Shown: positions 1 to 37,612 of the stretch, in pieces
How positions within the stretch are numbered: position 1 is the stretch's first letter
How the letters are laid out: each line of letters begins with the position of its first letter
Source: Candidatus Amesbacteria bacterium
Lineage (GTDB): Bacteria > Patescibacteriota > Microgenomatia > CAZETR01 > Amesbacteraceae
Assembly (NCBI GenBank): GCA_027331445.1
Contig: DAHWUD010000010.1
Location: forward strand, 1 to 37,612
Direction of reading: 5' to 3'
Length of the DNA stretch: 37,612 nt
Position numbers and translations under genes: made by a program
Notes under the pieces: generated by a model
What the model saw: only the letters and a program-made list of their open reading frames with translations
Databases searched by the model: none
Told to the model about the DNA's origin: nothing

Positions 1-199
1 GCCATTCTTTTGTGCCCGTAAGCCGGATTGATTTCCAGGACCTTGAGGATCTGCACTTTTAGTGCTTCATCCCGGTCTTGCAGCCGGGTGTTTTGATAAT
101 AAAGGTTCCTCTTCCCGATCCCCAGGGAGCGGGAGATAAGGGACTTACTTACCTGGGGCAGTTTAGCCTGGACAGTTTTACCGACCTGTCTTTTTTTTT
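1..199 (-). CDS. IS3-family transposase OrfB, N-terminal part (partial)
   Basis: The reverse strand reads an open frame with KTVQAKLPQVSK, SLGIGKRNLYYQ and INPAYGHKRM. These match the N-terminal helix-turn-helix and linker (usually ending YGYRRI or similar) of IS3-type OrfB, which precedes the DDE integrase core. The core itself lies beyond the window. The frame is open back into a run of nine A residues (191-199, seen as T on the plus strand) inside the end of orfA. Relative to orfA this frame is reached by +1 (or -2) slippage rather than the usual -1 of the family. I see no good independent start codon, so translation is probably by frameshifting on the A9 run. Confidence 0.7.
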
Positions 200-444
200 G
201 ACTTCTCCACCTCCAGGGATAACACCCCGATGATTTCTTTGAGTTGTGAGTTCTCCTTTTTGAGCTTGGCGTATTCTAGCCAGCTGACTTTCCGGGTGGT
301 ACTTCCTTCTAGCCAATTGTAAATACTCTTGTCTGACACTCCATAGCTTTTAGCCCGTGCCAGGACCGGCTCTCCGGCCTTGACCTGGGCCAGGATCTCT
401 TGTTTGACTTCTGTGGCAATAACAGGTTTTGGCGAAATAATCAC
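178..444 (-). CDS. IS3-family transposase OrfA (helix-turn-helix protein)
   Basis: This 88-residue protein starts at a GTG (444-442) behind an AGGGG sequence. Residues ~12-45 form a helix-turn-helix (GEPVLARAKSYGVSDKSIYNWL), the DNA-binding unit that recognises the IS ends. Residues ~58-82 are heptad-like and lysine-rich (KLKKENSQLKEIIGVLSLEV), resembling the leucine-zipper multimerisation segment of IS3 OrfA. It ends just after the A9 run that couples it to OrfB. Family assignment rests on the orfA/orfB arrangement plus both motifs. Confidence 0.8.
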   Translation of the reverse strand: MIISPKPVIATEVKQEILAQVKAGEPVLARAKSYGVSDKSIYNWLEGSTTRKVSWLEYAKLKKENSQLKEIIGVLSLEVEKSKKKTGR

Positions 445-479
445 CCCCTAAATGCGGTTTCTAATTATATAGAAACTTA

Positions 480-827
480 GTGCATTTTAAGGGGTACCCG
501 TCCTCAGAGACAAAAGAAGAGACCATGGAAACTATTAGGATGGCTCAAAATTTAACGGAAAAAAGTGGGGCATTGTTTAGAGCAAGTATTTTTATATTTA
601 GGCCTTATCCAGCTACTCAAGAATGGACTACTTTGGTAAGTAATGGTTATTCTGAGGAGGAACTAATGTCTATGCATGCTGCTGGAATAGGTAATAGAGC
701 AAAACATGAAATTACAACTTCACAACAATTTGGGGAAAATTCTCCAGTGGAATTATCAAAGTTGTTAACTTATTATAATAATTGGCAGAATGATTATTAC
801 CAGGCGTACACTTATGAGCACAATTAA
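480..827 (+). pseudogene. B12-binding radical SAM protein, C-terminal remnant cut by the IS
   Basis: The 115-residue frame opens at a GTG next to the IS end. It begins with HFKGYPSSETKEETMETI, the conserved 'GxPxET' segment that follows the radical-SAM barrel in B12-binding-domain radical SAM enzymes, and continues with SIFIFRPYPATQEW, another typical segment of that family. The N-terminal cobalamin-binding domain and the CxxxCxxC cluster motif are missing because the insertion sequence lies upstream. A stop codon (near 463) precedes it in frame, so the surviving part is not a fusion with the IS. It overlaps the next gene by 14 nt, so the intact gene was probably in an operon with it. The remnant is unlikely to be functional. 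Confidence 0.75.
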
Positions 828-1566
828 TCAAAAACAGAATATAGAAAAGGAATTGAAGTTTATTATCAGCCCAAAAGTTTCTAAAGAAGATATTAAAGTT
901 TTTTTAGAAAATTTAGGTTTGGTTTTTAACCATCAAGATCTGCAAACCGATATTTATTGGGATACTAATAACTTTGATATTATAAATTTGAAAAGAGGAC
1001 TAAGGGTTCGTTATGTTTCAAACGTACTAAAAAATATCGAGTTCAAATCTTTGTTCCAGGATGATAGCGGTAAATATGTTGTCGAGGAGATTAAGTTATT
1101 AAAAGATAATGTGCTGGATAAAGCTGTTTTGGAGGATATTTTAGTAAATCGTCTAAATATTTGTAAAGATTGTGAATTTAAGCAGAATTTACCCATTGAA
1201 CAATATTTTTCAAATTTAGGTTTGAAATCAAGTGTAACTCTAAAAAAAGAAAGAAGCATTTTTATGGATTTGCAAAAGAGTGTTGAAGTGTGTGTAGATA
1301 CAGTAGAGAACCTAGGTATATTCTTAGAGGTTGAATCAGTAGGTGACACAGTAGGCTTGTTTGAAAAGATTGTTGAGGAGCTGAATAATTCTGGTTTTGC
1401 CATTTTAGACAACACTCATGCAGGGTACTTGGACTTAATTTTGAGTAAAAATCCTAAAATTCTTACAAAAGGTGATTTTGAAAAGAGGTTTGCTGAAAAT
1501 CATGAATGGAATGTAAAAAACGGTGAGCGAAATGTATTTTTAGCTTTAACTCAACTTCACGAGTAG
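814..1566 (+). CDS. CYTH-domain protein (class IV adenylate cyclase / CyaB-like family)
   Basis: A 250-residue protein starting at the ATG at 814, inside the end of the radical SAM remnant; an in-frame ATG at 790 is the alternative. Residues ~9-13 read EKELK, the ExExK motif that gives the CYTH tunnel fold its triphosphate/metal-binding signature. Basic and acidic strands such as RGLRVRY, NIEFKS and LEVES continue the pattern, and HAGYLDLIL near residue 208 resembles the conserved family C-terminus. CYTH enzymes act on triphosphates or thiamine-phosphate-type substrates; which one applies here cannot be read from the sequence. The ~35-residue tail after the domain is unusual. The gene is clearly A+T-richer than the block starting at 1.79 kb. 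Confidence 0.7.
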   Translation: MSTINQKQNIEKELKFIISPKVSKEDIKVFLENLGLVFNHQDLQTDIYWDTNNFDIINLKRGLRVRYVSNVLKNIEFKSLFQDDSGKYVVEEIKLLKDNVLDKAVLEDILVNRLNICKDCEFKQNLPIEQYFSNLGLKSSVTLKKERSIFMDLQKSVEVCVDTVENLGIFLEVESVGDTVGLFEKIVEELNNSGFAILDNTHAGYLDLILSKNPKILTKGDFEKRFAENHEWNVKNGERNVFLALTQLHE

Positions 1567-1572
1567 ATATTT

Positions 1573-1761
1573 ATGAATCGTATTGAACAATACTCTCAGC
1601 GTTATGGTGTGGAATTTGCAAGAAAGAAAAAGCCAAGTGGGAGAAAAGATGCAGAAAGAAAGGGAAAATTACCCAACCAAATAAGACACGACCAAAATGC
1701 TGCCATATCTGTAGGGACTTGGAAAAAGAGAAAAGATAGACAAGATAAAAGCAAGCAATAA
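1573..1761 (+). CDS. Small, very basic hypothetical protein
   Basis: A 62-codon frame begins 6 nt after the CYTH gene, so it could be its operon partner. The product is dominated by lysine and arginine (for example FARKKKPSGRKDAERKGK) and shares no motif with a family I know. A neighbouring frame over the second half encodes a CCHIC-containing stretch ending in a stop, so a small indel turning a zinc-binding protein into this form is conceivable. I would treat it as a possible gene only. No convincing Shine-Dalgarno is visible. Confidence 0.35.
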   Translation: MNRIEQYSQRYGVEFARKKKPSGRKDAERKGKLPNQIRHDQNAAISVGTWKKRKDRQDKSKQ

Positions 1762-1788
1762 CTCTTTTTGAGGGTGTAAAATAAATAG

Positions 1789-2721
1789 GTGGAAATTGGG
1801 ATTGTGGGACTGCCGAATGTGGGGAAATCCACATTATTTAATGCGCTTTTGAAGCGGCAAGTGGCTTATGTGGCGAATTTTCCGTTTGCTACCATTGAAC
1901 CTAATATAGGGGTTGTTCCCGTTCCTGACGAAAGGCTGGAAAAGCTGGCTGAAGTAGTGCATACCGATAAGATTGTTCCGGCGACGGTGAAGTTTGTGGA
2001 TATTGCGGGGCTGGTAAAAGGCGCAAGCGAAGGGGCGGGCTTAGGAAATAAGTTTTTGTCGCATATCCGGGAGGTGGATGCAATTTGCCATGTGGTAAGG
2101 GCATTTGATGATGAGAATGTAATCCGGGAGGGGTCAACGGATCCGAAATCGGACTATGAAATAGTGAAAATGGAATTGGAACTGGCAGATTTACAAACTA
2201 AGGAAAAACGCGATCAGAAGAAAAAAGGGGAGGTGGAACAGCCTTTGGCGTTGTTGTCGGAGAAGCCGGAGATTGTGGTATATAACGTGAGTGAAAAAGA
2301 GGTTAGAAACTCATCCGATGACGATAAAATTTATATTTGTGCCAAGGTGGAGGCGGAACTGGCGGAATTGTCGGAGGCCGACCAGAAGCAGTATTTGGCG
2401 GATTTGGGAATTAGTGAAAGCGGTTTGGAGAAACTGATCAGGAAGGCATTCGATATTCTGGGCCTGCAGACGTTTCTGACGGCCGGGGAGATTGAGGTCC
2501 GGGCGTGGACCATCAAGAAGGGGACGAAGGCCCCGCAGGCGGCCGGGGTGATCCATACGGATTTCGAGAAGCACTTTATTAAAGCCGACGTCATAAATTG
2601 GGAAGAGTTCGTAAAATCGGGCGGGTGGGCGAAAGCCCGGGAAGAAGGCAAAGTGCGGATGGAGGGCCGGGATTATGTGATGGCTGAAGGGGACGTGGTG
2701 GAATTTAAGGTGGGAGTGTGA
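1789..2721 (+). CDS. ychF: Redox-regulated ATPase YchF (Obg-family P-loop protein)
   Basis: YchF is a ribosome-associated ATP/GTP-binding protein linked to translation and stress control. The 310-residue product shows the P-loop GLPNVGKST (residues 7-15), the G3 motif DIAGL (~71) followed by VKGASEGAGLGN, the altered G4 region YNVSE in place of NKxD (as in YchF), and a C-terminal TGS domain ending ...GRDYVMAEGDVVEFK. At 310 aa it is shorter than typical YchF (~363 aa), the loss being in the helical coiled-coil insert. The GTG start at 1789 is chosen because it gives the conserved N-terminus; the only match to a -10 box, TAAAAT (1777-1782), ends 6 nt before it. Confidence 0.95.
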   Translation: MEIGIVGLPNVGKSTLFNALLKRQVAYVANFPFATIEPNIGVVPVPDERLEKLAEVVHTDKIVPATVKFVDIAGLVKGASEGAGLGNKFLSHIREVDAICHVVRAFDDENVIREGSTDPKSDYEIVKMELELADLQTKEKRDQKKKGEVEQPLALLSEKPEIVVYNVSEKEVRNSSDDDKIYICAKVEAELAELSEADQKQYLADLGISESGLEKLIRKAFDILGLQTFLTAGEIEVRAWTIKKGTKAPQAAGVIHTDFEKHFIKADVINWEEFVKSGGWAKAREEGKVRMEGRDYVMAEGDVVEFKVGV

Positions 2722-2760
2722 TAAGACTGAAATGTGGGGTGTAAGTTTGAAAAAGGGAAC

Positions 2761-2964
2761 ATGGGAATTTGCGGGGCTTTTGAGGGAGTGCCGACTAACA
2801 GCAGTGAATATCCGGATTTGGATATTAACGGAGTCGGAGAGGTAAAACGATTTTGTCCGGGCAGGCTTTCGGCTGAGTTGCAGCAGGGTTGTCCGGGAAA
2901 TAACGGCAGTGAAGTATTTAAGGCGATCATGAAAGCTAGCCAAGGCAAGCCGTTTTTGGTATAA
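2761..2964 (+). CDS. Possible small hypothetical protein between ychF and rpsF
   Basis: A 67-codon frame begins at an ATG preceded by AAAAAGGGAAC. The product has two CPG/CPGN segments (FCPGRLSAELQQGCPGNN) and no family I recognise. Its TAA stop lies within the TATAAT of the next promoter. The frame is only one of several open in this 253-nt interval, and codon use does not decide it, so it may be non-coding. Confidence 0.3.
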   Translation: MGICGAFEGVPTNSSEYPDLDINGVGEVKRFCPGRLSAELQQGCPGNNGSEVFKAIMKASQGKPFLV

Positions 2965-2965
2965 T
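2960..2965 (+). promoter_or_regulatory. -10 element of the rpsF-ssb-rpsR operon
   Basis: A perfect TATAAT ends 9 nt before the rpsF ATG. The usual 6-8 nt from -10 to start point would place the transcript start almost on the ATG, so the mRNA would be leaderless or nearly so. No good -35 is visible at the standard distance. Confidence 0.65.
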
Positions 2966-2974
2966 CTCCCAGTT

Positions 2975-3259
2975 ATGACGAAATACGATTTAACGCTGAT
3001 GGTGGCGGCGGATACGGATGCCGAGGCCCGGAAAAAACTGGAAGACAAGATGGAAAAGCTGGTGAAGGCTTTGGACGGCAAAGTAGGAAAGACGGTGGAA
3101 ATGGGTAAGAAGCAATTGGCTTATAAGATTAAAGGGGTCCGCGAAGCGGCTTTTTTTAACTGGTCGCTTGAACTGCCGGCCGCGGCTGTAGTACAATTGG
3201 ACAAGAAATTAACCGTCGACAGGGAAGTGCTGCGCCACTTGTTGGTGCTAGAGGACTAA
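2975..3259 (+). CDS. rpsF: 30S ribosomal protein bS6
   Basis: The 94-residue protein has the bS6 pattern: an N-terminal strand with KYDLTLMVAADTDAEAR, a central GKTVEMGKKQLAYKI (the conserved strand with G-x-K-x-L-A-Y-x-I), and a C-terminal LDKKLTVDREVLRHLLV. bS6 binds bS18 and helix 22-23 of 16S rRNA in the 30S platform. It is first in the classic rpsF-ssb-rpsR operon; ssb starts 3 nt after its stop. Confidence 0.95.
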   Translation: MTKYDLTLMVAADTDAEARKKLEDKMEKLVKALDGKVGKTVEMGKKQLAYKIKGVREAAFFNWSLELPAAAVVQLDKKLTVDREVLRHLLVLED

Positions 3260-3262
3260 AAC

Positions 3263-3796
3263 ATGGCAACCAGATCGTTAAATAAGGTAATGTTGATCGG
3301 AAATTTGACCCGGGATCCGGAATTGCGGTATACCCCGCAGGGAACCGCGGTCTGTACCATGGGATTGGCTACCAACCGGACATGGGTGACCGAGAACGGG
3401 GATAAAAAAGAGGAAACTGAGTTTCACCGCATTGTGGCCTGGAATAAACTGGCGGAATTGTGTTCGCAATTGCTATTTAAGGGCCGGAGGGTTTATGTCG
3501 AGGGCCGGCTGCAGACACGGCAGTGGACGGGGCAGGACGGCAACCAGCGCCAGGCGACCGAAATTGTGATCGAAGACATGCTGGTTTTGGATTCCCGGCG
3601 CCAGGGAGAAGAAACGGGAAATTATGAAGAAGCGGCTCCGGCGGCGGCACCGGAGGAAGCGGCGGCAGCCAGCGAAGCCCCGGCAGTCCAACCGGTGGCG
3701 GCACCGGCGGTAACGGCGAAGCCGAAGGCCAAAGCGAAAAAAGATGAAAATAAGGCGGAGACGGCTGAGGAAGTGGCGGAAGACATTCCGTTTTAA
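3263..3796 (+). CDS. ssb: Single-stranded DNA-binding protein
   Basis: This 177-residue protein has an N-terminal OB fold: NKVMLIGNLTRDPELRYTP, then TEFHRIVAWNKLAELC, KGRRVYVEGRLQTRQW and TEIVIEDMLVLD. The fold binds single-stranded DNA as a tetramer during replication and repair. A low-complexity Ala/Pro/Glu linker leads to the acidic tip AEDIPF, the partner-binding tail typical of SSB. It sits between rpsF and rpsR as in many bacteria. Confidence 0.96.
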   Translation: MATRSLNKVMLIGNLTRDPELRYTPQGTAVCTMGLATNRTWVTENGDKKEETEFHRIVAWNKLAELCSQLLFKGRRVYVEGRLQTRQWTGQDGNQRQATEIVIEDMLVLDSRRQGEETGNYEEAAPAAAPEEAAAASEAPAVQPVAAPAVTAKPKAKAKKDENKAETAEEVAEDIPF

Positions 3797-3804
3797 GGAG
3801 AAGT

Positions 3805-4035
3805 ATGTTGATGAAAAAACGCAAAATCAGGGTACCGCGAAACTGCAGCTATTGCAAAGAGGGGACAAACCCGTCATTTAAAGATGTGGCTTCGATGTCT
3901 AAATACATGAGTGAGCGGGGACGGATTTTGGGCAAAGACCGGACGGGAGTGTGCGCCAAACATCAGAGAAAACTGGCGCGGGAAGTAAAACGGGCGAGGC
4001 ATATGGCGCTGCTGCCATTTGTGGCGGGATTATAG
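3805..4035 (+). CDS. rpsR: 30S ribosomal protein bS18
   Basis: A 76-residue basic protein with the bS18 signature: RKIRVPRNCSYCKEGTNPSFKD followed by RGRILGKDRTGVCAKHQRKLAREVKRARHMALLPF (quoted here only in outline). It partners bS6 in the 30S platform. The start at 3805 is set by an AAGGAG Shine-Dalgarno 4 nt upstream; a second ATG lies two codons in. The N-terminal cysteines form a CxxC pair. The gene usually following in this operon, rplI (bL9), is absent; the next gene is an S41 protease. Confidence 0.95.
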   Translation: MLMKKRKIRVPRNCSYCKEGTNPSFKDVASMSKYMSERGRILGKDRTGVCAKHQRKLAREVKRARHMALLPFVAGL

Positions 4036-4064
4036 ACTTCAGGATTTCAAAAAAGATTTTTCCG

Positions 4065-4086
4065 AAATACCCTGAGGGGTGTTTTT
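4065..4086 (+). terminator. Intrinsic terminator after rpsR
   Basis: AAATACCC pairs with GGGTGTTT around a TGAG loop, giving eight pairs including one T-G, and the T-run overlaps the 3' arm. It stands between rpsR and the S41 protease gene and would end the ribosomal operon. Confidence 0.6.
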
Positions 4087-4128
4087 AAGGGCGAGAATTT
4101 TGGACAATTGTGATAGTATATTAAGATC

Positions 4129-5355
4129 ATGAGTCCGCGGAAGCTGCTCATTATCGGGTTACTGATGATTTTTTCGGGGTGGGTGGGTTTTTGGTTCGGG
4201 GAGCAGAAGCTGAAGGTGGCGTTTGCCAATTGGAAGCCCGCAGTGGTGATTAATCAAAATCCGGTACTGGAGGGAAAACAGCAGACGGTGGACTTCTCGC
4301 ATTTCTGGGAAGTGTGGGATAAAGTCAGTTCCCTGTATGTGGATAAAGCGGCGCTCGACCCGCAAAAGATGGAGGATGGGGCGATTTCGGGGATGGTGGC
4401 GGCGCTGGGTGACCCTTATACCATGTACCTGCCGGCGCAGCAAAATGCGGCTGCCAAGGAGGATTTGGGGGGAGAATTTGATGGGGTGGGGATTGAACTG
4501 GGTTTTGACAAAAATAATAATCTGGCTGTGATTTCGCCGCTGGACGGGTCGCCGGCGGCCAAAGCCGGGATTAAAGCGGGGGACGTGATCGCGCATATCA
4601 AGGATACGGCGGCCGGAGTGAATGAAAATACGGACGGAATGTCTCTGGCCGACGCGGTGAAAGTCATCCGGGGCAAGAAAGGCACACATGTGGAATTAAC
4701 ACTGGTCCGGGAAGGGGTGGACAAGCCAATCGTGGTGGATTTGGTGCGGGATACGATAGTGGTTAAAAGCGTGACGGTGACATTCAAGCAGGTGAACGGG
4801 AAAAACATTGCCTGGATTAAACTGACGCGGTTCGGTGATCTGACCCAGAGCGAATGGGATGACGTGGTGACCCAGGTGCTGGCGAATAAGACCAACGGTG
4901 TCGTGCTGGACTTGCGGAATAACCCGGGCGGGTATCTGGAAGGGGCGGTATATATAGCGGGGGAGTTCCTGCCGGCCGGCCGACTGGTAGTGACCCAGCA
5001 ATACGGCGACGGGAGTAAAGTGGAAAATAACGTCACCCGCAACGGGCGATTGCTTACTATGCCGGTGGTGGTGATTGTTAACAAAGGCAGCGCGTCGGCG
5101 GCGGAGATTCTGGCGGGGGCGCTGCAGGATTACCGGCGGGCGAAGGTGGTGGGGGAGCAGTCTTTCGGCAAGGGCAGCGTGCAGCAGCCGGAGGATTTCC
5201 CGGACGGGTCGGGGATTCATGTGACGGTGGCCAAGTGGCTGCGGCCGTCGGGAAACTGGATCGACAAGATCGGAATTACCCCGGATATTAAAGTCGCGGC
5301 TGCGGATGATCCCACCAAGGATCCGCAGCTGGATAAGGCCATGAGTTTGTTCTAA
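4129..5355 (+). CDS. S41-family C-terminal processing peptidase (Ctp/Prc type)
   Basis: An exported serine protease that trims protein C-termini at the cell envelope. Residues ~5-23 are a membrane anchor (LLIIGLLMIFSGWVGFWFG). A PDZ domain covers ~115-200 (GVGIELGF, AGIKAGDVIAHI), and the S41 catalytic core covers ~220-390. The catalytic serine is S323 in NKGSASAAEILAGAL and the lysine is K348 in FGKGSVQQ; the 25-residue spacing is that of known Ctp/Prc enzymes. The 408-aa length is normal. A TATATT ends 6 nt before the ATG, so this is probably its own transcription unit. An HtrA-type protease follows 43 nt downstream, which makes a protease pair. Confidence 0.93.
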   Translation: MSPRKLLIIGLLMIFSGWVGFWFGEQKLKVAFANWKPAVVINQNPVLEGKQQTVDFSHFWEVWDKVSSLYVDKAALDPQKMEDGAISGMVAALGDPYTMYLPAQQNAAAKEDLGGEFDGVGIELGFDKNNNLAVISPLDGSPAAKAGIKAGDVIAHIKDTAAGVNENTDGMSLADAVKVIRGKKGTHVELTLVREGVDKPIVVDLVRDTIVVKSVTVTFKQVNGKNIAWIKLTRFGDLTQSEWDDVVTQVLANKTNGVVLDLRNNPGGYLEGAVYIAGEFLPAGRLVVTQQYGDGSKVENNVTRNGRLLTMPVVVIVNKGSASAAEILAGALQDYRRAKVVGEQSFGKGSVQQPEDFPDGSGIHVTVAKWLRPSGNWIDKIGITPDIKVAAADDPTKDPQLDKAMSLF

Positions 5356-5398
5356 GCCTTATCTCAGGAAAAAGGGTTATTTATTAAATCAAATAAAT

Positions 5399-6556
5399 AT
5401 GAAGAAAGTTTTGATTGGGGTTGCGATTGTCCTGGTGGTAGCGGGAGCGATCACTTCGGGGGCGGTTTCGGAGCGGTTGGGGAGATTCCCTCTGCTGGAT
5501 AAGCTGCTACCGGGGGCCAAAACGGTAGTGGAGCAGAATACTCAGATTAAACTTTTGAACGAGGAGTCGGATGTAATTGATGTGGCTCGGAAAGTGAGCC
5601 CGTCGGTAGTGACGGTGCATATCCAGACGACGCAGCAGGTTCCGGACATGTCGCAGTTTAATTTCGGGCCGTTCGGGTATTTCCAGCCGAATTTACAACC
5701 GCAGACACAAAAGGTGGAGCAGGATATTGGATCGGGATTTATTATCAGTGCCGACGGATTGATTGTGACCAACAAGCACGTGGTAGCGGGCGCCTCGGCG
5801 ACATACCAGGTAATTACCGAAAACAGCAAGACGTATGACGTGCAGAAAATTTACCGGGATCCGGCCAACGACCTGGCCATATTGAAGATTAATGCGACCG
5901 GGCTGAAGCCGGTAGTCATGGGAGATTCGTCCAAGCTCCAAGTGGGACAGTTTGCGATTGCCATCGGGACGGCTCTGGGACAGTTTAGGGATACGGTGAC
6001 CACCGGGGTGGTGTCCGGCCTGGGGCGGGGGATTTCCGCCGGCAGCCCGCTTCAGGGGGCGGTAGAACAGCTGGACAATGTGATTCAGACGGACGCGGCC
6101 ATCAATCCGGGTAATTCGGGCGGACCGCTTCTGAATTCGGCCGGTGAAGTCATCGGGGTGAATACGGCGGTATCTTCCCAGGGCCAAAACATCGGCTTTG
6201 CCATCCCCATAAACGTCGTCAAGGACGCCATTGATACTTTCAACCAGACGGGGCAGTTCAACCGGCCCTTCCTGGGCGTGCAGTATCGGATGTTGAGTCA
6301 AAACCTGGCTCTCGCTAACGGCGTGCCCCAGGGGGCGTACGTGCAGTCGGTAGTGGCGGGATCGGGAGCTGAACAGGGCGGAGTTTTGACCGGAGATATT
6401 ATTACCAAGATTGACGGGCAGCAGGTCGATGGCAGCGATGCCGCGGGGTTGTCGAAGCTGATTTCCGGGCACAAAGTCGGGGATAAGATCCAGGTGGAGG
6501 TGTGGCGGAATAACGGGATCAAGACGTTGACGGTGACTCTCCAGGAAGCGCAGTAG
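5399..6556 (+). CDS. HtrA/Deg-family serine protease with one PDZ domain
   Basis: A 385-residue membrane-anchored protease/chaperone for misfolded envelope proteins. Residues 1-24 form a signal anchor ([19 protein letters not shown]). The chymotrypsin-like domain shows His127 in VTNKHVVAG, Asp158 in [10 protein letters not shown] and Ser240 in [13 protein letters not shown] single C-terminal PDZ domain follows (~285-382; [24 protein letters not shown]). A glutamine/phenylalanine-rich linker at ~79-106 precedes the domain, as in many Deg proteases. It lies directly after the S41 protease; bL31 and RF1 follow. Confidence 0.95.
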
Positions 6557-6572
6557 GCCGGTTTATGATAAA

Positions 6573-6914
6573 ATGATGGCTATGAAGGCGGTCGGACACC
6601 CGAAATACTATCCTGACGCGGTGGTCAAATGTGCGTGCGGGAACACCTTTACCGTAGGCTCGACGAAGCCGGTAATTTCTGTGGAAATCTGCGCGGCCTG
6701 CCACCCGTTTTTTACCGGTGAAATGAAGTTTGTGGATACCATGGGCCGGGTGGAGAGATTTCAGCAGAAGATGGCCCAACACCCCAGCGGTACGGCTATG
6801 GCTTTGTCCAAGAGAGCCAGAAAACAATTGAAAAGGAAGCAGGAAGAGGAGGCGGAAGCGGCCAGGCCAAAAAGCCTCAAGGAAATGTTTGACAAGATCA
6901 AAGCCGCAGCTTAG
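6573..6914 (+). CDS. rpmE: 50S ribosomal protein bL31, zinc-binding type, with C-terminal extension
   Basis: The first ~75 residues are bL31: [24 protein letters not shown], then the second cysteine pair in [24 protein letters not shown]. Cys20/Cys22 and Cys40/Cys43 form the zinc site of the 'C+' type. A ~40-residue extension rich in Lys, Arg and Glu follows ([20 protein letters not shown]) and is longer than usual. ATGs at 6573, 6576 and 6582 are all possible starts. TATGAT at 6564-6569 would suit the one at 6576. Its stop abuts the RF1 start codon. Confidence 0.92.
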
Positions 6915-7865
6915 ATGGACGACAGCCGCAGATATTTAGAGCAGGAGTTGGCGGGCATTGAAAACCGGCTGGTAGGGGTCAGGGGAATGTTGGCGGATGC
7001 GGATATGGGGGAGATGGCGCAAAAAGAGGTAGAGGATTTAGAGCGGCAGAAAGAAGCGATACAAAAGGCCATGGCCGGTCTGGAAATGTCAGAGTCTACG
7101 CCGGATGAATCAGGGGAAGATTTCAAGCGGGTGATCCTGGAGGCGAGACCCGGGGTGGGGGGAGAGGAAGCCAAAATCTGGGCCAATGATTTGCTGCGGA
7201 TGTATACCAGGTACGCGGGGAAAAGGGGATGGAAAGTAGAGAGCCTGGACGAAGGAGTGATAAAAATTATCGGGAAAGGAGTATTTAAGTCATTAAGATA
7301 TGAGACAGGGGTGCACCGGGTGCAGCGGGTGCCGGAGACGGAAGCGGCGGGAAGAATCCACACTTCGACGGCGTCGATCGTGGTCCTGCCGGAAGTGCCG
7401 GAGACGCAGATAGAAATAAGAGAGGATGACTTGGTGTGGGAATTTACGCGCGGGGGTGGGCACGGGGGGCAGAATGTGAATAAGGTGGCCACGGCGGTGC
7501 GGCTTCTGCACAAACCGACGGGAATTGTGGTCCAGGCGCGGGAGGAAAGGTTTCAGGAGCAGAACCGGAAGATCGCTCTGGCACTTTTACGGTCCCGGTT
7601 GTGGGAAATTCGGGAAGAAGAGAAAAAATCCAAAATTCAAGATTCAAGATCCAAGATCGGCAGGAGCATGCGGGCGGAAAAGGTGCGGACATACAACTAC
7701 CCGCAAAACCGGGTGACAGATCACCGGATCGGCAAAAGCTGGCACAAGCTGGAGACGATTATGGAGGGGGATTTGGAGGACGTGGTGGAAGAATTAGCGA
7801 TGCAGATAGGTCAGGGACACACCGGCGGCAATAATGAGGCTGCTGATAATGAAGGGGAGAGTTAA
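6915..7865 (+). CDS. prfA: Peptide chain release factor 1
   Basis: RF1 ends translation at UAA/UAG. The 316-residue product carries the codon-reading motif PET (140-142, the PxT of RF1; RF2 has SPF) in [18 protein letters not shown], and the catalytic GGQ (184-186) in [11 protein letters not shown]. It ends with [16 protein letters not shown], typical of RF1. It is short (about 360 aa is usual), mainly at the N-terminus. Residues ~236-248, between the GGQ domain and the final segment, replace the usual GSGDRS-type loop with [11 protein letters not shown], encoded by a TTCAAGA-type direct repeat. It starts on the base after the rpmE stop. Its last 72 nt overlap the oppositely oriented EamA gene. 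Confidence 0.95.
7629..7658 (+). repeat. TTCAAGA-type tandem repeat inside prfA
   Basis: Short direct repeats (AATTCAAGATTCAAGATCC and the following copy) make up a 30-nt insert in frame in prfA. A similar TTCAAA/TTCAC run occurs inside the rluA-like gene (17001-17034) and another upstream of gyrB (36775-36795). Confidence 0.6.
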
Positions 7866-8708
7866 GGGCTCATGCAGCCAGAGGTAAGCCAGAGGGACGG
7901 TAAATAAGGGAGACAGATACATGAAGATGTTGGCTTCGGAAACGGGGATGGTTTTTTGGGCTTTTTGGTAAGCCCAGTAGCCGAAGGCGCCGGCCAGGAC
8001 GGCCATGTACAAAACGGTCAGGTGGCTGCCCAGGGAGGCGTGCTGCAGGAGATAGAGGATATTTTGGGGGCGGTAGAGGAAAAAAGCGACGGCGGTCATA
8101 GAGATAAAGCCGGTGAAAAACATGTTGGTGGTGAGAAGCAAGGGGGAGATTTTGTGCCGCAGCTGGCGCTTGGTAAGGATGACATAGACGACCCAGATGA
8201 GGGTGCCCAAAAGGGTGAGAAAATTGCCGGCGAAACTGCCGGAGAAGAGGTGCTGGCCGTCAAATACGGGCTGGACAATTAAAATCACGGTGCCCAGAAA
8301 AGCGATGGCCAGGCCCCGGCGTTCGCGGTCGGGGACATGTTCTTTGAGGAAGTAATGACCGGCCAGAGCGACCAGGATGGGGGAAGTGGCGCTGATGAAA
8401 GAGGAATCCAGGGCGGTGGTGAGGTTGAGGCCCCAAAAAAGTAAACCCAGCTGCAGGGTGGAGCCGGCCAGGCCGCCGAGGATAAACAGCATCCAGTCTT
8501 TGGGGGACAGGGCTTCCAGGCTGGTCCGGGTATGCGGCTCGAGGATAAACTGGAGCGGCAGCAGAAAAATACAGGTGATCAGGAAGCGGTAGGTGAGAAA
8601 AATGACGGGCGGCAGGTAAGCGTAGGAGTATTTGATCATGGGGGGAGCAAAACCCCAGATGGCGGCGACTAAAAGCAGCAGGAAATAAGCACGACGGCGG
8701 GGGGACAT
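7794..8708 (-). CDS. EamA/DMT-superfamily transporter
   Basis: The 304-residue membrane protein has ten predicted hydrophobic helices in two EamA halves. The first half includes [16 protein letters not shown] and ends in [11 protein letters not shown]; the second begins [20 protein letters not shown] and includes [18 protein letters not shown], the repeated end-of-half motif. DMT exporters pump small metabolites such as amino acids; the substrate is unknown. The start at 8708 gives the conserved N-terminus and is matched by a promoter with its -10 6 nt upstream. The 3' end overlaps prfA on the other strand by 72 nt. Confidence 0.88.
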
Positions 8709-8714
8709 AGGATT

Positions 8715-8743
8715 ATTATCAGGTAACAACTGGCAATTTACAA
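8715..8743 (-). promoter_or_regulatory. Promoter of the EamA gene
   Basis: On the minus strand, TTGTAA (8743-8738), a 17-nt spacer and GATAAT (8720-8715) end 6 nt before the ATG. Its -35 lies almost exactly over the -35 of the divergent promoter for the guanylate-kinase-like gene. Confidence 0.6.
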
Positions 8744-8765
8744 TTGTCCGGCGGATCGGTATAAA
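8737..8765 (+). promoter_or_regulatory. Promoter of the guanylate-kinase-like gene
   Basis: TTTACA (8737-8742), a 17-nt spacer and TATAAA (8760-8765) stand 6 nt before the ATG at 8772. The geometry predicts a leaderless transcript. The -35 overlaps that of the divergent EamA promoter by five bases. Confidence 0.7.
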
Positions 8766-8771
8766 TGCGGC

Positions 8772-9374
8772 ATGGGGAAGGAGTGTGGCCCGATCCGAAG
8801 AGTGGTATTTACCGGTCCCAGCGGAGCCGGGAAAGACGAGGTGATGAAGATTTTGCTTGACCGGCTGGGGGAGAAAGCGGAGAAAGTAGTGACTTATACT
8901 ACGAGGAAGCCCCGGGCCGGAGAGGTTGACGGATGGGATTACCATTTTGTCCCGACGGAGGAATTTTTGCGGATGCAGGACGAAGGGAGATTCGGTGATG
9001 TAGTGCAATACCGGATCGATGCGGAGACGGATGAAATTGACTGGAAAGGTACGCTGAAGGAAGATATGGAGTTTAAAGAAGGGAAAATTTTGTTCTGGCG
9101 GATTGATCCCGGGCGGGCAGCGGAAGAAGCGGCTAAAGCCAATCCGGAGACGGTAGTAGTTTATGTTGGAGTGGAGAGGTTGGCGGTGTTGCGGGACCGG
9201 GCAAAAAAGAGGGGCGATTTTGACAAAAAGAAGTTTGCTAAGACCTTGAAAAAAGATTGGGAGACCTGGAAGGCAAACGAAGAGGTATTTAAAAGCCACG
9301 CCAAGATAGTGGTGAACCGGGAGGGGAAGTTAGACGAGGCGGTGGAGGAAGTCTGGGACTTGATCCGCCGGTAA
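8772..9374 (+). CDS. Guanylate-kinase-like P-loop kinase
   Basis: The 200-residue protein has the P-loop FTGPSGAGKDEV (Walker A at 15-21) and the guanylate-kinase segment TTRKPRAGEVDGWDYHFV that supplies GMP-phosphate-binding Arg residues. The next conserved block of Gmk (E-Y-A-x-V-x-G-x-x-Y-G-T) is not recognisable: here the sequence is VVQYRIDAETDEIDWKGT. The GMP-binding residues therefore differ, and the phosphate acceptor may be altered. It is either a divergent Gmk or a Gmk-fold kinase of other specificity. Its last 45 nt overlap the 3' end of hisS on the opposite strand. Confidence 0.75.
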   Translation: MGKECGPIRRVVFTGPSGAGKDEVMKILLDRLGEKAEKVVTYTTRKPRAGEVDGWDYHFVPTEEFLRMQDEGRFGDVVQYRIDAETDEIDWKGTLKEDMEFKEGKILFWRIDPGRAAEEAAKANPETVVVYVGVERLAVLRDRAKKRGDFDKKKFAKTLKKDWETWKANEEVFKSHAKIVVNREGKLDEAVEEVWDLIRR

Positions 9375-10565
9375 GGTGTGCTGGTCGCCGGTAGCAAGGT
9401 GTTTGAGGGTGACTTGATGTGCGGCTACCTCGGCCGGGCCGAGGATGGCGACGTAGGGAACGGCTTTGGCGGAGGCATATTTGAGCTGTTTGTCGAGTCT
9501 GGTGTCCGGGTCGGGGTAAAGCTCGACGTTGAGGCCGGATTTTCTCAGGTCCAGGGCGAGGGCCAGGGAAGAGGAAAGTAAATCGGGGGAAAAAACGGTG
9601 ACCAGAAGACCGGTGGAGGTGAGGACAAGGTCGGGGAGGAGGCGGTTTTCACTGATTACGTCGCAGATCCGATCCAGGCCCAAAGTGGAACCGACCGCCG
9701 GCAGATCGGGGCCACCTAAAGCGGAAATCAGGTGGTCGTAGCGGCCGCCGCCGGAGACGGAGCCAATCCGAGGTGAAGTGACGATGGTTTCGAAGATGGC
9801 GCCGGTGTAGTAATCCAGACCGCGAACCAAGGCCGGATCAAATTTCAGGTGAGTGACGCCCAATTTGGCGGCTGAATCCATAATCTGAGTCAGGGCGGAA
9901 TCCGGTTGGGCCCCTTTGAGAAGGTCAAAGAGCCGGGAAATTTGGGCGGGGGACAATTGTTTGGCGGCCAGTTCGGCTTCGACTTCGGCGCGGGATTTTT
10001 TGTCCAGTTTGTCGATGGTCTGGAGGACGGTCAGGGATTGGGCGGAGGAGATGCCGGCTTGGATTACCAGATCAAATAAGATCTGCCGGGAATTGATGCG
10101 GAGAGTGAAATCGGAAAATTTGAGGGCGGTAAGGGCGTCGGAAATGACGGCTAAGATCTCGGCGTCGGCGAGAGGTGAGACGGTCCCTACGGTGTCAAAA
10201 TCACATTGGGTGATTTCCCGGTAGCGGCCTTTTTGGGTATTTTCGGCGCGAAAGACTGGCTGGATGGCGAAACGCTTGAAGGGCTTGGGCAGATCAGGGT
10301 AATTCGCCATGACCCGGGCTAGCGGCACGGTGAGGTCGTATTTGAGACCAACTTCACGGCCACCGTGGTCTTTGAACAGGTACATCAACTTTTCGGCTTC
10401 GGGGCCGTATTTACCCAGGAGGACATCGGAATATTCCAGGGTGGGAGTCTGCAGTTCGGCAAAACCGTAAGATTCGAAAACGGATTTTACGGTTTTGATG
10501 ACGTGGTTTCTGACGGCCATCTGGGCGGGCAGGAAATCACGGAAGCCTTTTAAGGTTTGGGCCAT
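9330..10565 (-). CDS. hisS: Histidyl-tRNA synthetase
   Basis: A class II synthetase that charges tRNA-His. The 411-residue product starts LKGFRDFLPAQMAVR (motif 1 region), has YDLTVPLARVMA, motif 2 as PVFRAENTQKGRYREITQCD, the histidine-specific LVRGLDYYTGAIFE and GSVSGGGRYDHLI, and motif 3 GSTLGLDRI. A C-terminal anticodon-binding domain (~315-411) is present. TACAAT preceded by TGC (an extended -10) lies 8 nt before the ATG on the minus strand. The 3' end overlaps the guanylate-kinase-like gene by 45 nt, tail to tail. Confidence 0.96.
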   Translation of the reverse strand: MAQTLKGFRDFLPAQMAVRNHVIKTVKSVFESYGFAELQTPTLEYSDVLLGKYGPEAEKLMYLFKDHGGREVGLKYDLTVPLARVMANYPDLPKPFKRFAIQPVFRAENTQKGRYREITQCDFDTVGTVSPLADAEILAVISDALTALKFSDFTLRINSRQILFDLVIQAGISSAQSLTVLQTIDKLDKKSRAEVEAELAAKQLSPAQISRLFDLLKGAQPDSALTQIMDSAAKLGVTHLKFDPALVRGLDYYTGAIFETIVTSPRIGSVSGGGRYDHLISALGGPDLPAVGSTLGLDRICDVISENRLLPDLVLTSTGLLVTVFSPDLLSSSLALALDLRKSGLNVELYPDPDTRLDKQLKYASAKAVPYVAILGPAEVAAHQVTLKHLATGDQHTLPADQVPDFLHRLV

Positions 10566-10591
10566 ATGAAGCTATTGTAGCAGAATCGGAG

Positions 10592-11245
10592 TTACGGTTG
10601 GGCGGCGGAGGAGGAGGCGGCGGGGGTGTTGGTGGCGGAGGGAGCGGGGGTAACCAGCTGGACGCGGACGGCGGTGGTGCCGTCGACGATGGCCATGACC
10701 TTAGCTCCGGCGACCACATCGGCGTTTTTGGTAGAGTTGGTGAATTTGGTGGTGGAGGTGACTTTGTAAGTCGTATCGCCCACAGTAAAAGAGGTAGCGG
10801 AGGCTTTGACGACGGCTCCGAAAATTACCGTCCGGGTATCGGCGACCGGGGCTGCGACTATCAGCAGGCGGCTGGCGGTCATGGTGTCGGTACTGTCCAC
10901 GTTACCCATGACTAATATATATTGACCGGGTTTGAGGTCGGCGGGCGTGCCGTCGGCGCCGTTCGCCAGCTTGATGGTGCTGGCGGCGGAGATGAAGACC
11001 TTGCGGGTTTGGCCGTAAAGATTGGTGAGGCTGAGGCTGGCATCGGAGATGGAAGCAATGGTACCAATGAAGCCTTTTTTGGCCACGCCCTGTTTGATCT
11101 GGGATAACTCCTGGTCTACCTGCTGCTTGACCGAATTGCGGATGGCGGTGGCGCTGTCCGTGGCGGTGGGAGTCTGAGCATAGACGGGGAGCAGGAGAGT
11201 AGAAGAGTAGATGAGTGTAATCAGAGCCAGAACTTTTTTAATCAT
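10592..11245 (-). CDS. Exported DUF5666-like protein
   Basis: The 217-residue protein begins with a signal peptide (MIKKVLALITLIYSSTLLL, likely cleavage near VYA-QT). After a Gln/Ser-rich helix, residues ~58-130 (GFIGTIASISDASLSL, ADLKPGQYILVMGNVD) and ~140-195 (VIFGAVVKASATSFTV) are two beta-rich repeats of the DUF5666 type. A low-complexity Pro/Ala/Ser/Thr tail follows. Function is unknown; it is probably secreted or surface-attached. Its ATG overlaps the stop of the upstream Ig-like gene (ATGA), so the two are translationally coupled. Confidence 0.7.
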   Translation of the reverse strand: MIKKVLALITLIYSSTLLLPVYAQTPTATDSATAIRNSVKQQVDQELSQIKQGVAKKGFIGTIASISDASLSLTNLYGQTRKVFISAASTIKLANGADGTPADLKPGQYILVMGNVDSTDTMTASRLLIVAAPVADTRTVIFGAVVKASATSFTVGDTTYKVTSTTKFTNSTKNADVVAGAKVMAIVDGTTAVRVQLVTPAPSATNTPAASSSAAQP

Positions 11246-11685
11246 ATTTTTTGGGTGGTGTAGGTAACGGTGAGTTTTTGGGTGGCGGTGTTGCCGTTTT
11301 GGTCATAGGCGGTGACGGTGATGCGGTTGTAACCTCCGTCCAGGGGAACGTCAAAGGAGAATTTACCGTTTTGGTCGGCCTGGATGATGGTCTGGCCGAT
11401 TTCATAGAGGACGGCGATGTCGGCGTTGGGCGCCGTCGTCCCGGTGAGAGTGATAGTGGCGGAATTGGTCAGAGTTTCATCGTCCGGGGCGGTAATGTTT
11501 AGCGACAAGGTCGAGGGGGCGGCGGAAGGAGTGGGAGAGGTGGCCATGGCTTCCGGGGTAGGGGTGGGTTTAGCGGCTTGTTTAAGGCTTTTATTGGCGG
11601 TCCAGATGCCGAAAGTAATAATAAGGCCCAAAATAAATCCGATAGAGATGGCCAAAAAAACTTCCTTCTTCATATGCAGTTTCAC
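11242..11685 (-). CDS. Membrane-anchored protein with a bacterial Ig-like domain
   Basis: A 147-residue protein with one N-terminal membrane helix (EVFLAISIGFILGLIITFGI), a Thr/Pro-rich linker (PTPTPEAMATSPTPSAAPST) and a single beta-sandwich domain (~65-145; LTNSATITLTGTTAPNADI, then GGYNRITVTAYDQNGN) of the Big/glucodextranase-B type. It is displayed outside the cell; the ligand is unknown. It may start at the GTG at 11685 or the ATG at 11673. The GTG lies inside a perfect TTTCAC-CGA-GTGAAA inverted repeat (11680-11694). It is coupled by ATGA to the DUF5666-like gene. Confidence 0.7.
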   Translation of the reverse strand: MKLHMKKEVFLAISIGFILGLIITFGIWTANKSLKQAAKPTPTPEAMATSPTPSAAPSTLSLNITAPDDETLTNSATITLTGTTAPNADIAVLYEIGQTIIQADQNGKFSFDVPLDGGYNRITVTAYDQNGNTATQKLTVTYTTQKI

Positions 11686-11694
11686 CGAGTGAAA
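11680..11694. promoter_or_regulatory. Inverted repeat TTTCAC-CGA-GTGAAA at the Ig-like gene start
   Basis: A perfect 6-bp inverted repeat with a 3-nt centre covers the possible GTG start of the minus-strand gene. It stands just outside the divergent promoter of the metallo-hydrolase gene. It could be an operator; this is inference from symmetry only. Confidence 0.35.
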
Positions 11695-11700
11695 TTCTGG

Positions 11701-11729
11701 TTGTGAGATTAACCCACGGGGTGTATATT
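11701..11729 (+). promoter_or_regulatory. Promoter of the UlaG-like hydrolase gene
   Basis: TTGTGA, a 17-nt spacer and TATATT are followed after 8 nt by the ATG at 11738. The start point should fall within two bases of the ATG. Confidence 0.7.
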
Positions 11730-11737
11730 GTCAAGTT

Positions 11738-12400
11738 ATGGAAATCATTTATTTGGGGCATGCGGCTTTTAAAATCAGAGGCAAACAGGCCTCGGTGGTG
11801 ATGGACCCGTATGACGCGAAGGTAAGTAAATTTCCCAAAGATGTGGAGGCAGACATCGTGACAGTGTCGCACCAGCACCCGGATCATAATGCGGTGGATC
11901 AAGTCATGGGTCCTTCGGCGGGTTCAGGACCATTTGTGATTAACGGGCCGGGTGAATATGAAGTGGGAGGGGTATCGGTAATCGGGGTCGCTACCTATCA
12001 CGATAACCAGGAGGGGAAGGAGCGGGGAGCAAATACGGTGTATGTCGTCGAGATGGACGGACTGAGGCTGGCACACCTGGGAGACTTGGGGCACAAGCTG
12101 ACGGAAAAGCAACTGGAAGAAATGGGGGCGATCGATATAGTGTTTGTGCCGGTGGGAGGCTTTTATACCATAGACGCCAAGACGGCGGCGGAAGTGGTCA
12201 AGCAGGTGGAAGCACAGATAGCGATCCCCATGCATTACGCGCAGCTGTCGACAGACCCGGGGATTGCCAGCAAGCTAGCCGGGGTGGAGGGCTTTTTGAA
12301 AGAAATGGGCAAGACGGAGGTAGCGGCGCAGCCAAAACTGGTGGTGACAGCGGACAAACTGCCGACAGAGCCGGAGGTAGTAGTTTTAGAACGGAAGTAA
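11738..12400 (+). CDS. MBL-fold metallo-hydrolase, UlaG-like
   Basis: A 220-residue metallo-beta-lactamase-fold protein. The metal motif HxHxDH reads SHQHPDHN (His45, His47, Asp49, His50). H8 in YLGHAAFKI, the GPGEYEVGG segment, HLGDLGH near 100 and IPMHY near 165 complete the pattern of the UlaG/L-ascorbate-6-phosphate-lactonase-like branch. It is probably a cytosolic hydrolase; the substrate cannot be told. It stands alone on its promoter, 18 nt before dnaB. Confidence 0.85.
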   Translation: MEIIYLGHAAFKIRGKQASVVMDPYDAKVSKFPKDVEADIVTVSHQHPDHNAVDQVMGPSAGSGPFVINGPGEYEVGGVSVIGVATYHDNQEGKERGANTVYVVEMDGLRLAHLGDLGHKLTEKQLEEMGAIDIVFVPVGGFYTIDAKTAAEVVKQVEAQIAIPMHYAQLSTDPGIASKLAGVEGFLKEMGKTEVAAQPKLVVTADKLPTEPEVVVLERK

Positions 12401-12418
12401 TGTGCTATATTTGGGGCA

Positions 12419-13735
12419 ATGGCAGAAGCGAAAGTGCCTCCGCATTCGACGGTAGCCGAGCAATCAATTTTGGGGGCCGTGCTGCTGGATCGGGACGCGG
12501 TGGTGGCAGTGGTGGAGTTTTTGCAACCCCGGCATTTTTACGACGAAAAACACCAAAAAATATTTGAGTGCATAGTGGAACTGTACCAGGAGCGGGAACC
12601 GGTGGATGTGGTGACAGTGACCGAGAAACTGAAAAAGAAAAAGGCGCTGACGGATGTTGGCGGATCCGCTTATCTGACGGAGTTGGTAAGCAGGGTGCCG
12701 ACGGCGGCGCACGCTGAACATTACGGGCACCTGGTCAAGGACATGTTTACCAAAAGGGAGCTGATTTCGGCGGCGGCGCAGATTACCACGATGGCTTTCG
12801 ATGAAGCGGGGGACGTGCGCCAGATTCTGGATAACGCCGAATCATCGGTATTTTCGCTGGCGCAGCAACACCTCAAGCAGGTGTTCGTCCCGGTAAAGAA
12901 TATTTTGGCCGAGTCGTTTGACCGGCTGGATGAGCTGCACAAGACGGCGGGGAGCATGCGGGGTGTGCCGACGGGATTTGCCGACCTGGATGAAGCCCTA
13001 GCCGGAATGCAGGATTCAAATCTGTTGATCATGGCGGCGAGGCCGGGGGTGGGTAAGACGGCGCTCGCTTTGAATATTGCCCAAAACGCCGCCTTCAGGT
13101 TTAGGCAGCCGGTGGGGTTTTTCTCTCTGGAGATGAGCAAGGAGGAACTGATGGACCGGCTTTTAGTGTCCCAGGCGGAAATTGACGCCTGGAAGATGAA
13201 AACCGGCCGGCTGGACGAGGATGAGTTTACCCGGCTGTCCGACGCCATGGGAGAGCTGTACGAGACGCCGCTTTTTATCGACGACACACCGGGGATGTCG
13301 ATTCTGGAGATGCGGACTAAAGCGAGAAGGCTGCAGGCGGAACACGGGTTGAGGCTCATAATTGTGGACTACCTGCAGCTGGCCCGGTCCACGCGAGTGA
13401 TGGATAACCGGGTGCAGGAAGTATCGGAAATCTCCCAGGGGCTCAAGAACCTGGCCCGGGAGTTGAAGATTCCGGTTTTAGCACTGTCACAACTGTCGCG
13501 GCAGGTGGAGAGCCGGGGAGTGAAAAAGCCACAGCTGTCGGATCTGCGGGAGTCGGGGGCGATCGAGCAGGATGCGGACGTGGTGATGTTTTTGTGGCGG
13601 GAAAACGACGAGGACCTCGAGAATATGAACTTGGAAATAGCCAAGCACCGAAACGGACCGCTGAGGTCCATTAAGTTGCGTTTCCGGGGGGAAAGGATTA
13701 AATTTTATTCAGTGGAAGGGAAAAGAAAAGGTTAA
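12419..13735 (+). CDS. dnaB: Replicative DNA helicase DnaB
   Basis: The hexameric helicase of the replication fork. Of 438 residues, ~1-150 are the DnaA/DnaG-contacting N-terminal domain (AEQSILGAVLLDRDAV, VPTAAHAEHYGHLVKD). The RecA-like ATPase domain has Walker A ARPGVGKTALAL near residue 205, GFFSLEMSKEEL, Walker B LIIVDYLQL and SDLRESGAIEQDADVVMFL. No intein is present. An extended -10 (TGCTATATT, 12403-12411) ends 7 nt before the ATG, so it may have its own leaderless transcript despite the short gap after the hydrolase gene. Confidence 0.97.
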   Translation: MAEAKVPPHSTVAEQSILGAVLLDRDAVVAVVEFLQPRHFYDEKHQKIFECIVELYQEREPVDVVTVTEKLKKKKALTDVGGSAYLTELVSRVPTAAHAEHYGHLVKDMFTKRELISAAAQITTMAFDEAGDVRQILDNAESSVFSLAQQHLKQVFVPVKNILAESFDRLDELHKTAGSMRGVPTGFADLDEALAGMQDSNLLIMAARPGVGKTALALNIAQNAAFRFRQPVGFFSLEMSKEELMDRLLVSQAEIDAWKMKTGRLDEDEFTRLSDAMGELYETPLFIDDTPGMSILEMRTKARRLQAEHGLRLIIVDYLQLARSTRVMDNRVQEVSEISQGLKNLARELKIPVLALSQLSRQVESRGVKKPQLSDLRESGAIEQDADVVMFLWRENDEDLENMNLEIAKHRNGPLRSIKLRFRGERIKFYSVEGKRKG

Positions 13736-13759
13736 AAATAATGAAAGAAGGTGAGTGGA

Positions 13760-13978
13760 ATGAGTGTAGAAGGTAAGGTGTGGGGTATTTTCCATCGGAG
13801 ACCGGTTCGGGTGGAGAAGAGAGTGGCAGGGCTGGGCTTGGCAGACGCCAGAGATCAGCAGATGATAGCCAGGGTACGGAAGATATTTGTAGATGACCCG
13901 ATCGGGGGGCAGGATGTAATGACCAGAGCAGAAGCTCTGAAGGAGGCAGACAGCGTTAAAAAGGTTAACCAGGTTTGA
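13760..13978 (+). CDS. Small hypothetical protein downstream of dnaB
   Basis: A 72-residue protein begins at the ATG at 13760, 8 nt after a strong Shine-Dalgarno AGAAGGTGA. It reads MSVEGKVWGIFHRRPVRVEK and continues with a basic-acidic mix (RDQQMIARVRKIFVDD); I recognise no family. Its leader is almost the same as that of the unrelated small gene at 32554-32727 (19 of 21 bases up to the ATG). It follows dnaB by 24 nt and is probably cotranscribed. Confidence 0.6.
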   Translation: MSVEGKVWGIFHRRPVRVEKRVAGLGLADARDQQMIARVRKIFVDDPIGGQDVMTRAEALKEADSVKKVNQV

Positions 13979-13995
13979 GAAAAATTAAATCCAAG

Positions 13996-14017
13996 TCGGG
14001 CTTTCCGGCACGATTTT
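13996..14017. terminator. Hairpin between convergent small genes
   Basis: TCGGGC pairs with GCACGA (one mismatch) around a TTTCCG loop and is followed by TTTT on the plus strand. On the minus strand the hairpin is followed by an interrupted T-run. It lies between two converging genes and may serve both. Confidence 0.45.
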
Positions 14018-14020
14018 GGT

Positions 14021-14272
14021 TTAGGGAGAGGTAAGAGGAGCAGCAGTGCCGGAGACCTGGCTGCCGCAGCCGTGGCAGTAATAGGCAAAGGTGATCGGTC
14101 TTCCTGCGGCCCAGGCGGCCAAGGCAGCATTGAAGATGGCACAGCCTTCAGCGTGGGGGTTCTGGGGAGTTTGGGGGACAGAGCCGGTGATGGTGACCCT
14201 AGAAGGCCCTTCGTCGGTGGCAACGACGCCATTACTGAAGAGATTTAGTTGATTGCAAAAATGTTCTTTCAT
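14021..14272 (-). CDS. Small hypothetical protein with a CHGCG motif
   Basis: An 83-residue protein reading MKEHFCNQLNLFSNGVV..., with AEGCAIFNAALAAWAAGRP and YYCHGCGSQVSG near the C-terminus. The Cys-x-x-Cys pair could bind metal, but a second pair is not evident. I recognise no family. Gene reality is supported by a promoter on the same strand (TTTACT, 17 nt, TATAAT) ending 12 nt before the ATG, and by a terminator-like hairpin just after the stop. Confidence 0.55.
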   Translation of the reverse strand: MKEHFCNQLNLFSNGVVATDEGPSRVTITGSVPQTPQNPHAEGCAIFNAALAAWAAGRPITFAYYCHGCGSQVSGTAAPLTSP

Positions 14273-14284
14273 GCGGGTGTAAAC

Positions 14285-14313
14285 ATTATAGGTTTTCGGG
14301 TGAGTTAAGTAAA
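14285..14313 (-). promoter_or_regulatory. Promoter of the CHGCG small protein gene
   Basis: TTTACT (14313-14308), a 17-nt spacer and a perfect TATAAT (14290-14285) on the minus strand, 12 nt before the ATG at 14272. Confidence 0.65.
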
Positions 14314-14363
14314 GTGTGCCGGGTGTGAGGAGGTATCAGGGTTGAACTGAGAGATTCTTTGTA

Positions 14364-14400
14364 CCCTCACTCTGGCCCCCCTAGTCTAGGGGGAGGGGAC
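14364..14400. repeat. C-rich REP-like element with palindrome CCCCCTA-GTC-TAGGGGG
   Basis: A perfect 7-bp inverted repeat (14377-14393) is flanked by CCCTCACTCTGGC and GAGGGGAC. It covers the stop codon of the minus-strand gene 14386-14973. It resembles the element inside the holB-like gene (36891-36931) and, more loosely, those at 24665-24690 and 32519-32543. It may also act as a transcription-end hairpin, but no T-run follows. Confidence 0.55.
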
Positions 14401-14973
14401 GTTAGAAGTAAATGAGCCCAGGAGTTGACGTTTTTTGGTGCCGGCGTCAAAAATATAGTACGAAAAGAGGTGGGTGTTGTATAAGTGTTCGGAAATTATG
14501 ACCTGGTGAGAGTTGATCCATTCCAGGCAGGCAGAGTATTCTTGGCCATAGGCTATGGGTTGACCTGCGAGCAAGTTGAAAATGAAGTAGGCAATGGTGC
14601 CTGAAGTCTGAACCGTGGCGCAGCCGTATTTTTCTTCGGGGGCAATCTGAACATCGAAGATGGCGTCATAGGGGTCGGAGTGGATGGTGAACGTCTGCTC
14701 GGGTTGGTTTTGAAATTTGAGCTTGAGGGTGAAGTATTTATTTGTATACCATTGATTTTGGTCCAGGATTTGGATCTGGGGGCTAATGAAGTTGGAGGGT
14801 TTGAACGGGGCCGGAATAGGGGTGGGGAGGGCCGGGGCAGGGATGGAGGAGGGGGCAGGGAGAGGGACGACTCGAACCGGGCGGAGCAAACTTATGGTGT
14901 AGCGGCCCAAAATCAGCAGACAGACGATGAGGGCTAAAGTCAGGATTTGGTAATGGCGAAGCTTCAAAGGCAT
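14386..14973 (-). CDS. Membrane-anchored hypothetical protein with Pro-rich linker
   Basis: A 195-residue protein with one N-terminal membrane helix (ILTLALIVCLLILGRYTISL), a Pro/Ala linker (LPAPSSIPAPALPTPIPAP) and an extracellular domain (~60-195) with two cysteines (YGCATV, YSACLEW) that could form a disulfide. I recognise no family. The last codons and stop overlap a C-rich palindromic repeat, so the native C-terminus may have been altered by that element. It is followed on the same strand by no other gene for 100 nt. Confidence 0.65.
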   Translation of the reverse strand: MPLKLRHYQILTLALIVCLLILGRYTISLLRPVRVVPLPAPSSIPAPALPTPIPAPFKPSNFISPQIQILDQNQWYTNKYFTLKLKFQNQPEQTFTIHSDPYDAIFDVQIAPEEKYGCATVQTSGTIAYFIFNLLAGQPIAYGQEYSACLEWINSHQVIISEHLYNTHLFSYYIFDAGTKKRQLLGSFTSNVPSP

Positions 14974-14975
14974 TA

Positions 14976-15182
14976 TTAATAATAAATGGAGGGTTGGCTC
15001 AATACTGGGTCCCAGCGCCAGAAACAGACGTCCCGCTGGCCGGTGCGCTCGTCGAATTTGCAGACGCGCAGCAGGCTGGAACTATTATTGCCTATCAGAA
15101 GCTGGGAGAGGAGAACGAATAGGATCAGGCCCAGAAGAATGGCGATGACAATAAGCGCCGGGGAGGAACTTTTCGCTGCCAT
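14976..15182 (-). CDS. Small single-pass membrane protein
   Basis: A 68-residue protein starting MAAKSSSPALIVIAILLGLI. One membrane helix (~9-28) is followed by an outside tail with two cysteines (RVCKFDERTGQRDVCFW). I recognise no family. The start at 15182 is chosen because a promoter with 17-nt spacing ends 7 nt upstream. The next gene (14973) starts 2 nt after its stop, so they form a pair of small surface proteins. Confidence 0.6.
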   Translation of the reverse strand: MAAKSSSPALIVIAILLGLILFVLLSQLLIGNNSSSLLRVCKFDERTGQRDVCFWRWDPVLSQPSIYY

Positions 15183-15189
15183 CAAGAGT

Positions 15190-15218
15190 AGCATAGCAGG
15201 TCGGATAAAAAAATGCAA
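15190..15218 (-). promoter_or_regulatory. Promoter of the small membrane protein pair
   Basis: TTGCAT, a 17-nt spacer and TATGCT on the minus strand end 7 nt before the ATG at 15182. This lies just downstream of the tRNA-Leu gene. Confidence 0.65.
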
Positions 15219-15232
15219 CGAAGGAATTTGTG

Positions 15233-15317
15233 TGCCGGGAGAGGGACTCGAACCCTCACGGGCGTTTCGGCCCATTAGTTTTTGAGACTAACCTGTATAC
15301 CATTTCAGCACCCCGGC
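15233..15317 (-). tRNA. tRNA-Leu (anticodon CAA)
   Basis: The minus strand folds as a class II cloverleaf: acceptor GCCGGGG with TCCCGGC plus discriminator A, D stem CTG/CAG, anticodon stem TTAGT/ACTAA around loop CTCAAAA (anticodon CAA, codon UUG), a long variable arm with GGGC/GCCC, and T arm GAGGG-TTCGAGT-CCCTC. CCA is not encoded (the next bases are CAC). It lies 15 nt after the stop of the DUF457-like gene on the same strand. Confidence 0.96.
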
Positions 15318-15332
15318 TTGACCTTTATTTTA

Positions 15333-15800
15333 TCAAATATGAGTGAGGATGAGCAAAGTACAGGCAAAGAGGATGAAAAGCTGGGTAAAAATTCCAGTGG
15401 GTGCCGGCAGGCGGGACTGGTGGGAGGATTCCCATTTGGAGAAGCGCCTAAGCCAGACCCACTTGCGGTGAAAGAGGATGAGGGGGATCTCGATGACGTC
15501 GGGGAGAACGGCGGCGAAGGAACAGGCGAGGATGTTGAAAGATTCGGTAATATGAGGCAGGACACGGAAGGCAAGGGCAAAACCCAAGTACAGCGACAGC
15601 GAGGAGTCGAAAACCAGAAGGAGAGTGGTTGAAGGGGCGATATGCCCGTAACGGCGGATTTCCCGGCCGATGTGGGGGTTCCAATGGGGAAACAGATCCA
15701 TGACGAAGTGGGAGGCAAAAGCCAGGGGGACGGCGAGGAGGGGGTTGGGGATCAAAACCGCAATAGTCGCTCCGACCGCAGCGTGGGGCAGTTCCAGCAT
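15333..15800 (-). CDS. Membrane-bound metal-dependent hydrolase-like protein (DUF457/YdjM type)
   Basis: A ~155-residue polytopic protein. It begins MLELPHAAVGATIAVLIPN, the conserved His near the start of these proteins, and has ASHFVMDLFPHWNPH, the H-x-x-x-D...PHW signature of the YdjM/DUF457 integral-membrane putative hydrolases. Further hydrophobic helices follow, with VLPDVIEIPLILFH. The activity of this family is not firmly known. The ATG at 15800 is preferred; one at 15815 is also open. The start lies in a palindrome shared with the divergent gene. Confidence 0.6.
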   Translation of the reverse strand: MLELPHAAVGATIAVLIPNPLLAVPLAFASHFVMDLFPHWNPHIGREIRRYGHIAPSTTLLLVFDSSLSLYLGFALAFRVLPHITESFNILACSFAAVLPDVIEIPLILFHRKWVWLRRFSKWESSHQSRLPAPTGIFTQLFILFACTLLILTHI

Positions 15801-15815
15801 GATAAGATTTATCAT
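15799..15815. promoter_or_regulatory. Palindrome ATGATAA-GAT-TTATCAT between divergent starts
   Basis: A perfect 7-bp inverted repeat with a 3-nt centre spans the start region of the minus gene (15800) and ends 3 nt before the plus gene (15819). It provides -10-like sequence on both strands (TATGAT on minus, TATCAT on plus) and could be an operator or a shared promoter core. Confidence 0.4.
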
Positions 15816-15818
15816 ATC

Positions 15819-16481
15819 ATGTGGCCGGGACTCGTGATTTCCAGGAGTGGCAGCGTAAGTGCTTTTGAGGCGGCGGTGGTCCTGGCGGTAGTGGGAGTCA
15901 GTTTTTGGTGGTGGCGGGAGATGCGGCTGGACTGCGACGAAGAGAAGATGCTGGCGGGGATGTGGCGGTTGGGGCTGTTTTTGGCGGTGGCCCTCTGGCT
16001 GGTGCGGAAAATTCCCGGGGTGCAGACGGGGATTATGTGGCTGGTGACTGTGGGCTGGTGGTGGAGGTGGTGCCGATATAACAAGTGGGATATTTGGGAA
16101 TGGCTGGATGTGATGGTGCCCTCGCTGCTCCTGGCCGGCAGCGGAGTGAATTTTGCCTGGGGACCGAAGCGGTTGGAGTACGGGGCAGGGTACCTGGCAG
16201 TGTGGGTGGCTGACCTGGTAATTGCCCGGGTATATCGGAATTTTAAATGGTACAAAAGCGGCCGGGTGGGGTTTGTGGGGTTGGCGGGATTGGGGTTGTG
16301 GGCGCTGGTGGAATTAGTGGTTGAAATCCGGCGGGGGAATGGGATATACTGGGTCGGCTTAACAATTGAGCAATGGCTGGCGGTATGGATTTTCACCGCG
16401 GCCTTAGTGACAATTTATCTGAGGAGCGGAAGAAAAATTACCAGAGATCTACCCATACTGGCCAGAAGGACGAAAACATGA
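15819..16481 (+). CDS. Polytopic membrane protein, possibly a degenerate Lgt-like protein
   Basis: A 220-residue protein with about seven hydrophobic helices and many Trp residues. The segment KWDIWEWLDVMVPSLLLAGS followed by GVNFAWGPKRLEYG looks like the region of prolipoprotein diacylglyceryl transferase around 'W..W..LD..AP.LALGQ..GR.GNF.N.E.YG', but the conserved Arg/Asn/Glu residues are mostly lost. It may be a derived Lgt homologue or a chance likeness. The start at 15819 follows the palindrome. The stop overlaps the next gene's ATG (ATGA). Confidence 0.5.
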   Translation: MWPGLVISRSGSVSAFEAAVVLAVVGVSFWWWREMRLDCDEEKMLAGMWRLGLFLAVALWLVRKIPGVQTGIMWLVTVGWWWRWCRYNKWDIWEWLDVMVPSLLLAGSGVNFAWGPKRLEYGAGYLAVWVADLVIARVYRNFKWYKSGRVGFVGLAGLGLWALVELVVEIRRGNGIYWVGLTIEQWLAVWIFTAALVTIYLRSGRKITRDLPILARRTKT

Positions 16482-16876
16482 ACAAAGCCAAAAATAATAA
16501 GTCCAGGAAAATTCAAATTGAATACCCGTCAGAGGTATTAAAACCGGTGCGGGAGCATCTGCTGTCCCGGCTGTTCGGGTTGGAAAGGCGGAAGAAGGAA
16601 TTGGCAGAGGATGATCCGTTTAATGACAAGTCGCGGCTGAACGACAACGCGGCAATCGACGCGGATGCTGCGGAAAAGGTGGGGCATATGGAGGCTTCGG
16701 CCCTGCGGCAGACGGTAGACAGAAGCATTATCCAGGTGCGCAAGGCGCTGTCGCGGCTGAAAATCGGCAAATACGGGCTGTGTGAGCGGTGCGGTCGGAT
16801 GATTGATACGGACAGACTGATGGTGATGCCGGAAACCACGCTGTGTCTGGATTGCGAGAAGAAAAAGGAGAAGTAA
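16478..16876 (+). CDS. DksA/TraR-family zinc-finger protein
   Basis: A 132-residue protein with a coiled-coil-like middle (~20-95) and a C-terminal zinc finger LCERCGRMIDTDRL...TLCLDCEKK, with Cys102, Cys105, Cys123 and Cys126. Members bind in the RNA polymerase secondary channel and tune initiation, but activity depends on the coiled-coil tip: DksA needs two Asp there. This protein has DNAAIDADAAEKV, with Asp residues in the expected area. The ATG at 16478 overlaps the upstream stop by 4 nt. The rluA-like gene follows after 4 nt, giving a tight three-gene operon. Confidence 0.85.
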   Translation: MNKAKNNKSRKIQIEYPSEVLKPVREHLLSRLFGLERRKKELAEDDPFNDKSRLNDNAAIDADAAEKVGHMEASALRQTVDRSIIQVRKALSRLKIGKYGLCERCGRMIDTDRLMVMPETTLCLDCEKKKEK

Positions 16877-16880
16877 GGCT

Positions 16881-17606
16881 ATGGAGCCCGGGATTGTGTA
16901 TGAGGATGCCGGTCTGGCAGTGATAAACAAGCCGTGCGGGATGGTAGTCAATAAAGCCCAAACGGTGAAAGGGATGACAGTTCAGGAGTGGTTCGTCGAT
17001 AAATTCAAAATTCAAAGCACAAATTCACAAGATGAAGGTACGGAATTTGGGCAAAAAGGGGGGGTCGTGCACCGACTGGATAAGGATACGAGTGGCCTGA
17101 TGGTACTGGCAAAAACGCCGGAGGCTTACGAAAAACTGAAACAGCAGTTTTTAGAACGCAAGACCGAAAAAAGATACCTGGCATTGGTGCACGGAGAATT
17201 CAGTGAAGAGGAGGGGGAAATTGTTAAACCGGTGGAGAGGCACCCGGTGGAGCGGAAAAAATTTACCGTGGGTGAGGATTTGTCCCGGACGGCGATTACC
17301 CAGTGGCGGGTGGTAAAAAAATACCAAAAGGAGGGGGAAAAATTCTGCCTGGTGGAGCTGGCGCCACATACGGGCAGAACGCACCAGCTGCGGGTGCACA
17401 TGCAATACCTGCATCATCCGATAGTGGCGGATCCGCTATACGGATTTGCCAAAAAGATCAAGACAGATGCCGCCTGGTGCCCCCGCTTGTTTTTGCATGC
17501 CGGGTATCTGGAGTTTACCCATCCCGCGACGGGAAAAAGGGTGAGTTTTTCGGCGGAGTTGCCGGGGGAATTGCGGGAGGTTTTGGCCGGAATGCAGACT
17601 GATTGA
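16881..17606 (+). CDS. RluA-family pseudouridine synthase
   Basis: Converts uridine to pseudouridine in rRNA or tRNA. The 241-residue protein lacks an N-terminal S4 domain and starts in the catalytic domain (IVYEDAGLAVINKPCGMVVN). Catalytic Asp67 lies in VVHRLDKDTSGLMVLAK; KRYLALVHG, HTGRTHQLRVHM and LFLHAGYLEF complete the RluA pattern. Residues ~41-58 (KFKIQSTNSQDEGTEFGQ) are an unusual insert before GGVVHRLD, encoded by an ATTCAAA-type repeat. The target uridine is unknown. Confidence 0.93.
   Translation: MEPGIVYEDAGLAVINKPCGMVVNKAQTVKGMTVQEWFVDKFKIQSTNSQDEGTEFGQKGGVVHRLDKDTSGLMVLAKTPEAYEKLKQQFLERKTEKRYLALVHGEFSEEEGEIVKPVERHPVERKKFTVGEDLSRTAITQWRVVKKYQKEGEKFCLVELAPHTGRTHQLRVHMQYLHHPIVADPLYGFAKKIKTDAAWCPRLFLHAGYLEFTHPATGKRVSFSAELPGELREVLAGMQTD
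17001..17034 (+). repeat. ATTCAAA-type repeat inside the rluA-like gene
   Basis: AAATTCAAAATTCAAAGC and a further AAATTCACAAG lie in frame within the catalytic-domain coding region, just before the codons for the HRLD motif. The motif is like that inside prfA (7629-7658). Confidence 0.55.
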
Positions 17607-17633
17607 CCCGGAGGTTTCTGGTACACTGGAAGG

Positions 17634-19310
17634 ATGGGAGTGTTTTCGGCGATAGCAGTGATTTTGGGGCTGGCGGCGGCGGGGGGGGTTGCGGCCAGGG
17701 CGCTTAAGCAACCGGTAATTTTGGGCTACATTGCCGCGGGGATGCTGGTCGCGGCCTGGAGATGGAGCGCGGGGCAGACCGGGAATTTTGTGGAGATCAT
17801 GGGCCAGGTGGGGGTGACGCTGCTACTTTTTTTGGCGGGTATGGAGCTGCCGGTAGCCGAGCTAAAAAAATTGGGCCGGGTGGCGGTCATCACCGGGCTG
17901 GGCCAGTCGGCAGTGACGTCGGCGGCGGGATATTTTTTGGCGCTGGCGCTGGGGTGGGGGAGCAATCTCGCGGTATTTATCGGGTTGGGGCTGGCTAACG
18001 GGAGCACTATTTTGATGGTGAAATTACTGACGGAGCGGGGGGATTTGCAAAGTTTGTCCGGAAAAATCGCGGTGGGGTATCTGCTGGTACAGGATTTTCT
18101 GGCGGTCGGGGTGCTGGTAATGCTGTCGGCGGTGACGGCAGGCAGACCGGACGTACTAAGCGTGGGGTGGGTAGTTGTAAAGGCGGTGATATTGGTGATG
18201 GGATCGCTGTGGCTGGCACAAAAGGGGATCGGCCGGATTACGGGTTTTCTGGCCAAATCTACAGAGCTGCTGTTTATTGTGGCTTTGGGGTGGTGCATGA
18301 TAGTGGCGGCCGCCGTAGCCTCGCCCTGGATCGGTTTTTCGGTAGAGATAGGGGGATTTTTGGCCGGGCTGGTGCTGGCAAATACGATTGAACAGACACA
18401 GATTGCGGCCCGGGTGCGGCCGGTGCGGGACTTTTTTTTAACCTGGTTTTTTGTGGCTTTGGGGGCGGGAGTGCAGTGGGCCGGGGGCGGACATTTATGG
18501 GCGACGGCGGTAGTGTTGGCCGGGTTTGTGATGTTGGTAAACCCGGTCATTGTCATGTTGTGGCTCGGTATTCAGGGCTATAAAAAACGGGTGGCGTTTC
18601 TGGCAGCGCTGGCTTCCACCAGCGTGTCGGAATTTTCTCTCATTGTGGCGGCGACGGCGGTAAGTTTGGGAGCGGCGGCCGGGGAGCTGGTGACGGTGCT
18701 GACCTTGGTGGCGATTATGACGATGGTGGGTGAGACTTATATCATGGCGCACGCCGATGAGATTTACCGGAAGCTGGCGCCCTGGCTGAAATTTGCGGAG
18801 CTGAGAAAAATAAAAAACGGGGAGACGGAGGAGCCGGAATGGAAAGACCACATAGTGCTGTTCGGGCACAACCGGATCGGAAAGGTGCTCCGGCCCGTTT
18901 TGGAAAAACTGGGATTAGTGGTGGTGGTAGATTTCAATCCGGATGTGGTGGATGAATTGCGGGAGAAGGGGGTAAAAGCAATCTTCGGGGATATTTCCGA
19001 TCCGGAATTGTACGAGGAGCTGGCTCTGCCGCGGTCAAGAATGATCATTTCGACCGTGCCCGATGTGAATGACAGCCTGCGCCTCTTGGGTGCGGCCAGA
19101 CGCTGGAAGGACAAACCGACCTTAATTCTCACTGCTGTGGATGATGCCGACGCAGTCAGGCTGTACGAAGCCGGGGCCAGCTATGTACTGCTGCCGCACA
19201 GCGTCGGCGGAGAATACATGGGGGAGATGTTGTCACAGGCAGCAGAAAAGGTGGCGGAGCGGGTGGTAAGATACGGGAAAAAGCATTGGGAAAGGATAAA
19301 AAAGAAATGA
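17634..19310 (+). CDS. CPA2-family cation:proton antiporter with TrkA-N domain (Kef-type)
   Basis: The 558-residue protein has about twelve membrane helices (~1-385) of the Na+/H+-exchanger fold, including VTLLLFLAGMELPVAEL and GFSVEIGGFLAGLVLAN. A cytosolic Rossmann domain (~403-525) starts HIVLFGHNRIGKVLRPVLE (GxxxxG nucleotide motif) and contains DFNPDVVDELREKG and GDISDPELYEEL, as in RCK/TrkA-N domains that gate Kef K+ efflux. The very C-terminus is basic. An extended -10 (TGGTACACT) ends 6 nt before the ATG. The next gene overlaps its stop (ATGA). Confidence 0.9.
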   Translation: MGVFSAIAVILGLAAAGGVAARALKQPVILGYIAAGMLVAAWRWSAGQTGNFVEIMGQVGVTLLLFLAGMELPVAELKKLGRVAVITGLGQSAVTSAAGYFLALALGWGSNLAVFIGLGLANGSTILMVKLLTERGDLQSLSGKIAVGYLLVQDFLAVGVLVMLSAVTAGRPDVLSVGWVVVKAVILVMGSLWLAQKGIGRITGFLAKSTELLFIVALGWCMIVAAAVASPWIGFSVEIGGFLAGLVLANTIEQTQIAARVRPVRDFFLTWFFVALGAGVQWAGGGHLWATAVVLAGFVMLVNPVIVMLWLGIQGYKKRVAFLAALASTSVSEFSLIVAATAVSLGAAAGELVTVLTLVAIMTMVGETYIMAHADEIYRKLAPWLKFAELRKIKNGETEEPEWKDHIVLFGHNRIGKVLRPVLEKLGLVVVVDFNPDVVDELREKGVKAIFGDISDPELYEELALPRSRMIISTVPDVNDSLRLLGAARRWKDKPTLILTAVDDADAVRLYEAGASYVLLPHSVGGEYMGEMLSQAAEKVAERVVRYGKKHWERIKKK

Positions 19311-20101
19311 AGATCGGCATAGTTTTGATTCTGGCGGCAGTGGCGGCGGGGGTGGGGTGGGGGATATGGCGGGGGCGGCAATGGGACGGACGGACTCAAT
19401 TTACCGTGATAAGTATTTCCAGCCCGGTGACCGTGGCCAGTTTTGACCCGGTGACGGGAACGGGTATAAGACTGGTGCTGCCGGATAATCTGAAAATTGA
19501 TGCCGTGGGCGGGAAAGGAACCTGGCAGGCGGGAATACTGGAGAAAGCCGGCCGGCAATGGGGCGACAAATGGGCAGCGGATTCGTTGGCTGATTATTTG
19601 GGAATAAGCTATGTGGGGAGAACGGAAAATCTCGAGTTGTGGGATCGGATAATGTGGTGGTGGTGGAGCCGGCAGGTAAAGTGGCAGGAGGTCGATCTGG
19701 TAAATACGGTATATCTGACTTCCGTCCGGGATCCGGACGGAGTGGAATTTGAGCGGCTGGGGCCGACCTGGCCGGAAAAGGCTCAGGACTGGTTTACCTC
19801 AGCCAGCCTGGCTAAAGAGACGGTGAATGTGAGCATTATCAATTCCACGGATGTGCCGGGGCTGGGAGCGCATGCGGCCACAGTTGCAGAAAATGCCGGG
19901 GTGAGGGTAGTGGCGGTAAACAATACCGCGGTGGAAGTGGGCAAGTGTGTCCTGGCGGGAAATGCGGACATGGAAGCCGGGCTAACCGGGTCATGGCTCA
20001 CCCGGGTATTCGGGTGCCGATGGCAGGTAAATAGTGACCCGAACCCGGAAATCAGTCTGACAGTGGGCAGTGAATACAAAAAATGGTGGACGGGGAACTA
20101 G
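19307..20101 (+). CDS. Membrane-anchored protein with LytR_C-type C-terminal domain
   Basis: A 264-residue protein with an N-terminal membrane helix (IGIVLILAAVAAGVGWGIW). The middle region (~28-150; VTVASFDPVTGTGIRLVLPD) vaguely recalls a degenerate LCP domain without its Arg/Asp catalytic residues. The final part has VNVSIINSTDVPGLGAHAAT and VAENAGVRVVAVNNT, the hallmark of the LytR C-terminal domain, with two Cys (GKCVLAGN, VFGCRW) that may pair. Probably an envelope protein. It is coupled to the antiporter by ATGA and shares its stop (CTAG) with the convergent TPR gene. Confidence 0.7.
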   Translation: MKIGIVLILAAVAAGVGWGIWRGRQWDGRTQFTVISISSPVTVASFDPVTGTGIRLVLPDNLKIDAVGGKGTWQAGILEKAGRQWGDKWAADSLADYLGISYVGRTENLELWDRIMWWWWSRQVKWQEVDLVNTVYLTSVRDPDGVEFERLGPTWPEKAQDWFTSASLAKETVNVSIINSTDVPGLGAHAATVAENAGVRVVAVNNTAVEVGKCVLAGNADMEAGLTGSWLTRVFGCRWQVNSDPNPEISLTVGSEYKKWWTGN

Positions 20102-20883
20102 TCTTCGGGCGGGGGCAGGTGTTCGGGAGGGGAATCGGAGTCGTCCGAGTTATCCGAGTCGTCATCGGAAGGATTATCCTCTTCGGGAGTGGAGACAATG
20201 GGTTTGTCGGTGTAAACCAGATTAGGGGGAGTAAAAGCGGCGTAGGACAGCTTTTCGGTGGGGGGAAAAGATGGGGTATTGCGAAATTTATGGGCCCGGA
20301 AGATTTCTTTGATAAAGACTTTGAGATTGGGCCGGGAGCTGCCGCTTCCGGGGTTGATTTCCACAGCCCGGATCCAGATTTCGTAACGGTTGCCGGCTCT
20401 GAGAAAAGACCGCATGCGCATGGCTAAGTCGTCGGGCAGGCGGCCGAGGTATTCGTTATCCGGGGTGGTAACGACGACGCAGTGCTCCCGGGCGGCCAGC
20501 AATACGGGGTCGCCGGCATGCAGGCGGGTGATGATTTTGACGTCTCCGGGCCGGGTCAGATTGACGGTTTTGGTGACTCCGGGCTCTTCCAAAAAGATGG
20601 GGGCAGAAGTCAGAGGCGGGGTGACGGCCGGGCGGTGGATGCGCATGGTTTTGAGCAATTCCAGGCTTTTGGTGGCGATGGAATTAAACTTATCCAGGCG
20701 GAGAACTTTGGTGTAGATCTGGCTCGATTTGGTTTTCTGGCCGGTTTCCAGGTAGGCCCGACCCAGACGGTTAAGGGCGTCGAGGTCTTTCGGGTTTTGT
20801 TTGAGCAGCTGCTGGTTGAGGGCGATGGCTTGTTTCCAGTCACGATTCAAGGCAGCCGTTATAGCTTGGTTGGCGGGGTCCAT
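20098..20883 (-). CDS. TPR-repeat protein with acidic tail
   Basis: A 261-residue protein starting at the ATG at 20883 (MDPANQAITAALNRDWKQAI). Residues ~5-75 form about two tetratricopeptide repeats (LLKQNPKDLDALNRLGRAYL, then TKSSQIYTKVLRLDKFN). Residues ~95-190 are a beta-rich domain with VTTPDNEYLGRLPDDLAMRM and RAGNRYEIWIRAVE, possibly a nucleic-acid- or protein-binding fold. The C-terminus is strongly acidic (EEDNPSDDDSDNSDDSDS). I know no specific family. A consensus-type promoter on the minus strand supports the chosen start. It meets the LytR_C gene tail to tail with a 4-nt overlap. Confidence 0.7.
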   Translation of the reverse strand: MDPANQAITAALNRDWKQAIALNQQLLKQNPKDLDALNRLGRAYLETGQKTKSSQIYTKVLRLDKFNSIATKSLELLKTMRIHRPAVTPPLTSAPIFLEEPGVTKTVNLTRPGDVKIITRLHAGDPVLLAAREHCVVVTTPDNEYLGRLPDDLAMRMRSFLRAGNRYEIWIRAVEINPGSGSSRPNLKVFIKEIFRAHKFRNTPSFPPTEKLSYAAFTPPNLVYTDKPIVSTPEEDNPSDDDSDNSDDSDSPPEHLPPPED

Positions 20884-20893
20884 ACCTTGTGAA

Positions 20894-20921
20894 AGTATAA
20901 AGATTAGGGTCGGGATGTCAA
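20894..20921 (-). promoter_or_regulatory. Promoter of the TPR protein gene
   Basis: TTGACA (20921-20916), a 16-nt spacer and TATACT (20899-20894) on the minus strand, 10 nt before the ATG. It is back to back with the yebC start. Confidence 0.75.
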
Positions 20922-20950
20922 CGGTCAAGTTTTTTTGGTAAAATGGGGCC

Positions 20951-21676
20951 ATGTCCGGGCACTCGAAGTGGGCCACTACACATCGGCAGAAGGAAGCTAA
21001 CGACGCGAAAAAAGGGGCGGCATTTACGAAGCTGGCGGGAGCGATTACGATTGCCGTGCGGGCCGGGGGCGGGATCGGCGATCCGGATAAGAATTTCAGG
21101 TTGCGGCTCGCCGTGGATAAAGCCCGGCAGCTGAACATGCCCAAGGAAAATATTGCCCGGGCAATTGAGAAGGGGATGGGCGGGGCAGGCGGAGTCCAGC
21201 TGCAGGAGGCGATGTTTGAGGGGTTTTTACCCGGCGGAGTGGCGGTAATGGTGGAAGCCCAGACGGATAACCACGTGCGGACACAGCAGCAGGTGAGGCT
21301 GATTGTGGACAAGGCCGGGGGCAGCCTGGGAAGTACGGGTGCGGTAGCCTATTTGTTCGCCGCGAAAGGCGAAGTGGTGGCGGACGCGGGGGAGAAGGGT
21401 ATCCAGGAGGCGGAGCTAGCTGCCATTGACGCCGGGGCGGATGACGTGGAGACGGAAGGGAATAAATTAATTATTGACTGCCATCGGGACAAGACGTACG
21501 AGGTAAAGGAAGAGATGGAGAGAAGGGGGTACAAAGTGGAGTCGGCGGAATTGGTGATGAAGCCGCTCGCTCTCATGGAAGTGGAGAATATCGAGCAGCG
21601 GCAAAAAATAGAGCGGATTTTAGCGGACCTGGAAGATCTGGACGACGTGTCCCGGGTTTGGACTAATTATGCGTAA
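20951..21676 (+). CDS. yebC: YebC/PmpR-family protein
   Basis: A 241-residue YebC-family protein. The N-terminus MSGHSKWATTHRQKEANDAKK is the family hallmark (usually MAGHSKWANIKHRK). It also has KNFRLRLAVDKARQLNMPKENI, GGVAVMVEAQTDN and EIDAGADDV-type segments (AAIDAGADDVETEG). Family members act as transcription regulators and, in recent work, as translation factors that relieve ribosome stalling. An extended -10 (TGGTAAAAT) ends 6 nt before the ATG. The stop overlaps the next gene by 8 nt. Confidence 0.95.
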   Translation: MSGHSKWATTHRQKEANDAKKGAAFTKLAGAITIAVRAGGGIGDPDKNFRLRLAVDKARQLNMPKENIARAIEKGMGGAGGVQLQEAMFEGFLPGGVAVMVEAQTDNHVRTQQQVRLIVDKAGGSLGSTGAVAYLFAAKGEVVADAGEKGIQEAELAAIDAGADDVETEGNKLIIDCHRDKTYEVKEEMERRGYKVESAELVMKPLALMEVENIEQRQKIERILADLEDLDDVSRVWTNYA

Positions 21677-22439
21677 GCGACAAAAAATGGTGTTAACGGC
21701 GGCAGTATTGGCGGTACTGCTGTGGGCGGTGGCTGCGGCCTCGCTCAATTGGCGGTATGCCCTGACGGCAGTGCTGGCGCTGTTAACCTGGGCGGGGGTG
21801 GCCTGGTCGCTTTCAGACGGATTGTCGGGGGTGGAGTGGCTGATGGTCCCGCTGCCTTCAGCCTTGTTTACGACCGGAGTGGAACTGTTTTATATTTTGC
21901 TGCCCCAATCCCTGGTGGTGCGGCTCCTAATTATGATCACTTTCGGCATCGGCCAGTATGCTCTGATGCTGTCGGGAAATATTTTTTCGGTCGCGGCAAT
22001 CAGGACGATCGCGCTGGTGCGGGCGGCGGCGGCGGTAGGGTTTGTGATGAACTTGCTGACCGGTTATTTTTTGTATAACACGATTTTGTCTTTCCGGTTG
22101 TCTTTCTGGTCGGTTGGCCTGTGGGTGACGCTGGTGAGTTTTTTGCTGCTTTTGCCCGGTCTATGGTCGGTGCAATTGTCACCGCGGTTATCCCGGTCAA
22201 TTGTAAAATTTGCGGTGGTGCTGGCGGGTCTGTTAGGTTTTTGCGCCGTAGCCATCAGCTTCTGGCCGATCAGCCTGTCGGTAAGCTCGCTGTTTTTATG
22301 CACGATGCTGTATGTTTATTTGGGTATTTCCCAACACCATTTCTCGCAACGGTTATTCAAGAGGACGGTGGGGGAATACGTGACCGTGGGTGCGGCAGTT
22401 CTCGTTACCATGTTGCTTACGGCGGGGTGGGGAGTCTGA
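21669..22439 (+). CDS. Polytopic membrane protein of unknown function
   Basis: A 256-residue protein with seven or eight hydrophobic helices (for example MVLTAAVLAVLLWAVAAASL, VGLWVTLVSFLLLLPGLW and VGAAVLVTMLLTAGW). It resembles DUF5656-type membrane proteins found beside other CPR genes, but this is a weak recall and no catalytic motif is visible. It starts inside the end of yebC (8-nt overlap), so it is translationally coupled to it. Confidence 0.65.
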   Translation: MRKRQKMVLTAAVLAVLLWAVAAASLNWRYALTAVLALLTWAGVAWSLSDGLSGVEWLMVPLPSALFTTGVELFYILLPQSLVVRLLIMITFGIGQYALMLSGNIFSVAAIRTIALVRAAAAVGFVMNLLTGYFLYNTILSFRLSFWSVGLWVTLVSFLLLLPGLWSVQLSPRLSRSIVKFAVVLAGLLGFCAVAISFWPISLSVSSLFLCTMLYVYLGISQHHFSQRLFKRTVGEYVTVGAAVLVTMLLTAGWGV

Positions 22440-22682
22440 TTATTGTTTGATTTTGGCTGAGGAAGAAGCAGAGACTTTAGCCTGCGAAGACGTATCCGCT
22501 CGTGAAGGAGTTGCTTCGGAAATTACGATGGCCGTATCTAGGGAGGCATTTAATTCCTTTGCAGTTTCAACGATGCTTTCAGGGGTGGTAGGCTGGATAT
22601 AGATGCCCGCAGGAACTTTTTCTCCCCGCTGGACTTTCGGGGGATCCTCTAAGATAATATCTTGGGATGGTTTTTCGGCCAT
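22440..22682 (-). CDS. Small hypothetical protein
   Basis: An 80-residue acidic protein (MAEKPSQDIILEDPPKVQRG) with PTTPESIVETAKELNASLDT and a Ser/Ala/Lys-rich end. There is no membrane helix, no cysteine and no recognised family. Upstream on its strand, AT-rich TATATT/TAAAAT sequences can serve as a -10. Its stop directly abuts the stop of the convergent membrane gene. Confidence 0.5.
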   Translation of the reverse strand: MAEKPSQDIILEDPPKVQRGEKVPAGIYIQPTTPESIVETAKELNASLDTAIVISEATPSRADTSSQAKVSASSSAKIKQ

Positions 22683-23078
22683 GGACTAATTTTAATATAT
22701 TTTCGATCAGTAAGAAAGTGTGTGTGGGGAAAAGGGGAGAGGGGAGGTAAAGGGGGTTTTCAGCAGGAATATTATAGGGTACATTTTCACGCGGGGAGGG
22801 GGGATTTTTCACGAATCGAGTGCTAATTATAGGACTATATATCGGCATTTCCTGACTGCCGACAGGTTGGTCAGCTTCAAATGATATAGTTTGATATATG
22901 TATCTGAGTACAAATTTACCGGTGTCTGTGGATAAGTGCCAGTCGCCTACGGGGAGAGACGGGCCGGGAGTGGATTCGAGCTTAGGAGAAGGCTGAAGAG
23001 AGGGCGGACAGCTGTAGGGAAAACGTAAGTATGGGCGAGGGCTGAGAGAGAGGGGTGCTTCTCTCCCCCTAACGAGGC
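22683..23078. other. Long apparently non-coding stretch before the Xer operon
   Basis: About 400 nt without a convincing gene, unusual in this compact DNA. Visible contents are purine-rich runs (22715-22760 and 22980-23060), an inverted repeat TCGGCA (22842-22847) / TGCCGA (22857-22862), AT-rich GATATAGTTTGATATATG (about 22883-22900) and one perfect DnaA box (TGTGGATAA, 22927-22935). The right end carries CTCTCCCCCTAACGAGG, like the C-rich repeats. I could not match any known structured RNA: no RNase P, tmRNA, SRP or 6S core motifs. Confidence 0.4.
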
Positions 23079-23107
23079 TTGACAGTGAAAACCGGCCTTG
23101 GTATAAC
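23079..23107 (+). promoter_or_regulatory. Strong promoter upstream of the small-ORF/Xer operon
   Basis: A perfect -35 TTGACA, an exact 17-nt spacer and TATAAC (23102-23107) lie 8 nt before the first ATG (23116). A second TATAAT (23112-23117) overlaps that ATG. It is the closest match to the sigma-70 consensus in the window. Confidence 0.8.
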
Positions 23108-23115
23108 TGAGTATA

Positions 23116-23250
23116 ATGTCTCAACTGCTCGGTTTCGAATATACAGAGAAGTGGTTGTTTGCGTCCAACTCATTTGACAGATGGCTTTCCAATTTGGTGT
23201 ACTGGATGGACAATTCCAGAAATGAGTATTCCCTCTTATTTGCTGTGTAA
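23116..23250 (+). CDS. Small ORF 1 of the Xer operon (44 aa, unknown)
   Basis: The ATG lies 8 nt after the -10 of a consensus promoter, and the frame encodes 44 residues (start MSQLLGFEYTEKWLF, end SRNEYSLLFAV). The product is rich in aromatic residues (four Trp/Tyr pairs) with alternating charge, so it may be membrane-associated or a short regulatory peptide. No family recognised. It is followed after 6 nt by a second small ORF and then by the recombinase gene. A leader-peptide role is possible but only inferred. Confidence 0.5.
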   Translation: MSQLLGFEYTEKWLFASNSFDRWLSNLVYWMDNSRNEYSLLFAV

Positions 23251-23256
23251 GTAAAA

Positions 23257-23439
23257 ATGCCCTTTCCCAAATTAACCCGAAGCCAGCAGTCGGATACCTG
23301 GCAGTATCATCCCTGGGTCATTCAGGACTTGTTTCTAGTCGTCTCGATAGGAAAAAAGGTCCTACAGAGGCGTACAGGGGTTTATAAGGATGCGTATCAG
23401 CTAAAAATTACAAACCACAACGATAAGGAAAATAATTAA
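23257..23439 (+). CDS. Small ORF 2 of the Xer operon (60 aa, unknown)
   Basis: A 60-residue frame (MPFPKLTRSQQSDTWQYHPW, then VIQDLFLVVSIGKKVLQRRT). Its TAA overlaps the ATG of the recombinase gene by one base (TAATG), a typical coupling arrangement. Basic and aromatic, with no recognised motif. Confidence 0.5.
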   Translation: MPFPKLTRSQQSDTWQYHPWVIQDLFLVVSIGKKVLQRRTGVYKDAYQLKITNHNDKENN

Positions 23440-24383
23440 TGGACAACAATCATGACTTTCAATTGCCGGAAAAAGATGAATTTTTGTTGTATTTGAAAGT
23501 TCAAAATTACAGTTTGGAAACTCTTTATAACTACGAACACGATTTAAAACAATTTGAGGTTTTTATGACAGAAATGGGCTTTGGAAAAATCGACAAACAG
23601 GTGATTAATGAATTTAAGGGTTACTTAGTAAGCAGGGACCGGAAACAGCCGATTACGGGCCTTACAGCGCCTAATAAGCTTGGTCCGGGTAGTGTAAATC
23701 GCTGTCTTTCCTGTCTGAGAACGTATTTTAAGTATTTGATAGAAATGGACAAGCCGGTGCCTTTGCCGCCTGACGCCATAAAGATGGTTAAGGCAGATAA
23801 AAAACATGGTCAGGTGGCGGAACTATCGGAGCTCGTAAAATTAATTGAATCTCCGACCTCCTTGGAAAAAAATGAACTCGTGGGCCTTCGAAACCGGGCG
23901 ATGCTGGAAGTGCTTTTAGCATCAGGGATGCGGATTTCCGAACTGGTGTCACTTAATAAAAACCAGATAGACGAAACGGGGCGGATTTTTATTAAGGGCA
24001 AAGGGCGCAAGGAAAGGTTTGTCTATTTGACGCCGCGGGCCCTCTCTTGGGTCAACCAATACTTGACCCGAAGGCCGGAAGCGGTGCCGGCCTTGTGGGT
24101 GCCGTATCGGGGATCGCGGGCCGGGAAGTCTATCCGCCGGGTGTCGCCAAATTATCTACAGGCAAAAATCAAAGAGTACCGCGAAAAATTGCGGATCAAT
24201 GTGCCCACGTCTGCGCATTCACTACGGCACGGGTTTGCGACATACCTGGCCGAATCCGGAGCCAATCCGGCGGCGATCCAGGTACTTTTAGGCCATGAGT
24301 CACTCGATACCACGACCAGATATGTACATGCATCGGACAAATTTGCCGAGGAGACACACCATAAATATCATCCGGTTAAGTAG
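23439..24383 (+). CDS. Xer-type tyrosine recombinase
   Basis: A site-specific recombinase, probably for chromosome dimer resolution. The 314-residue protein has an N-terminal SAM-like core-binding domain (~10-105; FLLYLKVQNYSLETLYNYEHD) and a catalytic domain with Arg165 (ASGMRISELV), the lysine of GKGRKER, His260-x-x-Arg263 (HSLRHGFATYL), His286 (LLGHES) and nucleophile Tyr295 (TTRYVHAS). Spacings equal those of XerC/XerD (26 from His to His, 35 from His to Tyr). The operon with two small ORFs is unusual. Only one Xer gene is in the window, so whether it is XerC, XerD or a single-recombinase system is open. It overlaps the convergent gene by 8 nt. Confidence 0.92.
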   Translation: MDNNHDFQLPEKDEFLLYLKVQNYSLETLYNYEHDLKQFEVFMTEMGFGKIDKQVINEFKGYLVSRDRKQPITGLTAPNKLGPGSVNRCLSCLRTYFKYLIEMDKPVPLPPDAIKMVKADKKHGQVAELSELVKLIESPTSLEKNELVGLRNRAMLEVLLASGMRISELVSLNKNQIDETGRIFIKGKGRKERFVYLTPRALSWVNQYLTRRPEAVPALWVPYRGSRAGKSIRRVSPNYLQAKIKEYREKLRINVPTSAHSLRHGFATYLAESGANPAAIQVLLGHESLDTTTRYVHASDKFAEETHHKYHPVK

Positions 24384-24621
24384 AAGATGTGGGTGGGCGG
24401 TTATGATTTGCCCTAGCACTGGAATTGCGGACTACGACCCGTTTGGTAGAATAGAAAATTTCATTGTGCCCCTCCATTGTGGTTGGCAGATGAGTAAGAT
24501 CCCATTCATACGGTACTGAGGTTTTTACTTTTTGGGTTTCGATGCCAAGAAATCCACCAGAAATGATCTGAACTAATGAATCTAAACATCCCCCGCGCTC
24601 GGTTTTGATAATTTCAGCCAT
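24376..24621 (-). CDS. Small hypothetical protein downstream of xer, convergent
   Basis: An 81-residue protein (MAEIIKTERGGCLDSLVQII; ...YEWDLTHLPTTMEGHNE...). No recognised family. A strong minus-strand promoter (TTGACT, 17-nt spacer, TATAAC) ends exactly 6 nt before its ATG, which makes it a likely real, leaderless gene. Its last 8 nt overlap the end of the recombinase gene. Confidence 0.6.
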   Translation of the reverse strand: MAEIIKTERGGCLDSLVQIISGGFLGIETQKVKTSVPYEWDLTHLPTTMEGHNEIFYSTKRVVVRNSSARANHNRPPTSST

Positions 24622-24627
24622 GTTTTG

Positions 24628-24656
24628 GTTATAAGATATTGAGGGCCGGGAGTCAA
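24628..24656 (-). promoter_or_regulatory. Promoter of the 81-aa small protein gene
   Basis: TTGACT (24656-24651), 17 nt, TATAAC (24633-24628) on the minus strand, 6 nt before the ATG at 24621. Confidence 0.75.
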
Positions 24657-24664
24657 TTTGTGGG

Positions 24665-24690
24665 TCCCCTACTCCCCCACCGGCGGGGGA
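24665..24690. repeat. C-rich REP-like element (TCCCCTACTCCCCC...GGGGGA)
   Basis: TCCCCC and GGGGGA form a six-base inverted repeat around ACCGGC, preceded by TCCCCTAC. The TCCCCTACTCCC core recurs at about 37028-37040 inside the holB-like gene. It lies between two divergent transcription units. Confidence 0.5.
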
Positions 24691-24740
24691 TGTGAAAATT
24701 GGGTAGTGAAAAATAGTTCGAAATATGGTAGTAAATATGT

Positions 24741-25736
24741 ATGGCGCTTAAAAAAATTGCGGTGATTTATAACATTGTGGAAGAAAAATCGGATGCAGCT
24801 GAAGCCGACACGGTGGTCTCGGCGCAATGGGTAAAAGAAGTTTTGGACAAATTGGGGTATGAAACCGAACTTTGGGGTATCGGAAAAAATGAAGTGCGGA
24901 AAGTGGCAGAAATAACCAGTGACTTAATCTTTAATTTAATTGAATGGACCGGGAAGGAGACTGATTATGCGCTGGCGGCAATCAAAATCATGGACGACCG
25001 GAAAATCCCCTATACCGGGTCTGATATTTTTGGGTATAAGTTGGTGAACGATAAAATAGATATGAAGAAAAAATTGGTGGAAGAGAAAATTCCCACGCCG
25101 GTGTACCAGATATTTGAGACGGGTGAAGAAAAAATTGAGGCACTCCCCTATCCGGTGATTGTTAAACCGGCAAAAGAACATTGCGGAGTGGGTTTGGATC
25201 AAATGAGTGTGGCAGAAAACGACGAGGAATTAAAAAAATTGGTGTCAGTAAAAATCAGGCAATTCAGACAGCTGGTGTTGGCAGAACAATTTATTGAAGG
25301 CCGGGAATTTCATGTCTCAATTCTGGAAAAAAACGGTCGACCCTGGGTGTTACCGGCGGCGGAAGTGGTGTTTGAAAATCATCCGGGATACCGGCACGTG
25401 CTGACTTATGTCGGCAAGTGGGTAGATAAGGAAGAAGAATATAAATACACGTCAATGCGGGTGGCCGAGATTTCACCCGAGGTGAAGGAAATGATAAATA
25501 GCATAGCTACTACGGCCTATATTCATTTGGGAGGAAGAGATTACCCGCGACTGGATATGCGATATGACGGAAAAAATTTGTGGGTGCTGGAAATTAATAA
25601 TAATCCAGGGATAGATTATGACAATGACAGCGGAATCGGAGTTTCGGCCAGGGCGGCAAAACTAACCGCCCCGCAATTAATTGATCATATTGTGAGGAAT
25701 TGTTGGTGGAGATTTAATAATTTGAAAAATAAATAA
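24741..25736 (+). CDS. ATP-grasp ligase, D-Ala-D-Ala-ligase-like (first of two)
   Basis: A 331-residue ATP-grasp enzyme of the D-alanine-D-alanine ligase group, which joins a carboxylate to an amine with ATP. The N-terminal preATP domain (~1-110) includes DLIFNLIEWTGKETDY, comparable to 'vFn..hG..gEdg'. The grasp core has VIVKPAKEHCGVGLDQMS (~137-154, glycine loop and Lys), LAEQFIEGREFHVSIL (~179-194) and PRLDMRYDGKNLWVLEIN (~270-287) followed by the metal ligands E-x-N in EINNNPG. Substrate-binding motifs of true Ddl (for example SSVGV, Y-x-x-K-Y) are not evident. It lies 125 nt before a second ATP-grasp gene and the SpeD-like gene. Confidence 0.85.
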   Translation: MALKKIAVIYNIVEEKSDAAEADTVVSAQWVKEVLDKLGYETELWGIGKNEVRKVAEITSDLIFNLIEWTGKETDYALAAIKIMDDRKIPYTGSDIFGYKLVNDKIDMKKKLVEEKIPTPVYQIFETGEEKIEALPYPVIVKPAKEHCGVGLDQMSVAENDEELKKLVSVKIRQFRQLVLAEQFIEGREFHVSILEKNGRPWVLPAAEVVFENHPGYRHVLTYVGKWVDKEEEYKYTSMRVAEISPEVKEMINSIATTAYIHLGGRDYPRLDMRYDGKNLWVLEINNNPGIDYDNDSGIGVSARAAKLTAPQLIDHIVRNCWWRFNNLKNK

Positions 25737-25821
25737 TATTTTGAATGTAAATTGAAAAGAATATTGCGATAAATGGACTAAAAAAAATTTGCATTTTGAT
25801 ATACAATTCCGCAAACTGATT

Positions 25822-25849
25822 TTGATACTAATAGTTATTGTTTTATACA
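25822..25849 (+). promoter_or_regulatory. Possible promoter before the second ATP-grasp gene
   Basis: TTGATA (25822-25827), a 16-nt spacer and TATACA (25844-25849), 12 nt before the ATG at 25862. The whole 25737-25861 gap is A+T-rich. An AAGAAG sequence in the last 12 nt could act as a Shine-Dalgarno. Confidence 0.5.
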
Positions 25850-25861
25850 AAGAAGTAAGCT

Positions 25862-26911
25862 ATGTCTCCGTTAAAATTTGATTACCCAATTTCGGTGGCG
25901 ATTTTATATTTCGCCGGGGATCGTGAGGACGACGTGGATACTCTGGAAGCAGTCAAGGGAATTGAAGAATCATTGGAGCGCCGAGGACATATGGTACGGA
26001 AAATGGCGGTGACAAAAAAGAATTGGCGGAAAGCGGTGCAGATTCCCGGCCAAGTGGTTTTTAATTTGGTGGAAGATGATAAGTGGGATTTGTACATGAA
26101 GGTGGGCCAAAGATTGGAAGAGATGGGGCGGGCACAAGTGGGTCATGACAGAAAGTCGTTTCGGTATGTAGTGCACAAAGTGATGATTAAGAAACGATTG
26201 CAGAATGAAGGTATAAGTACTCCTGATTTTCGGATATTTAATCGCAGATCGAAAATTTCGCAAGTCCGGGGTTTGGAATTTCCTTTGATAGTCAAGCCGG
26301 CCCGGCAGCATGCCGGAATCGGTATTTCTCAGGATTCGGTGGTGATTGACCAGCAAGAACTGGAAGAAAGGGTGAAATATCTATTTGCAAATTTTCCAGG
26401 GAAAGTAATTGCGGAGGAATTTATTGAGGGAAGGGAAATTCATGTGACACTGATGGGGAATGGGAGGCATGTGGTAGCACTGCCCTATTGCGAAATCGGG
26501 TTTGGGGGGGAGTTTGCCAACAACTGGGCGGTGTATACGTATGATGCGAAGTGGAACAAGGGATCGTGGGAGTATTGGGACGCGCGGGTGAAAGCTCCAC
26601 CTAAAGTGTCAAGAAAGTTGGATGCCAAGCTGGAGAAAATAGCTGTGGCAGCATACAAGGCATTTGAGTGCCGGGATGTGGCCAGGATGGATATTAGAGT
26701 AGATGATAAAGAAAGGGCCTATGTGGTGGATGTAAATATGAATCCGAGTTTGAACTATTACGATGAGGAAGACGCGACTATTGCGTCGGTGTATGCACTG
26801 GGGTGGTCATATGATCAATTTTTGGAGACGATAGTGGCGATTACTTATAAGAGAAAATTCGGCAGACTGCCAGACCGAATCCGGGAGAGGCAGTTTTTGC
26901 TGGCAAATTGA
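25862..26911 (+). CDS. ATP-grasp ligase (second of two, divergent paralogue)
   Basis: A 349-residue ATP-grasp protein related to the previous one but clearly diverged. It has QVVFNLVEDDKWDLYMKVGQ in the first domain, PLIVKPARQHAGIGISQDS (~140-158), VIAEEFIEGREIHVTLM (~182-198) and RMDIRVDDKERAYVVDVNMN (~280-299). The usual metal ligand motif E-x-N is replaced by D-V-N-M-N. A long C-terminal helix tail (FGRLPDRIRERQFLL) is present. The SpeD-like gene starts 1 nt after its stop, so the two products are probably made together and act in one pathway. Confidence 0.82.
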   Translation: MSPLKFDYPISVAILYFAGDREDDVDTLEAVKGIEESLERRGHMVRKMAVTKKNWRKAVQIPGQVVFNLVEDDKWDLYMKVGQRLEEMGRAQVGHDRKSFRYVVHKVMIKKRLQNEGISTPDFRIFNRRSKISQVRGLEFPLIVKPARQHAGIGISQDSVVIDQQELEERVKYLFANFPGKVIAEEFIEGREIHVTLMGNGRHVVALPYCEIGFGGEFANNWAVYTYDAKWNKGSWEYWDARVKAPPKVSRKLDAKLEKIAVAAYKAFECRDVARMDIRVDDKERAYVVDVNMNPSLNYYDEEDATIASVYALGWSYDQFLETIVAITYKRKFGRLPDRIRERQFLLAN

Positions 26912-26912
26912 T

Positions 26913-27299
26913 ATGATCTATGACGACGGGCGAACGAATGATGAACAATTTGGTCAGGAATTGACCGTGGATTTGTATGAATGTGATCCGAAGAAAATCT
27001 CTGATGGAGCATACATTAAGGAATTCGTGGTCAAACTGTGTGATGAAGTAATATTTATGAAGCGGTACGGAGAGACGCTAATCCCCCACTTCGGTCATGA
27101 CAACCCGGTAACCAGCGGGTACTCGATGGTGCAACTGATTGAAACTTCTGCAGTATCGGCGCACTTCTCGGAATATAAAAGGGCAGTGTATCTGAATATT
27201 TTTTCCTGTAAGTGGTTTGATGCCAACCGGGCGGCCAGGTTTTCCAAGATGTGGTTTGGGGCGAAGAGAATGAAAAAACGGCTGGTGCAGAGAATTTAA
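26913..27299 (+). CDS. SpeD/AdoMet-decarboxylase-like pyruvoyl enzyme
   Basis: A 128-residue homologue of S-adenosylmethionine decarboxylase proenzyme, which self-cleaves to make a pyruvoyl group. In QLIETSAVSAHFSE and IFSCKWFD the putative pyruvoyl-forming Ser79, proton donor His84 and Cys99 keep the exact 5- and 20-residue spacing known for Ser63/His68/Cys83 of Thermotoga SpeD. The Glu before the serine is Thr (ETS), the His after it is Ala, and the AdoMet-contacting W-P-E segment is F-S-E-Y. The substrate may therefore not be AdoMet. SpeD homologues that decarboxylate ornithine or arginine are known. It is coupled to the ATP-grasp gene. Confidence 0.78.
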   Translation: MIYDDGRTNDEQFGQELTVDLYECDPKKISDGAYIKEFVVKLCDEVIFMKRYGETLIPHFGHDNPVTSGYSMVQLIETSAVSAHFSEYKRAVYLNIFSCKWFDANRAARFSKMWFGAKRMKKRLVQRI

Positions 27300-27317
27300 G
27301 ACCCAATATTTAAGAAA

Positions 27318-28115
27318 TTATTGCCTGGGGAATGAGTTAGACAGCTGTTCTTTTGGAGATAGGATGGAAAATTTCATATAAAAAGCTTTGATACCACGAT
27401 AGTTGGGAATGTGATTTTCGGAAATGAAGTGAAGGGCGGGGTTGTGTTTTAACATTTGTCTGGTATAGGGAAAGGCACTTTTTTGAGCTGAGGGCGGAAT
27501 GCTTTCTGGATCTACGGCGAAAGTGAATAAATTAACCGGCTTGGCATCCGGCTTTTTGGCTAAAGCCTGGCTGATGAACAGATGCATCAGGGAGGTACCA
27601 ATTTGTTGGCCGGGTTGGGATGTGGCAAAAGTATCAAAAACGAGGTCCCCTACTGCCGGTTCCGGGCCGAAATTCCCGTTGATGTCTAATCGTTCGGCCT
27701 TTGCAATTTCCCCGGTTTGGTAAGGGTAACCGATGATATATCCTACTAATTCCGGGTTTGAAGTGACAGGTTTTGGGTGGCCTTTTCTCCAGGCGAGGAT
27801 AACGGTGGCGTCTTTTTTACTTAATAAATCTTCAAAATTTTCAATGGGATAAGGCATCTCGTGACTTTGTTGGCTAAAGACGGGGTGCTCGATTGAGTTG
27901 TAAATCTTTTCAGCTAGGCTATTTATTAATCTCTGACTGTCTAAGGTTGAGAGGTCGACGAGTTGATATTCCACTTCATTTCCACGCTTAAATTCCTGAT
28001 CGGGTGACGGGGTCAGTCTATTTGAGTAGCTGGCAATTTGGGTGTAGATGCTATCGCCCGGAAATTGTCGGTCTTTGGGGGTGAGGACTGGATCGTGCCG
28101 GGGTTCGGTTGACAT
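27318..28115 (-). CDS. GNAT-like acetyltransferase-fold protein
   Basis: A 265-residue protein. Residues ~45-250 look like a GNAT fold: a VGYIIGYPYQTG strand, DLVFDTFATSQPGQQIGTSL with the acetyl-CoA-loop-like Q-P-G-Q-x-x-G-T, then LMHLFISQALAKK. The N-terminal ~40 residues are polar and disordered. The acceptor is unknown. It is the last gene of a minus-strand set (coiled coil, SIMPL, small membrane protein, this) and converges on the SpeD-like gene with 18 nt between them. Confidence 0.6.
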   Translation of the reverse strand: MSTEPRHDPVLTPKDRQFPGDSIYTQIASYSNRLTPSPDQEFKRGNEVEYQLVDLSTLDSQRLINSLAEKIYNSIEHPVFSQQSHEMPYPIENFEDLLSKKDATVILAWRKGHPKPVTSNPELVGYIIGYPYQTGEIAKAERLDINGNFGPEPAVGDLVFDTFATSQPGQQIGTSLMHLFISQALAKKPDAKPVNLFTFAVDPESIPPSAQKSAFPYTRQMLKHNPALHFISENHIPNYRGIKAFYMKFSILSPKEQLSNSFPRQ

Positions 28116-28117
28116 GG

Positions 28118-28459
28118 TCAGGGTCGGTTCAGGAAGAAAATTCCCAGGGAAATAGCTAACACACTAATAACTGCTGTGGGGTTGAAGAGATCTCTGAGTG
28201 AGGTGTGGGTGGCCAAACCACCGGCGAAATATCCGAAAACTGCCGATCCTGCGGCCCAGACGGGAATGAATACACGGAGGGTCTCCGCTCCCCGGGCTTG
28301 AAGTTTGAAAATAAATAACCAGACAAAAAAGGCCGAGACAATGGCGGCAAGGACGGCGGCGGTATTCGTTTTTTTACTATCAAGGAATTCCTGATAAAAG
28401 ATATAGGCCAGGGCATCGCCGGCGAAGGAAACCAAAAAATAAAACAAATTGAGTGCCAT
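28118..28459 (-). CDS. Small polytopic membrane protein
   Basis: A 113-residue protein with four hydrophobic helices (LNLFYFLVSFAGDALAYIFY, TAAVLAAIVSAFFVWLFIF, FIPVWAAGSAVFGYFAGGL and VISVLAISLGIFFL). No family recognised. Its stop is 2 nt before the GNAT-like gene and its start is 8 nt after the SIMPL gene, so the genes form one operon. Confidence 0.65.
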   Translation of the reverse strand: MALNLFYFLVSFAGDALAYIFYQEFLDSKKTNTAAVLAAIVSAFFVWLFIFKLQARGAETLRVFIPVWAAGSAVFGYFAGGLATHTSLRDLFNPTAVISVLAISLGIFFLNRP

Positions 28460-28467
28460 AGGACCGG

Positions 28468-29214
28468 CTAACGGGTTTCGTAAGACAGAGTTAGGGAAGA
28501 GGTGATATCGGTGGAACCGGGCTGAACCTGAGTTCCCCCTCCCGCAGAGGCATTGACGGCGGCGCCCAGTCCCATCATGGGCAAGGGACGGATTTCGGGA
28601 GTGGAGGTTTCTTCGACATTGACCAGCCGGCCAAGGTTGAGGCCTGCGGCCTGGGCCAGGCTTTGGGCCTTGGCTTTGGCGTCCGCCACGGCCAGGTCCC
28701 GGGCTTGCTGGGTCAGCTGTTTTTTGCGGTCATCGTTGACCGTAAACTGAATGCCGCCCACGGTGTTGGCACCCAGACTGGTGGCGGAATCAATGACGTC
28801 ATTGACCCGGTCAAGCTGGCGCACGGTGACAGTCAAATTGACGGAGACGGAATAGCCGGTGATGCGGTTGGTGGGGGTCTGATAATTGTATTGGGGGTAG
28901 AGGGAATAGTTGTTGGTCACGATATCCTTATCGGCTACACCCAAAGATTTAATTTTGGCCGTGATGCTATTGATGATCTGATTGGCCTGAGTTTGGGTAT
29001 TTTTGACGGTCGGGCCGGTGGCATTGACGCCCAGGGTGACGATGGCAATGTCGGGGACGACGGTGACTTTGCCGTCACCGGAAACCGTGAACAAAGAGGC
29101 TTTTTGAGTGACGACGGAGGAAACGGGAAAGCCGGGAGTGTGACCGAAGAAGTACATGGCTGCAGCCCCGATGACGACGACGGAGATGATCAACTTGGCC
29201 GCAAACCGGAACAT
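28468..29214 (-). CDS. SIMPL-domain (DUF541) exported protein
   Basis: A 248-residue protein with an N-terminal membrane helix (AKLIISVVVIGAAAMYFFG) and a SIMPL/DUF541 domain. The domain shows FTVSGDGKVTVVPDIAIVTL, then GVADKDIVTNNYSLYPQYNY, ITGYSVSVNLTVTVRQLDRV and QARDLAVADAKAKAQSLAQA followed by AGLNLG. The family is typically periplasmic or surface-located with unclear biochemical role. It starts 4 nt after the coiled-coil gene's stop. Confidence 0.9.
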   Translation of the reverse strand: MFRFAAKLIISVVVIGAAAMYFFGHTPGFPVSSVVTQKASLFTVSGDGKVTVVPDIAIVTLGVNATGPTVKNTQTQANQIINSITAKIKSLGVADKDIVTNNYSLYPQYNYQTPTNRITGYSVSVNLTVTVRQLDRVNDVIDSATSLGANTVGGIQFTVNDDRKKQLTQQARDLAVADAKAKAQSLAQAAGLNLGRLVNVEETSTPEIRPLPMMGLGAAVNASAGGGTQVQPGSTDITSSLTLSYETR

Positions 29215-29218
29215 AACG

Positions 29219-29545
29219 CTAGTTTAACGGATTTTTGGTTTCCAGTCTAGTCAGGCGAATTTCCTGGGCGGCTTGTTCCTGCCGAAGATCCCTGACTGGT
29301 TTCGCAAATGATTTATCTATTTTGGTGAAAAGTTGACTTTTCCACTGGTCAAATTTTTTATCTTGTTTGTCAAACCGTTTATTTATTTCTTTAACCTCAA
29401 TTCTTAGCAGCTTGAGTTGATCATCTTGAGAACTTAGGTGTGTCTTGATAGAGAAGATATTCCATTCGATTTTTTCTAACTTGTCATCAATTAGCTTTAG
29501 CCTGTCGATAACGGGTAGAGAAGAAGAATCTTTATGAGGGGGCAT
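29219..29545 (-). CDS. Coiled-coil hypothetical protein
   Basis: A 108-residue, highly charged protein with heptads throughout (KLIDDKLEKIEWNIFSIK, LRIEVKEINKRFDKQDKKFD, QEIRLTRLETK), predicted to be an extended coiled coil. No membrane helix. Likely first gene of the operon with the SIMPL gene. It is A+T-richer than its neighbours. Confidence 0.6.
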   Translation of the reverse strand: MPPHKDSSSLPVIDRLKLIDDKLEKIEWNIFSIKTHLSSQDDQLKLLRIEVKEINKRFDKQDKKFDQWKSQLFTKIDKSFAKPVRDLRQEQAAQEIRLTRLETKNPLN

Positions 29546-29955
29546 GAGCAGATGTTAACACTGCATAACGGTTTGCTGTCAACCGGAACTTTCAGCATCC
29601 TCGTCCAGAAGGTGAACTATGCGTCGATGCATCGATGCATGATACAGAGGTTGGGGTTAGCGAGTGCAGGTGCCACTGCCAAATTCCTGTCTCTCGACTT
29701 TAGGGGTAAGGCCGAAAACACTGGCTTTGCAGTGGAAAATGGTTGTCGGAGCGGATTTGCGGAATTTCGCTATGAGGGCAATCAGGTTGCTTTCGGTCCC
29801 TTGCGATGTTTCATCTTTGGAATAGAAGGAACATGCGGTCGTCTTGCACCTGATTCGTTCCTTTTGGTCTAAGCTAGAGAAGAGTCCACTAAATTGAATT
29901 GTTTCGGCCACGTATCTTACGTGTAGGCTTCTGGAACAAAAGATGCAAGTTGGGT
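29546..29955. other. 410-nt stretch between gyrA and the coiled-coil gene with no confident gene
   Basis: Both strands have open frames here (29534-29872 plus; 29657-29911 minus, GTG start), but neither has a recognisable family or a convincing start signal. Visible structures are a copy of the TCGATGCATCGATGC repeat (29624-29646) and a perfect CACGTA-TCT-TACGTG inverted repeat (29909-29923). The minus frame contains SNLIALIAKFRKSAPTTIFH, which could be a decayed coding remnant. Confidence 0.4.
29624..29646 (+). repeat. TCGATGCATCGATGC repeat, copy A
   Basis: Twenty-three nt beginning TCGATGCATCGATGC and ending GATACA. It matches copy B (37108-37130) at 21 of 23 positions. The core is built of overlapping ATCGAT/ATGCAT palindromes. 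Confidence 0.7.
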
Positions 29956-32451
29956 CTACTTGGCCTCGTCTGAATCTTTGTCCAGGAAGGTGACGGCGGA
30001 GACGGCGTCACCTTTTTTAGAAAAGCGCATGAGGATGACGCCCTGGGTATCGCGGCCCAGCTCCGGAATATTTTTGAGAGGTAGCTTAATGATTTGGGCG
30101 GATTTGCTGGTTAAAACGATCTGGTCCACGGCTTCGTCAACGCCGACGCAGGAGACCAGATTTCCGGTCTTGGGGGTAAGCTGGGCGGCTTTGACGCCCT
30201 GGCCGCCGCGCTTTTGCAACGGCCACTGACGCACGCCGGTCCTCTTGCCCAGGCCGTTTTCGGTAACTATTAAAACGTCTTCAAACACTTTACGGCGCCG
30301 GTCGGCGGGGGCTGCCTTGGCGCTGGGAAAAACTTCCATGCCGACGACAAAATCGCCGGATTTGAGTTCGATGCCTCTTACTCCCATGGTATCTCTGGCG
30401 GTGGGGCGGACATCCTCTTCTTTGAAGCGCAGGGATTTGCCGTTGTGGGAGACTAATAAAATGTGGTCGGTGCCGGTCGTCGGCCTGACCCATTTGAGGG
30501 AGTCCCCCGTCTCCAGCTTGATGGCGATAATGCCGGATTGGCGGATGTTGGCAAAATCAGTGAGTTTACTCTTTTTGACGGTGCCGTTTTGGGTGGCCAT
30601 GAGGAGAAACTTGACGGGATCGTCCTTACCCAGAGCCAGGACGGACTGCAATTTTTCGTCGGGGGAAATATTGATAAGATTGACGACGGCCTGGCCTTTG
30701 GCCTGGCGGCTGCCTTCGGGCAGGTCGTAGACTTTGATCTTGAAGACTTTGCCGATCGTCGTAAAGAAATACATATCGTCATGGGTGTTGGCGGAGAGAA
30801 TATGGGAAATTTCGTCCTCTTCTTTAGTAGTCATGCCGGTGACGCCTTTGCCGCCCCGGTGCTGGGTGCGAAAGGCGCTGGGGTGCTGGCGCTTGATATA
30901 ACCGGTGGTAGTAATGGTGATGACGGTGTCTTCGGCAGGGATGAGGTCTTCCTCGGAAAATTCACCGATCTTGTTTTTGAAGACTTTGGTGCGGCGGTCG
31001 TCGCCGTATTTGTCTTTAAGATCAGCAATTTCAGTTTTGATGACGGAGAGGATTTTGGCGGGGTGGGCAAGCAAATCTTCCAGGTGGCGGATGAGGTCCA
31101 TGACGGCTTTGTATTCATCCTCGATTTTTTGGCGTTCCAGGGCGGCCAGACGCCGCAGCTGCATATCCAGGATGGCGACGGACTGGAGTTCGGACAGACC
31201 AAAACGGCTCATGAGGTTGGTTTTGGCAGTATCGGCATCGGGAGATTCGCGGATCGTTTTGATGACGGCATCCAGATGGTCCAGGGCGATTTTTAAGCCT
31301 TCCAAAATGTGGGCCCGGGCTTTGGCCTGGTTGAGGTCGAATTGGGTGCGGCGGGTGATGATCGACTGGCGGTGCTTAATGTATTCGGACAAAATTTGTT
31401 TGAGGCCGAGGGTCTGAGGGGTGCCGTCAACCAGGGCGACAAAATTGGCCGGAAAAGTAGTCTGCAGCGCCGTGTGTTTATAAATGTTGTTGAGAATAGA
31501 TTTGGGTTTGGCGTCGCGTTTGAGCTCGACGACGACCCGGATGCCTTCTCGGTCGGATTCGTCACGCAGATCGGAGATACCCTCAATTTTTTTGGTGTGT
31601 ACCAGATCGGCGATGCGGGTGACCAGCTCGGATTTGTTGACCTGGTAGGGAATTTCAGAAATGACGATCTGGGATTTGCCCGATTTGGTGTCTTCAATTT
31701 CGGCTTTCCCGCGGACGACAATGCGGCCGCGGCCGGTGGTATAGACTTCGGCTATGGCCTTGGCGTCGTAAATGGCGCCGGCTGTGGGAAAGTCCGGGCC
31801 TTTAACAAACTGCATCAGATCTTCGACCGTGGCTTCGGGATGGTCGATGAGGTAGGAAATAGCATCGACGACTTCGGAGAGATTGTGCGGAGGAATTTTG
31901 GTGGCCATGCCGACGGCGATACCGTCGCTGCCCATCAAAAGCAGGTTGGGAAGTTTGGCGGGCAGATAAACGGGCTCATCGTGAGTGCCGTCGAAATTGG
32001 GAACCATATCCACGGTCTGCTTTTCGATATCAAAAAGCATTTCCTCGGAAATTTTGGAGAGCTTGGCTTCGGTGTAACGCATGGCGGCTGGAGAATCGCC
32101 GTCGATGGATCCGAAATTGCCCTGGCCGTCTACAAGCGGGTAACGCATGGAAAAATCCTGGGCCAGACGGACGAGGGCATCATAGACGGGCATGTCGCCG
32201 TGGGGATGGTACTTACCGAGGACTTCTCCGACGACGGTAGCCGATTTTTTGTGTTTGCCGGAGGCTTTTAATCCCACGTCCCACATGGCATAGAGGATGC
32301 GGCGATGGACGGGTTTCAAGCCGTCTTTAACATCCGGCAGGGCCCGGGAAACGATGACGGACATGGCGTAATCCAGGAAGTTTTTTTGCATTTCCTGGGT
32401 GATCTCCACGGGTTGGACTTTGCCTATTTCCTGAAAGGGTTGGTCGCTCAT
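29956..32451 (-). CDS. gyrA: DNA gyrase subunit A
   Basis: The breakage-reunion subunit of gyrase. The 831-residue product has the catalytic Tyr126 in [12 protein letters not shown], the winged-helix segment [15 protein letters not shown] and six C-terminal blade repeats. The GyrA box reads QHRGGKG, marking gyrase rather than topoisomerase IV. The quinolone-region sequence is HGDMPVYD: the usual Ser (E. coli Ser83) is Met87 here, followed by Pro, and Asp91 is kept. It is separated from gyrB by hppA and a small gene. An AAGGTC lies just before the ATG. Confidence 0.97.
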
Positions 32452-32518
32452 TTGACCTTGATATCTTACCTTTTTTTATAATTCAAAGCAAGAGAAAAGT
32501 GGCATTTCCGGCGATTCT

Positions 32519-32543
32519 GGAGAGGGGAACCAATCCCCTCTCC
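32519..32543. repeat. Perfect inverted repeat GGAGAGGGGA-ACCAA-TCCCCTCTCC
   Basis: Ten-base arms around a 5-nt loop, between gyrA and the repeat-containing small gene. No T-run follows on either strand, so it is more like a REP element than a simple terminator. On the RNA it could still protect the 3' end of the small gene's message. Confidence 0.75.
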
Positions 32544-32553
32544 TACACGAAGA

Positions 32554-32727
32554 TTATTTAGAAGTTTTGGGGGTGGTGCCTCCGGTAGCTCCGGGTCCAT
32601 TGACGCGGCGGTCTAAATCCGCTGGCCCCGAAGGGTTTTTGGCAAGGTTTTTTTCTTTTGGTAGTGTGCCTCCGGTAGCTCCGGGTCCATTGACGCGGCG
32701 GTCTAAATCCTGTTCAATATATACCAT
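32554..32727 (-). CDS. Small protein with two copies of DLDRRVNGPGATGGT
   Basis: A 57-residue protein (from the ATG at 32727) made of a short lead MVYIEQ, the 15-residue unit DLDRRVNGPGATGGT, a spacer LPKEKNLAKNPSGPA, the same unit again and the tail TPKTSK. The unit is duplicated perfectly at DNA level (45 nt, period 90 nt). A strong Shine-Dalgarno AGAAGGTGA precedes the ATG, in a leader almost identical to that of the small gene at 13760. It lies 59 nt downstream of hppA on the same strand. No family recognised. The Gly/Pro-rich units suggest an unstructured or binding peptide; secretion is not indicated. Confidence 0.65.
   Translation of the reverse strand: MVYIEQDLDRRVNGPGATGGTLPKEKNLAKNPSGPADLDRRVNGPGATGGTTPKTSK
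32576..32710 (-). repeat. 45-bp perfect direct repeat, period 90 bp, within the small protein gene
   Basis: Bases 32576-32620 and 32666-32710 are identical. The period of exactly 90 keeps the frame, so both copies encode the same 15-residue unit. Confidence 0.95.
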
Positions 32728-32786
32728 TTCATTCACCTTCTTTCAGCAGAGAGAAAGAATTAAAAGGAGTTGGTGGGGGCATACGT

Positions 32787-34793
32787 TTAACGGGTGAGGA
32801 GCTGTAACATCAGGGGAGCGATGAGCAGGGCTACGATATTGACGATTTTGATCATGGGATTGATAGCCGGACCGGCCGTGTCCTTGTAGGGATCGCCTAC
32901 GGTATCCCCGGTGACGGCCGCCTGATGGGCAAAGGATTTCTTGCCGCCGAAATTCCCGGCCTCGATGAATTTTTTGGCATTATCCCAGGCGGCTCCGCCG
33001 GTGGTCATGGAAATGGCCAAAAATACACCGCTGACGATGACGCCCATGAGCATGCCGCCGACGGCGATCGGGCCGAAGATCAGACCGACGACGATGGGAG
33101 CAATGACGGGGATGAGGGCCGGAGCGACCATTTGTTTGAGGGCGGCCTGGGTAACCAGGTCGACGCATTGGCGATAATCTGGTTTAGCCTTGCCGGTCAT
33201 AATGCCTTTGATGGTCTTAAACTGGCGGCGGACTTCAATAACTACGGCCTGGCTGGCTATACCCACCGATTTCATGGCCATGGAGGCAAACAGGTAAGGC
33301 AGGGCGGCGCCGATCAAAAGGCCGGTCAAGACTTTGGGATCTGAAAGATCAAACTGGAGGGTATGGCCAGCTAATTGAAATTCGGCGGTGTAGGCGGCAA
33401 ACAGGACCAGGGCGGCCAGGGTGGCGGAACCCACGGCATAAGCTTTGGTGACGGCTTTGGTGGTGTTGCCGACGCTGTCCAGGGCATCGGTAATCTCCCG
33501 AACAGACTCGGGAAGCTGGCTCATTTCGGCGATGCCGCCGGCGTTATCGGTGATGGGGCCGAAAGCGTCAATGGCAATGATGATGCCGGTTGTCGAAAGC
33601 ATGGAAATGGCGGCCAGGGCGACGCCGTAGAGGCCGGCCAGGGAATAAGCGGCCAGGGAGGCCAGGGCCAAAAAGATGACGGGGGCGAAAGTGGATTCCT
33701 GGGATAAAGCCAGACCGGCAATAATATTGGAGCCGTGGCCGGTTTCGGATGATTTGGCCAGGTTGTAAACGGCCTTACTGGTTTTTGAGGTATAAAATTC
33801 GGTGAAGGCGACCATGACCAATGTGACTACGGCGCCGATGACTACAGACAGATAAAGATGAGAAAAAGCGATGGGAGCGCCGGCCAAATAATCTTTCATC
33901 AAAGGATAAAAAGCCACCAGGGACAGAACCAGAGTGACTCCCAGACCGGTATAGAGGGACTTCATGATATCCTTGATAGCCTCGGTTTTGACAAAATAAA
34001 TGCCGATGATTGAGGCAAAAACGGCAATCGAAGCCAGCATCAGGGGGAAGGTAATGGCGGCGGCAAAGGTAGTGCCAAAAATGATCTTGGCCATGAGCAT
34101 GCCGGAGATGAGGGTGACGACGTAGGTTTCAAACAGATCGGCGGCCATCCCGGCACAATCACCGACGTTGTCCCCTACCAGGTCAGCAATGACTCCGGGA
34201 TTTCGGGGATCGTCTTCCGGAATGCCGGCTTCGACTTTACCGACCATGTCGGTCCCCACGTCGGCGGATTTGGTGTAAATCCCCCCGCCCAGCCGGGCGA
34301 AGACGGAAATGAGCGAGCCGCCGAAGCCCAGGCCGATCATGGCCCGGGGATCTTTGGTGATGAGGTACAAAACTGTAGTGGTCAAAAGACCCAAACCTAC
34401 GACCATCAGGCCGGTAACGCTGCCGCCGCGGAAAGCCAAGGTTAATGCCGATCCCAAGCCCTTTTTAGCGGCTTCAGCCGTGCGGACGTTGGCCCTAATA
34501 CTGGTATTCATGCCGATGAAACCGGCGGCGGCGGAAGCGGCGGCGCCGATAATAAAGCCGATGGCCGTGATGTGGCCCAAAAAGATCCACAGAAGGAGGG
34601 CCAGGATTACGGCAATCACGCCTAAGCTGGCCGCCTGGCGGGAGAGATAGGCTTGGGCGCCTTCAGCAATGGCGGCGGCTACGGCTTTCATTTTGTCATC
34701 GCCGTCGGGTGACTGAGTAATGCGCCAGAAGAGATAAATGCCGTAAAGGAGAGCGGCGGCGGAAGCAATTAGCGGAAGCTGTGCAGAAAACAT
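32787..34793 (-). CDS. hppA: Membrane-bound proton-pumping pyrophosphatase
   Basis: An ion-pumping inorganic pyrophosphatase with about 16 membrane helices; 668 residues. It contains the PPi site [20 protein letters not shown] and [20 protein letters not shown], and a C-terminal [14 protein letters not shown]. The signature [16 protein letters not shown], with Lys at the position that is Ala in K+-dependent enzymes, indicates the K+-independent H+ type. It makes a proton gradient from PPi released in biosynthesis, which fits an organism with little respiration. It sits between gyrB and the small repeat gene. TATAAT lies 12 nt before the ATG. Confidence 0.96.
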
Positions 34794-34823
34794 AGCTATA
34801 GCGGAATTATAAGACGGGGGTGG

Positions 34824-36755
<1,932 letters not shown>

Positions 36756-36774
36756 TTATCAATTTAAGGCTCGA

Positions 36775-36795
36775 GGTTCAAGGTTCAAAGTTATA
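36775..36795. repeat. GGTTCAAGGTTCAAA repeat upstream of gyrB
   Basis: A short tandem repeat AGGTTCAAGGTTCAAAGTT reaches the stop codon of the holB-like gene. It is of the same TTCAA type as the inserts in prfA and the rluA-like gene. Confidence 0.5.
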
Positions 36796-37420
36796 AGTTT
36801 ATGGCGAAGTGGTCGAGGGCGAGGCGGATATTAACGTTGGCCTGGAGGTAAGTGCGGGCCTGAAATATAAGATCCGAAATTTTTTCATAACTCACCCCTA
36901 TCCCCTCCTTTACCTTAAGGGAGGGGGAAAGTTTGATGATGTCTGAGTGAAGGATTTGCTCCAGATCGGCGAGAAACTGCAGGGCGGATTCCCGGTCGAA
37001 GTTGGCCCGGTCAAAAAGGGCCAGCCGCTCCCCTACTCCCGCGGGAAGCAGTTGATCAAATAGTTCCTGCGACGCTTTTAGCGATGGGGAGATGGTTTGT
37101 TGATCCATCGATGCATCGATGCGCGATACACGGGAGAGAATGGTGGGGAGAAGCTGGTTCGGGAAGGCGGTGACCAGATAAATTTCTGAGGCAGCCGGTG
37201 GTTCCTCCAGGGTTTTCAAAAAAGCCTGCTGGGCGGGCAGGGTTAGAAGTTGGGCGTCATGAACGATGACGGTATTGTGCGGTGACTGCAGGGGCTTTCG
37301 GGATAAAAAGGTCTGAACGGCCCGGATTTCGGTAATGCCGATGGAAGCCTCCGGATAAATATGGAAAACATCGGGATTTGGGGGCAGGTCCGGGGCAATG
37401 GGGGTTAGAAACGAATGCAT
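36791..37420 (-). CDS. HolB-like DNA polymerase III delta' family protein (short, no P-loop)
   Basis: A 209-residue AAA+-type protein. It has ITEIRAVQTFLSRKPLQSPH, then AQLLTLPAQQAFLKTLEEPP, ASEIYLVTAFPNQLLPTILS and SRVSRI, the delta'/DnaX-like block with the T-I-x-S-R segment. The N-terminal P-loop part is missing and the collar is short, so it is about two thirds of normal delta' length. It probably serves in the clamp loader. Two dispersed repeats lie in frame: the TCGATGCATCGATGC type (37108-37130) and a C-rich REP-like element (36891-36931). TATACT ends 7 nt before the ATG. Confidence 0.72.
   Translation of the reverse strand: MHSFLTPIAPDLPPNPDVFHIYPEASIGITEIRAVQTFLSRKPLQSPHNTVIVHDAQLLTLPAQQAFLKTLEEPPAASEIYLVTAFPNQLLPTILSRVSRIDASMDQQTISPSLKASQELFDQLLPAGVGERLALFDRANFDRESALQFLADLEQILHSDIIKLSPSLKVKEGIGVSYEKISDLIFQARTYLQANVNIRLALDHFAINL
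36891..36931. repeat. C-rich REP-like element inside the holB-like gene
   Basis: CTCACCCCTATCCCCTCC and GGGAGGGGGAAAG form an inverted repeat with a TTTACCTTAA centre. It is read through in frame as SPSLKVKEGIGVS. It is related to the element at 14364-14400 and resembles the widespread CTCACCC...CCCTCTCC...GGAGAGGG repeat type. Confidence 0.6.
37108..37130 (-). repeat. TCGATGCATCGATGC repeat, copy B, inside the holB-like gene
   Basis: Matches copy A (29624-29646) at 21 of 23 positions; read in frame as part of SRIDASMDQQ. Confidence 0.7.
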
Positions 37421-37427
37421 TGGCTAC

Positions 37428-37433
37428 AGTATA
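37428..37433 (-). promoter_or_regulatory. -10 element of the holB-like gene
   Basis: TATACT on the minus strand ends 7 nt before the ATG at 37420. No clear -35 is seen at the standard distance. Confidence 0.5.
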
Positions 37434-37473
37434 AACCAGGACACTCAAAGATGATGTAGAATGTATAGGATGC

Positions 37474-37612
37474 CTACTTTTCGGAATGGAGCTGGTTTAG
37501 GTATTGGGTTGGGCTCATGTAGTTGAGTGAGTAACGTGGTCTTCGTGTATTGTACCAGGTTAAATAATGAATAAGTTTTTGGTTTAACTTGTCCCAATCT
37601 TGGATATACAAT
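37474..37612 (-). CDS. Transposase C-terminal fragment (DDE integrase-core type, partial)
   Basis: The minus strand from the window edge reads a 45-codon frame ending in TAG. It has QDWDKLNQKLIHYLTWYNT and RRPRYSLNYMSPTQYLNQL, the hallmark C-terminus of IS3/IS481-type transposases (Y-N-x-x-R-P-x-x-S-L-x-x-x-S/T-P). The rest lies beyond the window. It may belong to a second copy of the element at the left edge or to another IS. Confidence 0.85.
   Translation of the reverse strand, partial: LYIQDWDKLNQKLIHYLTWYNTRRPRYSLNYMSPTQYLNQLHSEK

Follow-up and report, generated by a model that had tools for sequence, protein, structure and literature searches.

Two non-Ddl ATP-grasp ligases and a SpeD homologue kept in a row in a family of Patescibacteriota: a possible pathway to a putrescine conjugate

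We propose that three neighbouring genes of a Candidatus Amesbacteria genome form a small NRPS-independent pathway to a putrescine conjugate. We consider this quite possible, while stopping short of calling it probable. The genes stand on the + strand of a stretch of 37,612 nucleotides, which we call the window. The first, AG1 (24741..25736), encodes a Ddl-fold ATP-grasp ligase of 331 aa. The second, AG2 (25862..26911), encodes another such ligase of 349 aa that falls in a clade apart from AG1. The third (26913..27299) encodes a SpeD homologue of 128 aa that we predict to be a SpeDC, a pyruvoyl-dependent ornithine decarboxylase. AG1 and AG2 are separated by 125 bases of 23% GC; the TGA of AG2 ends at 26911 and the ATG of SpeD starts at 26913, a gap of one base. 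The original prediction described this row of two Ddl-type ATP-grasp genes and a SpeD, the last two 1 nt apart, and the open reading frames and Pfam matches agree with it. Promoters and terminators are no more numerous than in shuffled sequence.

The pathway would work as follows. The SpeD homologue would cleave itself at Ser79 (codon 27147..27149, + strand, aligned with Ser63 of T. maritima) to make its pyruvoyl group and, judging from its signature residues, would turn L-ornithine into putrescine. From the residues that AG1 and AG2 retain we infer the usual ATP-grasp chemistry, in which a carboxylate is activated by ATP as an acyl-phosphate and then coupled to an amine. One ligase may join an amino acid or another carboxylate to putrescine and the other may extend or cap the product. 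No substrate-binding residue identifies putrescine.

Both ligases match PF07478 (Dala_Dala_lig_C) well above the Pfam cut-off of 24, with 86.5 bits for AG1 and 92.4 bits for AG2, and the best matches of the predicted AG2 structure (mean pLDDT 80.5) are Ddl structures in the PDB. The NCBIfam models of true Ddl give them 125 and 115 bits against a cut-off of 243. They score 26.5 and 24.5 bits with the RimK profile, and AG1 scores 31.6 bits with cyanophycin synthetase; as profile scores only, all of these are below the Ddl-type scores. We placed the ligases in a tree of 111 rows whose canonical Ddl rows were drawn from the mur clusters of relatives. Canonical Ddl forms a clade with 100/100 support on a long branch of 0.91, and AG1 and AG2 lie far from it, inside a clade that holds only CPR sequences (100/99). 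AG1 joins its counterparts from f11, another family of the same class (100/97), and AG2 forms its own clade. The comparison with true Ddl that had been called for thus places neither ligase with canonical Ddl.

Our residue comparison uses E. coli DdlB, to which the N-terminal part of the ligases can be aligned only poorly. In DdlB numbering the ATP and Mg residues K97, K144, E180, E187, K215, R255, D257 and N272 are retained in both ligases, and E270 is retained in AG1 and is Asp in AG2. These residues, together with the Pfam and fold matches, put both proteins in the ATP-grasp superfamily. It is different for the residues that we take to bind D-Ala in DdlB, namely E15, H63, S150, Y216, S281 and L282. 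In AG1 and AG2, H63 has become Glu, Y216 has become Trp, S150 has become Cys/Ala, L282 has become Gly/Ala and E15 (EREVS) is lost, and Ser281 is retained in AG1 only; the Glu for H63 and the Trp for Y216 occur in nearly all non-Ddl rows of the alignment. We believe the tree position and the replaced D-Ala-binding residues rule out AG1 and AG2 as D-Ala-D-Ala ligases.

It could still be argued that the ligases serve the cell wall, either as a stand-in for Ddl or by making a diamine-capped D-Ala that enters peptidoglycan precursors. Their fold is that of Ddl, and putrescine or cadaverine is bound to peptidoglycan in other bacteria. In the window's genome we find murA, murB and a gene that by eye is murF (contig C22 of G000, L382), and no canonical Ddl, so a role in the wall has to be kept in mind. 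However, this genome is 93.9% complete and its Ddl may be missing from the assembly. Two relatives, G065 and G294, hold both AG1/AG2 and a canonical Ddl in a mur cluster; in G065 this Ddl lies between murB and murF. Since the D-Ala-binding residues are replaced as well, we regard a cell-wall role as very improbable.

The third gene matches PF02675 (AdoMet_dc) with 59.9 bits (Pfam, cut-off 25), and the NCBIfam equivalog model for AdoMetDC gives it 29.2 bits against a cut-off of 75.65. The fold of its predicted structure (pLDDT 91) clearly matches that of T. maritima AdoMetDC, with a TM of 0.77 by query and 0.84 by target, although the SpeD profile found no sequence match in the PDB. Li et al. 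(2023, PMC10407285) described SpeDC enzymes, SpeD-derived pyruvoyl-dependent ornithine decarboxylases that include one from the CPR Kaiserbacteria, and the discriminator is Gln, Thr, Phe and Tyr together with the processing Ser, His and Cys. By alignment the window's SpeD has Q74, T78, F85 and Y93 with S79, H84 and C99, and the close relatives examined have the same set. As a control we used the SpeD of phage phiN3, which is a bona fide AdoMetDC and is grouped with phage ODCs (PMC9992855). It has the Gln, Phe and Tyr in common with the window's SpeD, but its cleavage site reads D-S-H where that of the window reads T-S-A. The discrimination therefore rests on the Thr before the Ser and on the absence of His after it. 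We reject a bona fide class 1b AdoMet decarboxylase as improbable, on the missing E/D-S-H context and the score below the cut-off. The window's SpeD is probably a SpeDC, an ornithine decarboxylase, and so its predicted product is putrescine. The idea of a SpeD-derived amine keeps its footing in the signature of an amine-making decarboxylase; the amine to expect is putrescine and not decarboxylated AdoMet.

Other SpeD homologues deserve mention. A second paralogue in G288 (L255 6831-7208) has Ile for His84 and Ala for Phe85, and one in G295 (L254 5232-5588) has Ala for Phe85 and Phe for Tyr93; either may be inactive or have another specificity. In genome G164 (L030 5876-8730) three genes of one strand stand side by side: a SpeD whose signature is altered, a canonical Ddl and a gene that by eye resembles an L,D-transpeptidase. 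We do not count the SpeD-Ddl neighbours there as another trio, the SpeD being without the signature Phe and Tyr. SpeD homologues are common in IMG/VR contigs (L298-L377), and the Q..TS....HF part of the SpeDC signature occurs in 53 of 99 profile matches. A phage origin of the trio was considered and rejected: a ligase of the AG family stands beside SpeD in 0 of the 80 viral SpeD loci, and the phage records hold only a distant SpeD (28.7% identity).

The AG1-AG2-SpeD row is not chance, because AG1 and AG2 are side by side in 11 of the 14 genomes of the window's family and the whole trio is kept in 5 of the 14, which represent five genera (the window's own, G065, G288, G295 and G290). The frames of AG2 and SpeD overlap or stand 1 base apart in the trio genomes, and in G065 both junctions, AG1/AG2 and AG2/SpeD, overlap by four bases. 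The SpeDC of G290 has an in-frame TAA at codon 4 of the aligned start, with the remaining frame open. Genome G293 has the ligase pair with SpeDC on another contig. The contigs of G289, G291 and G294 stop at AG2 or inside it, so these three genomes do not bear on whether SpeDC comes next. SpeDC was not detected in G298 and G292 (94-95% complete), which keep AG1-AG2, so SpeDC seems to be optional; such relatives might obtain the amine from the host or by another route. The search for the same order in other CPR genomes therefore had a divided outcome. The order is kept within the family, but no trio was found outside it among 287 genomes of the phylum, nor among the matches listed in 374 genomes of the class. 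It is important to realize that CPR genomes are very small, so a three-gene row kept for a putative amine conjugate points to a molecule that these cells may need.

A tyrosine recombinase gene precedes AG1-AG2 in the family wherever the contig shows it, and SIMPL and gyrA are downstream in most of these genomes. In the window the recombinase gene is XerC/D-like (23439..24383, + strand); it is a constant upstream neighbour of AG1 in both this family and f11, and we place it outside the pathway. In G065 (L021 6233-6646) and G289 (L076 2453-2854) a gene that by eye looks SET-domain-like separates AG1 from the recombinase gene, on the strand opposite AG1. The trio had been described as A+T-richer than its surroundings. 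This is true of the far flanks, since the block has 43.6% GC against 55.2% at 5-22 kb and 53.3% at 28.5-37.6 kb, but not of the immediate neighbours, which are similarly low. The recombinase gene has 46.8% GC and the open reading frame of 265 aa on the other side (27318-28115, - strand) has 45.6% GC, so the dip spans roughly 22.5-28 kb and not the trio alone. The 265-aa protein is without a Pfam match and by eye is somewhat GNAT acetyltransferase-like.

The main rival reading of the row is that SpeDC is the cell's putrescine source only, that it came to stand behind AG2 through shared expression or historical chance, and that the ligases are unrelated to it. Published SpeDC enzymes do feed ordinary polyamine synthesis (PMC10407285), the two genomes that retain the ligases with SpeDC undetected speak for this reading, and SpeDC stands apart from the ligases in f11 and other families. 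Against it, the homospermidine-synthesis proteins PF01916 and PF03435 were not found in the window's genome. Spermidine synthase is absent from the window, just as the original prediction said, and elsewhere in the genome there are two SpeE-like, methyltransferase-fold proteins that are weak matches (28-30 bits; contig C2 of G000, about 29181-30985; L379, L380). With no homospermidine-type synthase found, it would be just as simple for the end product to be plain putrescine, which tells against the conjugate. On the other hand, other amine-forming enzymes recur as neighbours of the wider ligase family, which counts against unrelated ligases, and we consider this reading rather unlikely. The two SpeE-like proteins are encoded near serS and secA, and in other families of the class (L234, L235, L245, L247, L259, L260, L261) SpeE-like homologues adjoin AG-family ligase genes at the serS/secA locus.

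The history of the genes in f11 bears on how the row arose. The AG1 orthologue of f11 is at the same genomic place, in the order recombinase, AG1, C39-like gene, SIMPL, and SpeDC and a different ligase are located elsewhere in the genome. Two f11 genomes, G443 (L293) and G244 (L257), have an AG2 orthologue at other genomic places, nested inside the AG2 clade of the window's family, a pattern that suggests a lateral transfer from one CPR family to the other. With AG1 in the same place and SpeDC (and AG2 in G443 and G244) elsewhere, it appears that the genes were brought or kept together in the window's family. Strong AG1-type ligases are found in 22 of the 30 genomes with strong SpeDC among the 374 genomes of the class (Fisher p 2e-17), a value inflated by shared ancestry and based on counts read from tables with bit-score thresholds chosen afterwards.

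Related ligases occur beside other amine enzymes in other phyla. We scanned genomes with the AG2 profile and looked at the best 80 loci, which come from many phyla and include two of the window's own family (L099, L100). A ligase open reading frame was recognised in 75 of them, and 39 have a same-strand tandem pair. A KamA-family radical SAM gene lies within three genes of the ligase in 28 of the 75, often with a GNAT, and PvlArgDC, the pyruvoyl arginine decarboxylase, does so in 10, some of them with agmatinase and a deoxyhypusine-synthase-like gene. Within the same distance a GNAT lies in 31 loci, a zinc-peptidase-like gene in nine, a C39-like gene in seven, a deoxyhypusine-synthase-like gene in seven and agmatinase in five; all of these are raw counts and they are not independent. 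SpeD is beside the ligase in 0 of the best 80 loci. Library searches with one to three examples each bear out PvlArgDC, the deoxyhypusine synthase family, agmatinase, the KamA family and GNAT. Lysine 2,3-aminomutase is the best match of the KamA examples, yet they stay below its cut-off. For the C39-like protein of the Bacteroidota type Pfam gives nothing above cut-off, and the identification of the zinc peptidase is borderline.

The recurrence of basic-amine enzymes next to related ligases suggests, by analogy, that the ligases act on a basic amine. The 111-row tree sorts the ligases of the KamA and PvlArgDC operons by their position: those that come first make up one clade, and those that come second group with C39-linked ligases in another, to which AG1 and AG2 are nearer. 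These are relatives and not one-to-one orthologues of AG1 and AG2, so their support for the window's pathway is by analogy. The earlier idea that the decarboxylase feeds an amine to the ligases is partly supported, by the non-Ddl ligases, the family-wide order, the SpeDC signature and the amine enzymes beside homologous ligases; it is weakened by the pairs with SpeDC undetected and by a trio confined to one family.

The same neighbourhoods can be read another way, in which the ligases make an ordinary dipeptide or other short peptide, a peptidase encoded nearby trims or recycles it, and the amine enzyme is incidental. ATP-grasp ligases of the Ddl fold commonly join amino acids. A C39-like peptidase gene adjoins AG1 in f11 and SpeDC in G288, G290 and G295, and elsewhere in the ligase family some members have a C39-like or zinc-peptidase-like neighbour. 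But the window has no C39 gene, and the repeated KamA, PvlArgDC and SpeDC neighbours are left unexplained by a peptide product. We think it distinctly unlikely.

Returning to the putrescine conjugate, a wider version of the proposal can be stated. Tandem Ddl-like but non-Ddl ligases would be the core of a widespread, undescribed bacterial and archaeal pathway in which carboxylates are joined to a basic amine or a beta-amino acid, each lineage having recruited its own amine enzyme. This would be SpeDC in the present CPR family and PvlArgDC in deltaproteobacterial lineages (accompanied in some by agmatinase and a deoxyhypusine-synthase-like protein); Ignavibacteriota, Bacteroidota, Chloroflexota and some archaea would use a KamA-type aminomutase, often together with a GNAT. 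We offer this as a speculation with a real but limited chance of being right. If it holds, two unrelated pyruvoyl decarboxylases, SpeDC and PvlArgDC, are tied to the same kind of ligase, and a large Ddl-like family that is easily mistaken for D-Ala-D-Ala ligases gains a testable alternative role. We found no paper that links Ddl-like ATP-grasp pairs to SpeD, PvlArgDC or KamA. Some of the neighbourhoods may have been described earlier, for example in a 2009 survey of ATP-grasp amidoligases. The chemistry is of a known kind, and the wider pattern of ligase and amine enzyme is undescribed as far as the literature searched shows.

How the trio compares with known systems follows from the above. 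With canonical Ddl the two ligases have in common the fold and the ATP and Mg residues, but they differ in their replaced D-Ala-binding residues, their separate clade and scores far below the family cut-offs. The window's SpeD resembles SpeDC (PMC10407285) in fold, size, the Ser, His and Cys and the four diagnostic residues, and no canonical speE adjoins it; the published genes, however, cluster with hss, casdh/casdc or speD/speE, whereas the window's gene follows two ATP-grasp ligases. The AG-AG-GNAT-KamA and PvlArgDC-AG-AG-GNAT operons of other phyla likewise have non-Ddl ligases of this wider family in tandem next to a basic-amine enzyme, but the enzyme is another one, a GNAT adjoins, and the pair comes from two other clades. 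The nearest precedent in logic, though not in membership, is E-64, made by the fungal cp1 cluster (Nat Chem Biol 2025, PMC12568646). That pathway assembles a diacid, an amino acid and one of three amines (putrescine, cadaverine or agmatine) by means of an amide synthetase and an ATP-grasp enzyme; the authors were led to the cluster by a decarboxylase, which served them as a beacon. Both systems have two amide-forming enzymes, at least one of them ATP-grasp, with a decarboxylase. For E-64 it is an adenylating amide synthetase that attaches the amine, and the decarboxylase depends on PLP, whereas in the trio both ligases are Ddl-type and the decarboxylase is of the pyruvoyl type. The E-64 enzyme Cp1B shares no detectable identity with any other ATP-grasp enzyme that has been characterised.
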